Source of the DNA: Thiohalophilus thiocyanatoxydans
GTDB taxonomy: Bacteria; Pseudomonadota; Gammaproteobacteria; UBA6429; Thiohalophilaceae
Reading direction: 5' to 3'
Assembly (NCBI RefSeq): GCF_004366735.1
Contig: NZ_SOQX01000001.1
Span: forward strand, 1 to 64,000
DNA length: 64,000 nt
The position numbers and the translations under genes are program-made. Under the pieces are notes generated by a model that did no database searches, had not been told where the DNA came from, and worked only from the letters and a program-made list of their open reading frames with translations. This document shows, piece by piece, positions 1 to 64,000 of the stretch. Numbering within the stretch: position 1 is the stretch's first letter; every line of letters starts with the position of its first letter.

Positions 1-140
1 ATGGGTGTTCATCCGGGCCTCCTGGCGGTTGGTTTGGGTTTGCACCGCCAATTGTCCGGGTAGGTGCCGGATGAACAACCTACTGAGAGATCACACCTAG
101 GTGCTAGCAAAAATATAACAACTGAAAATATCCGCCAAAA
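1..140. other. Unassigned left-edge sequence with a long inverted repeat
   Basis: No coding frame can be supported. Ten-base arms GTTCATCCGG (near 7-16) and CCGGATGAAC (near 67-76) are exactly complementary, and a terminator hairpin follows at 142-167. This could be the end of a structured RNA or the leader or tail of a gene lying left of the window. I did not recognise it as tmRNA, 6S, SRP or RNase P RNA. Confidence 0.3.
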
Positions 141-141
141 G

Positions 142-167
142 AAAAGCCGGGCATTTGCCCGGCTTTT
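142..167. terminator. Bidirectional rho-independent terminator
   Basis: A 12-bp stem, AAAAGCCGGGCA / TGCCCGGCTTTT, closes a tiny loop and is flanked by A and T runs on both sides. It can end the minus-strand cytochrome c5 transcript and anything entering from the left. Confidence 0.85.
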
Positions 168-177
168 GCTTTTGTTT

Positions 178-210
178 CCTCGGCCCTCGTGACTCGTCCC
201 TCGTCACTCC
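178..210. repeat. Family A short repeat (CTCGTCCCTCGT type), 3' of cytochrome c5
   Basis: Run of degenerate heptamers reading ctcg-gccctcg-tgactcg-tccctcg-tcactc, starting about 20 bp beyond the cytochrome c5 stop. The same unit recurs at 25981, 26228, 26577, 56044, 56099, 59247 and 59457, nearly always at gene 3' ends. Confidence 0.7.
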
Positions 211-230
211 CCAAAGGGGGGGCCGGAGGC

Positions 231-704
231 CTATTGGCTTTCGCCGACCATGTATTCCACGGCGGCCTTGACTTCCTCGTCGCTCAGGCCGGCGTTACCG
301 CCTTTGGGCGGCATACCCTTGAAGCCGTTGATGGCGTGGTCGAACAGGGTATCGTTACCCTTGGCGATGCGATCTTCCCAGGCACCTTTGTCACCCAGTA
401 CCGGTGCGCCGGCCGCTCCCGTACCGTGGCAAGCCATACAGGCCGAGTTATAGACTGACTGGCCGTCAGCACCCCCGCCGCTGCCTCCTGCTGCTTCTTC
501 TTGCTTGACTTCCGCCGTGTTCACCTCGCCGATGGGCGCAATCCGCTCTTCGACCGCTGCCTGAACCCTGGGATCCTGCTGGGCATCGACCGAATCCTTG
601 CCACTGATGGCGTTGGCGCCGATGATCGCCAGCACCATGAACACCAGCAAACCGATAAGAATCGCCACAAATACCTTCATAAAGTCCGTGTCTTTTTGAT
701 CCAC
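231..704 (-). CDS. Membrane-anchored cytochrome c5 family protein
   Basis: This is a monoheme c-type cytochrome, probably a periplasmic electron carrier held by an N-terminal anchor. One transmembrane segment near residues 10-27 (VFVAILIGLLVFMVLAIIG) is followed by a Gly/Ala/Glu-rich linker and one heme-binding CMACH. The pattern AINGFKGMPPKGG supplies the likely distal Met ligand. I chose the GTG at 704 because GAGGGGAG lies just upstream; the ATG for MKVFV has no ribosome binding site and the longer frame adds an unlikely leader. It closely resembles the soluble cytochrome c5 at 40816-41121 in this window. The gene is single, and the terminator at 142-167 lies downstream. Its partner oxidase or reductase cannot be told from the sequence. 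Confidence 0.88.
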   Translation of the reverse strand: MDQKDTDFMKVFVAILIGLLVFMVLAIIGANAISGKDSVDAQQDPRVQAAVEERIAPIGEVNTAEVKQEEAAGGSGGGADGQSVYNSACMACHGTGAAGAPVLGDKGAWEDRIAKGNDTLFDHAINGFKGMPPKGGNAGLSDEEVKAAVEYMVGESQ

Positions 705-806
705 GCTGCTCCCCTCTACGTTTAGCCCAATTCGGCCCGGCGGCGGAAAACGCCCGACCCTGTCAATACAACGCCTATTATAATAGGAATCCGCCGACGC
801 CACCAC

Positions 807-1094
807 CGCCCGAACGGTGGCGCATTCCCGTGTGGACGAAACAGGGCAGGAGCGGTAAGCTACGCGCTGTCCCGGCCCACAAAACCGATAATTTTACTGG
901 GGTATACTGTTCACACGGCCGTCGCCTGAATACCCGTCGCATGCACTCGCACAGGGCCGCGGTCGGCCCGAAGGTCACGGTCAAAAAATCGACACTACCA
1001 CCGAGTTTCCAGCATCCGGAAGTAGACCGCCAGGTGGCCAGGCGAAATCCTGTCGAACACAACACGCCTGCATTACGTTACAATACCGAATAAC
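807..1094. other. Intergenic region with no supported gene
   Basis: Between the cytochrome c5 leader and tRNA-Arg. Open frames here lack ribosome binding sites and recognisable products. It must hold the promoters for the divergent cytochrome and tRNA genes, but I cannot place them confidently. Confidence 0.4.
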
Positions 1095-1171
1095 GCGCCC
1101 GTAGCTCAGCTGGATAGAGTATCGGTCTCCGACACCGAAGGTCACAGGTTCGAATCCTGTCGGGCGCGCCA
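1095..1171 (+). tRNA. tRNA-Arg (anticodon CCG)
   Basis: Complete 77-nt cloverleaf. The 7-bp acceptor stem is GCGCCCG / CGGGCGC, the discriminator is G, and CCA is encoded. The D arm contains AGCTCAGCTGGATAGAGT. The anticodon arm TCGGT-CTCCGAC-ACCGA places CCG at positions 34-36. The T arm contains GGTTCGAATCC. It reads CGG codons. It sits at the left edge of a region of different base composition and is followed by a partial copy of its own 3' end at 1340-1358, which suggests use as an integration target. Confidence 0.97.
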
Positions 1172-1172
1172 T

Positions 1173-1215
1173 AAAATGCAAAAGGGTCTTCCTTGTGAAG
1201 GCCCTTTTGCATTTT
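1173..1215 (+). terminator. Terminator of tRNA-Arg
   Basis: Long near-perfect stem: AAAATGCAAAAGGG pairs with CCCTTTTGCATTTT and an inner CTTC/GAAG extends it. The 3' arm ends in TTTT. It starts two bases after the tRNA CCA. Confidence 0.85.
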
Positions 1216-1340
1216 CGGCCCAACACCAGAATTTCGAACCTGTGACCGCAGGTCAAATAAGGTTCGACAAATTTGTCTGGAACAAATTTGGGCAACGCGA
1301 AGCGTTGTCCGCAGGGCGAGGGCCAGGGATGGCCCGAGTC
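1216..1340. repeat. Chain of small palindromes between tRNA-Arg and its 3' remnant
   Basis: Consecutive inverted repeats: CGAACCTGTGACC with a reverse match in GGTTCG; CAAATTTGT/ACAAATTTG; CAACGC-gaa-GCGTTG; GGCCA-ggga-TGGCC. No ORF is supported. Confidence 0.5.
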
Positions 1341-1358
1341 AATCCTGTCGGCGCGCCA
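1340..1358 (+). repeat. Degenerate copy of the tRNA-Arg 3' end
   Basis: The stretch CAATCCTGTCGGCGCGCCA matches the last part of the tRNA (CGAATCCTGTCGGGCGCGCCA) apart from one missing G and the leading base. The rest of the cloverleaf is absent. It may be an attachment-site scar or the remains of a tandem tRNA gene. No integrase gene is visible in the window. Confidence 0.65.
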
Positions 1359-1365
1359 AATAATT

Positions 1366-1395
1366 AAAAGCCCATGCTAGCTAGCATGGGCTTTT
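1366..1395. terminator. Palindromic terminator after the tRNA remnant
   Basis: Perfect 15-bp arms AAAAGCCCATGCTAG / CTAGCATGGGCTTTT followed by a further T. It is symmetrical, so it can work on either strand. Confidence 0.8.
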
Positions 1396-1653
1396 TGCTT
1401 TACGACCGCAGAATAAGAACCTGTGAAACAGGTTCGGCCCATCAGTGTCGGCCCGGATGAAAGAATCACCCCTCTCCTTCATATAACTTAAGTAAGTGTC
1501 CGAATACCGACACGGAACTGACGTGCAGTCGAAACCTTCAGGGTGGTATTCACAGCACGTTATAGAGGTACGGATTCAGTAGTTAGAGCCAGGGGGAACC
1601 GGTACTTATAATACCTGAGTTAGAATGGATGGTCAGTAACAAGGCAATAGGGG
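1396..1653. other. Intergenic region with no supported gene
   Basis: Contains a perfect short palindrome GAACCTGT-gaa-ACAGGTTC near 1417-1435 and otherwise nothing I recognise. The base composition changes here from GC-rich flank to the AT-richer island. Confidence 0.4.
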
Positions 1654-2475
1654 TTATATCAAATGCACCGCATTCAATCCATTACCCCGGTCAGACTCAT
1701 TAAACCGAATACGCTTAATTTCACGGCATTGCCCTGTCGTTTCATCCAGGTCCAGCATGGCTGCGCATAGCGTACCTTCGCCACTCGCAACCGCCATTTG
1801 TTCCGATTTTTTTTCAATCAGACAGCGGAGCATCTTCTCAGTGTCAAGCCCGACAATCGAATCATAGCACCCGCTCATACCAACATCCGTGATATAGCCC
1901 GTTCCGTTCGGCAAAATGCACTCGTCCGCGGTAGGCACATGTGTATGTGTTCCGACCACCGCAGAAACCTTGCCGTCGAGATGCCAGCCCATTGCGATTT
2001 TCTCGCTGGCCGCCTCGGCATGCATATCCACAATAACAGCACTAATATCGTCGGTTTTCTCGGCCAGGACCCGATCGGCGACGGCAAAGGGGCAATCAAG
2101 TCCGGAAGGCATAAAAATATTACCAAGAAGATTCAGAATACCGATCTTTTGACCCTTTCGGGTTGTAAAAATATACCAGCCGGATCCGGGTGAAGCGACA
2201 GGGTAGTTATGCGGGCGCAACAGCCTGGGCTCTGTTTTAATATAGTCGAAAACCTCCTTCTTATCCCAGGCATGGTTCCCGTTAGTCAGAACGTCAATAC
2301 CAAGATCGAATAACGCCGTGGCATCTGAACGCGTAACACCTTTCCCATCGGAGATATTCTCCGCATTAGCAATGATCAGCTCAACATCGTATTGATCCCG
2401 CAAGAACGGCAAAACCGAAGCTATCGCACGAAGCCCCGGTTTTCCGACAATATCACCAATAAAAAGCACATACAT
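1654..2475 (-). CDS. YmdB/TIGR00282-family metallophosphoesterase
   Basis: Members of this family are calcineurin-like metal-dependent phosphodiesterases; Bacillus YmdB hydrolyses 2',3'-cyclic nucleotides. The 273-aa length is typical. Visible metal-site motifs are GDIVGKPG (residues 7-14), NAENISDGKG (residues 37-46), TNGNHAWDK near residue 66, and GTHTHVPTADE in the C-terminal half. The start is supported by AGGA upstream of ATGTATG. It lies on the same strand as the sulfur genes above it but is separated by 226 bp, so it need not belong to that transcript. The gene is AT-richer than the right-hand flank. The cellular substrate is unknown. Confidence 0.88.
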   Translation of the reverse strand: MYVLFIGDIVGKPGLRAIASVLPFLRDQYDVELIIANAENISDGKGVTRSDATALFDLGIDVLTNGNHAWDKKEVFDYIKTEPRLLRPHNYPVASPGSGWYIFTTRKGQKIGILNLLGNIFMPSGLDCPFAVADRVLAEKTDDISAVIVDMHAEAASEKIAMGWHLDGKVSAVVGTHTHVPTADECILPNGTGYITDVGMSGCYDSIVGLDTEKMLRCLIEKKSEQMAVASGEGTLCAAMLDLDETTGQCREIKRIRFNESDRGNGLNAVHLI

Positions 2476-2701
2476 GCAAGGTGGTCCTGGGTTAAACTGT
2501 GAAAGGTTGCCTTATTTACCTTGCAGTCAAATCATGGAGATGCATTGCATTTATTTATTGTTAACCGATGAAATAATCAAATCCATGATGATTTGTCAAA
2601 TTTTCGATTCAAAATCTACCCGACCCAATCAGTCATATGGACTGGGCGAGATTATCAGGATTTAAAATACCCTCAATCTCGGATTGGAGTATCCCATGTA
2701 C

Positions 2702-3133
2702 TTACAGAATTTCATTACCATGGCGATGTTGATCGCGCAAGCTCTGGCTCATATATTTCCCAATCATGGCAAGCAGGCGAACGCCTTCCTGAGTTCCTGG
2801 ATCACGGGCTACTCGCCACATGCAGCCCAGGCCACCTTTTGCCGGCGGTGCTGCTGCAACATCCTGACTGGCGGAATGAATTGCCTCTGACAAAGCAATC
2901 AGCAGGTACTGACTATCAGGTTTGTCAAGGACCTGAAGCAATCGCATCAAGCCTTCATTACGAGTCAGACGATCAAGTAAATTCAGACCTTCACTCATCG
3001 TACCGGCAATTCGGGTCACAATTTCATCAGACATCGCATCTCTAGCAGCGCTAACGAGGTTTGCGATTTCGACCAACCCCTTGAGCTCGTCGTCAGTTAT
3101 TTCATTGATCCGGCTTTCAGCTTCTGTTGTCAT
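2702..3133 (-). CDS. DUF1641 domain protein of the sulfur module
   Basis: 143-aa soluble protein of unknown biochemical function. It has a helical N-terminus, and the family signature GLGCMWRVARDPGTQEGVRLLAMIGK spans about residues 100-125. DUF1641 proteins are often encoded next to SQR-like flavoproteins or formate-dehydrogenase-like genes, and here the gene starts 12 bp after the SQR-like stop. It is probably the last gene of the long scn transcript. A role as a small partner or assembly factor for the flavoprotein is inference only. Confidence 0.82.
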   Translation of the reverse strand: MTTEAESRINEITDDELKGLVEIANLVSAARDAMSDEIVTRIAGTMSEGLNLLDRLTRNEGLMRLLQVLDKPDSQYLLIALSEAIHSASQDVAAAPPAKGGLGCMWRVARDPGTQEGVRLLAMIGKYMSQSLRDQHRHGNEIL

Positions 3134-3145
3134 AACGAAGAATCC

Positions 3146-4279
3146 TTAAAGTAGTCCGCGCACACTGGTCCAGTACATTTGGTTATACGCCATTTTGAAC
3201 CAATGCATGGGCCTTGATGAAGGTTTAAGATCAGGCGGGTTCTTGTAATCGAACATCGCATGGGTTGCGCTGTCATGACCGGTCTCAATAAAGCAGTACA
3301 CCTTGCCGTCATAATCCCTGACTGGAGTACCAATCTTGATGATTGATGCAATATTCTCAGCAACAACCTCGGCTTCAAAATGCGCAGCTGAACCCGTTTT
3401 GCTGACAGGAAGATTCGTTGTATCCCCTAGCACATAGACGTTGTCGTGACCATTCATGGTTAGTTGATGCCGATCAGTTGGAATCCAGCCGCCAGCACCA
3501 AGATTGCTCTTTTCTATTACTTCCATTCCACTGTGAGGGGGGATTGCGATAAGCATATCGTAAGCTGTTTCGGTGCCTTCCTCGCTTCTGACAATGTTGT
3601 TTTCACTATCCACTTCCTTGACATTGAACAATGTCTCGTACTCAATACCCATTCTATCGAACTCGGGCTTTGCCCATTTTGCGACATTTTCAATAGTATG
3701 AATTCTTCCAATGGGATAATGGTATTTTATATTTATCTTGTCACGAACCCCTCTGGCCTTGAAGTAGTCATGAAGTGAAAAAATCAACTCGACCGGAGCA
3801 ATCGGGCACTTGTGAGGAACGCCGACCACAACGGCAACTGTTCCTTCCTCAATTGATCGTAATTTCCTGAACATCTTTAGCGCCGATTCTTCTGTATAGA
3901 ATGTCTCCGCACCTTCTGTCATACCTGGAATTTGTTCCGGAACAATTCTCGATCCTGTGGCGATAACGAGAATATCGTAATCGTAAGTCTCTCCGCTTTT
4001 GGTCACGACTCGCTCTTTATCTATCTGAAATTCAACAGCGGGATCAACATGGAAATCGACAGACTGTTCCAAAAGACTTTTCTGATCGCGATAAAGCTGA
4101 TCGGGTGTCATTTGGCCAAATGCGACATATAAAAGCCCGGGCTGGTACATATGCTTATCGGAGTCGGACAGCATCGTAATATGAACTTTTCGGGAACGAA
4201 TTTCGGCGGATAAGCGTCGCGCCAGATTATTGGCCAGTATAGTCCCGCCGGTGCCACCACCGACTATTAATATTCTCAT
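3146..4279 (-). CDS. SQR-like FAD-dependent sulfide:quinone oxidoreductase family protein
   Basis: 377-aa flavoprotein of the disulfide-reductase superfamily. The N-terminal FAD motif is GGGTGG (residues 8-13), the second dinucleotide region is VVVGVPHKCP, and the C-terminal FAD motif is VYVLGDTTNLPVSKTG (residues 281-296). Cys158 and Cys329 lie where the redox-active cysteines of SQR proteins usually sit. SQRs pass electrons from sulfide to quinone and form polysulfide or protein-bound sulfur. No membrane anchor is evident, and the C-terminal helices (MHWFKMAYNQMYW) could be amphipathic. The start has a strong AGGAG. It follows dsrE and tusA, which suggests it handles sulfur released from thiocyanate or carbonyl sulfide. 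The exact SQR type cannot be settled by eye. Confidence 0.85.
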   Translation of the reverse strand: MRILIVGGGTGGTILANNLARRLSAEIRSRKVHITMLSDSDKHMYQPGLLYVAFGQMTPDQLYRDQKSLLEQSVDFHVDPAVEFQIDKERVVTKSGETYDYDILVIATGSRIVPEQIPGMTEGAETFYTEESALKMFRKLRSIEEGTVAVVVGVPHKCPIAPVELIFSLHDYFKARGVRDKINIKYHYPIGRIHTIENVAKWAKPEFDRMGIEYETLFNVKEVDSENNIVRSEEGTETAYDMLIAIPPHSGMEVIEKSNLGAGGWIPTDRHQLTMNGHDNVYVLGDTTNLPVSKTGSAAHFEAEVVAENIASIIKIGTPVRDYDGKVYCFIETGHDSATHAMFDYKNPPDLKPSSRPMHWFKMAYNQMYWTSVRGLL

Positions 4280-4356
4280 TTCATTCTCCTATCGAATTCA
4301 GACCCTGATTGGCATCAACAGGATCGACCCATCGCACCGCAAACCAAAAAAATGTT

Positions 4357-4587
4357 CTATTTTGTTTTGCGGATCTTGATATGCCAGACACCGTCTATTT
4401 GCTCATTACTTAATAGCTCGTGACCGACCTTGGTTACCCATTCCGGCACATCAGCACCAGAGCCTTCATCAGTAGACAAAAGCTCGAGAACGTCACCGAC
4501 ATCAGCCTGTTTCATATATGTTATAAGCTCCATGAGTGGCCCAGGGCAAAAAGTGTCACGCGCATCTATAGTCTTGATATCACTCAT
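4357..4587 (-). CDS. tusA: TusA-family sulfur carrier protein
   Basis: 76-aa small sulfurtransferase that carries sulfur as a persulfide. The hallmark CPGPL (Cys14) follows a first strand TIDARDTF, and the domain continues GDVLELLSTDEGSGADVPEW. I chose the ATG at 4587 because GGAGAAG lies seven bases upstream; the longer frame adds a basic leader with no ribosome binding site. It lies between a DsrE-like gene and an SQR-like gene, the usual setting for TusA in sulfur oxidisers, where it relays sulfane sulfur to oxidation or biosynthetic systems. No sHdr or Dsr enzyme is present in the window to receive that sulfur. Confidence 0.88.
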   Translation of the reverse strand: MSDIKTIDARDTFCPGPLMELITYMKQADVGDVLELLSTDEGSGADVPEWVTKVGHELLSNEQIDGVWHIKIRKTK

Positions 4588-4624
4588 TACATACTTCTCC
4601 ATTCGTATTTCATTGCGTTTTCGA

Positions 4625-5014
4625 TCAGAACGTAAATACCTGACCGCCCTCGGCATCACTAAGGTAGCGAGTTAGTCCCGTTGCAGGCCCGACTTCTGAA
4701 TCCAGATCATCCTGCGAAATTTTCATCAAGTCCATAGCCATTGAACAGGGCAATAACCTTGCATCACCCAACTCGACAGCTTGTTGAAACAGCTGTTTGA
4801 AAGGTGGAACACCTTTCTGGTCCATCAGCTCGCCGAGCTCACCTTCGACAGATGCATCCTCGCTTCGGCCTTTAACAAAAAAGGTCAAAGCGTTCATTGA
4901 CAAAAATACGGACACATCCTCTCCGGTAGACGCAGCGACAGACGCGATCATAGCCGCCATTTGCAGCTTCTCACGCGTTCCTGTCGTACATATGATACTT
5001 ATCTTTTGTGGCAT
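4625..5014 (-). CDS. DsrE-family (DsrE2-like) sulfurtransferase
   Basis: 129-aa DsrE/F-like protein. The order is a Rossmann-like N-terminus ([21 protein letters not shown]), a hydrophobic central strand ([13 protein letters not shown]), and a conserved cysteine in [11 protein letters not shown] that would carry the persulfide. DsrE-type proteins pass sulfur to and from TusA, the next gene downstream. The start at 5014 has GAGGTAAGG just before it. It lies 140 bp after the second ABC permease on the same strand, so it may be read from the scn promoter or from its own promoter in 5033-5154. Confidence 0.82.
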
Positions 5015-5154
5015 AACAGCCTTACCTCGCATCCTTATTTCAGAATTGATTCAATCCCAAGCCTGCGACTAAACCTGACACAAATCGCTTGAGACCCAAA
5101 TCCACATCATTCACACGGTAATAGTTTATGTACGCTGGACATAATATTTGTCTT

Positions 5155-6009
5155 CTACTCCTTGGATTCCTTGACCCATGAGAACTTCTTGATAAGCATC
5201 ACGCAGATACTATCCAGAATATAACCCACAGCCCCGATAACAAGAATCATTGCCATAAGGTTATCGTAAGTCATCCCCTCACGGGCATCCTGAATTGCGT
5301 AACCGAAACCTGAGGTAACGCCAAGAAATTCAGCTGGAACAATAACAATCCAGGCAACACCCAGGGCAAGTCGTATACCGGTCAAAACATCAAAAGCTAT
5401 TGCAGGCATTATAATCGTTTTGAGAATATGCCATGGATTCGCGCCAAGATTACGTGCAACCTTGAACCAATTAGGATCGACTTTTTCAAGGCCGGCGGCC
5501 GTTGCATACACAATAGGCCACACAGCTGCAATAGTAACCAGAAAGATAATCGCATCATTCCATGTCGCAAAAGCAACCACCGCGATTGGTTCCCAGGATA
5601 GAGGGCTTATCATTCTTATAAACTGGAACGGCACATTGGTCAGCTTCTTGGCCCATACAATACGGCCAATCACGATACCAACAGGTACACCAATGGCAAT
5701 CGCATACATAAGCCCCATCCCCAGTCGATACATGCTGTTCATAAGCGCATCGGGGATTGTTCCTCGAACCCACAAATCAGGCATTGCCTCAAATGCCGGG
5801 ATAAGCCCAAAATTGGCATAATGTGCATACTCAGGATTCTGAGTTATCACATAGACCGTTGCCCACCATATGGCAAACAGCACCCCCAGGCCGACAACGA
5901 AATTACCTGCTCCACACATAGTGCATTTGAGCAAGTAGTACATTTGAGGCCCAAACACATAGTTTCCGGCACTTCTTTTCTTTACTTCATCAGATACGAC
6001 AGCATTCAT
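5155..6009 (-). CDS. ABC transporter permease 2, nitrate/cyanate (NrtB/SsuC) family
   Basis: 284-aa inner-membrane permease with about six transmembrane segments. The ATPase-contacting EAA-type loop is AAGLEKVDPNWFKVARNLGANPWH, followed by PAIAFDVLTGIRLALG. It is clearly homologous to the neighbouring permease (6207-7031): the blocks SPLSW, AAVWP, KVDP-W, ARNLGA and RLALGVAWIV are shared. The two therefore look like a diverged duplication and may form a heterodimer. The family normally imports small anions or sulfonates, and the thiocyanate operon context makes thiocyanate or cyanate the likeliest cargo (inference). The start follows AAGGTGGG. Confidence 0.86.
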   Translation of the reverse strand: MNAVVSDEVKKRSAGNYVFGPQMYYLLKCTMCGAGNFVVGLGVLFAIWWATVYVITQNPEYAHYANFGLIPAFEAMPDLWVRGTIPDALMNSMYRLGMGLMYAIAIGVPVGIVIGRIVWAKKLTNVPFQFIRMISPLSWEPIAVVAFATWNDAIIFLVTIAAVWPIVYATAAGLEKVDPNWFKVARNLGANPWHILKTIIMPAIAFDVLTGIRLALGVAWIVIVPAEFLGVTSGFGYAIQDAREGMTYDNLMAMILVIGAVGYILDSICVMLIKKFSWVKESKE

Positions 6010-6206
6010 TAAACACCCACCTTCATTTTAACAGCCCACAGAGGTAGCTCCATAAGGTTAATTCCGTGTTTGATTTTATGCATACTATTCATTTGTTTGT
6101 CCTGCTTTAATTCTGTGCCCCGTGGCACACTTGTTCAGGAACCCATTCAGCCTGCACGATCCAGTACTGTTCCGACTCTGTTTATCTTTAACAGTCACAG
6201 CCTGAC
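6010..6206. other. Gap between the two permease genes
   Basis: 197 bp without a coding frame. It includes a short hairpin TGTGCC-ccgt-GGCACA near 6115-6130. Other neighbours in the operon are much closer together, so this gap may hold a processing or attenuation site. No promoter is identified. Confidence 0.35.
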
Positions 6207-7031
6207 TTAACCGCGATGCCAGCTAAAGCGTCTAATCAGTACGACTAACAGAGTGTCAAGCGTGTACCCAATGACGCCAATGGTTACGACAATGGCTGTC
6301 AGATGATCATATGACAAGGTTTCGCGTGAATCCTGTATTGAATAACCGAGGCCCGTCGTTACACCAAGATATTCGGCAGGAATGAGAACAATCCAGGCTA
6401 CACCAAGCGCAAGACGCAAACCTGACAGAATATCAAATGTTATCGCCGGGATGATTATTCGGGTTAGCATGTGCATCGGTCTGGCCCCCAAATTACGAGC
6501 AACCATAAACCATGCCGGATCCACCTTGGCCAGGCCTGCTGCAGTCGAGAACATGACCGGCCACACCGCTGCTATTGCGAGGAGAAATACGATCGATCCA
6601 TGCCATTCAGAAAACACATAGACAACAATAGGCATCCATGACAATGGGCTGACCATACGAATGAACTGGAATGGAGAGTTGGTCAGTTCACGAAAGCGCT
6701 TTTTTCTTCCCACAAGGATACCAAGCGGTATTCCCACTATCACTGCGATGAGCAAGCCTTCGCTCAATCGGTGCATACTTACTGCTACTGCAGTTTGCAA
6801 CTTTCCGATTTCCAACAGTTCAGGGAACGCCTTCAAGGTTGGTATCAATCCAAACTTGGAAAACGTGCGGGTATCAGGATTCTGTTCAATATAGTAGCCA
6901 AACACGAGCCAGAGAGCGGCCAGAATACCGAGCCCCGAAATAGCCCAACCAAGCCGGGCAACCATCGGATTCCTGAAGAATCCGATAACCCCCCCACTGG
7001 TTATGGTTGCTGGCTTAGCAGGCACATTCAT
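6207..7031 (-). CDS. ABC transporter permease 1, nitrate/cyanate (NrtB/SsuC) family
   Basis: 274-aa polytopic inner-membrane protein. The EAA-type loop is AAGLAKVDPAWFMVARNLGARPMH, and an RLALGVAWIV-LIPAEYLGVTTG block follows. Its ATG overlaps the stop of the binding-protein gene (7028-7031), so the two are translationally coupled. Together with the second permease, the ATPase and the Tat-exported binding protein it forms one importer. Substrate assignment to thiocyanate or cyanate rests on position within the scn operon, not on known specificity residues. Confidence 0.86.
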   Translation of the reverse strand: MNVPAKPATITSGGVIGFFRNPMVARLGWAISGLGILAALWLVFGYYIEQNPDTRTFSKFGLIPTLKAFPELLEIGKLQTAVAVSMHRLSEGLLIAVIVGIPLGILVGRKKRFRELTNSPFQFIRMVSPLSWMPIVVYVFSEWHGSIVFLLAIAAVWPVMFSTAAGLAKVDPAWFMVARNLGARPMHMLTRIIIPAITFDILSGLRLALGVAWIVLIPAEYLGVTTGLGYSIQDSRETLSYDHLTAIVVTIGVIGYTLDTLLVVLIRRFSWHRG

Positions 7032-8374
7032 ACCTTAATTACCTCCTCCCTTACGAAGGGATCTTCACCTTCTGCATAGCCCAGTCCATCTTTCCACTGC
7101 GGATACTTTTCCAGTGCGGATTTAATGTAGTCATACTGGAACAGATCATTGCTAACATGCTCTCCAGTCAGACCTTCTAAGAAACCTGTCTCGCCGGTAA
7201 CAATAGTCTGTTTCAACTCACTGACTATGCGACGTGTGGCAGACGGATAAGGCCACCCTGTGAAATTAATCCGATCTTGTTCCCAATCCAGATTCTGGAT
7301 TGCGTGCGGGTTCTTGTAGTAAGCCGGGTCATAGAACATCATTGCACGCTCGATAACTTCGGCCGGAAATGGCATATATTTCTTGCCATCTTTTGAAAAG
7401 ATTTGCGCCATTTCTTTTCGATTATCGCCCAGATACAGCTGTGCGCGAACGATGGCGTTATGCACTTTTTGCGACCATTCCGCCCTCTCCGGGTCCATCG
7501 CATCCTCTTCATGCATGGCCACAACACAGCAGGGATGATTTTTCCAGATGTCACCGTTGAAGCGCAGTATTTCGCCCCGAGCCCTGAGCTCACCCATGGC
7601 ACAGAACGGTTCAGCTACACAGTAACCATCGATTTGGCGTGACGCGAGAGCCGGCGGCATATCAGGCGGGTTTAATACCAGGAAGTTACATTCATCCTCA
7701 GCAAGCTCGGCATTCTGCGGGCGTATTACCGGTTTGATGCCATGCTCTTTCAGCAGCATTTGCGAGACAATGTTGTGCATCGAATACCAGTACGGCATAG
7801 CGAATTGCTTTCCGCCCATATCTTTGGGAGATTTGATACCGCTATTCTTATGAACAACCATGGCCGAGCCATTGGTATGATCCCAGGCGGTAACTTTGAC
7901 TGGATAATTGTTGTTGTAGCGCATCCAGATCGGGATGGGGGCAAGCAAATGCGTCAGATTGAACCGATGAGACGCAAACGCTTCGACCAGGGGTGACCAG
8001 CCACGAATTAGTGTCGGCCTGACTGAGTCAAGACCTTCATCCTTGAAATAGCCCAGCTCATGGGCTGCGAGCAATGCAGCGGCATCTGTAATCGGGATAT
8101 AACCGATTCGTACCACGGGGTCGAAGACTTTTGTCGCAAGTTTCTCCTGCGCTAACAGCGACGACATCGCACCCATACTACCAAGACCGGCCACGGCCGC
8201 ACCTGCTTTCACGAGGTTACGCCGACTGATCCCCATACCCATACCGTTACTAAATCGCGGGTCATAGTCCAGTTTAAGGTTGGGATCGTCGATGCCGTCA
8301 CCATGCTTTTTATAATCGAGCGGTTTTCCGACAATTTTATTACCACTTCGGTGTTCTGGTCGTTTCTTAGCCAT
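7028..8374 (-). CDS. Tat-exported ABC substrate-binding protein, NrtA/CmpA/CynA-like
   Basis: 448-aa periplasmic solute-binding protein. An unusually long N-terminal region of about 50 residues precedes the twin-arginine signal SRRNLVKAGAAVAG (Arg51-Arg52), so export folded through Tat is likely. The mature part begins with VRIGYIPITDAAALLAAHELGYF, the standard opening of nitrate, bicarbonate and cyanate binding proteins, and contains VKVTAWDHTNGSAMVVH and YCVAEPFCAMGE. A strong AGGAG precedes the ATG. Tat export would permit cofactor or metal loading before export. The ligand is probably a small anion such as thiocyanate or cyanate (inference from context). Confidence 0.88.
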   Translation of the reverse strand: MAKKRPEHRSGNKIVGKPLDYKKHGDGIDDPNLKLDYDPRFSNGMGMGISRRNLVKAGAAVAGLGSMGAMSSLLAQEKLATKVFDPVVRIGYIPITDAAALLAAHELGYFKDEGLDSVRPTLIRGWSPLVEAFASHRFNLTHLLAPIPIWMRYNNNYPVKVTAWDHTNGSAMVVHKNSGIKSPKDMGGKQFAMPYWYSMHNIVSQMLLKEHGIKPVIRPQNAELAEDECNFLVLNPPDMPPALASRQIDGYCVAEPFCAMGELRARGEILRFNGDIWKNHPCCVVAMHEEDAMDPERAEWSQKVHNAIVRAQLYLGDNRKEMAQIFSKDGKKYMPFPAEVIERAMMFYDPAYYKNPHAIQNLDWEQDRINFTGWPYPSATRRIVSELKQTIVTGETGFLEGLTGEHVSNDLFQYDYIKSALEKYPQWKDGLGYAEGEDPFVREEVIKV

Positions 8375-8470
8375 TGTCTGTCTCCTAAATAATGCTTACG
8401 CATTTTGTGTTGTAGGTACTACAGCTCGCCTCTCTCAACTTGGCTTTACCGTTAAATCACTCAAATATAT

Positions 8471-9265
8471 TTATTGGCCAGATGCAGCCGCAGGAGCCTC
8501 CTCTTTAGAGTAAGCAGCCTGTTCGAATGTTGTCATCAGACGTGAACGCAATTCCTGTACTGAAGGGTCCTGGCGCTCTCTTGGATCCGGAAGATCTACA
8601 TCAAGTTTATGAACAATATTTCCCGGAGAACCAGCCATAATCACCGCGCGATCCGCCATGATAATAGCCTCATCGATGTCGTGAGTGACAAATACAATAT
8701 TGAACCCCAGTCTTTTGGCAATAGCACGGACATCTTTCTGAAGAGACGCTCGCGTGAACGCATCAAGTGCTGAAAACGGTTCATCCAGCAACAGTAGCTC
8801 CGGTTCCATAACCAGCGACCTGGCAAGTGCGACACGTTGCTGCTGTCCACCAGATAGGTCCTGTACATTGGAGTCAACATGCGGCTTTAGTTCTACAAGT
8901 TCGATTGCTTCATCAACACGTTTCTTTATTTCATTTTTTGACCAGCGCGCGAATGTCAAGCCAACTCCGACATTTTCCCTGACCGTCATCCAGGGGAACA
9001 GGTGTGGGGCCTGAAACATCATTACCCACCTCGGTGAAGGTGACTCCACGGACTCGCCATTCAATAGTGCTTTTCCCTCTGTTGGCTTAAGGACACCAGC
9101 CAGAATATGCAGAAGGGTGGATTTTCCACAGCCTGAGCGGCCTATGATTGCCAGTACTTCCCCGGGAGGAGACACCAGATCAATCTTGTTAAAGGTTAAT
9201 GGACTCTTGGCATTGTAACGATGCGTAAGCCCCTCAATTTTGATCTCTGTTCCACGTATCGACAT
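8471..9265 (-). CDS. ABC transporter ATPase, nitrate/sulfonate/cyanate family
   Basis: 264-aa ATP-binding subunit. Walker A is GRSGCGKST (residues 42-50), the Q loop MMFQAPHLFPWMTV, the signature LSGGQQQR, Walker B LLLLDEPFSALD, and the switch histidine VFVTHD. It energises the importer formed with the downstream binding protein and permeases. The start has AGAGG upstream. Gaps of about 150 bp before it and 96 bp after it contain no other gene. Confidence 0.92.
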   Translation of the reverse strand: MSIRGTEIKIEGLTHRYNAKSPLTFNKIDLVSPPGEVLAIIGRSGCGKSTLLHILAGVLKPTEGKALLNGESVESPSPRWVMMFQAPHLFPWMTVRENVGVGLTFARWSKNEIKKRVDEAIELVELKPHVDSNVQDLSGGQQQRVALARSLVMEPELLLLDEPFSALDAFTRASLQKDVRAIAKRLGFNIVFVTHDIDEAIIMADRAVIMAGSPGNIVHKLDVDLPDPRERQDPSVQELRSRLMTTFEQAAYSKEEAPAAASGQ

Positions 9266-9412
9266 CTACTTAACCTCTGACTAATCGTTATTGCCATCAC
9301 CACCAGGGTACATAGCGTTAATCAATTCACATCCATCCTGGGCGGGTTCTCAGGTAGCACACATAACCTCATTGCATTACTTTACTGAAGACTCCAACTG
9401 ACACTTGTCTAA

Positions 9413-9835
9413 TCATGCGCTTTTAAATCGTTTTTCAAGCTCTGCCATGCGACCAGCAAGCTCATTTTCCTCCAGCAATCCACGCTTAATCATTGAGTGA
9501 GCCAGAGCCAGCAATTGCCGTTCAGGAAAAGGGACATCTTCGTAAATCGTTTCCGACAACTCATCTTCCTCTGTACGACGCTCGAGGGATGGTAATGCAC
9601 AGGTGTCAGTATCGACTTCCTCATATGGCTTGACACACGAATCGGCGGCGAGAAGATCACAGGTTGTTTCGAGGGTAATCTTCCACGGCGGATCCGGATT
9701 AGTTACTCCATATTGCGTCGACAAATCTTCCCACACCTTCCCTCTGGACAAAATTTCCTGCAGAAGTGGAATAGGCGTCGTATCAACAACGTAATCTTTT
9801 TGATTACTGTTACCGTCTTTCATCGATGCGTTCAT
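9413..9835 (-). CDS. Thiocyanate hydrolase activator, P15K-like
   Basis: 140-aa protein with a C-terminal helix pair (PERQLLALAHSMIKRGLLEENELAGRM) like the N-terminal domain of nitrile hydratase beta subunits. In Thiobacillus thioparus a 15-kDa protein called P15K, encoded after scnBAC, promotes functional (cobalt-loaded) expression of thiocyanate hydrolase. This gene has the same position (20 bp after scnC), size and fold signature. Two cysteines (ETTCDLLAADSC) could bind metal. AGGAG precedes the ATG. The molecular mechanism cannot be read from the sequence. Confidence 0.82.
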   Translation of the reverse strand: MNASMKDGNSNQKDYVVDTTPIPLLQEILSRGKVWEDLSTQYGVTNPDPPWKITLETTCDLLAADSCVKPYEEVDTDTCALPSLERRTEEDELSETIYEDVPFPERQLLALAHSMIKRGLLEENELAGRMAELEKRFKSA

Positions 9836-9854
9836 GGCTCACTCCTAGCTTTCA

Positions 9855-10577
9855 TTAATGGTCATGCTGCACGGGATTAATTGCTTTGCGAATCGGCCGT
9901 TTTGCATTGGATGTGATACCCGGTTTTGGTACTGCCACACCAATCAGACAGTCACGTGTCACAATCTCTGCGAGCTGATCTTCTGTCCAGCCTTCTGTAC
10001 CTTCAGGCCGAACCGGCATGACGATATAACGGGTTTTTTGATTGGAATCAGCAACTCTGACCTGGACTTCCGGAGGCAATTGCAATCCAAATTCGGCGAG
10101 AACTTGACGTGGCCAACGGACAAGTCGACGACGGTAGTTCGGGGTACGATACCACTCGGGTGACTGGCCAAGAATCGGACGCGGATAGCATGAACACAGG
10201 GTACACACGACTACATGCTTGAGTGTCGGCGTGTCCACCAGGACGCGAAGATTACAATAGTCACTTGGCGTACCGAACTGGGTCGGCGGGCTGGTTACCC
10301 AGTCAACACCTACTGCCTTGCTTGCTTCAACCCCATCTTCCTCACACAGCTTTTTATACTCGGGATCAAGCCAGGCTTTGGCAACCAGGCGCGCAGCAGG
10401 CAGCGGTCCGAGAGTGTGGACATATTCAGTCCAGACTCGGTGGTCTTCAGCAGAGAACAGTCCTTTCTCAATAGAGAGCTCACGAACCGCTGCTTCGAGT
10501 ATCTCAAAATCGCTAACTTCTTCAACCATCGGTGCTGCTTTGTGACCATGGTCGTGTTTATGATCGTGATCTGACAT
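9855..10577 (-). CDS. scnC: Thiocyanate hydrolase gamma subunit (cobalt-binding)
   Basis: 240-aa catalytic subunit of the nitrile-hydratase-like enzyme that converts thiocyanate and water to carbonyl sulfide and ammonia. The metal claw CTLCSC (Cys125, Cys128, Cys130) is intact and followed by YPRPILGQSPEWYR. In the characterised enzyme two of these cysteines are oxidised to sulfinic/sulfenic forms and ligate low-spin Co(III). The N-terminus is His-rich (HDHKHDHGHK, residues 4-13) and the protein ends in HDH. The middle gene order scnB-scnA-scnC matches Thiobacillus. The start follows AGAGGA. The function is known for the family and is very secure here. Confidence 0.97.
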   Translation of the reverse strand: MSDHDHKHDHGHKAAPMVEEVSDFEILEAAVRELSIEKGLFSAEDHRVWTEYVHTLGPLPAARLVAKAWLDPEYKKLCEEDGVEASKAVGVDWVTSPPTQFGTPSDYCNLRVLVDTPTLKHVVVCTLCSCYPRPILGQSPEWYRTPNYRRRLVRWPRQVLAEFGLQLPPEVQVRVADSNQKTRYIVMPVRPEGTEGWTEDQLAEIVTRDCLIGVAVPKPGITSNAKRPIRKAINPVQHDH

Positions 10578-10615
10578 CTTTAATTCCTCTTATTCAATAA
10601 TGTCCGCTTGAAACG

Positions 10616-10984
10616 TTAAGCCGACTCGAGGTAGCGTTCGGGAAACTCGGTCTCTAACGTGTCGTTTTCATACGTATCACTGTACTCAGGCCAGAGTTCT
10701 TTTTGCTTGAATGCGACACTGTAAAACCAGACAGGATTGTCCTCGTTACCAAATGCCTCATCCTCAGCAGCCGGACTCTCATATACCAGCTCGGTGACAG
10801 TGCCTACCGCCCCGCGCGTATACGTCATAGTACGCGTATAGAAAATGTCCGGCAGATCCTTGATTCGTACGCGATCGCCTACATTGAATTTCGGCTTTCC
10901 GGCCATGCCTTTAAAACATTGCGGGTCGCCGATACCGGTCGCCATTTTGGCGTGATGTTCTCTATCGTAAACAGGTTTAGCCAT
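10616..10984 (-). CDS. scnA: Thiocyanate hydrolase alpha subunit
   Basis: 122-aa subunit homologous to the C-terminal SH3-like domain of nitrile hydratase beta. The pattern FNVGDRVRIKDLPDIFYTRTMTYTRGAVGTV (around residues 34-64) is typical, including the basic RVR stretch that borders the active-site cavity. Its ATG overlaps the scnB stop by eight bases, so synthesis of the two subunits is coupled. It assembles with ScnB and ScnC in the dodecameric cytoplasmic enzyme known from Thiobacillus. Confidence 0.94.
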   Translation of the reverse strand: MAKPVYDREHHAKMATGIGDPQCFKGMAGKPKFNVGDRVRIKDLPDIFYTRTMTYTRGAVGTVTELVYESPAAEDEAFGNEDNPVWFYSVAFKQKELWPEYSDTYENDTLETEFPERYLESA

Positions 10985-11408
10985 TGCGCTTTTTCACCTC
11001 TTCAATTTTGTCTACAAGTTCGGGCAGCGTACAGTACTGCTTATCGATCAGAATTCTTGCTGCTGTCAGCAACCACCGCCCGTAATATGGCAACCCCAGA
11101 TACTGCGTCTGACCAACATCAACATTCTGCTTGCGGCGTCGCTCTTCGGCAGTCCATACGCCGCGCCAGGCAAGACATTCACAGGTTGCGAATGTATTCA
11201 GCTCCCACTGTTCTTCTTCTTTCTCTTCCCACACAATCGGCACGTCCGGCTCACCACCCACATCATGCGGGGTGCGTATATATGCACGCCAAAGCGTATG
11301 GTCGATTTCATCCGGTGACGGGGCATGCGTTTGCTTGTGTAATGCTGGCTGCATAAGACCGACAGTACTGATGTGTCGGAGAACTTCTTCTCTGGTAGAC
11401 GATGACAT
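10977..11408 (-). CDS. scnB: Thiocyanate hydrolase beta subunit
   Basis: 143-aa subunit related to the N-terminal part of nitrile hydratase beta. Landmarks are HKQTHAPSPDEIDHTLWRAYIRTPHD and TFATCECLAWRGVWTAEERRR. It is the first gene of the scn operon, with GGAG about ten bases before the ATG. The 55-bp element at 11591-11645 and an AT-rich motif at 11453-11479 lie upstream and are the best candidates for its control region. Family knowledge makes it a structural partner of ScnA and ScnC. Confidence 0.94.
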   Translation of the reverse strand: MSSSTREEVLRHISTVGLMQPALHKQTHAPSPDEIDHTLWRAYIRTPHDVGGEPDVPIVWEEKEEEQWELNTFATCECLAWRGVWTAEERRRKQNVDVGQTQYLGLPYYGRWLLTAARILIDKQYCTLPELVDKIEEVKKRNG

Positions 11409-11452
11409 TGTTTCTGACTCCTCTGTAGCTATTCAGCAATTCAACTTGCGTT

Positions 11453-11479
11453 GGCTCTATATAAATATATTCTTATATA
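11453..11479 (-). promoter_or_regulatory. AT-rich motif shared by the scnB and hupE leaders
   Basis: On the plus strand it reads GGCTCTAT-ATAAATATATTCTTATATA, nearly the same as 14097-14127 upstream of hupE. It contains the inverted repeat CTATATAA/TTATATAG. It lies 45 bp before scnB and may be the promoter core or an A/T-rich regulator site. Confidence 0.45.
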
Positions 11480-11547
11480 GCAACATTATTATCCTGGAAG
11501 ACCACCATACTCCGTCTGATTGTCTCCAATAATTTTTTGTACTGCCC

Positions 11548-11568
11548 TACTGCTCATCTGGAGCAGTA
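11548..11568. promoter_or_regulatory. Hairpin in the scnB leader
   Basis: Perfect 8-bp arms TACTGCTC / GAGCAGTA around a 5-base loop, between the 55-bp element and the scnB start. There is no downstream T run on the minus strand, so it is not a simple terminator; an operator or a leader structure is possible. Confidence 0.4.
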
Positions 11569-11590
11569 CTCTGTCTTAATGACAGTTTTA

Positions 11591-11645
11591 CTATGGCCCA
11601 TCGGGAATTCCATTTCCAAGACTAAATCCTGATGAGGCCTATAGG
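11591..11645 (-). promoter_or_regulatory. 55-bp element, copy 1 (scn operon)
   Basis: Begins CTATG and ends with the conserved 33-bp block containing CCAAGA, TAAAT, GATG and CTATAGG. It lies 183 bp before scnB. Unlike the other copies its left half is also a near-complete reverse copy of the right half (CTATGGCCCATCGGGAATT against CTATAGGCCTCATCAGGATT), making a true inverted repeat. Proposed binding site of the CynR-like regulator. Confidence 0.7.
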
Positions 11646-11828
11646 TCCTGACAATGCGATTTTATAAGTACCCGCGGCCTAAAGATTAAATGCTTCCTGA
11701 TAAATACTTGAAACAGTCGTTTGTATGTCCAGAAACACTGTGCTGAGTATTGGCTTGTCACCATCTACCCGTTACTTTACCAATATTCAATTACTTCATT
11801 GATCATGACAAATGATGTTTATAACCTG
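11646..11828. other. Intergenic region after the methyltransferase gene
   Basis: No coding frame and no convincing terminator for the methyltransferase operon, so transcription could run on into the scn operon. Confidence 0.35.
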
Positions 11829-12677
11829 TTATTTGTCTGCCATTGGCGTCTGGTACACTACTGCAGTCCTGCGTAACAGATAGGTATAATAATTACACGC
11901 AGCAAAAAAGGTCCCGTTCTCCATTGCCCTGTATTGCTCGCCTAGCCAGATATCCACTGCCTGTTCTGAAAACAGTCCCGCGCGTTTTACATAAGGCGCA
12001 TAAGTTTCAGCAAACGTCCTGAAATAACTTCCATCACCAATTTCAACAACCGCATCACCCCAGGCATTCGTCAACTCCAGCCCCATTTCTGGCAATAGAC
12101 GAGGTAAATCACGCATAATTTTCGGATTATTAAAGGTGGTTGATGCCAGCGCATTATCCATTTTCTGACCAAGGCTGTGATCCGGACATGCATAAGTCAG
12201 TGATGCATAATCCCCATCAAATATTGCCACCATACCTCCCGGACGGACGACTCGCGCCATTTCAGCGAGAACTTCTACCGGGTCCGTTACATGGCTTATC
12301 ACGGTATGCGCGATAACGATATCAAATTCGCCGGAATCAAAAATGAGGTTATGGACGTCCCCAACCTGGAAGCTTGTTCGGCCATCCGTTCCTTCATCCT
12401 GGGCAAATTTATTCGCAGCAGAAATAAATGAAGGACATTGATCGACACCGAAAGCAGTGCCTGTGAATTCCGGGCGCCTGGAAAGACTTCTTAGAATAAC
12501 ACCTGTTCCGCAACCCACTTCCAGGATTTTGTCTGAAGATTTAATGTCTATTTGATCTACGTATTTATCAAACAGCTCTGAAAATATCGGTACTTGTGCG
12601 CGACTTTCAAGTCGACCTATAAGCCGTTGATGGGCTTCCTCATCAAGTTCATTAACAAAGCGATGTGGATCGGCCAA
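11829..12677 (-). CDS. Class I SAM-dependent methyltransferase
   Basis: 282-aa methyltransferase. Motif I is ILEVGCGTGVILRSLSR, the acidic residue after strand 2 lies in FGVDQCPSF, and later motifs are GEFDIVIAHTVISHV and RVVRPGGMVAIFDGDY. The start is probably TTG at 12677, because AGAGGA lies seven bases upstream and no nearby ATG fits. It follows cynS by 74 bp on the same strand and seems to be the third gene of hupE-cynS-methyltransferase. The substrate is unknown. A methyl acceptor among the sulfur products of thiocyanate breakdown is conceivable, but nothing in the sequence proves it. Confidence 0.85.
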   Translation of the reverse strand: MADPHRFVNELDEEAHQRLIGRLESRAQVPIFSELFDKYVDQIDIKSSDKILEVGCGTGVILRSLSRRPEFTGTAFGVDQCPSFISAANKFAQDEGTDGRTSFQVGDVHNLIFDSGEFDIVIAHTVISHVTDPVEVLAEMARVVRPGGMVAIFDGDYASLTYACPDHSLGQKMDNALASTTFNNPKIMRDLPRLLPEMGLELTNAWGDAVVEIGDGSYFRTFAETYAPYVKRAGLFSEQAVDIWLGEQYRAMENGTFFAACNYYTYLLRRTAVVYQTPMADK

Positions 12678-12751
12678 TGGTAAATCCTCTTGTGGTCTTC
12701 AAATAGTCCATAATTTGTCTTATTTATAACAACAACTTACGCCAGGATTCC

Positions 12752-13192
12752 TCACCATGATTTATAGGGAAGGAATTTGCCGTTCAGAGTTACTACAACA
12801 CGATCCCCATTTGGGTCCTCCTGCTTTTCAATGTTCATTGAAAAATCAATCGCGCTCATAATCCCGTCACCGAACTTGTCACTGATTATTTCCTTGATAG
12901 TCTCGCCATACACTCCGACGATCTCGTACCAGCGATAAATTACCGGATCTGTAGGCACAACCTGACTCCATGTCTTAAGTGGATATTTTTGCAGTGCAAT
13001 TGAGACATCCTCACCCAGATCAAGCAATGTGGCTACCGCGTCAGCACTCTTTTTTTCAAGATGGTTCATACCAAGGCAGGCGGAACATGTAAACTCGGGC
13101 GACAATCCTGCTGCTTCTGCAAGCGAATCCCACTTGAGTCCTTTGTCATATTTAGCTTTCAATATTGCTTCTTTCATTTCTTCTTTCTTCAT
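12752..13192 (-). CDS. cynS: Cyanate hydratase (cyanase)
   Basis: 146-aa enzyme that decomposes cyanate with bicarbonate to carbon dioxide and ammonia. The catalytic region PTDPVIYRWYE keeps the Arg and Glu equivalent to E. coli Arg96 and Glu99, and FGDGIMSAIDF keeps the serine equivalent to Ser122; the C-terminus VTLNGKFLPYKSW matches the family. I prefer the ATG at 13192, which has AGGA at the right spacing, over an upstream GTG at 13228. It sits downstream of hupE and is divergent from the CynR-like regulator. No carbonic anhydrase gene accompanies it, unlike the E. coli cynTSX operon. Confidence 0.95.
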   Translation of the reverse strand: MKKEEMKEAILKAKYDKGLKWDSLAEAAGLSPEFTCSACLGMNHLEKKSADAVATLLDLGEDVSIALQKYPLKTWSQVVPTDPVIYRWYEIVGVYGETIKEIISDKFGDGIMSAIDFSMNIEKQEDPNGDRVVVTLNGKFLPYKSW

Positions 13193-13261
13193 GACGTATC
13201 CTGTTACTTGTTCGATCCCTTGAATCACAATATTGTTCTGTCACCAGCCTTTAATTACCAA

Positions 13262-13286
13262 ACCAGGGAGAGCTTTTCTCCCTGGT
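13262..13286. promoter_or_regulatory. Hairpin between hupE and cynS
   Basis: Perfect arms ACCAGGGAGA / TCTCCCTGGT around a short loop, followed on the minus strand by only three T. It may be a leaky terminator or an RNA-processing or stability element that sets the hupE:cynS ratio. Confidence 0.55.
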
Positions 13287-13312
13287 CTAATCTATATGAA
13301 TGACAGAACTTG

Positions 13313-13966
13313 TTATGTCAGGCTCTGGACAAAAAACAGGCCACCAGTCAAAAATGCCGCAACACTGCCAACCCGCGCCACAATGCCACGTACTTTTTCA
13401 GAATGTGCTGCGATTTTTTCAAGCCCATATACTCCGCCGGCTATCAGTGCGTACTGAATTGCCGCGAAACCTGCCAGATAAGCCAGTAGAGGCGTTGTTT
13501 CTGCACCGACGATGGCTTCACCATAGGCGTAGCCATGCAATACACCGCTCAGGACAAAAACCGAGCTCAGCACGATTGCCCCGAGATAATGGCGGGTTAC
13601 TGCCAGCACGCCTCCGATAACGACAGTCAGAGCAATCAGGGTTTCTGCCATGGGGATATTTGCCGCACCCAGATGCAGCACTGTGCCGCCAATAGTTGCC
13701 CCGATAAATGCAATCGGCACCAGGTAACGGGCTGACCCTTTCAGTGCACAGGCCAGAAGTATGGCAATTACGAGAAATGCGAAATGATCAAGACCGATAA
13801 TGGGGTGGCCCAGACCTGACATGAGCCCTTGCCCAAATGTCTCTGGCGTCATTCCCCCCATCGGGTGATGCGCGAAGGCCGGTGATGACACGGTTAGCAG
13901 AAATGCACCAATTACGGCGAGTTTCCCGCGCAAGGAGTTGTTCTGAAAAGTGTTTACGGTACTCAT
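13313..13966 (-). CDS. hupE: HupE/UreJ-family nickel/cobalt permease
   Basis: 217-aa polytopic membrane protein with a cleavable-looking N-terminal signal (KLAVIGAFLLTVSSPAFA) and the family metal motif in GHPIIGLDHFAF (H-x5-D-H), followed by about six hydrophobic segments. HupE/UreJ proteins import nickel or cobalt. No hydrogenase or urease gene is near, while the cobalt enzyme thiocyanate hydrolase is, so cobalt supply is the sensible role (inference). The ATG at 13966 has GAGGG upstream and is better than the GTG at 13981. It heads the hupE-cynS-methyltransferase operon, divergent from the LysR gene, with a 55-bp element 255 bp upstream. Confidence 0.88.
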   Translation of the reverse strand: MSTVNTFQNNSLRGKLAVIGAFLLTVSSPAFAHHPMGGMTPETFGQGLMSGLGHPIIGLDHFAFLVIAILLACALKGSARYLVPIAFIGATIGGTVLHLGAANIPMAETLIALTVVIGGVLAVTRHYLGAIVLSSVFVLSGVLHGYAYGEAIVGAETTPLLAYLAGFAAIQYALIAGGVYGLEKIAAHSEKVRGIVARVGSVAAFLTGGLFFVQSLT

Positions 13967-14096
13967 ATCAATTACCCTCACTGTTAACTACTTTTGTTAT
14001 CCGGCTGGTACGTAGCCGTACTCGACTATTCGCGTAAATAGATATTTAAAAACTTGTCCTGGCCTGTAACCTGCCATGGCCTGATTACTCTTCCAG

Positions 14097-14127
14097 GGCC
14101 TATGTATAAATATCTTCTAATATAATT
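14097..14127 (-). promoter_or_regulatory. AT-rich motif shared by the hupE and scnB leaders
   Basis: GGGCCTATGTATAAATATC-TTCTAATATAAT, matching 11453-11479. It lies between the 55-bp element and hupE, as its partner lies between the element and scnB. Confidence 0.4.
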
Positions 14128-14220
14128 ATCTAGTCATAACTTCCAGCAACTGACCAGACTCACACTAAGTACAATGCATACTGCATGATTCAGCAGGAAG
14201 TCAGCTTTTGTTGAAATAAA

Positions 14221-14275
14221 CTATGTACGATGCGATTATAGTTTTCCAAGATTAAATTCCGATGGGCCCTATAGG
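14221..14275. promoter_or_regulatory. 55-bp element, copy 2 (hupE-cynS operon and cynR-like gene)
   Basis: Starts CTATG and ends CCCTATAGG with the full conserved block. Its right end overlaps the AGGAG ribosome binding site of the LysR gene (14273-14277), so binding here would directly affect regulator expression. On the minus strand it lies 255 bp before hupE. Confidence 0.7.
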
Positions 14276-14283
14276 AGTTGGCT

Positions 14284-15300
14284 ATGGCTCGTAACAGCAT
14301 CTTTCCACGTTCTGTTCACTATCTGCTCGCCGTCGCGGAACACCAGAGTTTTACGCGTGCTGCTGAAGCGCTGTATGTCTCACAGCCCTCACTCTCACAA
14401 CAAATCAAGCAGCTTGAGGATTTGCTCAACATACAGTTACTCGACCGTACAGGCCGCCATGTCAAGCTGACTCCAGCTGGTGAGGTTTATTTGCACCATG
14501 CCCGACGTGCTCTAAAAGAGCTTGATGAAGCAAAGCGAGCAATTCATGAACTCAAGGATCTGAGTCGCGGACATCTGCGTATAGCCATGACACCGATTAC
14601 AGACTATCTGGCTATTCCGCTACTGGTTCAATTCCATGCCCGCTATCCCGGAATCACCGTCAACACAATAGAAATGCCTCAAAACGACATGAAAGACGCT
14701 CTCGTTGGTGACCATGTTGATATCGGCATTGCCTTCAGCAGCACGCTTACAACAGAGGGCTATCCCGGAATAACTGACAGTCAGACTCTGTTTAACGAAA
14801 CACTCAGCATAACCTTCGGCAAGCACCATCCTCTCGCCGGTAAAAAAGGTCCCTTGAGCAAACACGCCCTGGAACAGGAACCCCTTGTATTGTTCAATAC
14901 CAACTATGCTGTTCGGTCACATATTGATCAATACTGTCTTGAACATGGCATCACACCGCACATTGCTGTCGAAGCGACTTCTCTTAGCGTCATTATTGAA
15001 ATGATTCGATTAGGCAACATCGCCACCATACTTCCCGATACTATCGCCTGCCATCAACATGGGCTTGAGTCAATTGCCATATTGCCAGAGCTTCCACATC
15101 ACACAATAAGCCTGATTAACCGCAAAGACATGAATAAAAGTCCGGCATGCCAGGCCTTTGAAGAACTGGCGGCCGAATGGTCAGCGGCCAGGTGTCAAAT
15201 CAAACCACGACACAGAATCCGACCCTGCCCCTTGACCGACTCTTGCGCAACTGATGAGTCAAAGATGGAGACCGATGAGGCATGGCACGAGGAAGCCTGA
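14284..15300 (+). CDS. CynR-like LysR-family transcriptional regulator
   Basis: 338-aa LysR-type regulator. The N-terminal winged helix-turn-helix reads FLAVAEH-like YLLAVAEHQSFTRAAEALYVSQPSLSQQIKQLE in overlapping parts, very close to E. coli CynR (FTRAA, HVSQP, LSQQI, KRAIH). The effector domain retains RGHLRIAMTPI, DVGIAF-like DIGIAFSSTL and VIIEMIRLG. A C-terminal extension of about 40 polar residues exceeds the family length. I place the start at the ATG 14284, six bases after AGGAG; the TTG at 14278 is too close to the ribosome binding site. CynR in E. coli activates cyanase genes in response to cyanate. Here the divergent operon contains cynS, and a 55-bp element overlaps this gene's own leader. 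Confidence 0.9.
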   Translation: MARNSIFPRSVHYLLAVAEHQSFTRAAEALYVSQPSLSQQIKQLEDLLNIQLLDRTGRHVKLTPAGEVYLHHARRALKELDEAKRAIHELKDLSRGHLRIAMTPITDYLAIPLLVQFHARYPGITVNTIEMPQNDMKDALVGDHVDIGIAFSSTLTTEGYPGITDSQTLFNETLSITFGKHHPLAGKKGPLSKHALEQEPLVLFNTNYAVRSHIDQYCLEHGITPHIAVEATSLSVIIEMIRLGNIATILPDTIACHQHGLESIAILPELPHHTISLINRKDMNKSPACQAFEELAAEWSAARCQIKPRHRIRPCPLTDSCATDESKMETDEAWHEEA

Positions 15301-15359
15301 GAAAGTATCAATACACCTCGAGCGGATCTTTTTTTGGCTTTTCTCTTTGCAAAAAAAAG

Positions 15360-15398
15360 AGTCGCGAACAAATACCCCTTCAAATATTTGTTCCGACT
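15360..15398. terminator. Long hairpin between convergent cynR-like and porin genes
   Basis: Arms AGTC-GC-GAACAAATA and TATTTGTTC-C-GACT pair over 13 positions around a 10-base loop. An A run lies before it on the plus strand, giving U-rich RNA after it on the minus strand, so it suits termination of the porin message; it may stop both. Confidence 0.6.
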
Positions 15399-15465
15399 CA
15401 AATGGGAGGACCCACTACAGCTTTCACTTTTAGATACTTACACCCGATAACTGTTTAACACGGCA

Positions 15466-16662
15466 TCAGAAATTCATACTTCCCCATATCCACATCTTGT
15501 CTGTATCCACTTTTCCAGCCGCAGCATCCCCGGCGGAATAAGAAGCATACTTGATGCCTGCTGTATAAATCTTATGAAATTTCTTCGCATACAGCAGATT
15601 AATTTCGTCGCCAAGATCATCAATCGTTGAGGTCGAATCATCCGCACTGAAATCGTGGTAAACAGCAAGCCACTTACCCCCGCCGAATTTCCCACCCAGT
15701 GAGACATAAAGGTCTGCTAAACCCTGATCGGGAGTTGACAAAAACTGATCTGACCAGCCATTGAATGCATGAACAGTCGCCAACGGTGTGGAGAAACCAT
15801 AATTACTGCTATCCGATCCAAGAAGCTCATAACCAACTTTTGCAGTCATTCCACTGAACACCATACCACCTTCCAGAAGTGCATAATCGGCGTCGTTTTC
15901 ATTACCACTATCCTTGGACTCCTGTGTAGCGTATTCCAGAGTGTAAAGGTATTTATTGTCATCACCTGTAGAACCTACCAGTCGCAGCCCATATGTGTCA
16001 TGGGAATTATCCGTATCATTATCCTGCTCGAGAAGATACGCATAACCGCTCAGGTTTCCTATTGGAGTTTTATAGGAGGCGTTAAAAAGATTATCCTTGG
16101 CGTCAATATCCTTGACCTCTGCAAATATTCGATTCCGCTTTGTTACATAGGCATAGTTAACTAGCAGATCATCAACCGGAGAAAAGCTCAAACTCAGCGC
16201 GTCGTACGTTTGCCTGTCCTGGCGCCAACCAACCGCGCCTATGAAACGTTCATTATCAAAAGTAATGGCCTGCCGCCCGTATTTGACTGCTGTTGTACCC
16301 GAAGCATATTTTACAAAGCCCTGATCAACCTCGGTAACCTCGGGATCGAGAATCGGTGAGTAAGTCCCACTATTAAAATCGGTCAGTGGAACAGAATAGT
16401 CATCCTCTCCCACAATCCGGATATCTTCCATGCCCAACGTGGCTGAAAATCCCTTGTAATCCGCAGTGCTATAACCTAATCGTGTAAGCAAGGTTAAAGC
16501 CGAGGCATCTTTGAGCGTATTATCCTGGTCAACTGCCTCATACCTCAAACGCATATCTACACTTGACTTCCCGCTTGTCAATGCCTCAGTAAGACTATCA
16601 GCCGCCAGAGCGACGTCATAACTCGCCATTGCAGCCAATATCGTCAACGATATCTTTTTCAT
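15466..16662 (-). CDS. Outer-membrane porin (beta-barrel)
   Basis: 398-aa barrel protein with a signal peptide (MKKISLTILAAMASYDVALA, cleavage near residue 21) and many alternating amphipathic strands such as LRYEAVDQDN, FSATLGMED and VKYGRQAITF. It ends in the typical C-terminal aromatic (WIWGSMNF). YGRQ-x4-F-x8-GWRQDRQTYDALS resembles alginate-type porins, but substrate cannot be inferred from that. Its place beside the scn genes and the 55-bp element 262 bp upstream suggest entry of thiocyanate or cyanate. The gene is monocistronic. Confidence 0.82.
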   Translation of the reverse strand: MKKISLTILAAMASYDVALAADSLTEALTSGKSSVDMRLRYEAVDQDNTLKDASALTLLTRLGYSTADYKGFSATLGMEDIRIVGEDDYSVPLTDFNSGTYSPILDPEVTEVDQGFVKYASGTTAVKYGRQAITFDNERFIGAVGWRQDRQTYDALSLSFSPVDDLLVNYAYVTKRNRIFAEVKDIDAKDNLFNASYKTPIGNLSGYAYLLEQDNDTDNSHDTYGLRLVGSTGDDNKYLYTLEYATQESKDSGNENDADYALLEGGMVFSGMTAKVGYELLGSDSSNYGFSTPLATVHAFNGWSDQFLSTPDQGLADLYVSLGGKFGGGKWLAVYHDFSADDSTSTIDDLGDEINLLYAKKFHKIYTAGIKYASYSAGDAAAGKVDTDKMWIWGSMNF

Positions 16663-16923
16663 GCGTATCTCCTGTTTTGTGTTTTGCTATCAGCATATTT
16701 CGGAGAATCAATTTCCCTATCACTACGTTTAACAGCAAACCCCATACGACCAACACAACATTATTTTCAGGTCGAAAATACTTCGACTCTCACGCATAAA
16801 GCATAATGATAGCTACTAACGTACTGTTTTTTGGTAACTTATCAAGTCATCAAACGCACGACATCAGACCATCCACATCTACTCACGTAGAATTTTTCAT
16901 GCCGATACCTTTTGCCAGATGCA
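16663..16923. other. Porin leader region
   Basis: No coding frame. It lies between the porin start and the third 55-bp element and should contain the porin promoter. CTCCTG next to the start gives a good ribosome binding site on the minus strand (CAGGAG). No copy of the AT-rich motif is obvious. Confidence 0.35.
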
Positions 16924-16978
16924 CTATGTCCAAAACGCTGACGATTTACCAAGACTAAATTCCGATGAAGGTTATAGG
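16924..16978 (-). promoter_or_regulatory. 55-bp element, copy 3 (porin)
   Basis: CTATGTCC at the left end and CCAAGA, TAAATTCCGATG and TTATAGG in the conserved right block. It lies 262 bp before the porin start and 28 bp after the stop of the second porin gene. Confidence 0.7.
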
Positions 16979-17005
16979 CACAAACTATAGATAGTATTTA
17001 ATAAC

Positions 17006-18142
17006 TTACTGAAATAGATAGCTGACGCGAAAACTGAAAACCAGCATATCCTCATCACGCTCCTCATCACCTGTATCAAATTTGCTGTGTTTTATCCATT
17101 GTAATGAGGGCGTTAACTGTATTCCGTCGCTAAACGCATAACGAAGATAGAGCTCGGATTGGTACCGGTTGTTCATTTTCGCCTGGATCTTTTTTGACAC
17201 TCCTGTTCTGGCCAACGCAGCGCCAAGTGTATGACCAGTCACATCAGTCTCCAGCGCCAACCCGATAAAATCACTTACCTCAGAAACATCACTGTTTGCC
17301 ATACCAAGTCGAATATTCAACTGGTACTGATAGAGTTTATGATCGCTACTCATGTAGATCCCATAATTATCATCTACCTGCCCTGAACCATCGATATATG
17401 ACGTGTCTGCCGTACTTTGCCATAGTCCGACTCGCCATATATTTCGCGCTTTCTGCCAATACAGTTCCGTACCGATAAAAACGCCTTTGCCACTTGCACC
17501 TATATCAAACAACTCCGAATAGGAGACATCCGGATTATCCGCGAGCCCATGAGAGCTGGTAAGCAACAAATTCATACCAGGTCGGCCGCTTGTCCGCTCA
17601 ATATGCATACACGCACCCAGAGAGTAATCCGGAAAGGCAATAGTCGGATTATTGACAAAAGGAGTCGAGAGAAACTGGCGCGTCTCGTCATTTGCCACTC
17701 TGCTGGAGTCCAGGCGACAATCGGGATCCAGCAAACCAATTGTCAAAGAATTATCACCAAAACTCCGGGAATAATGCACTTCAGAGATCTGAAGTCGACC
17801 TTTACCATCTCGATCAAGAGCTGTTCCCGCATCACCATTTGCTTCCGGAATTTCGTTACTTATACCATTAGTCCTTGGGCTCAGGTTTGCTTCAGCATAA
17901 GTCGTCACTATCCCGTTTCCCACAGGTAGCTCCGCGACCAGATCGACCGAAACCAGACCTTCTTCTTCGATGCGTTTGTCATTGGCATTCTGATATGTGG
18001 CAGTCAACCCGCCCTGAACCTGAATATCTCCCTCTCTTTCGAGTAGCACACCGTGACGGATTTGCGGCTCATCAGCCCAGACAATTGGACACACAACACT
18101 GATAAATAAAGTAATTTTAATTCTTGTCCATAAAGTGTGCAT
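17006..18142 (-). CDS. Porin-like outer-membrane beta-barrel protein
   Basis: 378-aa predicted barrel with a signal peptide (MHTLWTRIKITLFISVVCPIVWA). Strand-like repeats run through LTATYQNAND, ITTYAEANLS-like IVTTYAEANLS and SLTIGLLDPDC, and it ends in VSYLFQ. I chose the ATG at 18142 because GGAAGGGG precedes it and the signal peptide starts there. It is 150 bp downstream of the glcF-like gene on the same strand, so the two may share the promoter near the fourth 55-bp element. Possibly OprB/carbohydrate-porin-like; no substrate is assigned. Confidence 0.72.
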   Translation of the reverse strand: MHTLWTRIKITLFISVVCPIVWADEPQIRHGVLLEREGDIQVQGGLTATYQNANDKRIEEEGLVSVDLVAELPVGNGIVTTYAEANLSPRTNGISNEIPEANGDAGTALDRDGKGRLQISEVHYSRSFGDNSLTIGLLDPDCRLDSSRVANDETRQFLSTPFVNNPTIAFPDYSLGACMHIERTSGRPGMNLLLTSSHGLADNPDVSYSELFDIGASGKGVFIGTELYWQKARNIWRVGLWQSTADTSYIDGSGQVDDNYGIYMSSDHKLYQYQLNIRLGMANSDVSEVSDFIGLALETDVTGHTLGAALARTGVSKKIQAKMNNRYQSELYLRYAFSDGIQLTPSLQWIKHSKFDTGDEERDEDMLVFSFRVSYLFQ

Positions 18143-18291
18143 TTCCCCTTCCCCCGACCCGAATTTCAGGCTTTTCTTGTACCTCACTAATTCAAAATAT
18201 GATTACGCAACAGCCAAAATGACTCACGGAATTCCTTACTTTACTTTTCTTATTTTATGCAGTTATTTCCCAATATTCTGGTTATCTATAA

Positions 18292-19599
18292 CTATTCTTC
18301 TGAAATAACTGAATCCTTCCTGGAAGGAAGCTTTTCATCCAGCAATTCGATCCAGTGATTCACCGCTACAGGTGACACAGCCGAAAGGTGAGTCAAACAA
18401 CCAATATTTGCTGTAGCGATTGATTCAGGGCGACTTGCCAATAGAGTCTTCAACTTTTGAAATCGAAGTGACTTTGCTATACCTCTTTGCAGGATCGAAT
18501 ATGTTCCTGCCGACCCACAACACATAAACGAATAGGCGACAGGTACCAGCTTGAATCCTGCACGTTTGAGCAACTTTTCAACTACACCATTCAACTTCTC
18601 TCCGTGCTGCAGACTGCAGGATGATTGAAATGCGATTCGTTTAACGTCACCCTGTTCGGACAGTTTGATGTAATCAGGCCATTCTTCCTCAACGACCTCC
18701 GCGATATCTTTTGTCATATCCGTTATACGCTTAGCTTTGTCACAATATTCCGGATCATCCTGTAACATGTCACCGTACTCACGAAACTGCATTCCACATC
18801 CACTTGCAGTCAGCACGATTGCTTCTGCACCTGACTCGATGTGAGACCATAAATTATCAATATTTCGGCGCATCAACTCTCTCGCCTCTTCCGTTGCTCC
18901 CATATGCTGGCTAACAGCGCCGCAACACCCCTCGCCAGCGGGAATTATTCTTATTCCAAAGCGATCCAATACTCGCGACGCCGCCGCATTGATATCCGGT
19001 GCCAACGCAGGTTGTACGCAACCTTGCCAAATAACCATCCTGCGCTGGTGAGGGCGATCAGGCCATTCACCAGCCTTGCGTCGTACCGGGATAGTTTCTT
19101 TCATCGACGCCGGGAGAAATGTCCGAAAAAACTGTCCTGCACGCAGCAACACGGTAAATCGGAATCTGTGTAAAAGTATCGAACGAATCATTTTCCGTGT
19201 TATCTTTTCTTTGAGCGGACGCGGTACATTCTTTTCAACCAACTCCCTGCCGATATCCAGTAAACGTCCGTATCCAACGCCCTGTGGACAACTTGTTTCA
19301 CAGGAACGACAGGTCAGACAGCGGTCGAGATGAATTTTCAGATTTTCTCCAATCGTCTTTCCTTCAAGGGTTTTCAACGTATATGCTGGTGGAAGATAAT
19401 CCTGACTGGGCTCTACTTCTTCAAGATATTGCTTGATTAAATAGATGCGACCCCGTGGACCATCCCACTCGTCATCGAGCAGACGAAATGTCGGGCAAGT
19501 AAATGTACATTGCCCGCATTGCACACAGGGCAAAAGCAGATTCTCAGCTTCTCTCCCCAGAACCGTATCCTGATATCTTTCGGATAGTTCTACTTTCAT
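18292..19599 (-). CDS. GlcF-like two-[4Fe-4S], CCG-domain oxidoreductase subunit
   Basis: 435-aa protein of the glycolate oxidase iron-sulfur subunit type. Two ferredoxin motifs, CVQCGQCTFTCP and CLTCRSCETSCP, precede two cysteine-rich CCG domains (EGCCGAVSQHMG and FMCCGSAGTYS). GlcF normally works with the flavoproteins GlcD and GlcE, but neither is present, so it is an orphan here. The ATG at 19599 has AGGGG seven bases upstream; the longer frame adds 26 unlikely residues. A 55-bp element lies 178 bp upstream. It may pass electrons from an unlinked flavoprotein to the quinone pool, and the substrate may not be glycolate. Confidence 0.82.
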   Translation of the reverse strand: MKVELSERYQDTVLGREAENLLLPCVQCGQCTFTCPTFRLLDDEWDGPRGRIYLIKQYLEEVEPSQDYLPPAYTLKTLEGKTIGENLKIHLDRCLTCRSCETSCPQGVGYGRLLDIGRELVEKNVPRPLKEKITRKMIRSILLHRFRFTVLLRAGQFFRTFLPASMKETIPVRRKAGEWPDRPHQRRMVIWQGCVQPALAPDINAAASRVLDRFGIRIIPAGEGCCGAVSQHMGATEEARELMRRNIDNLWSHIESGAEAIVLTASGCGMQFREYGDMLQDDPEYCDKAKRITDMTKDIAEVVEEEWPDYIKLSEQGDVKRIAFQSSCSLQHGEKLNGVVEKLLKRAGFKLVPVAYSFMCCGSAGTYSILQRGIAKSLRFQKLKTLLASRPESIATANIGCLTHLSAVSPVAVNHWIELLDEKLPSRKDSVISEE

Positions 19600-19776
19600 A
19601 TCAATACCCCTGAAGGTAGTCACGTATTTCGATCTGACTAAAAATCGAAACTGCCTTATATCCAGATATATAGACAAAACAATTAAGGCATTTTTAGTTA
19701 ACGAACAACGAACTACCAGTTTCCTGATGGCGTCCGTACACGGTTCGTTTAACTCGATCAGACAGAGTTATACTGA

Positions 19777-19831
19777 CTATGATTCAGAGTTCAATTGATG
19801 TCCAAGACCTTATTTCGATTGGCCTTATAGG
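19777..19831 (-). promoter_or_regulatory. 55-bp element, copy 4 (glcF-porin)
   Basis: Left end CTATGATTCA and right block with CCAAGA, TTATTTCGATTGG and TTATAGG. It is the most diverged copy but keeps the exact spacing, and lies 178 bp before the glcF-like gene. Confidence 0.62.
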
Positions 19832-20236
19832 TATTGATAATAGACTTGCCGTTTTACGTCAGACCCTATATTTGCTGACACAACAGTACGCCTGTTTAAA
19901 AATGCCTGTTTTCAGCTTTTTTTAGTGGACAGAGCTTGGTCAATAGTTCGGAATACTGATACACAGATGGCGGGAATGTTGATTCAAAAAGCAGCTTGCT
20001 GCCACATACGGTCGGCCCTGTGAGTTGAATAAACGCGCAGGTTCTGCCGACAGAAAGGAATATAAATAAGCTTGCCCCGCTGCCGTTCTGATGCAGATTT
20101 GACGACAGCAGAAGCCGTGTCGCGGCAACTATACCGGACGTGTGATAACAGGACTTTAGCGAAGATTTAATGAGTTGTTCTTATACTGTACAGCTCGTGA
20201 GCCCCCGACGAACTTTCGGCTTGCCAGTGAAGTCAC
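19832..20236. other. Intergenic region, likely right edge of the island
   Basis: About 400 bp without a credible gene. No integrase, transposase or tRNA copy is visible, and no second match to the tRNA-Arg 3' end was found by eye. Confidence 0.35.
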
Positions 20237-21121
20237 TTACAACAGTTTACCTTCCACTATCGGAACAATATGTCCCCCGACCTTGACCTGACAACCTTTT
20301 GAGTCTGAGCGACTTTCCAGGTATATCAACGATGGACGGCCGATTTTATTACCCTGTTCGATTCGCAAGGAAAAGTCCTTTTTCACGCGATACTGATATT
20401 TCTGCAAGTAGGCTCCGAGAAATGCCGCTCCATTCCCGGTCGCCGGATCTTCACGGACCCCGCCCGCCTCGAAGAAAAACCTGGCACTCAAGTCATTATC
20501 CGGGTCCGCTGTCTCATTACAAAATACATAAACAAGCGGCGGAAACCCTTGTTTTTCAAGGAAATTATAACGCTCCAGATCGAGCTGGCAACGCTCCAAC
20601 GCACCCAGATTTTTAAGTGGAACGATTATCGCCGAGGTACCGGCTGCCAGAAGCTGAACCGGTAAACCCGGCTCCATATCCGCAACGGCTATCCCCAATG
20701 CCGCTGCCACAGGCTCAGGTTCACTGGTTTTGCCGAATGACACCGCGGGAGAAGCAAACCAAACCGTCTCCCTGCCATCAGCCGAGATGCCAAACTCAAC
20801 CTCTATCTGTCCGATTTTAAGATTGATTGTTATTCGCCCGGGCCGATTCGATATCACATAGTGAGCGAGAATCCACGCACTGCCCAGAATCGGATGGCCC
20901 GCAAAGTCGATCTCCCTTGACGGGGTGAATATGCGAAGCGCATAACTGCCGTCACCCCCGGCAACGGGTGTCAAAAAGGTTGTTTCGGAAAAGTTTGTTT
21001 CTGCGGCGATTCGCTGCATTGTTTCTTCCGGCAGTGTCTGCTCGGTGAGTACAATAGCCAACGGGTTCCCCGAGTAGGGCTGTTCGGCAAAAACATCGAC
21101 AATATAAAAATCATATGCCAT
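20237..21121 (-). CDS. PhzF-family isomerase-like protein
   Basis: 294-aa member of the phenazine-biosynthesis PhzF superfamily, which have a two-domain diaminopimelate-epimerase fold. Landmarks are FAEQPYSGNPLAIVL (residues 11-25), the catalytic-type glutamate in NFSETTFL, RIFTPSREIDFAGHPILGSA, and the C-terminal GVREDPATGNGAAFLGAYL. No phenazine genes are nearby, so a stand-alone isomerase or hydrolase of unknown substrate is likely. The start has AGGG upstream. Confidence 0.88.
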   Translation of the reverse strand: MAYDFYIVDVFAEQPYSGNPLAIVLTEQTLPEETMQRIAAETNFSETTFLTPVAGGDGSYALRIFTPSREIDFAGHPILGSAWILAHYVISNRPGRITINLKIGQIEVEFGISADGRETVWFASPAVSFGKTSEPEPVAAALGIAVADMEPGLPVQLLAAGTSAIIVPLKNLGALERCQLDLERYNFLEKQGFPPLVYVFCNETADPDNDLSARFFFEAGGVREDPATGNGAAFLGAYLQKYQYRVKKDFSLRIEQGNKIGRPSLIYLESRSDSKGCQVKVGGHIVPIVEGKLL

Positions 21122-21280
21122 AAAGAGTCCCTGTCCTGTCTATTACCGATTTTCAAAAGTATGACCTATCCATACTCCAGGGAGCAATATTTCTTTATCC
21201 TGAATAACTACCGGCTTGCACAGAAAACGTATTCTGTATAGAGCGTGTTTTATCGATCCTTTGTATGCTATTTTATCCCC

Positions 21281-22102
21281 ATGAATAAATATTTACTTTT
21301 ACTACCGCTCTTTCTGGTTATTTCCTCCAATCTTTTCAGCCAGCCCCTCGTTGATGCCCATGTACATTACAATGACTCCAACAGAGATATCTACTCCCCT
21401 GAACAGATAATTAGTATATTTGAAAAGAATAACATTAGTCAGGCGTTTGTTACTGCTATGCCGGCGCAAAACGCTGCCACGCTCTATCAGACCGATGCAG
21501 ATCGAATCATTCCTTTCCTTGGCGTCTACAAACAACCGCAGGACAAACAGAACTGGCATCAGGACACCAGTCTTCCGGACTATATTGAAAAACAACTTGA
21601 AGACGGACCCTGGCGTGGTATCGGCGAACTGCATATCTTCGCAAAAGATCGCCACAGCCCGGTGTTACACCGGCTGATACAACTGGCCGCGCAGCACAAG
21701 CTACCATTGTTAATGCATAGCGATCCGGCGGTGATCGACACTATTTATGAGACCGAGCCCGGAGTGACGGTGATCTGGGCTCATGCCGGCGCCTATCCGT
21801 ACCCGGATTTACTGGATGATTATCTGCAACGCTACCCGGAATTGTATGTGGATGTGTCGGTGCGAAATGATCGTATCGCCCCAAATGGCCAGCTTGCTGA
21901 CAAGTGGTACAACCTGTTTATACAACATCCGGAACGGTTTCTGGTGGGGGTGGACACATACAGTACCCAACGCTGGGGAAATTATCATGCAGAGGCTGCA
22001 CTCCTCAGACAATGGCTGAAACAACTGCCCTCGGATGTTGCCGATCGCCTGGCCTACAGGAATGCCGAAAGACTGTTAACCCATCAGGATCGGAGCAAAT
22101 GA
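21281..22102 (+). CDS. Secreted amidohydrolase-family protein
   Basis: 273-aa metal-dependent hydrolase of the amidohydrolase superfamily (Amidohydro-rel type). The metal ligands are visible as DAHVHYND (HxH), PLLMHSDPA, VIWAHAGAYPYP and the aspartate in FLVGVDTYST. A signal peptide (MNKYLLLLPLFLVISSNLFS) points to the periplasm, which decided the ATG at 21281 over an upstream GTG; neither has a clear ribosome binding site. The substrate is unknown. Confidence 0.82.
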   Translation: MNKYLLLLPLFLVISSNLFSQPLVDAHVHYNDSNRDIYSPEQIISIFEKNNISQAFVTAMPAQNAATLYQTDADRIIPFLGVYKQPQDKQNWHQDTSLPDYIEKQLEDGPWRGIGELHIFAKDRHSPVLHRLIQLAAQHKLPLLMHSDPAVIDTIYETEPGVTVIWAHAGAYPYPDLLDDYLQRYPELYVDVSVRNDRIAPNGQLADKWYNLFIQHPERFLVGVDTYSTQRWGNYHAEAALLRQWLKQLPSDVADRLAYRNAERLLTHQDRSK

Positions 22103-22375
22103 ATCCAGCCTGAGTTGACAGGCAACGTGAATCACCTTTAACAGTTGCGGTAACTATCGCCAGATTGGCAGTGAGCACGGACTCCGGCGCGCGGCGTCTT
22201 CCCAAACCGCCCGCTCATCAAACAACCGGACCCGGGCGGGCCCGATAACAAGTCCGGCACGCATCAACGCGCTCTCAAAGCACGCTGGTGTGGCAGCATC
22301 CTGTTACGCTCCTCCCTGAACGCCTGAAAGGCGAATAGCTGAATTATCCGACTACGGGAATCAAGCGTCGGACGC

Positions 22376-23005
22376 TCAACCGACCTGGTCGAGTTTCCTG
22401 GGCCGGAATTTCACGCCAAGGTGTTCGGCAATATCCTGGCAGGCATGGATATCGACCCCTTCGAGCCCATTGACTGCGGTCAGGGTCACATCCATGCCGC
22501 GCTGGCTGGCCCGGCGGGCAAAGTTTTGCAAGGCCATGAAGGCCCCGTGACGTTTCGGGCGACAATGATGTTCGTACAGTGGCTCATCCTGGGCGTTGAG
22601 GGAGATTGAAACGGCATCCACCACCTCCGCCAGCCGCGGTGTCACATCACATCCATGTACCAGATTGGCCAGTCCATCCGTATTGATCCGGATCCTGACG
22701 CCTTGCTGCTTGAGCGCTCCGGCAACTTCCAGCAATACATCCAGGCGTAATGTCGGCTCCCCATAGCCACAAAACACAACTTCCCTGTATTGCGCGGGAT
22801 CACCGATTGCCGCGAGAATCTGTTCTACGCCCGGTTCCTCGTGTAACCACAAATTGTAACCCTGTACATCCCAGCTGCCGTTGAACTTGGGACAAAACCG
22901 GCAGCGCAGGGTACAGTGCCAGGTGATGTTCAAATAACAGTTACCATGCAGACTGTAGGCGAGGGTTTCTTTCGGTTTTTCCATGGCTTGTGTCGAAGAC
23001 GGCAT
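22376..23005 (-). CDS. Radical SAM protein, TatD-linked (TIGR04038) type
   Basis: 209-aa short radical SAM protein. The [4Fe-4S] motif is CTLRCRFC, followed by VVFCGYGEPTLRLDVLLEVA, the conserved glycine-rich GEPT loop, and RINTDGLANL. It fits the family often found near TatD-like hydrolases, though here the nearest metal hydrolase is the amidohydrolase to the left on the other strand. The reaction is unknown. It is transcribed divergently from the second radical SAM gene. Confidence 0.82.
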   Translation of the reverse strand: MPSSTQAMEKPKETLAYSLHGNCYLNITWHCTLRCRFCPKFNGSWDVQGYNLWLHEEPGVEQILAAIGDPAQYREVVFCGYGEPTLRLDVLLEVAGALKQQGVRIRINTDGLANLVHGCDVTPRLAEVVDAVSISLNAQDEPLYEHHCRPKRHGAFMALQNFARRASQRGMDVTLTAVNGLEGVDIHACQDIAEHLGVKFRPRKLDQVG

Positions 23006-23149
23006 TTGTACCCCTCTCGTCCCGGGCTGGATGCACAGTTTACCCGGCTCTTATATTATCCTTCGTTGACCTGGATCAATTGAGCCACCCGCCTCCTGAA
23101 GTAGCCTGCATTGTCCTGACAAAACGACCATGGCTTGCTGTTTCTCCCA

Positions 23150-24082
23150 ATGACCCTCGCGGATTACGTCAATACTTTCGGCCAGACGATGTTGTCGCGT
23201 TATGGCGAGCGGGTTCACAAACTCGCCATCGATGCCGGCTTCACCTGCCCCAACCGGGACGGCACGCTGGGACGGGGCGGCTGCACCTTCTGCAACAATG
23301 TCTCCTTCAGTCCCCACGGCCGTCAGCCCGATCCAATCTGTACGCAACTGGATAACGGCCGCCGGGTTCTCGTCAAACGCACCGGCGCGAAAAAGTTTCT
23401 CGCCTATTTTCAGGCCTATACCAACACCTACGATGATGTGCAGGAACTGCAACGCCGCTACGATCTGGCCCTCTCCCAACCCGGGGTCATCGGCCTGGCC
23501 ATCGGGACCCGCCCCGATTGCGTGCCAAAAAAGGTGCTGGATCTGCTCCAGAACTATCACCAGCAGGGTTATGAGATCTGGCTGGAGCTGGGGCTGCAAT
23601 CGGCTTTTGACGAGAGCCTCGAGCGGGTCAATCGCGGCCACGGCTTTGGCGAATACCAAAGCGCGATCCACGCGGCACACCGGCGCCAGCTGCCGGTCTG
23701 CACGCACCTGATTCTCGGCCTGCCCGGCGAGTCACCGCAACATACCCGCCTGTCCTTATCCCGGGTCCTGAACGAAGGTGTCGAGGGACTCAAGCTGCAT
23801 CCGCTGCATGTGGTCAAGGGGACCCGGCTGGCCAATCAGTGGCGCCGCGGCGAGTACGAGCCCTGGTCCATGACGCAGTATATGGAGACCGCGGCCGACC
23901 TGGTGGAGATGACCCCCGCGGAGATCATTTATCACCGCCTGACCGGGACCGCCGCAGAGACACTCCTGCTGGCGCCCCACTGGTGCAACTGGAAATGGAA
24001 GGTGCTCAACGGGATCGAACAGATCCTGAGCCGGCGCGGCAGCCGCCAGGGCATGGTCCCCTGCCGTGAGGCGATGTCATGA
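23150..24082 (+). CDS. TIGR01212 (YhcC) family radical SAM protein
   Basis: 310-aa protein with the family opening YVNTFGQTMLSRYGERVHKLAIDAGFTCPNRDG and the cluster motif ending GGCTFCNN (three cysteines, with the atypical long first spacing of this family). Other landmarks are YFQAYTNTYDD, GTRPDCVPKKVLDLL, and LELGLQSAFDE. It heads an operon with ubiU and ubiV: its stop overlaps the ubiU start as ATGA. Biochemical role unknown; an RNA- or cofactor-related function is only inference. The ATG at 23150 is preferred to a TTG 15 bp upstream. Confidence 0.88.
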   Translation: MTLADYVNTFGQTMLSRYGERVHKLAIDAGFTCPNRDGTLGRGGCTFCNNVSFSPHGRQPDPICTQLDNGRRVLVKRTGAKKFLAYFQAYTNTYDDVQELQRRYDLALSQPGVIGLAIGTRPDCVPKKVLDLLQNYHQQGYEIWLELGLQSAFDESLERVNRGHGFGEYQSAIHAAHRRQLPVCTHLILGLPGESPQHTRLSLSRVLNEGVEGLKLHPLHVVKGTRLANQWRRGEYEPWSMTQYMETAADLVEMTPAEIIYHRLTGTAAETLLLAPHWCNWKWKVLNGIEQILSRRGSRQGMVPCREAMS

Positions 24083-25086
24083 GCGGCAAGGTCGAACTGG
24101 TCGCGCCCGCCGGGAGCTTTCCCGCCCTGCGCAAGGCGGTGGATAACGGTGCCGATGCGGTCTATATCGGCTTTCGGGACGCCACCAATGCGCGCAACTT
24201 TCCCGGTCTTAACTTCGATGAAGGCACCGCCGGCGAGGCCATCGCCTATGCCCATCAACGCGGCAGCAAGGTGCTGCTGGCGCTGAACACCTATCCGCAA
24301 CCCGGGAGCTGGCCCATCTGGACCGCTGCCGTGGACCGGGCCGCCGCGCTCGGCGTGGACGCCCTGATCCTCGCCGATACCGGGCTGTTGCGTTACGCCC
24401 GTCGGGAACACCCCGAGCTGCGCCTGCACCTCTCGGTCCAGGGCTCGGCCACCAGTTACGAGGCAATCGCCTTCTATCGCGAGCAGTTCAATATCAAGCG
24501 AGTGGTGCTGCCGCGGGTCCTGTCGCTGACCCAGGTCAAACGCATCATCGCCAACACCGATGTCGAGATCGAAACCTTTGCCTTCGGCTCCCTCTGCGTC
24601 ATGGTCGAGGGACGCTGCTATCTCTCCTCCTATGTCACCGGCGAGTCGCCCAACACCTGCGGCGCCTGCTCGCCGGCCCATGCGGTGCAATGGCATGAAA
24701 CCGACGCAGGCCGCGAAGTCCGTCTGAATGACGTGTTGATCGATGTCTATAAACCGCAGGAGAGCGCCGGCTATCCCGTGCTGTGCAAGGGTCGCTTCGA
24801 GGTAAACCAGGAACTCGGCTATGCCCTGGAGGAGCCGACCAGCCTCTCGGTGCTGGACATCCTGCCGGAGCTGGTACGCAGCGGCGTCAGTGCGATCAAG
24901 GTCGAAGGCCGCCAGCGCAGTCCGGCCTATGTCGCCCAGGTCACCCATGTCCTGCGCCAGGCGCTGGATGCCGCGCAGCGCGATCCCGACAACTATACGC
25001 CCCGCAACGACTGGATCCTGCAGCTCGATAAACTCGCCGAAGGCAACACCCACACCCTGGGGGCACTGGATCGCCAATGGCAATGA
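24079..25086 (+). CDS. ubiU: UbiU, oxygen-independent ubiquinone hydroxylation (U32 family)
   Basis: 335-aa U32-family protein. UbiU and UbiV form an iron-sulfur heterodimer that replaces O2-dependent hydroxylases in ubiquinone synthesis under anoxia. The opening [28 protein letters not shown], the segment [17 protein letters not shown] and [14 protein letters not shown] supply the clustered cysteines for [4Fe-4S], with another cysteine in PVLCKGRF. Coupled by a 4-bp overlap both to the upstream radical SAM gene and to ubiV. The matching ubiT lies 1.5 kb to the right in opposite orientation. Confidence 0.93.
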
Positions 25087-26003
25087 AACTCGCGCTCGGC
25101 CCGCTTCTCTATTTCTGGCCCAAAGAGCAGGTGATCGATTTCTATCGGCAGGTTGCCGAGTGGCCGGTGGATTGTGTCTATCTCGGCGAGGTGGTCTGTT
25201 CCAAGCGGCGCGCCCTGCGCCTGGATGACTGGCTGCAGATCGCCCGGCAACTGCGTGCCGCCGGCAAGGAGGTGGTCCTCTCCAGTCTGGCCCTGATCGA
25301 GGCCGGCTCGGAAATCAGCACCCTGCGACGCATCGCGCAAAACGGCGAGTTCATGGTGGAAGCCAATGACATGACCGCGGTGCAGCATCTCAAGGGCCGG
25401 GAGTATGTCGCCGGACCCCATCTGAACATCTACAACCCCGAGTCACTGGCGCTGCATTACGACAATGGTGCCCGGCGCTGGGTCATGCCGGTGGAGCTGT
25501 CGCAACAGACCCTCGCCGCGATGCAACAGGCCAGGCCCCCGCAGCTGGAGACCGAAGTCTTTGTCTTCGGCCGCCTGCCCCTGGCCTTCTCGGCCCGCTG
25601 TTTTACCGCCCGCGCCTGCCAGTTACCCAAGGACAACTGTCAGTTACGCTGTGGCGATTACCCCGACGGCCTGGATATGCAGACCCGCGATCAGCAGTCG
25701 TTTCTCACCCTCAACGGCATTCAGACCCAGTCGGCGACCACCTGTAACCTGGTCCGGGCCATTCCGACCCTGGATGAACTGGCGGTGGATGTCCTGCGGA
25801 TTTCACCCCAATCCTCTCATATGCAGGAGATTGTGACGCTGTTTCGTCAAACCGTGGCGGGGGACATCGATCCCGCCAGCGCCGAATCTCAGCTCAATGC
25901 ATTGACCATCGGATCCGCCAGTAATGGCTACTGGCATGACAGTCCCGGCATGCAATGGATCGAACAGCAACAGCCCTTCGGGCTAGGGACGAGGTACGAG
26001 TAA
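25083..26003 (+). CDS. ubiV: UbiV, partner of UbiU
   Basis: 306-aa U32-family protein opening [20 protein letters not shown], with [11 protein letters not shown], and cysteines in [26 protein letters not shown] and TTCNLV that would hold the iron-sulfur cluster. Its start overlaps the ubiU stop (ATGA). The last residues, GLGTRYE, and the stop codon are formed by a family A repeat, so the native C-terminus has probably been replaced. Required with UbiU and UbiT for anaerobic ubiquinone synthesis. Confidence 0.92.
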
Positions 26004-26015
26004 CGAGGGACGAGG
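25981..26015. repeat. Family A repeat forming the ubiV 3' end
   Basis: gggctag-ggacgag-gtacgag-taacgag-ggacgag: five heptamer units overlapping the last codons and stop of ubiV. Confidence 0.75.
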
Positions 26016-26582
26016 AAGTTATTCACCACGAAGGCGCGAAGACACGAAGTGTTATGTTGACTGCTTGTGACATAGTGCAGCGGTATCAAGCAGCGCTCTG
26101 TGGGAGCCGAGCCTCGACGATCGCACCATCCTCAACCCATCGGCCAGAGGGCTCGCCTCCTACACGACGCCGGCCCGATATAGCATCCTGCAGACATAAA
26201 TCCATCGTGTCGAGCTATAGTTCTTTTCCTCGCCCCTCGTCCCTTCCAAAACATGCAGCATGTAGGCCCGATATAGCGCAGCGGTATCGGGCATTACCCC
26301 GGAATTGCCGGACACCGCGGAGTTTATGCCCGAAGGGTGCTCAGTCCGGCCTACTCACTTTATACTCTGGCTAATCCTGTAGGTCACGCTGGCGTTAGCC
26401 TGCGTGACACCCTGCCAATACGGAGAATGTCAGGTAGCGCTGAGCGCAACCTGACCTACACCTCTACACACCTTTTAGGAACAGATATTCAGGGAAGAGG
26501 AAATTATTTAGCCGAAGACACGAAGATTATATCAATGACCTGTTCGTATCCCGGTGGCGGGGCTTTTGAAATACTGTCCTCG
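26004..26582. repeat. Block of mixed dispersed repeats between ubiV and ubiT
   Basis: No gene is supported. In order it holds family A units, an ACGAAGGCGCGAAGACACGAAG unit split by mismatches (26024-26048), a GTGGGAGCCGAGCCTCGACG / GGCTCGCCTCCTAC inverted pair (26100-26162), another A unit (26228-26246), a CGATATAGCGCAGCGGTATCGGGC palindrome region (26268-26360), a TAGGTCACGCTGGCGTTAGCC palindrome (family F, 26381-26412), a second such palindrome (26427-26460), and an A unit at the ubiT end. Confidence 0.7.
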
Positions 26583-26606
26583 TCACTCGTCCCTTGGACC
26601 TCGGCC
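26577..26606. repeat. Family A repeat forming the ubiT 3' end
   Basis: tcctcg-tcactcg-tcccttg-gacctcg-gccc on the plus strand, overlapping the last codons and stop of ubiT on the minus strand. Confidence 0.7.
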
Positions 26607-27068
26607 CTGCCAGACTGCCAACGGCAGTTTGGCAAGACGCTTGCCCAGCACCGACTGAAAATGGGCTTCCCAGTCGTAGTCGAGACTGTCGAGCAGGTTC
26701 TTGATATACAGCCCGGTGGCGGTCTCACCCTCGATTTCCAGCTGCCGGTTGAAGAACAGGGTATCTGGATCCTCGGCGCGGCTGGCCAGTTGCCAGAAAT
26801 GTTCCAGACTGCCGCGAATACAGACATCCCAGTTCTCTTTGCCGACGTAGCCGGTGCGATACAGACGCCCGCGCTTGACGGTGAAATTGAGGCAGGTTCC
26901 CGTGTCGGTGATCTCGATCGCCAGCCGTTTGCCATTCAGCGTGTCGAGTTGCTCACCGATCGCCTGCCCCCTGAGCAGATGGTTGAACGCCCTCGCCAGC
27001 AGCGCCGTCTGTACGGCAGGAGGCGTCGCGCGCATGGCCAGCGACATCGGTTTGAGTGGCGCTTTCAT
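26583..27068 (-). CDS. ubiT: UbiT, SCP2-domain ubiquinone biosynthesis accessory factor
   Basis: 161-aa protein with an SCP2 sterol-carrier-like lipid-binding fold: LNGKRLAIEITDTGTCLNFTVKRGRLY, then IRGSLEHFWQLASRAEDPDTLFFNRQLEIEGETATG. UbiT binds prenylated quinone precursors and is needed with UbiU and UbiV for anaerobic ubiquinone synthesis. I chose the second ATG (27068), which has AGGA eight bases upstream. It is convergent with ubiUV. Its C-terminal GRGPRDE and stop lie in a family A repeat. Confidence 0.9.
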   Translation of the reverse strand: MKAPLKPMSLAMRATPPAVQTALLARAFNHLLRGQAIGEQLDTLNGKRLAIEITDTGTCLNFTVKRGRLYRTGYVGKENWDVCIRGSLEHFWQLASRAEDPDTLFFNRQLEIEGETATGLYIKNLLDSLDYDWEAHFQSVLGKRLAKLPLAVWQGRGPRDE

Positions 27069-27139
27069 ATTCGTCATCCTGATAGGTAGGGACCGTCAGA
27101 TTAGCGCCGCAGGCAGGGAGAACGATTGATCCGGATCAA

Positions 27140-27431
27140 AAAAGCGTCCGCCAATGAACGCGAATAAACGCCAATGAGTTTAAATAAGTGTTCCGAATAC
27201 CAGCCCAGAGAGATTGCTTCGTACGTTGTTCCTCGCAATGACCTCTCTATTCACAGTCATTGCGAGCGAAGCAATCTTTTAAAAAAAGTGATCGGGTATT
27301 CGGAACACCTATTTAATGTATCAACGACCATTCTGGATCCACCTTCAGTGGACTGGAGAGACTCAACGTTAAACAACCCTCACTCGCAATTATCTTATTT
27401 GCGTTGATTTGCGTTCATTCGCGGACTGGAT
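27140..27431. repeat. Nested palindromic composite element
   Basis: Three nested inverted pairs. The outer pair is GTCCGCCAATGAACGCGAAT (27150) against the reverse of ATTTGCGTTCATTCGCGGAC (27410-27429). The middle is AAGTGTTCCGAATACC against GGTATTCGGAACACC. The inner is AGATTGCTTCG/CGCAATGAC against GTCATTGCG/CGAAGCAATCT (27211-27283). No ORF. It resembles accumulated dispersed repeats or a non-autonomous mobile element. Confidence 0.65.
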
Positions 27432-27439
27432 TATTTCTC

Positions 27440-28453
27440 TCACCGCATCACGCCTCTGGGTGAAGTATAGCTGTCCAGTACGCTGATGTAGTTGACCCGC
27501 TGATAAGCACCGGGATCGGGGGCGTTACGGTAACTCATACTGCCTTTGATCTGCTGGACCGAGTCGTACTCATACTCCTCCAGCCATTGGCGCATCTCAT
27601 CCAGTATAATTCCAAGGTATTGCGGCCCCTGTTGTAGCAACACACTGCACAGATGCACGACATCCGCCCCCGTCAACAGGGCCTTGATCCCGTCCCGGGC
27701 GGTATGAAACCCGCCCGTGGCGGCCAGCGACAGATTCACCCTGCCGTGCAATAACGCCAGCCAGTGGATACGCAGCAAGGACTCATACGAGGTCGACAGG
27801 TGCAGGGTCGGCTCAATACGCAGCTCCTCCGGATCGATATCCGGCAGATAGAAGCGGTTGAACAGACTGACGCCGGCCGCGCCATGTTGCTCCAGACTGC
27901 GCACAAAATGCAGCGGCGAGCTGAACTGGGACGACAGCTTGATATTGATGGGAATGGTCACCTGTTCCTGCAGGCTTGAGAGAATATCCAGGTAACGCTG
28001 CTCGACCTCGCCACTGCTCTCTTCATTGTCTGCCGCAATGTAGTACACGTTCAGTTCCAGCGCGTCGGCACCGGCCTGCTGCAGTTGCTTGCCGTATTCC
28101 AGCCAACCGCCGGGGGTCGTGCCGTTGAGACTGGCGATCACCGGGATATCCAGTTCGCGTTTGAGCCGTTGCAGCTGCTCCAGGTATTCATCCTGACAGG
28201 TCTTGTACTCATCCGGTACCGGATGAAAGCTTTCCATCTCGTTAAACCCGATCGATTGCTGATGAAAGAAACGATCCAGCTGATGCTCTTCCTGGTCGAT
28301 CTTTTCCTCAAACAGCGAGGGCATGACGATTGCCGCGGCACCGGCATCGCGCAGTCGCAACGCCGAATCCCGATCGCCGGTCAATGGCGAGGAGGAGGGA
28401 ACCAGCGGGTTGGCCAGCTGCAGGCCGAGATAGTCGGTCGTCATATCCACCAT
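27440..28453 (-). CDS. Dihydroorotate dehydrogenase-like flavoprotein (PreA/PyrD family)
   Basis: 337-aa FMN-binding TIM-barrel protein. It begins TTDYLGLQLANPLVPSSSPLTGD and contains VIASLNGTTPGGW, LELNVYYIA, INIKLSSQF, and the phosphate-binding ATGGFHTARDGIKALLTGADVV. The canonical PyrD catalytic residue region differs, so orotate synthesis is unlikely. It follows the pyruvate:ferredoxin oxidoreductase gene with overlapping ends, a pairing seen in other bacteria. The ATG at 28453 has GGAGG upstream. Substrate unknown. Confidence 0.82.
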   Translation of the reverse strand: MVDMTTDYLGLQLANPLVPSSSPLTGDRDSALRLRDAGAAAIVMPSLFEEKIDQEEHQLDRFFHQQSIGFNEMESFHPVPDEYKTCQDEYLEQLQRLKRELDIPVIASLNGTTPGGWLEYGKQLQQAGADALELNVYYIAADNEESSGEVEQRYLDILSSLQEQVTIPINIKLSSQFSSPLHFVRSLEQHGAAGVSLFNRFYLPDIDPEELRIEPTLHLSTSYESLLRIHWLALLHGRVNLSLAATGGFHTARDGIKALLTGADVVHLCSVLLQQGPQYLGIILDEMRQWLEEYEYDSVQQIKGSMSYRNAPDPGAYQRVNYISVLDSYTSPRGVMR

Positions 28454-28455
28454 TT

Positions 28456-32088
<3,633 letters not shown>

Positions 32089-32315
32089 GAGGCAGGGCAT
32101 CCTTTTGCTTGGCTTGATCATCACTAAAGATAGAAGGCCCTGTCTGTTTCGTCTACGCAGGGCTGACACACATTTCTCTTTCCGGGATAAAGCGATCAAT
32201 TCTGTTTTGCATACAGGAAGACAAAGTTTATATGGTTTATTAAAGATCAAGACGGTACAGGCAGTTATCCCGGATCGGAGCCGGTACTTTGAGCGGGGAA
32301 AGCCTACTGATTTAA

Positions 32316-33158
32316 TCAACCATCATGGTCACGCAGATAGTCATTCAATATCACCGGCTTGCGGCGCTGATAACGGTGAAACTCCATCCCTTTCGGCAGG
32401 CAAACTTCCATCATCATGGGCAGATGATCCGAGCCGAAATGTTCAAGCTCTCTGACTTCGCTCACCGTTAACTCAGAGGTAACAAGGATATGATCAATAT
32501 TGTGTTGCGGCCGCCAACTCGGAAAGGTATGCAATCCTTCAATTGGTTCGTGCAACCGGGTATTGCTAATCAGGTACTGCATCTCTTTGCTGTCATGGCG
32601 ACAATTCATATCGCCCATAATAATCGCGTGCGGGAAGCGGTTGACGATATCCGCCAGATAACTCATCTGTATAAATCGCGCGCGACGGCTGAGCGCCAGA
32701 TGTACCACGATCACCGCCAGGGTGTCACCGCCCGAATCATAGCGGGCGAGAATGGCCTGTCTTCCCGGAATCAGTCCCGGCAGTCGAAGGTCCGTGACTT
32801 CGGTGGGATGAAAGTGGCTGAGCAGGCCGTTACTGTGCTGGGCGAGGCGCCCGAAGCGCCGATTGACCTGATGATGCCAATAGGGAAATCGGCCCTGTTC
32901 CGCCAGATATTCGGTCAGGTTGATGAAATTGCTGCGCAGGCTGCCGGCATCGACTTCCTGTACACCAACGATATCAAAGTCCTTCATCATCTGCGCAGCG
33001 AGGTCCAGGTTACCCAGACGCTTGGCACAAGGTAAAAGATGCCGCCAGCTGCCCGTCAGATATTGATGGGGCCGACTGGTTTTGATCCCGACCTGAACGT
33101 TGTAACTGAGTATTCTCAGTACTTGTGCCCCGGGTTCGGTTTCAATGGGTTTTGGCAT
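32316..33158 (-). CDS. Endonuclease/exonuclease/phosphatase (EEP) family protein
   Basis: 280-aa DNase I-like metal-dependent phosphohydrolase. Motifs in order are RILSYNVQVG, VGVQEVD (metal-binding Glu), VVHLALSRRAR, IIMGDMNCRHDS, NIDHILVT and FGSDHLPMMMEV (catalytic His). No signal peptide or membrane segment. It could act on nucleic acids, phosphoinositide-like lipids or other phosphodiesters; the sequence does not discriminate. Confidence 0.85.
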   Translation of the reverse strand: MPKPIETEPGAQVLRILSYNVQVGIKTSRPHQYLTGSWRHLLPCAKRLGNLDLAAQMMKDFDIVGVQEVDAGSLRSNFINLTEYLAEQGRFPYWHHQVNRRFGRLAQHSNGLLSHFHPTEVTDLRLPGLIPGRQAILARYDSGGDTLAVIVVHLALSRRARFIQMSYLADIVNRFPHAIIMGDMNCRHDSKEMQYLISNTRLHEPIEGLHTFPSWRPQHNIDHILVTSELTVSEVRELEHFGSDHLPMMMEVCLPKGMEFHRYQRRKPVILNDYLRDHDG

Positions 33159-33169
33159 GATTGCTTAAT

Positions 33170-34801
33170 CTATATCGGGCAAATCATCTCACCCAGCTTC
33201 TGGGTGAGCTTGAGATTCTCACTGTAATCAACCGGACAGTCGATAATACTTACCGTGTTATCGGCCAGGGCGGTTTTCAACGTCGGCAGCAAGTCCTCGC
33301 CTTTTTCAATTCGATAACCCCTGGCGCCGAAGGACTCGGCATATTTGACGAAATCCGGATTATTGAAATCAACATGTGACTTACGGCCGAAGCTGCTCAT
33401 CTGTTTCCATTCAATCAGACCGTAGCCATTATCATTCCAGATCAGGATAACTATCGGCGTTTGCATGCGCATCGCGGTCTCAATCTCCTGGGAATTCATC
33501 AAAAATCCCGCATCCCCGGTTACCGCGACTACCTTGCGATCCGGGAAGGCAAGCTTGGCGGCGATCGCACCGGGCAAGGCAATACCCATACTGGCAAACC
33601 CGTTGGAAATCAGGCAGGTATTGGGAAATTCGCAGCGGAACATGCGTGCCATCCACATTTTGTGCGCGCCCACATCACACAGGGCGATATCCTCCATATC
33701 CATGGCTGTACGCAGATCCCAGATGATCTTCTGCGGCTTGAGCGGCAGATTAACATCATCCTTGTGCTGGTTCATGTCCTCGATCAATGCACTGCGCAGA
33801 CTCTTCATCGCGGTACCGGTGTGCGGACTGGCCACCTCCATAATTCGCAAAAGGGAATGCTTGATATCGCCGACCACGCCAACGCTAACAGGATAGAATG
33901 CATCGACTTCGGCCGGAGAATTGTCGATGTGAATAATAGTCCGGTCCCTGGTCGGGTGCCACAGATAGGGATGGTACTCAACCAGATCGTAACCGACGCA
34001 GATAATTACATCGGCCTTGCTGAAACCGCAACTGACATAGTCATTGGCCTGCAATCCGGCGCTACCCAGTGCCATGGAATGCTTGAACGGAATCGCCCCT
34101 TTGGCCATAAAAGTGTTGGCCACCGGAATCCGCATTCTCTCGGCAAAGTCTGCCAGCTGCTGCCAGGCACGGCTGCGGATTACGCCGTTGCCAGCCAGAA
34201 TAATCGGGTGTTTGGCCCGCGAGATAAGATCCGCGGCCCGATCCACTTTTTCGCCCGGGGGCTCGGGCGGATACGGGTAACTGACCGGCAGAGGCTGTTC
34301 ATCGATCTCCATTTCCGCAATATTTTCCGGAAACTCGATAAAGCAGGCACCGCTCTTTTCGGTCTGCGCTACCTTGAAAGCCTTGCGTACGACCTCGGGA
34401 ATGATATCGGGGCTAAGCAGGCGCGATGAGTATTTGGTAATCGCACGGAATATCTCTTCCAGATCGAGGACCTGATGAGACTCCTTGTGCAGACGGTGCG
34501 TGCTGGCCTGGCCGGCTATTGCCACAAGTGGCGCATGGTCCATGTTCGCATCCGCCACGCCGGTAAACAGGTTGGTCGCGCCCGGTCCCAGTGTTCCGAG
34601 GCAAACACCGGCCTTGCCGGTAAGCCGCCCGTAAACATCGGCCATGAACGCCGCGCCCTGTTCGTGGCGAGTGGTAACGAAGGTAATGTCCGAATCCAGC
34701 AGTGCGTCCATGACATCCAGATTCTCTTCCCCGGGGATGCCGAAAACGTATTCGACTTCCTCGTTTTCGAGACAGCGTACGAACAGTTCCGCGGCTTTCA
34801 T
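33170..34801 (-). CDS. Acetolactate synthase-like ThDP-dependent enzyme
   Basis: 543-aa enzyme of the acetohydroxyacid synthase/pyruvate oxidase family. N-terminal catalytic Glu lies in VFGIPGEENLDVMDAL, then THRLHKESHQVLD. The thiamine diphosphate motif runs from GDAGFLMNSQEIETA to WNDNGYGLIEW. No regulatory small-subunit (ilvH) gene follows, which suggests a stand-alone or catabolic enzyme. Homologous proteins are commonly named acetolactate synthase large subunit; the product is not proven. The ATG at 34801 has AGGAG nine bases upstream. Confidence 0.82.
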   Translation of the reverse strand: MKAAELFVRCLENEEVEYVFGIPGEENLDVMDALLDSDITFVTTRHEQGAAFMADVYGRLTGKAGVCLGTLGPGATNLFTGVADANMDHAPLVAIAGQASTHRLHKESHQVLDLEEIFRAITKYSSRLLSPDIIPEVVRKAFKVAQTEKSGACFIEFPENIAEMEIDEQPLPVSYPYPPEPPGEKVDRAADLISRAKHPIILAGNGVIRSRAWQQLADFAERMRIPVANTFMAKGAIPFKHSMALGSAGLQANDYVSCGFSKADVIICVGYDLVEYHPYLWHPTRDRTIIHIDNSPAEVDAFYPVSVGVVGDIKHSLLRIMEVASPHTGTAMKSLRSALIEDMNQHKDDVNLPLKPQKIIWDLRTAMDMEDIALCDVGAHKMWMARMFRCEFPNTCLISNGFASMGIALPGAIAAKLAFPDRKVVAVTGDAGFLMNSQEIETAMRMQTPIVILIWNDNGYGLIEWKQMSSFGRKSHVDFNNPDFVKYAESFGARGYRIEKGEDLLPTLKTALADNTVSIIDCPVDYSENLKLTQKLGEMICPI

Positions 34802-34918
34802 TGACTCTATCTCCTGCTGTTTACACCGATTTCCGGTCATCCCCGGCCATCGCTACGTCCTCTTCACCGCCATCTGCCGTAGCCGGGACCGCCGGAATAC
34901 GATGCGATGCTGACACTC

Positions 34919-35569
34919 TTACTCGGCGTCGGTATCAAGTAACTGCTTCACCACGCCCAGCATCTGATTGTGGCCTCCCGACATGGGACCATCAGTTCTG
35001 TATTTGCCATCGATGATCAGTGTCGGGACACCTTCGGCGCCATATTGCCTGGTCAGCTCAATCGCCCGGCGTACCTTGCTGTCCACCGCGAATGAGTTGA
35101 ACGTGTTATTGAAGCTCTCGGCATCGACGCCAAACTCGGCAAAAAAAGCTTCCGCCTCATCGCTGGTATGAATATGCTGACCCTTCTCATGGATCCGCTC
35201 AAACAGTGGGCCGTGGATATCGTCAAGCACATCCAGAAGCTTGGCGGTGTAGAACAGCTTGGCATGGAAGGCCCATTTGGGGTTGGGTTTCCCGGTCCGC
35301 GGATGCATAAACACGGCCGGCACCCGTTCGAAGCCAACATTTTCCGGCTTGTTCCTGACCCAGTTGTTGATTTTCGGCTCGAAATTATAACAGTGCGGGC
35401 AACCGTACCAGAACAGTTCCACGACCTCACGGGGCTTGTCGGTCAATGTTTTCGCCGCCGGAGAAATGGTCCGGTACTCGATCCCCTCGGCATATTCCCC
35501 CATCGCCGTGGCCGGGATCAGCAGCGCTGCGGCTAAAATCGGTGCCCATATACGTAAAATCGCCTTCAT
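34919..35569 (-). CDS. dsbA: Thiol:disulfide interchange protein DsbA
   Basis: 216-aa periplasmic oxidant that introduces disulfides into exported proteins. It has a signal peptide (MKAILRIWAPILAAALLIPATAMG), the thioredoxin-fold active site FWYGCPHCYNFEP (Cys57-Cys60), and a cis-proline loop GVPTLIIDGKY. A helical insert lies between them. No dsbB is near. Periplasmic c-type cytochromes elsewhere in the window are plausible clients. Confidence 0.92.
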   Translation of the reverse strand: MKAILRIWAPILAAALLIPATAMGEYAEGIEYRTISPAAKTLTDKPREVVELFWYGCPHCYNFEPKINNWVRNKPENVGFERVPAVFMHPRTGKPNPKWAFHAKLFYTAKLLDVLDDIHGPLFERIHEKGQHIHTSDEAEAFFAEFGVDAESFNNTFNSFAVDSKVRRAIELTRQYGAEGVPTLIIDGKYRTDGPMSGGHNQMLGVVKQLLDTDAE

Positions 35570-35697
35570 TAATCACTCCTCTATTACCACTGATTATCAG
35601 ACTATTCAAACTCACTGCGCGAAGCAAGTAACAGCCCGCCGATTCCCCTTACAATACGCATCCGTTAAGCTACGCCCTGCACAATGAGGAGATTGCC

Positions 35698-36201
35698 ATG
35701 CCAACGAAAAAACCTGCCAAACAGATCGACATTGCCGACTTTCTGAACCAGCAACACCTATGTGAATCACTCACTTTAAATGAAGTCAAAACCCTGATGG
35801 AGTTCACCGAACCGGTCTTTTTCAACAAAAATGCGATTATCGCGGATATCGGTGAAGTCGGCGAGGCTCTGTTCTTTATTATAAAAGGTGAAGTGGTCCT
35901 GTTTTTTGAAGATCATGGCAAGGATCTGGAGATCGGGCGCCTCATGGAAGGTGAGGTCATGGGCGAGATGTCCTTTTTTGACCGCCAGGCCCGCTCCGCC
36001 CGAATCCGCGCCAGCGCAAGCGACACCCGACTGCTCAAGCTGACCCGCACCATGTACAACCGCCTGCGCGTCGAGCACCCCTTCATCGCCGTCAACCTGC
36101 TGGAACACGCCATTATCAGCCTGGACCACCTGTTCCGCCGGCTGAGCGTGGACATTGCCAGCTTCAATCAGTACATGTACGGCAACGGCCCACTCCGCTA
36201 A
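35698..36201 (+). CDS. Cyclic nucleotide-binding domain protein without DNA-binding domain
   Basis: 167-aa protein with one cNMP-binding beta roll. Landmarks are FFNKNAIIADIGEVGEALFFIIKGEVVLFFED and GRLMEGEVMGEMSFFDRQARSARIRASASDTRLLKL, the phosphate-binding cassette region, followed by a short helical tail. There is no winged helix as in Crp/Fnr, so it would act through protein contacts or be a sensor partner. A clear GAGGAG precedes the ATG. Monocistronic. Confidence 0.85.
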   Translation: MPTKKPAKQIDIADFLNQQHLCESLTLNEVKTLMEFTEPVFFNKNAIIADIGEVGEALFFIIKGEVVLFFEDHGKDLEIGRLMEGEVMGEMSFFDRQARSARIRASASDTRLLKLTRTMYNRLRVEHPFIAVNLLEHAIISLDHLFRRLSVDIASFNQYMYGNGPLR

Positions 36202-36339
36202 CACTTCGCTCAGCACCGGAAAGTCAACGCGGAGTTCTGTGAATCGGACTCGGGGAGTTGCGACCAATAACTATATGATAACGCTTCATCATGTCAGTCT
36301 GGCCCGGCGGTCCCTTCCATCGTAAAAACCGCTGACAAC

Positions 36340-36400
36340 ATAATTTTTCCTCCGCGACTCTGCGCCTCCGCGCCCTCTGCGTTTGGTTAGCAGAGGGCGG
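36340..36400. repeat. Family B repeat (GCGGAGGCGCAGAG type)
   Basis: cctccgcgactctgcgcctccgcgccctctgcg plus an inverted cagagggcg after a short spacer. Related units flank msrB at 58385-58790. It lies between the cNMP gene and the converging ccsB. Confidence 0.6.
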
Positions 36401-36408
36401 GAAAAATG

Positions 36409-37734
36409 TTACAGCTCCCCGTAGGAGTGCAGGCCGGAGAGGAACATGTTCACCCCGAGGAAGGCGAAGGTGGTGACGAACAGGCCGATGATGGCCCACC
36501 AGGCCAGTGGCGCACCGCGCCAGCCCTTGGTCAGACGCATGTGCAGCCAGGCGGCGTAGTTGAGCCAGACGATCAGCGCCCAGGTCTCCTTCGGATCCCA
36601 GGACCAGTAACCACCCCAGGCTTCGGCGGCCCACATGGCACCGAGGACGGTGGCGACGGTGAAAAAGGCAAACCCCAGGGCGATGGACTTGTGCATCACT
36701 TCGTCGATGGTTTCCGCCGGAGGGAAATAGCTCAGTACCCGTTGCTTCTGGATACTCAGGTAATAGATGGCCAGCAGGAACAGTGCCGAAACCACGAAGA
36801 TCAGAGTATTGACGGTACTGGATACGAAGAACAGGGCATAACCCAGAATACCAAGCCCCACCAGGTTCATGACCACCATCCAGATTTTCGAGGTCCCACC
36901 TCCCCTGGCTGCATTTTCCCGGATCAGGTACAGCACACCCAGCATGGCAGCCAGGGCAAATGCGCCGTAACCGACAAAGTTGGCCGGGACATGGATTTTC
37001 ATCCAGTAACTCTGTAACGCCGGCACCAGAGGTTCGATTTCATGCGCGCCTTTTTCGAAGTGATACCACAATAAAAATGCGATCGAGGCGGAAATGACCA
37101 GCAGCACAAATGCCCCCATCGCCTTGGTCCGGGTGCGGGCCTCATAAAACAGGTAGATCAACGCGGTAATGATCGCGAACAGGATAAAGACTTCGTACAG
37201 ATTACTGACCGGGATATGGCCGATGTCGTGGCTAATCAGGTAGGACTCGCGCCAGCGCACCATCAGGCCAACAAAACCCATCGTGGTGGCGACCCAGACC
37301 ATGGCCGTGGCGATGCGCCCGATAAACTCATTGGGCCTGACCAGATAGACAAAGTAGACCACCGTGGCCATGACAAACAGGGCGCTCATCCACATGGTCG
37401 CTGACTGGCTGGAAAACAGGAACATGAGGAAGAAGTTCTGCTCGGCCTGTCCCAGATCATTGCCATACAGGCTGACAGCGAAAAGACTGACAGCGGCGAT
37501 GGCGATCATCAGATAGCGGGTCGCCTTCCAGTACCAGCCCAGGGCGATCAACGCCAGAGCGGTACCGAACAGGATACCGACCTCGTAATGATCCATCAGG
37601 GCCGAGTATTTGTTCCAGGCAAAACCGGCACCGAACAGCAGGACCGCCGCCCATATCCAGTCGAACGGACTCAGCTGTTTAAAAAATGACTGCTTGCCGA
37701 AGTTCTCGTTCAGTTGTTCCTTGGTTACCGCCAT
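36409..37734 (-). CDS. ccsB: Cytochrome c biogenesis protein CcsB/CcsA (System II heme handling)
   Basis: 441-aa integral membrane protein of the ResC/CcsA family. About eight or more transmembrane helices surround the tryptophan-rich heme-binding WWD-type motif AEAWGGYWSWDPKETWALIVWLNY, with flanking conserved histidines (for example HKSIALGFAFF and AWLHMRLTKGW). With ResB it exports heme and attaches it to CXXCH apocytochromes. It lies directly downstream of resB (20-bp gap) in one operon. Symbols for this pair vary between annotation schemes. Confidence 0.9.
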   Translation of the reverse strand: MAVTKEQLNENFGKQSFFKQLSPFDWIWAAVLLFGAGFAWNKYSALMDHYEVGILFGTALALIALGWYWKATRYLMIAIAAVSLFAVSLYGNDLGQAEQNFFLMFLFSSQSATMWMSALFVMATVVYFVYLVRPNEFIGRIATAMVWVATTMGFVGLMVRWRESYLISHDIGHIPVSNLYEVFILFAIITALIYLFYEARTRTKAMGAFVLLVISASIAFLLWYHFEKGAHEIEPLVPALQSYWMKIHVPANFVGYGAFALAAMLGVLYLIRENAARGGGTSKIWMVVMNLVGLGILGYALFFVSSTVNTLIFVVSALFLLAIYYLSIQKQRVLSYFPPAETIDEVMHKSIALGFAFFTVATVLGAMWAAEAWGGYWSWDPKETWALIVWLNYAAWLHMRLTKGWRGAPLAWWAIIGLFVTTFAFLGVNMFLSGLHSYGEL

Positions 37735-37754
37735 ATGCTGTCACCTGTCTGTCG

Positions 37755-39830
37755 TTATTGGCGCGATGAATAATGTTGATCCAGTTCATCGCCAAGACTA
37801 TCGAAAACCTTGTTGAAATCACGCTGATTCCGGTTACCCATACCGGCCAGCATAACACGACTGCCCTGGCCTTCCGGGCGAATCATCACCCACAGCCGCT
37901 GATGGGTAATATAAAACATCATGAAGATACCGACCATCAACATCACGCAACCGAGATAAACCACATTTTTACCGGGGGAACGGGTGATCTGCAGGCCGGA
38001 GGCCTCGCGCAGGTCAAAATCACTCAGCTGCAGATAGAACGGCGAACCATAAGGCCCCATGGATGCCAGGGCATTAATCGCGTCCTCGAACCAGCGATCC
38101 TGCTCGGGCGTGATACCCGCCTCGGAGACCGCGCCCTCATCCTCCAGCAGTTCCCAGTACATGTTTTCCAGCACCGAGTTGAGGATCTTCAGATAGGTTT
38201 CCGCCACCTGTGCCTGTTGCTGTTCAGGCACGGTTTCACGAATACGTTGATCGATCGCCTGATAGCCACCCCGGACAAACTCGTTGGTCAGACGCACCAT
38301 GGAAGTGACAATGTTCTGCAGCATGGCTTCATCCTGGATATCCGCCGAGGACATGGCCTGACTGGCACTTTGTTTCGCAACATGGCGAACCCGCGCTTCG
38401 TCATTCAACCAGCTATGAAAACGCAAAAACCGATCGATAGACATTTTGTCATCGGCCGGAATATGCAAATACCGGAAAGGCTCCGCCTGGCTTTCACGCA
38501 TCCCGCTTAAAAAGAAATAACGCCCTTCTTGCTCCACCGGCGCCATGTAATTCACATATTCCCGCGCCTCACCGCTGGGACGACGCAGCTTGAAGGTAAA
38601 ACTGGGCCCGAAATTAACAAACTTCTTGTCACTGCGGCCCATTTCGCCGCCGCGGACCATATCGCTGCCGCTAACCGCCTCGCCGCCGTGTTCCACTTCA
38701 CCGGCCTCGGTCACCTGTTCGGCGGGGAAAACATTAAACTGCTGAAAATCCTGAAACTCGATCGCCATGGTACCGTCCGGCGTCTCAATCTCGCGCTGGG
38801 CGTTGACCTTGCCCTCCAGCTCCACCGGCTCGGAAGCCGAATCGAACAACGGCCAGGCCGTGAGCTCCATACTGGTTCCGCCGTCGGCAAAACTGGCCTG
38901 ATAAATCGCGTGCCCGCGATAGATGAGCGGATGGTTCACCGCAATTGTCTCCTCCAGCGGCTCATCCAGTTGATCATCATGAATCAGCAGATCACTTTCA
39001 AACGACTTGGGCTGACCGGAATCATAATATTCGACCCGAAACTCCTTGAGCTCCACGGCAAACGGCAGCTCCTGCACCAGATAGCCGTCGCGAATATTCA
39101 AAAATACCAGGTTGCTGACGCTGTCTTCGGGGAGGGTAATACTGCCGCGAAAGGACCAGTTATCACCCGGGCCGAGCCGGCTGACATCAGGCACCTCGCT
39201 GGCGGAGATGTCCCGGGTTTCCAGTTTGAGGTTGCCCAGCCATTCTTTCGCTGACAAATTGAGGTTGCCGTCCATCAGCCCGCCCACACAAATCACCACG
39301 ATACCCACATGGGTGAACAGGTAGCCCAGGCGGTTCATATGACCTTTCATGAACGCCATGACGGTGGTCCCGTCCGCCGTCTTGCGGCGCACCCGGTAGC
39401 CTTTGTTCTTCAGGTAACCGGCAAAGGTCCTCTCTACCGACTCAGGCGCGTCGTCAAGCGTCCACTCGCGGAAATTGCGCATCACCCGCAGGGACTTTTC
39501 CTTCATCGTCAGGCGGTAGTGCTGCATATCGCGCAGCATCGACGGGCCATTGCGATAAATACAAACGCTGGTGCTCAACAACAAAAAGCCGAGCAGCAGC
39601 AAAAACCAGAGGGCGCTGTAGACATCGTACAGATCCAGCGCCTTGAAAATCTCGTGCCAGTAAGGGCCGAACTTGATGATGTAATCCTGATAGGGCTGGT
39701 TTTGCTGCAGGACGGTCCCGATCACCGAGGCGACAGCGACCACCACCAGTATGGTAATCGCAAGATTCATGGAACCGAGGAACTCCAGCCACAGGCGGAC
39801 CGGTTTTTGTTGTTTGGATTTATTTACCAT
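37755..39830 (-). CDS. resB: Cytochrome c biogenesis protein ResB (Ccs1)
   Basis: 691-aa System II partner of CcsB. Three N-terminal membrane helices (LEFLGSMNLAITILVVVAVASVIGTVL; YSALWFLLLLGFLLLSTSVCIYRN; LGYLFTHVGIVVICVGGLM) are followed by a large periplasmic domain, and a last helix near the C-terminus (VVYLGCVMLMVGIFMMFYI). A poorly conserved Glu/Gly-rich insert lies near EAGEVEHGGEAVSGSDM. Together with CcsB this marks the cell as using System II, not the ccm system, for cytochrome c maturation. Confidence 0.9.
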   Translation of the reverse strand: MVNKSKQQKPVRLWLEFLGSMNLAITILVVVAVASVIGTVLQQNQPYQDYIIKFGPYWHEIFKALDLYDVYSALWFLLLLGFLLLSTSVCIYRNGPSMLRDMQHYRLTMKEKSLRVMRNFREWTLDDAPESVERTFAGYLKNKGYRVRRKTADGTTVMAFMKGHMNRLGYLFTHVGIVVICVGGLMDGNLNLSAKEWLGNLKLETRDISASEVPDVSRLGPGDNWSFRGSITLPEDSVSNLVFLNIRDGYLVQELPFAVELKEFRVEYYDSGQPKSFESDLLIHDDQLDEPLEETIAVNHPLIYRGHAIYQASFADGGTSMELTAWPLFDSASEPVELEGKVNAQREIETPDGTMAIEFQDFQQFNVFPAEQVTEAGEVEHGGEAVSGSDMVRGGEMGRSDKKFVNFGPSFTFKLRRPSGEAREYVNYMAPVEQEGRYFFLSGMRESQAEPFRYLHIPADDKMSIDRFLRFHSWLNDEARVRHVAKQSASQAMSSADIQDEAMLQNIVTSMVRLTNEFVRGGYQAIDQRIRETVPEQQQAQVAETYLKILNSVLENMYWELLEDEGAVSEAGITPEQDRWFEDAINALASMGPYGSPFYLQLSDFDLREASGLQITRSPGKNVVYLGCVMLMVGIFMMFYITHQRLWVMIRPEGQGSRVMLAGMGNRNQRDFNKVFDSLGDELDQHYSSRQ

Positions 39831-40092
39831 CTCTCGCCAATCTAACTATCAATTTGGGGGTCACGCTATCACACATCCCGGTAAATTTAACCGCGGGATC
39901 ATTCAGGAGAAGGGAGCCATCCGCTTCACTGTGCCGGAGCCATACTGCATACTGTTGAACAAGACCCGGCGACTGTTAATGTTATTATTTAGAATTGTCG
40001 TTTGCGGCCACCGACGGGCCGTTACCCAGTTTATGAGTCACCGCCCGGCGGTGTAAGTTCCCGGGATCGGAAAAAGTCTGTATCTTCACGCA
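39831..40092. other. Intergenic region between resB and cytochrome c4
   Basis: No coding frame is supported. The only clear feature is the terminator at 40093-40118. Confidence 0.4.
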
Positions 40093-40118
40093 AAAAAGGG
40101 CGGAAATCCGCCCTTTTT
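40093..40118. terminator. Terminator downstream of the cytochrome c4 gene
   Basis: AAAAAGGGCGGA-aa-TCCGCCCTTTTT: a 12-bp GC-rich stem with A/T tails on both strands; ends the minus-strand cytochrome c4 transcript. Confidence 0.88.
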
Positions 40119-40154
40119 ATTACTTCGTTTGTCGAGCACCCTCAGGGGGAGACA

Positions 40155-40769
40155 TCAGTGCAGGCCGGAAATGTAGGAGGCAACCGCCTCGATTTCCCGA
40201 TCACGCATATTCGAAGCAATATCCTGCATCATCCCGTTCTGGTCGTTGGTGCGCTTGCCGTCACGAAAATCTTCCAGGGCCTTCACCAGATAATCGGTGT
40301 GCTGACCACTTAACAGTGGAAAATTCGCGGGCGGATTACCGTTACCGGTCGGACCATGACAGGCGATACAGGCACTGACGCCTCTGTCGGGATTGCCACC
40401 GCGGTAGATTTTCTCGCCCAGCTTCGCCAGTTCCTCGTCGGCCTGCCCCATGCTCACGGACTGCTCGGCATAGTAGGCACCCAGATCCGCCATATCCTGC
40501 TCACTCAGCCCGGCTACCTGACCCGCCATAATCGGATCAGAGCGGGTTTCGCCCTGTTTAAAATCCGCCAGCTGCTTGGCAGTGTAGCCGGCGTGCTGAC
40601 CCGCCAGCTTGGGGAAATCGGCATTTTTACTGTCACCTTTCTCCCCGTGACAGGCCACACAGGACTGGGCCTTGGCTTCTCCCGCCTCGGCGTCCCCGTC
40701 GGCCGCGAAAGCGGCCGACGGGGCGAACAGGGAAGCCGCGAGAATACTAACGAGCGTTGTATACTTCAT
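40155..40769 (-). CDS. Diheme cytochrome c4
   Basis: 204-aa periplasmic diheme electron carrier with a signal peptide (LVSILAASLFAPSAAFA). Two similar cytochrome domains carry CVACHGEKGDS and CIACHGPTGNG, each followed by a Met ligand region (DPIMAGQVAGLS; NGMMQDIASNM). Cytochrome c4 usually hands electrons from the bc1 complex to cbb3-type oxidase. It is followed upstream on the same strand by a cytochrome c5 gene, so c5 and c4 are probably co-transcribed. Confidence 0.92.
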   Translation of the reverse strand: MKYTTLVSILAASLFAPSAAFAADGDAEAGEAKAQSCVACHGEKGDSKNADFPKLAGQHAGYTAKQLADFKQGETRSDPIMAGQVAGLSEQDMADLGAYYAEQSVSMGQADEELAKLGEKIYRGGNPDRGVSACIACHGPTGNGNPPANFPLLSGQHTDYLVKALEDFRDGKRTNDQNGMMQDIASNMRDREIEAVASYISGLH

Positions 40770-40815
40770 TTGTGATTAAACCAACCTTGCGATTATTGAC
40801 AAACTTGTTCGGTGT

Positions 40816-41121
40816 TTACTCGACTTCAGTGAGCATGTAATCAACCGCGGCCTTAACATCCGCATCGCTCAGATCCGCACGACCGCCCTTGGCCGGCATC
40901 GCCTTGAACCCGTTGATGGCATGATCATACAGGGTGTCCTTGCCTTTCTCCAGACGATCGCCCCAGGCGCTCTTTTCCAGCTTGGGCGCGCCGGCGGCAC
41001 CGGTGCCGTGGCAGGCGAAACAGGCGTCCTGATAAACCTTCTGACCCCCGGCGGCCTGGGCAACGGAAGCCAGACCCAGCATGGCCAGTGATACGACAGT
41101 ACCCGTAATTACTTTTTTCAT
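40816..41121 (-). CDS. Cytochrome c5 (soluble, periplasmic)
   Basis: 101-aa monoheme cytochrome with a signal peptide (MKKVITGTVVSLAMLGLASVAQA), heme motif CFACHGTGAAGAPKL and Met-ligand region NGFKAMPAKGGRADLSD. It is a near twin of the domain in the membrane-anchored protein at 231-704. It is the first gene of a c5-c4 pair, divergent from engB. Confidence 0.92.
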   Translation of the reverse strand: MKKVITGTVVSLAMLGLASVAQAAGGQKVYQDACFACHGTGAAGAPKLEKSAWGDRLEKGKDTLYDHAINGFKAMPAKGGRADLSDADVKAAVDYMLTEVE

Positions 41122-41302
41122 TTGTCTACTCCTGAACTTGAAGCTTATGTTGATGATATAGATAAAACTTTGACCATGACGCCATCACCAAGTTCGCCAT
41201 GCTAGAATCCCGTGTATATTTAAAGCGGCTGACTATATATCAGTCGGCCGTACCCTGGTCAAGACGGTCCATTATACCCTACAGTCACCACGAAACCCAC
41301 TA

Positions 41303-41944
41303 TTGAGCCCTGTGAGCAACCAACTCAACCACTTACGCCGCCCCTACGCCGAAATCCGCTTCCTGCTCAGCGTCCCGCAACCGCACCAGGCGCCGGCGGA
41401 CAGCGGGTTTGAGGTAGCCTTCGCCGGGCGGTCCAATGCCGGCAAATCCAGCGCGCTCAACACCCTGACCGGGCGCAAGGCCCTGGCCCGCACCAGCAAG
41501 ACGCCCGGGCGCACCCAGCATCTGGTCTTTTTCGCCCTGGACGACCAGCGCCGGCTGGTGGATCTGCCCGGCTACGGCTTCGCCCGGGTGCCCGAGGCCG
41601 TCCAGCGCCAGTGGGGCGAGACCATGGCCACCTATCTGCAGCAGCGCCAATCCCTGGCCGGCCTGATCCTGCTGATGGATATCCGTCACCCGCTGACCGA
41701 CTATGACTGGCAAATGCTCGAATTCAGTCGCTATGCCGACCTGCCGGTGCATATCCTGCTGACCAAGGCCGACAAGCTCAAACGCGGCCCGGCCCAGAAC
41801 ACCCTGCTGGCAGTACGCAAACAGCTGGCCGACTACCCGCAGGTCTCCCTGCAACTTTTCTCGGCCACCAAAAAACAGGGGCTGGAGGAGGCATTACACG
41901 TGATAGGCCGCTGGCTGGACCTTGATCCCGCTCAAGGGAAATAA
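41303..41944 (+). CDS. engB: Ribosome biogenesis GTPase EngB/YihA
   Basis: 213-aa GTPase for 50S subunit assembly and division. G1 is [11 protein letters not shown]2/switch [10 protein letters not shown]3 [10 protein letters not shown]4 LLTKADK, G5 FSATKKQG. The start is uncertain: TTG at 41303 or GTG at 41312, neither with a clear ribosome binding site. A GC stem (AACCCC...GGGGTT) follows the stop. Confidence 0.92.
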
Positions 41945-42249
41945 AAAAAACCCCGGAACAGGGGTTGGGATGTGGGGAATTGCATCATTCCGGGGTCAAG
42001 TTCGCCCGGCATTGGGGACCGGGTCTTGAATCCCGCTCTGGGTAAAGCGGGGTCAGACGTTTACAGCCTAGTGCCTTCGACGCCCCGCCAACAGGCGGCG
42101 ATTGTGAACGTTTGTTAAATCTGTATTCCCTCTCCCGTTTCAGTTTCATTTCAGAAAACCCCGCTAGACTTTGCGTACAGTCAGCCAATCCTGCCCGGAG
42201 GGCCGCGGGAGGCGACTGCCGCACTGCCACTTCAACGGGGAGATTTGTC
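41945..42249. repeat. Intergenic repeat material before the cytochrome-porin gene
   Basis: No gene. A GGGGTCAAGTTCG / GGGGTCAGACGTTTAC direct-repeat pair lies at 41992-42063 around an inverted GGGACCGGGTCTTGAATCCC segment, a kind of dispersed repeat common in sulfur bacteria. The promoter for the next gene should lie in 42090-42230. Confidence 0.5.
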
Positions 42250-43548
42250 ATGTTCAAACGATTCCAGCTGCACACGGTGCTCGGCAGTTTGCTGCTGCTG
42301 ATCCTGTTACTACCCGAGGCGAATGCCATGCCGGTCTTCGCCCGCGATTACCAGATGTCCTGCACCACCTGCCACAGCGCCTTTCCCAGGCTGAACGAGT
42401 TCGGGGAAAGTTTTGCCGACTCCAACTTCCGCCTGCCCAACTGGAAGGACAACAGCGTGGTCACCGGCGACGACATGCTGGCCCTGGCCAAGACCCCGCC
42501 GGTGGCGTTCCGCGCCCAAGGCTTTGCCCAGGCGCGTGATGCCGAGGCGATCGATGTAGAGAGCGGCGAGACCACCGAAGTCGATACCGATTTCCAGTCG
42601 CCCTATCTGATCAAGCTGCTCTCCAGCGCGCCACTGTCGGAGCACATTACCTACTACTTTTACGCCATCTTTGCCGAGAAGGGCGGCAACGGCGAGACCA
42701 TCGTCGAGGACGCCTGGTTCTCCCACGACGCCGTGTTCGGCTCGGAGGTGGGCATGATGCTGGGCCAGTTCCAGGTCTCGGATCTGATGTTCCCGCGCGA
42801 GACCCGGCTCACCTTCCAGGACTACATGGCCTATCGCATGGCCGGGATCACCTATGACCGCGGCACCATCTTCGACACCCGCGCCGGACCGCTGGATCTG
42901 GCCGTCGGCCTGGTCAACGGCAACGGGATCAAGCAAAACGTCACCATCAACAGCCCCGGCTATCAACGCTCCGACCATATGTTCGATAACGACACGTCCA
43001 AATCGGTGTTCGGGCGCATCGGCGGCGACATCGGCCCGGTCTCGGCGGGGCTGTTCGGTTTCAGCGGCCAGCAGAAAAATGCCCTCACGGATCACGACAA
43101 TGAAATTTATGCCGGCACCGGCAGCGGCAACCGCGACACCGACAAAAACATCGTCGGCCTCGATTTCAACGGCAAACTCGGTAACAAGACCTACTGGTTC
43201 GCGCAGGCCCTGTGGAACGAATGGGACGGCTTTATCGAAGCCGACCAGACTTACGACTGGTTCGGGGGCTTTGTCGGCATCGACTACATCCACAGCCCGC
43301 GCTGGGCCCATTCGTTGCTCTACAACTACGCCGATGCCGGGGATCTGGAGAACACCGATACCATTTATGAAGGCATTGCCATGGAGACGTTGACCTACAC
43401 GGCCTCCTATTACTTCATGCGCAACGTGAAGGGGGTGATCGAGCTCAACGCCGATCTGCAGAGCGAGGTCGACAAGCGCGGCACTTACTGGACCGGCCAC
43501 CTGAGCAATGAGAATTATCTGCTGCTGGGCTTTGACGCCGCCTTCTAG
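42250..43548 (+). CDS. Cyc2-like outer-membrane cytochrome c-porin fusion
   Basis: 432-aa predicted outer-membrane protein with a signal peptide (LLLLILLLPEANA), one heme motif right after it (MPVFARDYQMSCTTCHSAFPRLNEFGESF), then about 370 residues of alternating strands such as HITYYFYAIFAEKGG, VGMMLGQFQVSDLMF and KTYWFAQALWNEW, and a terminal phenylalanine (FDAAF). A short N-terminal heme domain plugged into a monomeric porin is the Cyc2 architecture used for extracellular Fe(II) oxidation, and the FAR-x(6)-C-x2-CH-x(3)-P-x-LN-x-FG spacing matches that broad group. Whether it oxidises iron, accepts electrons from another donor or serves as a different porin-cytochrome is unknown. GGGGAG decides the ATG at 42250. 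Confidence 0.75.
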   Translation: MFKRFQLHTVLGSLLLLILLLPEANAMPVFARDYQMSCTTCHSAFPRLNEFGESFADSNFRLPNWKDNSVVTGDDMLALAKTPPVAFRAQGFAQARDAEAIDVESGETTEVDTDFQSPYLIKLLSSAPLSEHITYYFYAIFAEKGGNGETIVEDAWFSHDAVFGSEVGMMLGQFQVSDLMFPRETRLTFQDYMAYRMAGITYDRGTIFDTRAGPLDLAVGLVNGNGIKQNVTINSPGYQRSDHMFDNDTSKSVFGRIGGDIGPVSAGLFGFSGQQKNALTDHDNEIYAGTGSGNRDTDKNIVGLDFNGKLGNKTYWFAQALWNEWDGFIEADQTYDWFGGFVGIDYIHSPRWAHSLLYNYADAGDLENTDTIYEGIAMETLTYTASYYFMRNVKGVIELNADLQSEVDKRGTYWTGHLSNENYLLLGFDAAF

Positions 43549-43624
43549 TCAGGACGGGAATTGAACGGGCAAAAAAATGCCCCGGACGAAGTGGGGATAA
43601 AGTGCCGTCCGGGGCCTTCAAAAT

Positions 43625-43653
43625 AGTCCGGCTTGGGGAAACCGGACTTTTTT
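43625..43653 (+). terminator. Terminator of the cytochrome-porin gene
   Basis: AGTCCGG-cttggggaaa-CCGGACT followed by TTTTT. A second, weaker GC-rich stem (GCCCCGGAC...GTCCGGGGC) lies just before it. Confidence 0.85.
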
Positions 43654-43776
43654 AATTCCCACTACAGGGAGGGTTGCGGGAATAAGCGCATTACTGCGCT
43701 CATTAACTGTGACACGCCGCAACGGGATTAGTTCCGGCACGGATCACAAATCGACAAACCCGCCCGACAACCTCCC

Positions 43777-45780
43777 TCAGCGGGTCAGATGCAAGAAGTG
43801 CATGTGCTTCTCATACTGGGTCAATACATCCCCGATCACCTGCTCCTCGACATAACCCCAGATATCGTAATGCTGGCTGCCTTCGGCCAGATAGACCTCG
43901 GCCCGGTAGTAGCGTTTGCTCGCATCCGGTCCGGCGACATCGAACTCGGGAAAGGCAAACGTCGGCAACAGATGGCCGGCGGCATACACCCCGTAGGTAA
44001 ACTCCGGCTCCTCGCCGTGTTTGACCCGCAGTTCGACACTCTTCTCCCCTTCATCCAGCTCCACCTGGACATCCGTATCCACCTTGCGAATCTCTTCGGC
44101 GACCTTCTCCAGCGCCGGCTTGACGGTGCTGCGCAAAAAGTTGAGCACCTCGCCTTTTTTCGGATGACTGATCAGCTTTTTCAGCCGCTGCTGCCACTGG
44201 ACCCGGTTCGACGAGACCATCGGCGTCGGGGGCACGGTATCAAAGGCCAGACGCTTCATCCCCTCCATGCGCAACCCTTTCCACAGCCCGTAACAGATAA
44301 ACAGCATAACCACACTGAACGGCAGCGCCCCGGCGATGGAGGCGGTCTGCAGGGCGGCCAGGCCGCCGGTCAGCAGCAATACGGAGGCCACCACCCCTTC
44401 GCTGATCGCCCAGAATATCCGCTGGCGCACCGGCGGATCGGTATGCCCGCCGGAGGTTATAATATCGATCACCAGCGAGCCCGAATCGGACGAGGTAACA
44501 AAGAAGGTCACCACCAGCAGCGTGGCGATACCCGAGGCAAGCATCGACCAGGGCAGCTGTTCGAACATGGCGAAAACCGCAATGGACGCATCCTCGGAGA
44601 CCGCATCCGACACCACCCCGGCCAGCTCGCCCAGCTCCATGCTGATCGCCGTGCCACCAAAGAAGGTCATCCACATAAAGGTGAAGCCGACCGGCACGAA
44701 CAACACCCCGAGAATAAATTCACGAATGGTGCGCCCGCGCGAGACCCGCGCGATGAACATGCCGACAAACGGCGACCAGGCCATCCACCAGCCCCAGTAG
44801 AAGAGGGTCCAGCCGCCAATCCAGCCGGTAGGATCGTAGGCGTACAGATTAAACGTCATGTCCACGAGGTCACTGAGATAACTCCCGGTGTTCTGGACCA
44901 GGGTATGCAGCAGGAACAGGGTCGGCCCGACGATCAGCACAAACAACAGCAGCAGGATCGCCAGCACCAGATTCAGTTCCGACAGGCGTTTGATACCGGC
45001 ATCCAGCCCGGCCACCACCGAGGCAGTGGCAAAGACGGTGATCACCGCGATAAGCCCGATCTGCATCGGTACCGACTGCGGGATCTCGAACAGGTAATTG
45101 AGGCCGGCGTTGACCTGCAGCACACCCAGCCCCAGTGAGGTGGCGACGCCGAACATGGTACCGAGTACCGCAAAGATATCGACCACGTGGCCGATCGGCC
45201 CGTAAATGCGTTCGCCGATGAGCGGATAAAGCGACGAGCGAATGGTCAGCGGCAGATTGTGCCGGTAGCCGAAATAGGCCAGCGACAAACCGACCACGGC
45301 ATAAATCGCCCAGGCATGCAGCCCCCAGTGAAAGAAAGTAATCGACATCGCCTGACGCGCCGCCGCGGCATCGCCCCCCTCGCCCACCGGCGGACTGCTG
45401 AAATGCATTACCGGTTCGGCCACACCGAAAAACAGCAGCCCGATCCCCATGCCGGCGCTGAACAACATGGCGAACCACGACAGATAACTGTAATCCGGAT
45501 CGGAGTGATCCGGTCCGAGTTTGATCTGGCCATAGGAGCTGAAGGCCAGCACGATGCTGAACACCAGAAATACCGCTACCGCCAGCAGGTAGTACCAGCC
45601 GAAGGTGTCGATAATCCATTGCTGGACATTATTGAAAACGTCACCGGCGAACTCCGGCACCGTGGCGCCGAAGATCACGAATGCCAGAATCAGGACGGCG
45701 GAACCATAAAAAACCGGGGGGTTGATTTGTGATTTCTTTTTTTCGGCGCCGGCCCCGGCGCCCGGATTATTATTATTCAC
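43777..45780 (-). CDS. BCCT-family betaine/choline/carnitine transporter
   Basis: 667-aa secondary transporter with 12 predicted helices. The sodium/betaine-site motif GMGIGLLFFGVAEPVMHF and the signature FYWGWWMAWSPFVGMFIARVSRGRTIREFI are intact. A cytoplasmic C-terminal domain of about 150 residues (from FDTVPPTPMVSS) contains a BetT-type regulatory extension. Likely imports glycine betaine or choline for osmotic protection, which fits a halotolerant host. No choline oxidation genes are adjacent. Confidence 0.92.
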   Translation of the reverse strand: MNNNNPGAGAGAEKKKSQINPPVFYGSAVLILAFVIFGATVPEFAGDVFNNVQQWIIDTFGWYYLLAVAVFLVFSIVLAFSSYGQIKLGPDHSDPDYSYLSWFAMLFSAGMGIGLLFFGVAEPVMHFSSPPVGEGGDAAAARQAMSITFFHWGLHAWAIYAVVGLSLAYFGYRHNLPLTIRSSLYPLIGERIYGPIGHVVDIFAVLGTMFGVATSLGLGVLQVNAGLNYLFEIPQSVPMQIGLIAVITVFATASVVAGLDAGIKRLSELNLVLAILLLLFVLIVGPTLFLLHTLVQNTGSYLSDLVDMTFNLYAYDPTGWIGGWTLFYWGWWMAWSPFVGMFIARVSRGRTIREFILGVLFVPVGFTFMWMTFFGGTAISMELGELAGVVSDAVSEDASIAVFAMFEQLPWSMLASGIATLLVVTFFVTSSDSGSLVIDIITSGGHTDPPVRQRIFWAISEGVVASVLLLTGGLAALQTASIAGALPFSVVMLFICYGLWKGLRMEGMKRLAFDTVPPTPMVSSNRVQWQQRLKKLISHPKKGEVLNFLRSTVKPALEKVAEEIRKVDTDVQVELDEGEKSVELRVKHGEEPEFTYGVYAAGHLLPTFAFPEFDVAGPDASKRYYRAEVYLAEGSQHYDIWGYVEEQVIGDVLTQYEKHMHFLHLTR

Positions 45781-45917
45781 ATCTCCCTCCTAATAGCTGG
45801 CCACACCGCATGCCACAGCGCGACATCGTGCGAGTATAACGCGCCCGAACAGAACAACAACCCGGCTAAAGGGACGCCAGAGGTTCAATTTTCACGCCTT
45901 ACAGACGTTCGGTTGCC

Positions 45918-47777
45918 TCAGGCGTAGTCCTGCAACAGCTGTTCAAGGCGCTGCGTAATTCGCCGCCAGCGCCCCGAATCCATCGACAGGCCGAGCAGCT
46001 CGGCGGTGAAGTGACTGGAATAGGGTGTCTCGTCCATCGGGGCCGCGGCAATGACCTCCAGCCGTTCGCGGCTGGCATGGTACTGCGCCACCAGAAAATC
46101 GATCATCGACTCGCTTAATGGCAAGCGGTACACACGGGTAATGCGCAACGCCAGATGTTCGGCGCTCTTACCCAGATCCTCCTGGACCTCTCTGACCGCG
46201 GCCGCCCCCAGCCCTGCCTTGGCATCGGCGCTGAAGCCGGTCTCCAGTCCACCCAGATACGCCGCGCGACTGCTGTAAATGGCCCGCTGGACACTGGCAT
46301 CGGCAAGCTGCACATACGGCTGCAGAATCAGGGCCAGACGAATCGCCAGACGCTTGAGATCCTCCGCCTGCAACGGCCGCCCCCCGCGCTGCAGGCCGGC
46401 CTCGCTATGTTGATAACCGAGATCCCGCAGATAGTTGCAAAACTGACGGGCAATCTCGATCTTCTGCGCATCATCCAGGACAATCGAATCCTCGCGAATG
46501 CGCAGGCCGCGGGCGCGGCGGTGCGGCAATGCAAAGCGTTTTTCTGCCGGGGAAGAGCGGCGACGTAACTCTTCCCAGCGCCGCAGATCCCGCACATAGC
46601 GTTCCCGCCATTTATGCAGCTCCTCAACGGCGCGGCGACTCTGACGCACCTGTTCCAGAATCGTTTTCAGCTGGGTCCGGTCGTCCGGCCGTCCCCGCGA
46701 CACCAGCCGTTCCAGCCCTTCGGTCAATTGCGTCAATAATGCTTCCGGCGCCAGACCGCTCACCGACTCATCAAGGCCCAGCTCCGGATAGTCCATCAGC
46801 CGGGCGGCCAGGGCATGCAAACGGCTCAGCGCCATCGCCTGACTGACACTGTAGCGACTGCGCGCCGCCTCCACCTCGTCCAGACTGCGCACCAATTGCC
46901 AACCGCCCTCGTAATCGATCACCAGCCGGGTAATCTCGCGGCCGCTGAGCAACTCGAAGACCAGCACCAGCAGCTCCTGAACATCTTCCAGTGCCATCAG
47001 ATCCAGGTTGTGCTCGTCGGCGGCGGAGAAAATGGCGCCCAGAAAGTTGTCCCGCCGCGGCACGCCGTGTTCAAAAGACGGGGCCACGCCCGTCAGACGA
47101 TCGCGCAGCAGATCGGCCTCGTCCGGCGCCGTGGCGTGAATCTTTTCCAGCGCCGCCGCCCGGGCCTCGGCGCTGGCATGGATCAGATCCTGCACCCGGC
47201 TGCGCAGGCCCAGGCGCCGGTAGATCTCGATCTGCTCGGTGATCTCGGCCAGGCTGGCATCCCCGGTCAGCTCCCGCACCGCCAGTGCCACGCTCTCGGG
47301 ACTCAGATCCAGCTCATGCAACAGCGCCCCGGCCGCACGCAGTCGCCGGGCCTCCGGCGTCAGCGCCTGCAGGACACCATCGCGACTCTCAAACAGCAGA
47401 TCCGGCAGCAAATCGAGTGTCTTGCTCAACACCTCGCGGGCATCGTCCTGGCGCCGGCCACGCAACACTATCGCCACAAAACGGGCCAGCAAACCGATCA
47501 CACCCAGGATCAGCGTATAGGCGGCAAAAAAGACAAAGTTCTCTAGCGGGGCGGCATGCCCGAAACCCAGATAATAGCCGCCCTCCATGGCCAGAAAGGT
47601 CACCGGTCCCGCCGTCCACAACAACTGCAACAGGGTCAGGCTCCAGGGCGTCTTGCGCACGCTCGACACCGCCTCGTCGATACGGCTGTGACCGACCCGC
47701 TCCAGGCTGATGCGTTCCTGATCCAGCCCGATCAGTTCATCCTCGTCTGTTTTATTTTTACGCCAGGGGAGTTTCAC
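45918..47777 (-). CDS. Unknown membrane protein with long coiled, Arg/Glu-rich cytoplasmic part
   Basis: 619-aa protein I do not recognise. A short polar N-terminus (MKLPWRKNKTDEDE) is followed by two membrane helices (LTLLQLLWTAGPVTFLAMEGGYY; FVFFAAYTLILGVIGLLARFVAIVL), then about 500 residues dominated by charged helices with heptad-like leucines, including EELHKWRERYVRDLRRWEELRRRSSPAEKR. The opening with VGHSRIDEAVSSVRKTPWSL resembles no catalytic motif known to me. It stands alone between a BCCT transporter and a dioxygenase gene. A scaffolding or envelope role is possible but unsupported. Confidence 0.75.
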   Translation of the reverse strand: MKLPWRKNKTDEDELIGLDQERISLERVGHSRIDEAVSSVRKTPWSLTLLQLLWTAGPVTFLAMEGGYYLGFGHAAPLENFVFFAAYTLILGVIGLLARFVAIVLRGRRQDDAREVLSKTLDLLPDLLFESRDGVLQALTPEARRLRAAGALLHELDLSPESVALAVRELTGDASLAEITEQIEIYRRLGLRSRVQDLIHASAEARAAALEKIHATAPDEADLLRDRLTGVAPSFEHGVPRRDNFLGAIFSAADEHNLDLMALEDVQELLVLVFELLSGREITRLVIDYEGGWQLVRSLDEVEAARSRYSVSQAMALSRLHALAARLMDYPELGLDESVSGLAPEALLTQLTEGLERLVSRGRPDDRTQLKTILEQVRQSRRAVEELHKWRERYVRDLRRWEELRRRSSPAEKRFALPHRRARGLRIREDSIVLDDAQKIEIARQFCNYLRDLGYQHSEAGLQRGGRPLQAEDLKRLAIRLALILQPYVQLADASVQRAIYSSRAAYLGGLETGFSADAKAGLGAAAVREVQEDLGKSAEHLALRITRVYRLPLSESMIDFLVAQYHASRERLEVIAAAPMDETPYSSHFTAELLGLSMDSGRWRRITQRLEQLLQDYA

Positions 47778-48208
47778 CAGGATCCTTGTGTAATATGCGC
47801 AGAAGAAGTTAAGCGGATTATTTCAACTTGTACCATGTCCTCACAACAACAAAAGCGTGCCACAGCACAAAGATAGCGAATCAACGTGCCGGCACCAGCC
47901 GGTTCTGTACCGCCCGTGGCATCCGGCGCCGGCCCTGCGCGCGACCGGCATGCCCGAAGGCGAAAAGCAGCAGCAAGGCGGAGCCGGTGAGCGATGCAGT
48001 CGGCCACCGTAATGGACACCTGTAAACGTCGTTTCGTTACGACCCTGCTAAACATGCCGGATTAGCGTGAGCCGGTTCCGGGTGACACCACACCGTTTTT
48101 TGGCTCGAAATGTACGCCGGTTTGATCTTCGTCAATGCCCGCCCGATCCGCTTCGCTATGCTTGGAGAAGACCTGTCAGCCACCCAAACCCGACCCGCGA
48201 GGCGTCCC
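47778..48208. other. Intergenic region before the TauD-family gene
   Basis: About 430 bp between divergent genes. Open frames here show no protein-like features. No terminator, operator or RNA gene recognised. Confidence 0.35.
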
Positions 48209-49141
48209 ATGTCCCGTCCACAACACCGTCCGGATCCCCTGGCCAGCCCCTTCAGTCTGGATAATGAGGATCGCTATCTGCGCTGGCGCGAGCAAAAACT
48301 TCTGGACTATCCCGAGACGCTGGGTGATCTGCTGGTGGAAATCAACGATCCCCGCACCCTCAGCGAGAGCGAACACACCGCCCTGTTACAGCTTTGTCGC
48401 AAGGCCAATATGGCGCTCTATTTCAGCAAAACCGGCACCGATCCCGATCCGGAGATCCCCCTGTCGCTGGGTCGCCGCTTTGGCCTGCACGAACTGAACC
48501 ACAACTGGCTGGCCGACGAGAGTGGCCTGACCTCCCTGACCGTCCGCGACGAAGGGGTCCGCCAGAATTACATTCCCTACACCAACCGGGCGATCAACTG
48601 GCACACCGACGGCTACTACAACGCCCCCAACCGGCAGATCCGCGCCCTGAATCTGCACGTGGTACAACAGGCCGCCACCGGCGGCCACAACGCCCTGCTG
48701 GATCACGAGCTCGCCTACATTCTGCTGCGCGACAAAAACCCGGAGTATATCCGGGCGCTGATGAACCCCCGGATCATGACCATTCCCGCCCGGATCGACG
48801 AAGGCGGCACGGTGGCCCGTCCGGCGGTCGCCGGGCCCGTCTTCAGCATCCTGCCCTCGGGCGATCTGCACATGCGCTACACCATCCGGGTCAACAACGT
48901 GATGTGGGCCGACGATCCGCTGAGCCGCGACGCGCTGGCCTATCTCGAGGAGGTCCTCCACAGCGACTCACCCTATATCTTCCGGGGCCGACTTGAATCG
49001 GGAATGGGGCTGATCAGCAATAACGTCCTGCATGACCGCGCCGCGTTCACCGACGATGCCGCCCACAAGCGCCACTATTACCGCGCCCGGTATTTCGATC
49101 GCCTGGCCGGCACGTCCATCGCAGACACCTATACGCTGTAA
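48209..49141 (+). CDS. TauD/TfdA-family Fe(II)/2-oxoglutarate dioxygenase
   Basis: 310-aa enzyme of the TauD/TfdA superfamily. The iron facial triad is probably His-x-Asp in NWHTDGYYN and the distal His in NNVLHDRAAF; the 2-oxoglutarate-binding Arg is in KRHYYRARYFD. The family includes taurine and trimethyllysine/butyrobetaine hydroxylases, so the substrate is open. The region from LLQLCRKANMALYFSKTG is the usual N-terminal half. I used the ATG at 48209, where protein-like sequence begins; the ribosome binding site is weak. Confidence 0.82.
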   Translation: MSRPQHRPDPLASPFSLDNEDRYLRWREQKLLDYPETLGDLLVEINDPRTLSESEHTALLQLCRKANMALYFSKTGTDPDPEIPLSLGRRFGLHELNHNWLADESGLTSLTVRDEGVRQNYIPYTNRAINWHTDGYYNAPNRQIRALNLHVVQQAATGGHNALLDHELAYILLRDKNPEYIRALMNPRIMTIPARIDEGGTVARPAVAGPVFSILPSGDLHMRYTIRVNNVMWADDPLSRDALAYLEEVLHSDSPYIFRGRLESGMGLISNNVLHDRAAFTDDAAHKRHYYRARYFDRLAGTSIADTYTL

Positions 49142-49171
49142 CGACAATACCGCCAGCCCGGACAGGTTGCG

Positions 49172-49522
49172 TTATCGCTGCGCCTGCCAGGGCCAGCGGC
49201 CGGTCAGTTCGAGTTCCAGGGTAAAGCTCAGGAAGGTTCGCACCAGCACCACCACGGCCAGCACGCCCACGGAATAGAATGTCAGATCGACCGCGACGGT
49301 ATGGATAATATCCGCCGCGATCAGAAACTCCAGTCCGAGCAAAATGCCGCTACCCACCCGCTGGCGCAGTTCCTGGAAGATCGGTTCACGTTCCGTTTCC
49401 TTAAACAGGCGACGCAGGGCCTGAACCAGGGCGTAGATCGCCACCAGGGTAATGATCGCGATCCCCAGCGCCTCGATCAGCAACACGCTCCACTCGGCAA
49501 TCAACCTGATCGCATCGGACAT
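49172..49522 (-). CDS. DUF1622 membrane protein
   Basis: 116-aa small inner-membrane protein with about three helices (WSVLLIEALGIAIITLVAIYALVQAL; GILLGLEFLIAADIIHTVAV; YSVGVLAVVVLVRTFLSFTLELE). DUF1622 proteins have unknown function. The ATG at 49522 has GAAGGAG upstream; the longer frame adds ten residues without support. Confidence 0.85.
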   Translation of the reverse strand: MSDAIRLIAEWSVLLIEALGIAIITLVAIYALVQALRRLFKETEREPIFQELRQRVGSGILLGLEFLIAADIIHTVAVDLTFYSVGVLAVVVLVRTFLSFTLELELTGRWPWQAQR

Positions 49523-49659
49523 AATCCACGCTCCTTCACCCTGCTTCGCCAACCCAATTACTTACCGGGCATTGATTAAAAACCGGATTGATTCAGTGTG
49601 ACACAGACCCCGGATTTGTCATTCGGTATATAAAGTTACCTGGAAGCCGCCCGCCTGAC

Positions 49660-51039
49660 CTAACACTCGGTCAGACTGACCGCCAGGCCGCCCAGGGCGG
49701 TCTCCTTGTATTTGTGCGACATCTCCAGTCCGGTCTGTTTCATGGCCGCGATGCAGTTGTCCAGCGGCATAAAGTGTGTGCCGCTTTCGCGAATCGCCAG
49801 CGAGGCCGCCGCGTGAGCCTTGATCGCCCCGAAGGCATTGCGCTCGATGCACGGCACCTGCACCAGCCCGTTGACCGGATCACAGGTCATGCCCAGGTGA
49901 TGTTCCAGGGCGATCTCCGCCGCGTTTTCGATCTGTTGCGCCGTGCCGCCGCGCAGCGCGCACAACCCGGCTGCCGCCATGGCGGCAGCCGAACCGACCT
50001 CGCCCTGACAACCGACCTCGGCCCCGGATATGGAACTGCGATGCTTGATAATCCCGCCGATCGCCCCGGCGCTCAGCAGATAGTCCCGGATCGCCGGGGC
50101 GTCTGCCCCGTCGTGCACCACTCGATCATAGAGCACAGCGGGAATCACCCCGGCCGCGCCGTTGGTCGGCGCGGTGACCACCATGTGCCCGGCGGCGTTT
50201 TCCTCGTTCACCGCGATAGCGTAGGCCGACAGCCAGTCGTTCAGGCTCGCATTGTGCGGTTCGGCTTCAAGTTGTCGGTACAGATGTCGGGCCCGCCGGC
50301 GGATATTCAAACCACCGGGCAAGTGCCCCTCGGCTGCCAGCCCTGTTTCGACACAGGTGCGCATCGCCTGCCAGATCGCATCCAGCCCGGCATCAAGCGC
50401 TTCGTCGCTCAGATAGACCCGTTCATTGGCCCGTTTCATCTGCGCGATCGACAGCCCGCTCTGCGCGGCCATGGCCAGCATCGAGCGCGCGGAATCAAAC
50501 GGGTAGGGGCAGTCGGAAGCCGACGCCATTTTCAGCGGCGCTTCCAGGTCGCTGATCTCGGCCAGCGTACTGACAAACCCGCCGCCGATGGAAAAACAGG
50601 TTTCGGACACCAGCACCTTGTCTTGCGGGTCCCGCAACTCGAAGATCATCCCGTTAGGGTGTTCGGGCAGCGGTTCGCCCTGATCGAAAACAATATCCGT
50701 CGCGGGTGAAAAGCGGATCACGGGCAAATCTTTCGACTCGATCGACGCCTGTTGCCAGAGCTCACTCACCAGGCGGTCCACATCCTGTGAAGCCAGTTCT
50801 CTGGGCGCATAACCGTGCAGACCCAGCGTCACCGCCCGATCCGTACCGTGGCCCTTGCCGGTATAGGCCAGCGATCCTTTCAGGATGCAGCGAACAGAGA
50901 GGCCGTTGGAATCACCCGTCCCCGCGGAATAATCCTTTACCTTGCTCAGGAAACCCTTTGCCGCCACCATCGGACCCATCGTATGGGAGCTGGAAGGGCC
51001 GATGCCGATCTTGAACAGATCCAGGACGCTGATAAACAT
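49660..51039 (-). CDS. sdaA: L-serine ammonia-lyase (serine dehydratase), [4Fe-4S] type
   Basis: 459-aa single-chain enzyme converting L-serine to pyruvate and ammonia. The N-terminal domain opens [20 protein letters not shown]; the catalytic domain has [41 protein letters not shown] with cluster cysteines, and ends near [17 protein letters not shown]. Monocistronic, upstream of (same strand as) polA by 90 bp in the transcription sense. Confidence 0.93.
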
Positions 51040-51129
51040 TGACGCTCTCCGACCTGTCAGGAATCGACAGGCTGATCGATGGTTTCGCTGACTCCGTATA
51101 AAAAACCGGAGCCGCTTGCAGCTTAAACC

Positions 51130-53847
51130 TTAGTGCGCTTCGTCCCAGTTGTCACCGATACCCACATCCACTTCCAGCGGCACCGACAGCTCGGCACCCC
51201 TGACCATGTTGTCGCGGATAACTTTTGTGGCTTCGTCGACGGCGTCCTCCCTGACCTCAAAGACCAGTTCGTCGTGGACCTGCATGATCATCCAGATCGG
51301 CAGTTGCTCTTTTTCGATCACCGCATCCAGGGTGATCATGGCGCGCTTGATGATGTCGGCGGCGGTGCCCTGCATGGGGGCGTTGATGGCGGTGCGCTCG
51401 GCGTACTGGCGGCGGGTGTGGTTGCTGGTGTTGATCTCGGGCAGATAGAGCCGGCGGCCATAGACGGTTTCGACGTAGCCCTGTTCGCGGGCCTTCTCGC
51501 GAATATCGTCCATGTACTGTTTAACGCCGGGATAGCGCGCAAAGTAGAGGTTCACGTATTCCTGCGCCTGACCACGATCGATACCGAGCTGACGGCCCAG
51601 GCCGAAGGCCGACATGCCGTAGATCAATCCGAAGTTGATCGCCTTGGCCGAGCGGCGCTGTTCACTGTTCACCTTGTCCAGCTCGACGCCGAACACCTCG
51701 GCGGCGGTGGCGCGGTGGATGTCTTCACCATTCTTGAAGGCGTCGAGCAGACCTTTATCGCCGGACAGGTGTGCCATGATGCGCAGCTCGATCTGCGAGT
51801 AGTCGGCGGCCAGCATGCGATAGCCTTTCTCCGGCACAAACGCCTTGCGAATGCGCCGGCCTTCCTCGCTGCGCACCGGGATGTTCTGCAGGTTGGGCTC
51901 GGTCGAGGAGAGGCGGCCGGTGGCGGCCACCGCCTGTTGATAGGAGGTATGCACCCGCCCGCTGTCGGGATGGATCATCTCCGGCAGCTTGTCGGTGTAG
52001 GTGGATTTGAGTTTGCTCAGGCCGCGCCATTCGAGCACCCGCTGCGGTAGCTCGTAGCCCTGATCGGCCAGCTCCTGCAGCACCGACTCGGCGGTGGAAG
52101 GCTGGCCCTTGGCGGTCTTGCTCACCACCGGCAGGCCCTGCTTTTCGAACAGGATCGCCTGCAGCTGTTTGGGTGAGCCGAGGTTAAACGGCTCGCCGGC
52201 CGACTCGTGCGCGGCCTGCTCCAGCTCCTTGAGCCGTTTGCTCAATTGCTTGCTCTGTTTGTTGAGCATCGCCACATCCAGCTTCACGCCGCGGCGTTCC
52301 ATGCGCGAGAGCACCGGCATCAGCGGCATCTCGATCTCTTTGAAGACTTTGGCCAGCGCGGGAATGGCCTCGAGTTTGGGCCACAGGGTCCGGTGCAGGC
52401 GCAGGGTGACATCCGCATCCTCGGCGGCATACTCGCTGGCCGACTCAATATCCACCTGATCGAAGCTCACCTGTTTGGCGCCCTTGCCGGCGACATCCTC
52501 GTAGTGGATGGTCTTGTGCCCCAGGTACTTGAGTGCCAGGGTGTCCATGTCGTGGCGGCTGGCGGTGCTCTCCAGCACATAGGATTCGAGCATGCTGTCG
52601 AAGGCCACGCCGTCCAGCGCAATGGCATAGCGGCCCAGCACGTTCATGTCGTATTTGATGTGCTGGCCGAGCTTGGGATAGCGGGGGTCCTCGAGCAGCG
52701 GCTTTAACTGTTCGAGGACGTTGTCGCGATCCAGCTGTTGCGGCGCGCCGGAGTAGTTGTGCGCCACCGGCAGATAGGCGGCCTCGCCCGGTTTTATAGC
52801 AAACGAGCAGCCGACGATCGCCGCCTCCATGTAATTGAGACTGGTGGTTTCCAGATCGAAGGCGAACAGCTCGGCCGCCCTGAGCCGTTTAAGCCAGCCC
52901 TCGAAAGCGTTTTGATCCAGGATGGTTTCGTAGGCCGGTTTGTCGCCACCCTCAGCCTGGCCGTTGTCGTCGCCGGCCTCCGCCTGCTCGCCCAGCAGAT
53001 CGCTGAGCCAGCTTTTGAATTCATAACGCTGATAAAACTCGCGCAACGCCGCGTTGTCCGGTTCGCCGCGATTGAGGGTCTCGGGCGTGACATCGAGATC
53101 CACATCGCACTTGATGGTGACCAGTTCGCGGGAGAGCGGCAACTGATCCAGCGAGTCGCGCAGGTACTCGCCCACCTTGCCCTTGAACTGCTCGGCGTTT
53201 TCCATGATCGCCTCCAGCGAGCCGTATTCCTGCAACCATTTGACCGCGGTCTTGGGGCCGACCTTGGGCACGCCGGGGACGTTGTCCACCGTGTCGCCGA
53301 TCAACGCCAGGTAGTCGATGATCTGCTCCGGGCCGACGCCGAACTTCTGTTTGACCCCCTCCACATCACTGAGCGAACCGGACATGGTATTGATCAGGGT
53401 GACATGCGCATCCACCAGCTGGGCCATATCCTTGTCGCCGGTGGAGATGATGGTCTCGATCCCCTGCGCCTCGGCCTGGCGGGCCAGGGTGCCGATCACA
53501 TCATCGGCTTCCACGCCGGGCACGCAGAGCAGCGGCAATCCCATGGCCTGGATGATCTGGTGGATGGGTTCGATCTGCTCGGCTAGGTCATCGGGCATGG
53601 GCGGGCGGTTGGCCTTGTACTCGGCGTAGAGATCGTCGCGAAAGGTCTTACCCTTGGCGTCGAAGACCACGGCGATATGCTCGGGCTGGTAGTCCTTGAG
53701 CAGGCGGCGGATCATGTTGATCACCCCGTAGATGGCGCCGGTCGCCTCGCCGCTGGAGTTGGTCAGCTTGGGCATCGCGTGATAGGCGCGAAACAGATAG
53801 GATGAACCATCGACCAGGATAAAAGGTTTGTTTTGCTTGTCAGACAT
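51130..53847 (-). CDS. polA: DNA polymerase I
   Basis: 905-aa polymerase with all three activities present. 5'-3' exonuclease: VFDAKGKTFRDDLYAEYKANRP and GVEADDVIG. 3'-5' exonuclease: FDLETTSLN, LGQHIKYDMNVL and YAAEDADVTLRL, so proofreading is intact. Polymerase: DYSQIELRIMAHLSGD (motif A), RRSAKAINFGLIYGMSAFGL (B), and QVHDELVFEV (C). Length is usual for gammaproteobacteria. Confidence 0.97.
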   Translation of the reverse strand: MSDKQNKPFILVDGSSYLFRAYHAMPKLTNSSGEATGAIYGVINMIRRLLKDYQPEHIAVVFDAKGKTFRDDLYAEYKANRPPMPDDLAEQIEPIHQIIQAMGLPLLCVPGVEADDVIGTLARQAEAQGIETIISTGDKDMAQLVDAHVTLINTMSGSLSDVEGVKQKFGVGPEQIIDYLALIGDTVDNVPGVPKVGPKTAVKWLQEYGSLEAIMENAEQFKGKVGEYLRDSLDQLPLSRELVTIKCDVDLDVTPETLNRGEPDNAALREFYQRYEFKSWLSDLLGEQAEAGDDNGQAEGGDKPAYETILDQNAFEGWLKRLRAAELFAFDLETTSLNYMEAAIVGCSFAIKPGEAAYLPVAHNYSGAPQQLDRDNVLEQLKPLLEDPRYPKLGQHIKYDMNVLGRYAIALDGVAFDSMLESYVLESTASRHDMDTLALKYLGHKTIHYEDVAGKGAKQVSFDQVDIESASEYAAEDADVTLRLHRTLWPKLEAIPALAKVFKEIEMPLMPVLSRMERRGVKLDVAMLNKQSKQLSKRLKELEQAAHESAGEPFNLGSPKQLQAILFEKQGLPVVSKTAKGQPSTAESVLQELADQGYELPQRVLEWRGLSKLKSTYTDKLPEMIHPDSGRVHTSYQQAVAATGRLSSTEPNLQNIPVRSEEGRRIRKAFVPEKGYRMLAADYSQIELRIMAHLSGDKGLLDAFKNGEDIHRATAAEVFGVELDKVNSEQRRSAKAINFGLIYGMSAFGLGRQLGIDRGQAQEYVNLYFARYPGVKQYMDDIREKAREQGYVETVYGRRLYLPEINTSNHTRRQYAERTAINAPMQGTAADIIKRAMITLDAVIEKEQLPIWMIMQVHDELVFEVREDAVDEATKVIRDNMVRGAELSVPLEVDVGIGDNWDEAH

Positions 53848-53981
53848 GCGTAGTGGTTAACTCTTACGTGAGAATAGTGGCCGAATCTGTCGAACTCGCT
53901 CCACAGGATGCATTATACTTGGCCGGCCGCGATATTGCGGTCACTCGCCGCCGACAATAAGACAGGACCGGATCGATCATA

Positions 53982-54701
53982 ATGGACGATAAGCACAAAC
54001 ACCCCGGGATGCTGCCGGTCAACGATACCATGTTGACCCGCGAATCCTGGAAGATTTTCCAGATAATGGCGGAATTTGTCGAAGGTTTCGAACGCCTGGC
54101 GCAGATCCGCCCCTCGGTGAGTATCTTCGGCTCGGCCCGGACTCACTCCGATCACCCCTATTACCAGAAAACCGTCGAGATCGCCCGGACCCTGTCCAAC
54201 GCCGGATTCTCGGTGGTCAGCGGCGGCGGGCCCGGTATCATGGAGGCGGCCAACAAGGGCGCCTACGAGGGCAAGTCGCCCAGTATCGGGCTCAACATCC
54301 AGCTGCCCCACGAGCAGGGGGGCAATCCCTATCAGGATATCTCGCTCTCCTTTCGCCACTTCTTCTCGCGCAAAGTGATGTTCGTCAAATATGCCGCCGC
54401 CTATGTGGTCCTGCCCGGCGGTTTCGGGACCCTGGACGAGCTGGCCGAGATCCTGACCCTGGTACAGACCAAAAAGTCGCGCCGCATCCCGATTATCCTG
54501 GTTCATGCCCCGTTCTGGACCGGCCTGCTAGACTGGTTTCGCACCACCCTGGTGGACGAAGGCACCATCGATGCCAGGGATCTCGATCTGATCCAGATAC
54601 TGGACGAGCCCGAGGCGATTCTGGATGCTATCTTTAAACATTATGAATACAGCGGCTTCGAGCCCTCGGCCGAAGAAGCCGAGATCATGCTCGACCTGTA
54701 A
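53982..54701 (+). CDS. LOG-family protein (TIGR00730, Rossmann fold)
   Basis: 239-aa protein with the nucleotide-binding GGGPGIMEAANKGAYEG and the LOG signature LPGGFGTLDELAE. LOG proteins cleave nucleoside 5'-monophosphates (cytokinin-type phosphoribohydrolases); some are PpnN-like. Divergent from polA and followed closely by the DUF2782 gene and thrB, an arrangement common near polA in gammaproteobacteria. Confidence 0.88.
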   Translation: MDDKHKHPGMLPVNDTMLTRESWKIFQIMAEFVEGFERLAQIRPSVSIFGSARTHSDHPYYQKTVEIARTLSNAGFSVVSGGGPGIMEAANKGAYEGKSPSIGLNIQLPHEQGGNPYQDISLSFRHFFSRKVMFVKYAAAYVVLPGGFGTLDELAEILTLVQTKKSRRIPIILVHAPFWTGLLDWFRTTLVDEGTIDARDLDLIQILDEPEAILDAIFKHYEYSGFEPSAEEAEIMLDL

Positions 54702-54713
54702 GGCGGTTAACCG

Positions 54714-55049
54714 ATGAACCCACGCACTGTTTTATTCCTTATACTGAGCCTGTCGCTGGCCGCCGGGTCCCTGCACGCCGCCGCCGACGCCCCGCCACCG
54801 CCGCCCCCCCTGCCGGAGGAGCTGGAGGATTATGAGGATGTTCCCCAACCGGAAGTGACGATTATTCGCCGCGAAGATCGCGTGATCGAAGAAGTGCGTA
54901 TCCACGGCCAGCTGCGTTATGTGAAGGTGACGCCGGACCAGGGACCGCCCTACTACTTTATCGACACCGATGGCGATGGCGATCTGGAAACCCGGAAACA
55001 TGAACTGGATCCCCCCACCATTAACCAATGGATCCTTAAACGCTGGTAA
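54714..55049 (+). CDS. DUF2782 secreted small protein
   Basis: 111-aa protein with a signal peptide (RTVLFLILSLSLAAGSLHAAA), a Pro-rich stretch (DAPPPPPPLPEE) and the family core TIIRREDRVIEEVRIHGQLRYVKVTPDQGPPYYFIDTDGDG read in parts. Function unknown. Lies 12 bp after the LOG gene and 42 bp before thrB. Confidence 0.85.
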   Translation: MNPRTVLFLILSLSLAAGSLHAAADAPPPPPPLPEELEDYEDVPQPEVTIIRREDRVIEEVRIHGQLRYVKVTPDQGPPYYFIDTDGDGDLETRKHELDPPTINQWILKRW

Positions 55050-55091
55050 CAGGGCGACCCTTTACACTAACGAGTCTGGCTGAATCCTGAT

Positions 55092-56081
55092 ATGTCGGTT
55101 TATACAAAGGTCGAGCACGACGAGCTTGAAACATTCCTGCGCCATTACTCACTGGGACAACTGGTGGAGTATCGCGGGATCAGTGCCGGTATCGAAAACA
55201 CCAATTATTTCGTCACCACCACACAAGGCCGGTATGTCCTGACCCTGTTCGAGGCGCTGTCGATAGACGAGCTGCCCTATTTCCTCGACCTGATGGCCTA
55301 CCTGGCCGAACACGGGGTTCCCAGTGCCCATCCCGAGGCGGACGATCAGGGCCACTATCTGCGTACCCTCAACGGCAAACCGGCCGCGCTGGTCGTCCGT
55401 CTGGAAGGCAAGAGTGTGGATAATCCCAACCAGGCGCAATGCGCCGCGCTGGGCCGGGCGCTCGGTCATCTGCATGTCGTCGGTCAGTCCTTTACCGGCT
55501 ACCGGGAAAACCAGCGCGGCCCCCACTGGTGGGTGGAAACCGCCGAGCAGGTGCTGCCCCGGCTCGATGGCGAGGACGCCGAACTGCTGGACAACGAGAT
55601 CGCCTATCAAAAGCAACACCGCCACGACAGGCTGCCGCGCGGCGTAATCCACGCCGATCTGTTCCGCGACAACGCCCTGTTCACCGGTAACAAGCTGACC
55701 GGCATCATCGACTTCTATTACGCCTGTAACGATGTGCTGCTCTACGACGTGGCCGTGACCGTGAACGACTGGTGCTGCGACGAAAACGGCCACTTCGATG
55801 CGCCTCGCCTTGAAGCCTTCCTCGAAGCTTATCGTCAGGAGCGGGAGTTTACCGACGCCGAACAGGAAGCCTGGCCGGTGATGCTGCGCGCCGCCGCGCT
55901 GCGCTTCTGGCTCTCGCGGCTCTACGACATGCACTTCCCCCGCGCCGGGGAGATCACCCACACCAAGGATCCCCGGGTGTTTCGGCGTATTCTGGCGCGG
56001 CGTATCGCCTCCCGGGACTCGCTGTCGCTCGCTCACCCCGCCGGGAGGGACGACGGAGGGACGAGGGACGAGGCTTATTGA
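55092..56081 (+). CDS. thrB: Homoserine kinase (ThrB2/APH-fold type)
   Basis: 329-aa kinase of the aminoglycoside-phosphotransferase fold phosphorylating homoserine in threonine synthesis. The N-lobe opens YTKVEHDELETFLRHYSLGQ; the catalytic loop is GVIHADLFRDNALF and the metal loop GIIDFYYACNDVLLYDVA. The final residues (AGRDDGGTRDEAY) do not look native: they are encoded by a family A repeat that supplies the stop. Confidence 0.92.
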   Translation: MSVYTKVEHDELETFLRHYSLGQLVEYRGISAGIENTNYFVTTTQGRYVLTLFEALSIDELPYFLDLMAYLAEHGVPSAHPEADDQGHYLRTLNGKPAALVVRLEGKSVDNPNQAQCAALGRALGHLHVVGQSFTGYRENQRGPHWWVETAEQVLPRLDGEDAELLDNEIAYQKQHRHDRLPRGVIHADLFRDNALFTGNKLTGIIDFYYACNDVLLYDVAVTVNDWCCDENGHFDAPRLEAFLEAYRQEREFTDAEQEAWPVMLRAAALRFWLSRLYDMHFPRAGEITHTKDPRVFRRILARRIASRDSLSLAHPAGRDDGGTRDEAY

Positions 56082-56121
56082 GCCTCGGTACACCCCCTGC
56101 CTCGGCCCTCGTAACTCGTCC
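56044..56121. repeat. Inverted pair of family A repeats at the thrB 3' end
   Basis: gggaggga-cgacgga-gggacga-gggacgag (56043-56070) and, in the reverse sense, ctcggcc-ctcgtaa-ctcgtcc (56101-56121). The left arm encodes the end of ThrB. Confidence 0.7.
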
Positions 56122-56140
56122 CCCGGCCCTGTTCTTTACT

Positions 56141-56357
56141 TGTGGATAACTTTGTGGACGAAATGGCGGGATTTTTCCGGTCCGTTGCATTTTTCGGCAT
56201 GGGCGGGCTCCCCATATATTAGCAGAAACTGTTTTTATATAAATAACAATAGCTTACATTAGTTTTATACGTTTTTCCTCAGGTGCTCGAATATTTTCAC
56301 AAATGTGTCATGCACTTAGCCAACTGTGTATAACTCGCCTCAGGGGAAACCCTGAGG
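56141..56357. other. AT-rich intergenic region with DnaA-box-like sites
   Basis: A perfect DnaA box in reverse (TGTGGATAA, 56141-56149), a partial one directly after (TGTGGACGA), an AT-rich stretch at 56214-56275 (tttttatataaataacaat and ttagttttatac), and a second perfect box (TGTGTATAA, 56325-56333), then a hairpin CCTCAGGG-gaaa-CCCTGAGG (56338-56357). May be a DnaA-binding regulatory or replication-related site. Confidence 0.4.
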
Positions 56358-56436
56358 GCGTCAGCCAATCCCTTGCGCAATACCCTTGCAGCAGGCAGGA
56401 TCACCGCCCCGAACAGAGCGGATAACCGCCAATTTC

Positions 56437-56973
56437 ATGGACAAAATCAGCCATTTTCTCGAGAGTCTCAGCGAATGGAGCGGCCGCGCCGTAGCCTGGT
56501 TGACGCTGCTGATGGTGCTGATCACCTTTGCCGTGGTCGTCCTGCGCTACGGCTTCGACACCGGCTGGATCGCCATGCAGGAAGCGATCACTTACCTGCA
56601 TGCCGCGGTCTTCATGCTGGGCGCCGGCTACACCCTGCGTCACGAGGGGCATGTGCGGGTGGATATTTTCTACCACCGCCTGGGCCCGCGCGGTAAAGCC
56701 ATTGTGGATCTGCTGGGTACCCTGCTGTTGCTGTGGCCCATGTGCCTGTTCATCGCCTATGTCAGCTGGGAGTATGTCGCGGTCAGCTGGGAGCGGCTGG
56801 AAACCTCCAATGAACCCGGCGGGCTCCCTTTCGTCTACCTGCTCAAGAGCCTGCTGTTGCTGATGCCCCTGCTGTTATCCCTGCAGGGCCTGGCCCGCTT
56901 CCTGCAAAGCCTGCAGGTCCTGCGCGGGCGCGGCCCGGCGACGCCGGCGGACGATCCCCCCGAGGTGCTCTGA
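56437..56973 (+). CDS. dctQ: TRAP transporter small permease (DctQ)
   Basis: 178-aa membrane subunit with four helices, e.g. AVAWLTLLMVLITFAVVVLRYGF and AIVDLLGTLLLLWPMCLFIAYVSW, and the conserved RHEGHVRVDIFYHRL loop. Forms the membrane complex with DctM, whose ATG follows its stop after one base. The ATG at 56437 is chosen by alignment of the first amphipathic helix; the ribosome binding site is weak. Confidence 0.88.
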   Translation: MDKISHFLESLSEWSGRAVAWLTLLMVLITFAVVVLRYGFDTGWIAMQEAITYLHAAVFMLGAGYTLRHEGHVRVDIFYHRLGPRGKAIVDLLGTLLLLWPMCLFIAYVSWEYVAVSWERLETSNEPGGLPFVYLLKSLLLLMPLLLSLQGLARFLQSLQVLRGRGPATPADDPPEVL

Positions 56974-56974
56974 G

Positions 56975-58360
56975 ATGGCCGAGCTGATGCCGCTACTGAT
57001 GTTCCTGTGCGTCGGACTGGTCCTGCTCAGCGGCTATCCGGTGGCCTTTTCGCTGGGCGGGACGGCACTGGCCTTTGCCCTGCTCGGCCATCTGACCGGC
57101 AGCTTCGACGATGCCTTTTTGAACGCGGTGCCCAACCGGCTGTACGGCATTATGACCAACGGGACCCTGATCGCGGTACCGCTGTTTGTCTTTATGGGCG
57201 TGATGCTGGAACGTTCCAGGGTGGCCGATCAGCTGCTGGACACCATGTCCCTGCTGTTTGGTTCGTTACGCGGCGGGCTGGGGATCTCGGTTATTCTGGT
57301 CGGCATGCTGCTGGCGGCCAGCACCGGGATCGTCGGTGCCACGGTGGTCACCATGGGGCTGCTCTCCCTGCCCACCATGCTGCGCCGCGGCTACGACCCG
57401 GGCCTGGCCGGCGGCGCCATCTGCGCCTCGGGGACGCTCGGGCAGATCATCCCGCCCTCGATCATTCTGGTCCTGCTGGGCGATGTGATCGCCTCGGCCT
57501 ATCAGGAGGCACAGCTCGACATGGGGCTGTTTGCCCCCGAGACCGTCTCGGTCGGGGATCTGTTCGCCGGCGCGTTGATACCCGGACTGCTGCTGGTCGG
57601 GCTGTATATTCTCTATTTGCTGGGTGTCGCCTGGCTGCAACCGGAGAAGGTCCCGGCCATGCCCCGGGCTGAACGTCAGATCAGTAACCGGGAACTGGCC
57701 GGCCGGGTCATCAAGGTCCTGATTCCGCCGCTGTTGCTGATCATCGCGGTACTCGGCTCCATCATGGCCGGTGCCGCCACTCCCACCGAAGCCGCCTCCG
57801 TGGGTGCCATCGGTGCCATGCTCCTGGCGCTGTTACAGCGCCAGTTTAACCCGGGCAAACTGCGCGAGGTGATGCGGACCACCACCCAGGTCACCAGCAT
57901 GGTCTTTCTGATCTTCATCGGCGCCTCGCTCTTCTCGCTGGTGTTTCGCGGCTTCGGCGGCGACGAGGCAGTGCGGGATATTCTCACCAGCCTCCCCGGC
58001 GGGGTGCTCGGCGCCATGCTGGTGGTCATGCTGGTGATGTTCCTGCTTGGCTTCATTCTCGACTTTATCGAGATCACTTTCGTGGTGGTGCCGATCGTCG
58101 CCCCCATCCTGCTAATGATGGGCCTCGACCCGGTCTGGCTCGGGGTCATGATCGCCATCAACCTGCAGACCTCGTTTTTAACCCCGCCCTTCGGCTTTGC
58201 CCTGTTCTACCTGCGCGGCGTCGCCCCCGAGGGCATGAGCACCGGCCAGCTCTATCGCGGGGTCATGCCCTTCATCGCCATCCAGCTGTTCGCCCTCGCT
58301 CTGCTCGCCCTCTGGCCCGGCCTGGCCACCTGGCTGCCCGGTGTCATCTACGGCCCCTGA
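56975..58360 (+). CDS. dctM: TRAP transporter large permease (DctM)
   Basis: 461-aa sodium-coupled permease with about 12 helices. Typical signatures are LLSGYPVAFSLGG, GASTGIVGATVVTMGLLSLPTML (in parts), GTLGQIIPPSIILVLLGD, GAATPTEAASVGAIGA and LTPPFGFALFYLRGV. Translationally linked to dctQ. The binding protein for this system is probably the convergent gene at 59528-60616, separated by msrB. Confidence 0.92.
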   Translation: MAELMPLLMFLCVGLVLLSGYPVAFSLGGTALAFALLGHLTGSFDDAFLNAVPNRLYGIMTNGTLIAVPLFVFMGVMLERSRVADQLLDTMSLLFGSLRGGLGISVILVGMLLAASTGIVGATVVTMGLLSLPTMLRRGYDPGLAGGAICASGTLGQIIPPSIILVLLGDVIASAYQEAQLDMGLFAPETVSVGDLFAGALIPGLLLVGLYILYLLGVAWLQPEKVPAMPRAERQISNRELAGRVIKVLIPPLLLIIAVLGSIMAGAATPTEAASVGAIGAMLLALLQRQFNPGKLREVMRTTTQVTSMVFLIFIGASLFSLVFRGFGGDEAVRDILTSLPGGVLGAMLVVMLVMFLLGFILDFIEITFVVVPIVAPILLMMGLDPVWLGVMIAINLQTSFLTPPFGFALFYLRGVAPEGMSTGQLYRGVMPFIAIQLFALALLALWPGLATWLPGVIYGP

Positions 58361-58375
58361 TCCTCTTTTACCGCC

Positions 58376-58625
58376 TTCTGGGAAATAACGCGGAGGACGC
58401 AGAGGCGCAAAGACGCGGAGAATATAATGACTAAGGTCAGCCGCGTATCCTGGCAATATTCATCATGCGTTTATTCGTTCATTAACCCCTCTGCGACTCC
58501 GAGGCTCTGCGTCCTCCGCGTTTTAATCCGTTACCCCAAACAGGGCTTAATCTCTTGCTCGATGCTGCTGTGTGTAAATGATGGCAGAAAAAATCAAGAA
58601 GCCGCGTAGGTCACATTGGCGATAG
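58376..58625 (+). pseudogene. Duplicated msrB leader with truncated msrB start (copy 1)
   Basis: A tandem partner of 58675-58882. Both have CTGGGAARTAACGCGGAGGAC on the left, an inverted family B arm, and ACCCCAAACAGRGCTTAA on the right followed by CTGTGTGTAAA. In this copy the coding start ATG at 58581 reads M-A-E-K-I-K-K, matching M-V-D-K-I-K-K of msrB, and is then cut by a TAGGTCACATTGGCGATAGCC repeat (family F) that stops the frame after 14 codons. Confidence 0.65.
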
Positions 58626-58674
58626 CCTATGTGACATCACTTTAAGTCGAGCAGGTCTCATCTTTTTACAGGGT

Positions 58675-58855
58675 CTCTGGGAAGTAACGCGGAGGACCGG
58701 TGACGCAGAGGCGCGGAGAAAACAACAATTATATCGCAGTATACTTTTTAACACCTCTGCGACTCCGCGCCTCCGCGTCCTCCGCGTTTTAATCCGTTAC
58801 CCCAAACAGAGCTTAAACCCTTGCTCGATGACGCCGCTGTGTGTAAAAGGGAATC
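58675..58855. repeat. Duplicated msrB leader (copy 2) made of family B repeats
   Basis: Inverted family B arms (acgcggaggac...gacgcagaggcgcggag and its reverse at 58755-58790) with the AATCCGTTACCCCAAACAG tail that directly precedes the intact msrB gene. Confidence 0.65.
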
Positions 58856-59257
58856 ATGGTAGATAAGATCAAAAAGTCGGATGAAGAGTGGCGGGAACTG
58901 CTGACCGAGGAGCAGTTTCAGATCACTCGCCGCCACGGCACCGAGCGGCCGTTCAGCGGGGCGTATTGCGACAGCAAGGCACCGGGGACCTATGTCTGCA
59001 TCTGCTGCGGGCAGCCGCTGTTTCATTCCAGAGAGAAATTCGACTCGGGCACCGGCTGGCCCAGTTACTGGCAACCGATCAGCGGGGAGGCCATCGAAAT
59101 CACCGAAGACAGCAGCCACGGCATGACCCGCACCGAAGTGCATTGCAGTCGCTGCGACGCCCACCTCGGCCACGTCTTCCCCGACGGCCCGCCCCCCACC
59201 GGCCTGCGCTACTGCATCAACTCCGTGGCCCTTCGGGCCGTGCCGAGTGACGAGTAA
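58856..59257 (+). CDS. msrB: Peptide methionine (R)-S-oxide reductase
   Basis: 133-aa MsrB that repairs oxidised methionine in proteins. Zinc cysteines are CICC (48 and 51) and CSRC (97 and 100), the substrate motif is [13 protein letters not shown], and the catalytic cysteine is in LRYCINS (Cys120). The last three residues SDE and the stop lie in a family A repeat. No signal peptide, so cytoplasmic. A partial copy of its 5' end lies upstream at 58581. Confidence 0.93.
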
Positions 59258-59482
59258 CGAGGGACGAGTTTTAATTTATCCCCTCCCCCTGACCCCCTCG
59301 GCTCGGGCATCCTGCTTCGCTCTACCGAGTCCATCCATAGACTCGTCCCAAAGGGAGGGGGAACAAAATCTTTGCGACTAACAAGATCATTCCCTCCCCT
59401 TGAAGGGGAGGGTAAGGGAGGGGTGATACAAATCAGTTCATACAAAATCACCTCGTTCCTAGTCCCTCGTACCTCGTCCCTG
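59247..59482. repeat. Repeat-filled gap between msrB and dctP
   Basis: Family A units flank it (gtgacgagtaacgagggacgag at 59247-59269; the reverse ccctcgtacctcgtccc at 59462-59482). Between them is a GGGAGGGGGAACAAA / CCCTCCCCTTGAAGGGGAGGG palindrome family (59353-59422). No gene. Confidence 0.65.
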
Positions 59483-59527
59483 CCCGAAGGGCTGGCGTCT
59501 TTGCGTTCTCTGCGTTAAAAGCTTTTC

Positions 59528-60616
59528 CTACATCTCTCGCGCGGCCATGTAAGTCTGCTCGGAGATGCGATGCCATTCCATCGCCTGGTCCCGGAATTTT
59601 TTGAACGACTCGTAGACTTTCTTGCTCATCTTGTCTTTTTCGGCCACTTCGGCGACGACCTCGTCGGAGAGGTTGCGCAGTTTTTTCAGTACATCGTCCG
59701 GATAGCGGCGCAGATCGACATTGTGTTTTTCCACCAGGGTCTTGAGTGCCGTGTTGTTGCGTGCGGTGTATTCGGACAGCATGTCCAGATTGACCGCCTT
59801 GCAGGCGCTAAGCACGATACTCTGCAGATCCGCGGGCAGCTCCTCGAAAGCTTCCTTGTTGATCATCGCTTCCAGGGTGGTGCCCGGTTCGTGCCAGCCG
59901 GGGTAGTAATAGTATTTGGCGATCTTGTGCAGACCGAAGGCCAGATCGTTGTAGGGTCCGACCCACTCGGTGGCGTCGATGTTGCCGGACTGCAGCGAGG
60001 TGTACAGCTCGCCGCCGGGCAGATTCACCGGGGTCCCGCCGGCGCGCTTCAACACCTCGCCGCCGAGACCGGGGATGCGCATTTTCAGCCCTTCAAGATC
60101 ATCCAGCGAGTTGATCTCCTTGTTGAACCAGCCGCCCATCTGCACGCCGGTGTTGCCGGCCGCGGCCGGAACCAGGTTGAACTGGGCATAGACTTCTTCC
60201 CATAGTGCCATGCCGCCGCCGTAATAGAGCCAGCCATTCATCTCCTGACCGGTCAGGCCGAACGGCACGGCGGAGAAAAACTGCGCCGCCTCGCTCTTGC
60301 CTTTCCAGTAATAGGCGGCGCCGTGGCCCATCTGCGCGGTACCGCGCGACACGGCATCGAAGACTTCCAGGGCCGGCACCAGTTCGCCCGCGCCGTAAAC
60401 CTTGACCTCGATACGGCCGTTGCTCATCTGATTGATCAGCTCGGCAAGGTTGTTGGCCCCGGTACCCAGACCGGGAAAATTCTTCGGCCAGGTGGTCACC
60501 ATTTTCCATTTGAATTTGGTCTTCTCTTTGGCAGAGGCCGTTCCGATCCCCGTCAGCAGGCTGCCGGCCGCCAGGGAGCCGGCCCCGGTGGATTTGAGAA
60601 AGTCGCGTCGTTTCAT
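59528..60616 (-). CDS. TRAP transporter solute-binding protein (DctP/TakP-like), Tat-exported
   Basis: 362-aa periplasmic binding protein with a twin-arginine signal (MKRRDFLKSTGAGSLAAGSLLTGIGTASA). Core segments are KWKMVTTWPKNFPGLGTGANNLAELI, GHGAAYYWKGKS, GLKMRIPGLGGEVLKRAGGTPVNLPGGELYTSLQSGNIDATEWVGP read in parts, with the ligand-carboxylate Arg in KMRIPG. It resembles the TakP group that binds 2-oxo acids. It faces dctQM in the opposite orientation beyond msrB, so the transporter genes are split. Confidence 0.9.
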   Translation of the reverse strand: MKRRDFLKSTGAGSLAAGSLLTGIGTASAKEKTKFKWKMVTTWPKNFPGLGTGANNLAELINQMSNGRIEVKVYGAGELVPALEVFDAVSRGTAQMGHGAAYYWKGKSEAAQFFSAVPFGLTGQEMNGWLYYGGGMALWEEVYAQFNLVPAAAGNTGVQMGGWFNKEINSLDDLEGLKMRIPGLGGEVLKRAGGTPVNLPGGELYTSLQSGNIDATEWVGPYNDLAFGLHKIAKYYYYPGWHEPGTTLEAMINKEAFEELPADLQSIVLSACKAVNLDMLSEYTARNNTALKTLVEKHNVDLRRYPDDVLKKLRNLSDEVVAEVAEKDKMSKKVYESFKKFRDQAMEWHRISEQTYMAAREM

Positions 60617-60821
60617 TACTCCGTCCCCATCTGGTTTTGGTTCAAGACTGTTTTCTGTTGCGAAATCATAACTTCACTCACTTCGTTCCAGCAGATTGTT
60701 AACAAAGCGGGCTAACCGAATCGGCGACAATCTTGGCTGGTATCCCGGATTTTATTCTGTCATTATTGAACAGATAGCTCAGACCCCGTTTCGGCAAACT
60801 CCTAACAATAATGCGGGTGCC

Positions 60822-63677
60822 ATGGAAGAACAAGCTCTGAGGCGCATTCATCAACGGCTGCTTGTCGTCATCACCGCCAGTTTTGCGCTCACCCCAATTA
60901 TCGGCTATTCGACCGCCTGGTTTTTTACCATGGTCCAGGCGGATCAGCTGATCTCCGCGCGGGCCACGCTGCTGCTGAGCGTGACCACGCTGGTGCTGCC
61001 GCTAGCACTCTGTTTTTATTTCCACCGCTACTTTCGGCCGCTGCGGGAGTGGCAGCTTCGCCAGCACGAACACGCCATACTGCCCGAATCGCTGGATCAG
61101 CAACTGAAGAACTTCAGCGATCATTACTGGCTGTTTTTCCTGCTTTACGCCCTGCTGGCGCCGACCCTGCAACACTGGCTGGGACTCTATCCCGCGGAAC
61201 AATCCGCGTTCGCCAGCCTCAGTCAGTTTATCCTGCTGCAGCTGGTAATTGCCATCCTGGTCGGGATGCCGGGCTATCTTTACGCGTTGGCGCTCATCGG
61301 GCGACTGGTGGAACACAGTGGTTTCCAGCAGGTGCATGTCCGCCTGCAGACCAGAATGTTGTTGATGGGGGGATACATCCCCCTGCTTACCGGCACCATC
61401 CTGCTGAAATATTACTGGTGGCGGACCCAGTATCTGACCGGCGAGGTGATTCTGATCTGGGCCGCGCTCGGGCTGTTCGCCTTTGCCCTGACCATTCTCT
61501 CGATTCGCAGTCTCAAACAATCCCTGCAGCCCGTTCAGGATCTGATCAGCGGCAGCGGCGCGACCAATTACGATGATATGGCGCGACGCCTGCGCCCCCG
61601 CTCCACCGACGAAACCGGCTATATCATCCAGATGCTGGGCCGGCTGTTCCGGCGCCTGGGTGACCAGGAGAGCCATGTTCACGCAATTGTCGATCACGCC
61701 GCCGAGGGCATTATCGTGGTCAATGATCAGCATACAATCGAAACCTTTAATCCGGCCGCGGAAAAACTCTTTGGTTTTAATTCACAGGAGATCCGCGGCA
61801 AGCCCCTGGACTGGCTGTTGCCGGATTTTATTCTCCCCCGGGACGAGGCCACCCTGCCCTGTGAAGAACTGGAGGTGGAAGGCCGGCATCGCCACGGCCA
61901 TGCGATTCCCATGTCGATACGTATCAGCCTGATGCATAACGATGGGCAGCTGTATTACACCTGCCTGCTTGCCGATATCTCGGCACGCAAAGCCGCCGAA
62001 CAGATGCGGCTGGATGCCGAAACCCGCTATCGCAATCTGGTCGAAACTGCCCACGACCTGGTCTGGACCATGGACCTGGAAGGACGCTGGACCTATCTTA
62101 ATGATGCGGTCAGCCGTATTTACGGTTACCAGGCCAGCGAGATGTTATTTCGGCACTACCATGAATTCCAGGCACCCGAATCAGAACAACGGGACAAGAT
62201 GGCCCTGGCACGTATTATGGAAGGTCAGGAGTTGCTCCACCATGAAACCGTGCATCTGGACAAGGACGGCCAGCGCCGTTACATCAGTTTCAACGCCAAA
62301 CCCCAATGGAGTGAAGAGGGCGAAGTGGTCAGTATTATGGGGACGGCCCGGGACATCTCGGCGCAAAAAGCCTTTGAGCAGGAACTCGCCTATCAGGCCC
62401 AGCACGACATGCTGACCGGCCTCTATAACCGTAATTACTTTCAGCGCGAACTGGAACGCACACTTGGCCGGATCTATCGCAGTAGTGCCAGTTGCGCCCT
62501 GCTCTATCTGGATCTGGACCAGTTCAAATATATCAACGACACCCTGGGACATGCCGCCGGCGATCGACTGTTACTCGAATGCAGCGAGATGCTGCAGGAA
62601 CATACCCGTGAAGCGGATCTGCTCGCCCGCTTTGGCGGTGACGAGTTCACCCTGCTACTGGATGACGTGGATCCCCCAACGGCTGCAGGCGTGGCGGAAA
62701 ACATCCGGTTGTTATTCGAAAACTACCGCTTCATGGATGCCGGTAAAACCTTCAATATCACCGGCAGTATCGGGATTGCCATGTTAACGCATCACTCACT
62801 CTCGGGTGACGAGGTGCTCTCGCATGCCGATCTGGCCTGCAACATCGCCAAATCCCACGGACGCAATTGTCTGCATCTCTATGACCCCGGCGACAAACAG
62901 CGTGACGGCATGGCCGAAGACATGGGCTGGGCCAGCCGGGTACGTGACGCGTTTGAAAATAATCACTTCAAACTGGCTTTCCAGCCTATTGTGGATATTC
63001 AAAGCGGTTTGAGTGAGGACTATGAGGTGTTATTGCGCATGTCACTGGAGGATGGTGAAGTCATTCTGCCGGGCGGTTTCTTGCCGGCCGCCGAACGCTT
63101 CGGGCTGATCAATCAGGTGGATCGCTGGACCGTGCGCTGCGCCATGGAATATCTGGCCAAACTGCACCAGAAAAACAACGGTATTCATTTTGCCATCAAC
63201 CTTTCGGGGCGCGCCTTTGAAGACCGTGAGCTGTTGCCGTTGATCAACAGCCTGCTGCGGGAAACCGGACTGCGTCCCGGGGCGCTCACCTTCGAAATTA
63301 CCGAGTCAGCGGCCATCTCCAACCTGGGCGAGGCGACCCGCTTCATCTATCAGCTCAAGGATATCGGCTGTCAATTCGCCCTGGATGATTTTGGCACCGG
63401 TTTTTCCTCGTTTGCTTATCTGAAACATCTGCCGGTGGACAAACTCAAGATCGACGGCTCCTTCGTCAAGGGGTTGGCCGGTTCAGAGATCGATCAGGCG
63501 ATGGTCCGATCCATGAACCAGATCGCCCATGCCCTGGGCAAACAGACTATTGCCGAATTTGTCGAGGACAAGACGACCCTGGCCTTACTGAGTGAGTTCG
63601 GCGTCGATTATGCCCAGGGCCATTATCTGGGCAAGCCGCGTACCAGCATTCCGCGGCAGGCAATCCTTAGCGCCTGA
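60822..63677 (+). CDS. Membrane PAS-GGDEF-EAL signalling protein (cyclic-di-GMP)
   Basis: 951-aa protein. An N-terminal membrane sensor with about six helices occupies residues ~10-220 (from LLVVITASFALTPIIGYSTAWFF). A HAMP-like linker follows, then two PAS domains (IVDHAAEGIIVVNDQHTIETFNPAAEKLFG; NLVETAHDLVWTMDLEGRWTYLND), a GGDEF domain with intact RFGGDEFTLLLDD, and an EAL domain with EVL in place of EAL, DDFGTGFSSFAYLKHLPVDKLKIDGSF and the downstream glutamate EFVED. Both cyclase and phosphodiesterase sites could be active. The ATG at 60822 begins the first helix; earlier residues are not typical. Confidence 0.9.
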   Translation: MEEQALRRIHQRLLVVITASFALTPIIGYSTAWFFTMVQADQLISARATLLLSVTTLVLPLALCFYFHRYFRPLREWQLRQHEHAILPESLDQQLKNFSDHYWLFFLLYALLAPTLQHWLGLYPAEQSAFASLSQFILLQLVIAILVGMPGYLYALALIGRLVEHSGFQQVHVRLQTRMLLMGGYIPLLTGTILLKYYWWRTQYLTGEVILIWAALGLFAFALTILSIRSLKQSLQPVQDLISGSGATNYDDMARRLRPRSTDETGYIIQMLGRLFRRLGDQESHVHAIVDHAAEGIIVVNDQHTIETFNPAAEKLFGFNSQEIRGKPLDWLLPDFILPRDEATLPCEELEVEGRHRHGHAIPMSIRISLMHNDGQLYYTCLLADISARKAAEQMRLDAETRYRNLVETAHDLVWTMDLEGRWTYLNDAVSRIYGYQASEMLFRHYHEFQAPESEQRDKMALARIMEGQELLHHETVHLDKDGQRRYISFNAKPQWSEEGEVVSIMGTARDISAQKAFEQELAYQAQHDMLTGLYNRNYFQRELERTLGRIYRSSASCALLYLDLDQFKYINDTLGHAAGDRLLLECSEMLQEHTREADLLARFGGDEFTLLLDDVDPPTAAGVAENIRLLFENYRFMDAGKTFNITGSIGIAMLTHHSLSGDEVLSHADLACNIAKSHGRNCLHLYDPGDKQRDGMAEDMGWASRVRDAFENNHFKLAFQPIVDIQSGLSEDYEVLLRMSLEDGEVILPGGFLPAAERFGLINQVDRWTVRCAMEYLAKLHQKNNGIHFAINLSGRAFEDRELLPLINSLLRETGLRPGALTFEITESAAISNLGEATRFIYQLKDIGCQFALDDFGTGFSSFAYLKHLPVDKLKIDGSFVKGLAGSEIDQAMVRSMNQIAHALGKQTIAEFVEDKTTLALLSEFGVDYAQGHYLGKPRTSIPRQAILSA

Positions 63678-63689
63678 AAGACAACCCGT

Positions 63690-64000
63690 TCAACAGGTCA
63701 TCAGGTTGGCGTACTCCACCATCAGCCACTTGCTGCCTTCGGACTCGAAGTTAATCTGTACCCGGGCGTGACGGCCCTCGCCTTCATAGTTGAGCACCAC
63801 CCCTTCACCGAAGGTGTCGTGACAGACCCGTTGCCCGAGTGCAAAGCCCGATTCGTTGAGCGAAAGTCCGCCCCCGCCCGATGCCAGGCCGGCAGTCGGG
63901 GTGACCACGCCGGTGAGACGTTGCTCCTCGATCAGCTCGGGCGGGATCTCCTTGAGAAAGCGCGACGGCCTGGCGTAATGCTCCTCGCCGTAGAGTCGGC
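63690..64000 (-). CDS. uvrD: DNA helicase II UvrD, C-terminal part (runs off the window)
   Basis: Reading on the minus strand from the right edge, the frame gives RLYGEEHYARPSRFLKEIPPELIEEQR, then the Tudor-like UvrD tail ALGQRVCHDTFGEGVVLNYEGEGRHARVQINF and GSKWLMVEYANL before the stop. Only the last ~103 codons are present; helicase motifs lie beyond the window. Involved in nucleotide excision and mismatch repair. Confidence 0.9.
   Translation of the reverse strand, partial: RLYGEEHYARPSRFLKEIPPELIEEQRLTGVVTPTAGLASGGGGLSLNESGFALGQRVCHDTFGEGVVLNYEGEGRHARVQINFESEGSKWLMVEYANLMTC

Follow-up and report, generated by a model that had tools for sequence, protein, structure and literature searches.

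Cyc2, in which a cytochrome segment is fused to a barrel, serves as a marker of iron oxidation. In Keffer et al. 2021 (PMC8406198) the Cyc2 signature reads AXPXFAR[Q/K][T/Y] before CXXCH and PXL after it, and OprO and OprP are named as structural templates. McAllister 2020 places Cluster 1 and Cluster 3 Cyc2 in the Zetaproteobacteria. Use of iron or of an electrode has also been inferred from cyc2 homologs, which may or may not belong to the family described here, for gammaproteobacterial sulfur oxidizers (PMC7329443) and Ca. Tenderia (PMC5371394). The gene studied here lies in a 64,000-nucleotide stretch of Thiohalophilus thiocyanatoxydans DNA, the whole of which is called the window below. 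It had been annotated initially as a cytochrome-porin fusion of Cyc2 type, and our comparisons agree with this, since the protein carries the signature, one residue off, and has structural templates in common with Cyc2.

Cytochrome segment and predicted barrel

The features of the locus, all on the forward strand, are the following.

42250..43548, + strand: gene for a Cyc2-like monoheme cytochrome-porin of 432 aa, identified as an ORF with relatives and a single match in its own genome
42250..42327, + strand: probable signal peptide, residues 1-26 (ending ...PEANA, followed by MPVFAR), read by eye from the sequence
42328..42441, + strand: putative cytochrome segment, residues 27-64, MPVFARDY-x3-CTTCH-x3-PRLN...RLPN, after the signature as defined in Keffer 2021 (PMC8406198), with D replacing Q/K
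42361..42375, + strand: heme c attachment motif CTTCH, residues 38-42, with C38, C41 and H42 invariant in 72/72 rows
42505..43542, + strand: predicted 16-strand outer-membrane barrel, residues 86-431, followed by the last residue, Phe432 (AlphaFold model; Foldseek and VIA-align porin matches)
42775..42852, + strand: loop L3, residues 176-201, VSDLMFPRETRLTFQDYMAYRMAGIT, the lowest-variation long loop of eight (mean column entropy 0.52 bits)
42090..42168, + strand: possible regulatory region upstream, made of blocks common to both same-genus copies in a side-by-side reading by eye

The reading frame opens with the ATG at 42250, just 3' to a ribosome site (GGGGAG), and runs for 432 codons to a TAG at 43546-43548. 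Past the signal peptide, as read by eye, the protein is AMPVFARDYQMSCTTCHSAFPRLN. It contains one CXXCH, the CTTCH at residues 38-42, so the single heme motif annotated right behind the signal peptide is present, and each of the 72 family members likewise has a single CXXCH. A long antisense ORF (42310-43500) was taken as a shadow of the window gene. Searches of Pfam and NCBIfam with the window protein returned no family even at E 1, and sequence searches of the PDB gave no match below E 0.26. Across 69 members, Pfam produced weak matches only: OMP_b-brl in 12 (best E 0.0034), Phage_zn_bind_3 in three, and PHP and Cytochrome_CBB3 in one each.

The window copy reads AMPVFARDY, with D at the Q/K position, and hence does not match the strict AXPXFAR[Q/K][T/Y], which is found in 45/72 members. 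PXL after CXXCH is present in the window copy (CTTCHSAFPRL) and in 72/72 members. The form screened by Keffer, PXFAR[Q/K][T/Y], occurs in 48/72 members, which therefore pass the published motif screen. When the Q/K position is left free the motif is found in 67/72, and when the first A is freed as well and S is permitted for A in FAR it is found in all 72. From these counts the family is part of a broad Cyc2-like group; the window copy itself would not pass the published screen.

An AlphaFold2 model built from alignment A1 (pLDDT 83, pTM 0.80) has 16 strands of at least 8 residues between residues 86 and 431, a count that leaves out three short strands of 3-4 residues. The best Foldseek matches were 16-strand porins, with PorB at the top. 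VIA-align placed OprP first (2o4v, Z 24.7, rmsd 3.4, 309 aligned) and OprO second (4rjw, Z 24.6), a slim lead, as Omp32, OmpC and other porins followed within one Z unit. The 16-strand barrel suggested at the outset is thus predicted, with porins as the nearest solved structures, and the 432-aa protein as modeled falls within the fused-barrel definition of Cyc2 (16 strands, OprP/OprO-like, at least 365 aa). The annotation had further described a barrel of about 370 residues ending in Phe; the final Phe is there, and the model barrel is shorter, about 347 residues. Model confidence is lowest in the cytochrome segment, where residues 38-47 fall below pLDDT 50. In a search for a distal heme ligand, the only invariant His residues across 72 members were H42 and H417. 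H417, which strand order puts in extracellular loop 8, is one candidate; two others are M180, conserved in 71/72 members, and M390, conserved in 70/72.

L3 is the constriction loop of classical porins. Its low variation, together with the conservation of lumen-side positions, would suit a redox- or gas-gated porin, whose OprP-like pore would be opened or closed by a heme plug that responds to O2, NO or the redox state. The top structural matches to OprP and OprO, by their small margin, the single heme, the mostly single-gene context and the FNR-type boxes upstream of part of the family (see below) point the same way. The difference in conservation between lumen and lipid sides is slight, however (p 0.045, with the lumen side assigned by hydrophobicity alone), and the CXXCH plus PXL motif occurs in electron-transfer cytochromes, as described in PMC8406198. 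We regard a gated porin as unlikely.

Family members, hosts and constraint

The contig scan for relatives, which detects close relatives only and so bounds the identity range by method, yielded 73 family loci, from which 72 sequences were kept after removal of fragments and duplicates. In alignment A1 (69 sequences) identity to the window protein is 52-68%, 72 columns are invariant and mean column identity is 58%; for 28 Cyc2 proteins of one family the corresponding mean is 40%. Full-length relatives at this level, with C38, C41 and H42 invariant throughout, exclude a chance ORF. Two same-genus copies, added after A1, are 88% identical to the window protein. A sample of the class gave strong relatives in 9/274 genomes, including the window's own, the other eight at 53-68%. 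The next-best matches after these eight were partial, N-terminal and 22-46% identical. The class sample thus repeats the identity gap of the contig scan.

Carriers include sulfur oxidizers, Rhodanobacter and Wenzhouxiangella. Named strains with the gene are Thiohalobacter thiocyanaticus Hrh1, Rhodanobacter lindaniclasticus DSM 17932 and Wenzhouxiangella sediminis XDB06, and many relatives come from metagenome bins labeled Gammaproteobacteria or Chromatiales. Rhodanobacter and Wenzhouxiangella are heterotrophs and are not known as iron oxidizers. For the window's own host, the annotation as a sulfur oxidizer fits the dsrA of its genome, which is full-length (618 bits) and is adjoined by a second dsr-type match; both matches are consistent with sulfur oxidation. 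No association of the family with dsrA was seen among genomes of the host's own family, dsrA being clear in 9/10 with the gene (8 above cut-off plus G445, where it is split and below) and in 20/27 lacking it (p 0.40). The 2.9 Mb window genome has one match to the window gene; no second Cyc2-like gene, no rusticyanin match and no MtrB/PioB match (PF11854) were found in it.

We compared identity to the window copy between the cytochrome-porin and EngB in 25 genomes, which were picked for carrying close relatives and so favor high cytochrome-porin identity; where EngB had two close matches in one genome the higher identity was taken. The means were 62% for the cytochrome-porin and 58% for EngB. 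In 16/25 genomes the cytochrome-porin exceeded EngB by 3 points or more and in 6/25 it fell short by 3 or more, and the two identities correlated moderately (Spearman 0.47). Constraint, horizontal transfer or both would explain the high identity relative to EngB.

In the host's own taxonomic family, none of 37 genomes holds both the family gene (10 genomes) and another Cyc2-like type (10 others); the chance of this is 0.024, not corrected for kinship and with some genomes judged on partial frames. Mutual replacement as a rule was ruled out by two of the nine class-sample carriers (G035 and G197), which also hold weaker Cyc2-like matches. One locus from the host's family (L219, genome G462) has a Cluster 1-type Cyc2 motif, FQHFPALNAFGRSFK, in place of the present family. 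A same-genus genome, G442, has two versions of an EngB-c5-c4-cytochrome-porin block that differ in identity to the window (L217 on contig C1 and L216 on C3); the block on a 40-kb contig could be contamination or could reflect true duplication.

Neighboring genes and upstream sequences

Near the window gene lie two cytochrome c genes on the opposite strand, a two-domain c4-like gene (40155-40769, -) and a c5-like gene (40816-41121, -), and also ResB/ResC genes. The same surroundings recur in few loci: EngB, c5 and c4 stand beside the gene in L216, L217 and L038, EngB and c5 in L019 and L166, and EngB alone in L164 and L168, loci with little flank. By coordinates, 3/25 genomes have EngB no more than about 12 kb from the gene. 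The pattern suggests synteny retained close to the lineage of the window, and so the c4 and c5 neighbors tell little about function. The earlier suggestion that abundant c5/c4 carriers hint at extracellular electron exchange is therefore right as to the genes nearby and weak as evidence. With mechanical ORF calls, no neighbor cluster was widely common to the family loci, and no conserved operon joined the gene to an oxidase or a periplasmic carrier. Elsewhere in the window, a 619-aa ORF (45918-47777, -) has no Pfam match at E 1e-4 and is about 86% identical over part of its length in same-genus loci.

A pattern chosen following a dyad scan of the same sequences, the FNR-type box TTGAY-N4-RTCAA, was found exactly in 8/70 family upstream regions, the window's among the 70, against 0.06 expected from shuffles (first-order Markov resamples) and 0/70 coding controls. 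Of the regions upstream of other ORFs in these loci, which were called mechanically, 8/608 had it (Fisher p 6e-5). With up to one mismatch the counts were 15/70 against 29/608 (p 8e-6). Exact boxes occur at both Rhodanobacter loci and in one Lysobacterales bin, and the boxes of Thiohalobacter and of Wenzhouxiangella sediminis each deviate at one position. At the window copy the best upstream site has three mismatches. The family upstream regions showed no enrichment of CRP, Fur-like or sigma-54 patterns, and we found no literature joining Cyc2 with FNR. The boxes point to possible use at low oxygen in part of the family. At 42040-42058, upstream of the window gene, is the stretch GGGTAAAGCGGGGTCAGAC; both same-genus copies are preceded by it as well, L216 with a single change. 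The decamer GGGGTCAGAC occurs once in the window.

An outward conduit, through which respiratory electrons are dumped on an extracellular oxidant when oxygen is scarce, would accord with FNR-type boxes in diverse members and with the presence of the gene in heterotrophic genera. The window copy lacks such a box, though, no conserved periplasmic reductase adjoins the gene, and related Cyc2 proteins serve oxidation. We consider this direction of flow quite unlikely.

Directly downstream of the gene (-100 to +27 nt), an exported-looking protein of 171-216 aa is encoded in 19 of the 73 family loci whose downstream sequence runs to 700 bases or more; these loci are not independent. Four of these proteins were scanned. 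Each begins with a weakly PEGA-like stretch (E 0.00036 to 0.14), three end in a weakly SHOCT-like one and two show a weak Ntox28 match; none of the Pfam matches is above cut-off and one PEGA match equals it. Examples are L046:1587-2186 and L039:11286-11855, with 17 others, and no Pfam model fits them clearly. Among 26 hand-picked family-carrying genomes, ten of which were known beforehand to carry the PEGA-like protein, it was found in 10, once each and beside the cytochrome-porin by coordinates, and was absent from the other 16, the window's genome included. Given this choice of genomes, the informative part is that there is no extra copy elsewhere in a genome. Our search found no on-topic literature linking Cyc2 with PEGA.

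Placement among Cyc2 groups and known systems

The family was compared with four reference sets, all derived from genomes and none including a named, tested Cyc2 protein. The set gal1 comprises 28 Cyc2 proteins of one family, that of genome G274 (Gallionellaceae); several genomes of this family have at least two Cyc2 matches (L110-L138), with three each in G318, G337 and G344, in tandem in the last two. The sets zet1 (7 proteins) and zet3 (23) were drawn almost entirely from one family, f203, which is of the same phylum and a different class, with one zet3 row coming from f223; f203 made up 65/84 genomes with a match in the search that gave them. We presume these to be Zetaproteobacteria because Cyc2 of Clusters 1 and 3 is reported from that class by McAllister 2020. 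The set c2 (16 proteins) is a rus-operon group that includes L149, where COX2, COX1, CtaA, UbiA and a rusticyanin-like gene (137 bits, below the 146.7 cut-off) are neighbors in an order close to that given for Acidihalobacter in the corresponding part of PMC10654088. Around L149 we could identify none of cup, coxC and coxD, and a cyc1-like heme gene was not seen. The fourth set, kea, consists of 9 uncharacterized Cyc2-like proteins of 379-405 aa.

With hhalign, the cytochrome end matched Gallionellaceae Cyc2 at E 1.8e-17 and the group with rus-operon Cyc2 at 4e-18. When 80 members were aligned with gal1, zet1 and c2, only 87-122 N-terminal columns were joined (E 4e-15 to 2e-20), and barrel-only comparisons with these three sets were not significant (E 0.034 to 0.13). 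Against zet3, 400 columns aligned (E 8.8e-20), the barrel alone reaching an E of 0.022, which is not significant; against kea, 328 columns aligned (E 1e-25) and the barrel alone gave E 2e-7. In barrel controls gal1 matched zet1 at E 3e-32, c2 at 1e-8 and zet3 at 0.0047. Since gal1 and zet3 are both Cyc2-like and their barrels reach only this last value, a missed barrel match is no proof of separate descent.

In a quick tree of 81 sequences, 23 of them from the 80 family members and with SH-aLRT support alone, the family forms one clade (SH-aLRT 100) with kea as its sister (94). The clade of c2, gal1 and zet1 (SH-aLRT 95) does not contain the present family, zet3 also stands apart, and within that clade gal1 and zet1 group together (99), so that the family does not fall with Cluster 1. 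AU tests did not reject joining the family with Cluster 1 (p-AU 0.131) or with the rus-operon group (p-AU 0.169). More than one order of the deep branches is therefore compatible with the data, and the standing of the family as one separate clade is clear. A position among the iron-linked Cyc2 groups was thus not borne out, the family having its own clade and only the cytochrome end aligning detectably. By sequence it is a separate, strongly conserved branch, which we do not file as Cyc2 proper. Of the annotated layout of outer-membrane Fe(II)-oxidizing cytochromes, the cytochrome-porin with a Cyc2-type segment stands, and the tie to the iron-linked groups finds no support.

The window protein is probably a Cyc2-like outer-membrane monoheme cytochrome-porin acting as an electron conduit, as judged from its motifs and model, and a working mode like that of Cyc2 would be the best reading of it. 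The protein would be exported by Sec and would receive its heme covalently, ResB/ResC being encoded nearby. Inserted with both ends periplasmic, it would have its cytochrome plug the periplasmic mouth of the barrel. A small reduced donor could then enter the lumen and pass an electron to the heme, from which it would go to a periplasmic c-type cytochrome and on to a terminal oxidase. Dissolved Fe(II) is the first candidate donor and a plausible one. Against such a conduit, a single heme cannot span the membrane alone, the poorly modeled cytochrome segment makes its placement at the mouth conjectural, there is no conserved oxidase or carrier operon, and the window copy has neither a near FNR site nor a PEGA-like partner.

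A narrower reading is a true iron oxidase that would sustain lithotrophy on Fe(II), the role proposed for the Cyc2 of Gallionellaceae and Zetaproteobacteria. The cytochrome signature and fold are common to Cyc2, and many relatives are in the gammaproteobacterial and Chromatiales bins. Against it stand the clade apart from Cluster 1 and the rus-operon groups, the undetected barrel kinship to them, the members in heterotrophic Rhodanobacter and Wenzhouxiangella, and the lack of conserved linkage to rusticyanin or oxidase genes. A further point in its favor is that cyc2, perhaps of another family than ours, was proposed to serve Fe(II) oxidation in inactive-chimney gammaproteobacterial sulfur oxidizers (PMC7329443). 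We hold a true iron oxidase to be possible, if doubtful.

Of the family members 48/72 pass the published screen, and yet the family's barrel has no detectable sequence kinship to the Cluster 1 and rus-operon barrels and the family occurs in genera not known as iron oxidizers. At issue is whether the shared heme plug signals oxidation of iron, or electron transfer at the outer membrane more broadly. A tentative proposal, which we think rather unlikely as a whole, is a distinct class of outer-membrane monoheme electron porins under tight constraint, switched by FNR/ANR at low oxygen, with a PEGA-like periplasmic partner in one branch and a non-iron extracellular electron partner in sulfur oxidizers and heterotrophs. 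If it were true, cyc2-like matches in such genomes would not be evidence for iron oxidation.

Set beside known systems, the putative conduit is closest in sequence to kea, its nearest detected relatives by barrel match and tree. It differs from them in segments, theirs being of the G(R/H).(F/Y)K..GYRF type and those of the family mostly GE.F...N(Y/F)RLPNW, and both groups stand on long stems (1.0 and 1.2 changes per column). With Cluster 1 Cyc2 (Gallionellaceae; Mariprofundus PV-1 tested) it shares the N-terminal PXFAR and PXL segment, one heme and a 16-strand fold, OprP/OprO-like in the published model. However, only 87-116 N-terminal columns align, the barrel sequence is without detectable kinship, the family forms its own clade, and the spacing from CXXCH to PXL is 4 residues in 28/28 references and 3 in the present family. 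The rus-type operon Cyc2 (Cluster 2, Acidithiobacillus type) has the same cytochrome segment and architecture, but the window gene lacks linkage to cup, cox or rus, belongs to a separate clade and has a barrel that does not align detectably. The presumed Cluster 3 Cyc2-like set, zet3, itself only presumed to be zetaproteobacterial, has a segment close to the family's, IPVFARKYGMSC..CH.MFP.L, and aligns over the 400 columns noted above, but its barrel match falls short and its clade is separate. OprP, OprO and 16-strand porins in general have the same barrel fold, at 8-15% identity in the matches listed, and are without a heme segment. Finally, MtrAB, PioAB and MtoAB place a multiheme cytochrome in an MtrB/PioB porin, whereas the window protein has one heme and 16 predicted strands.
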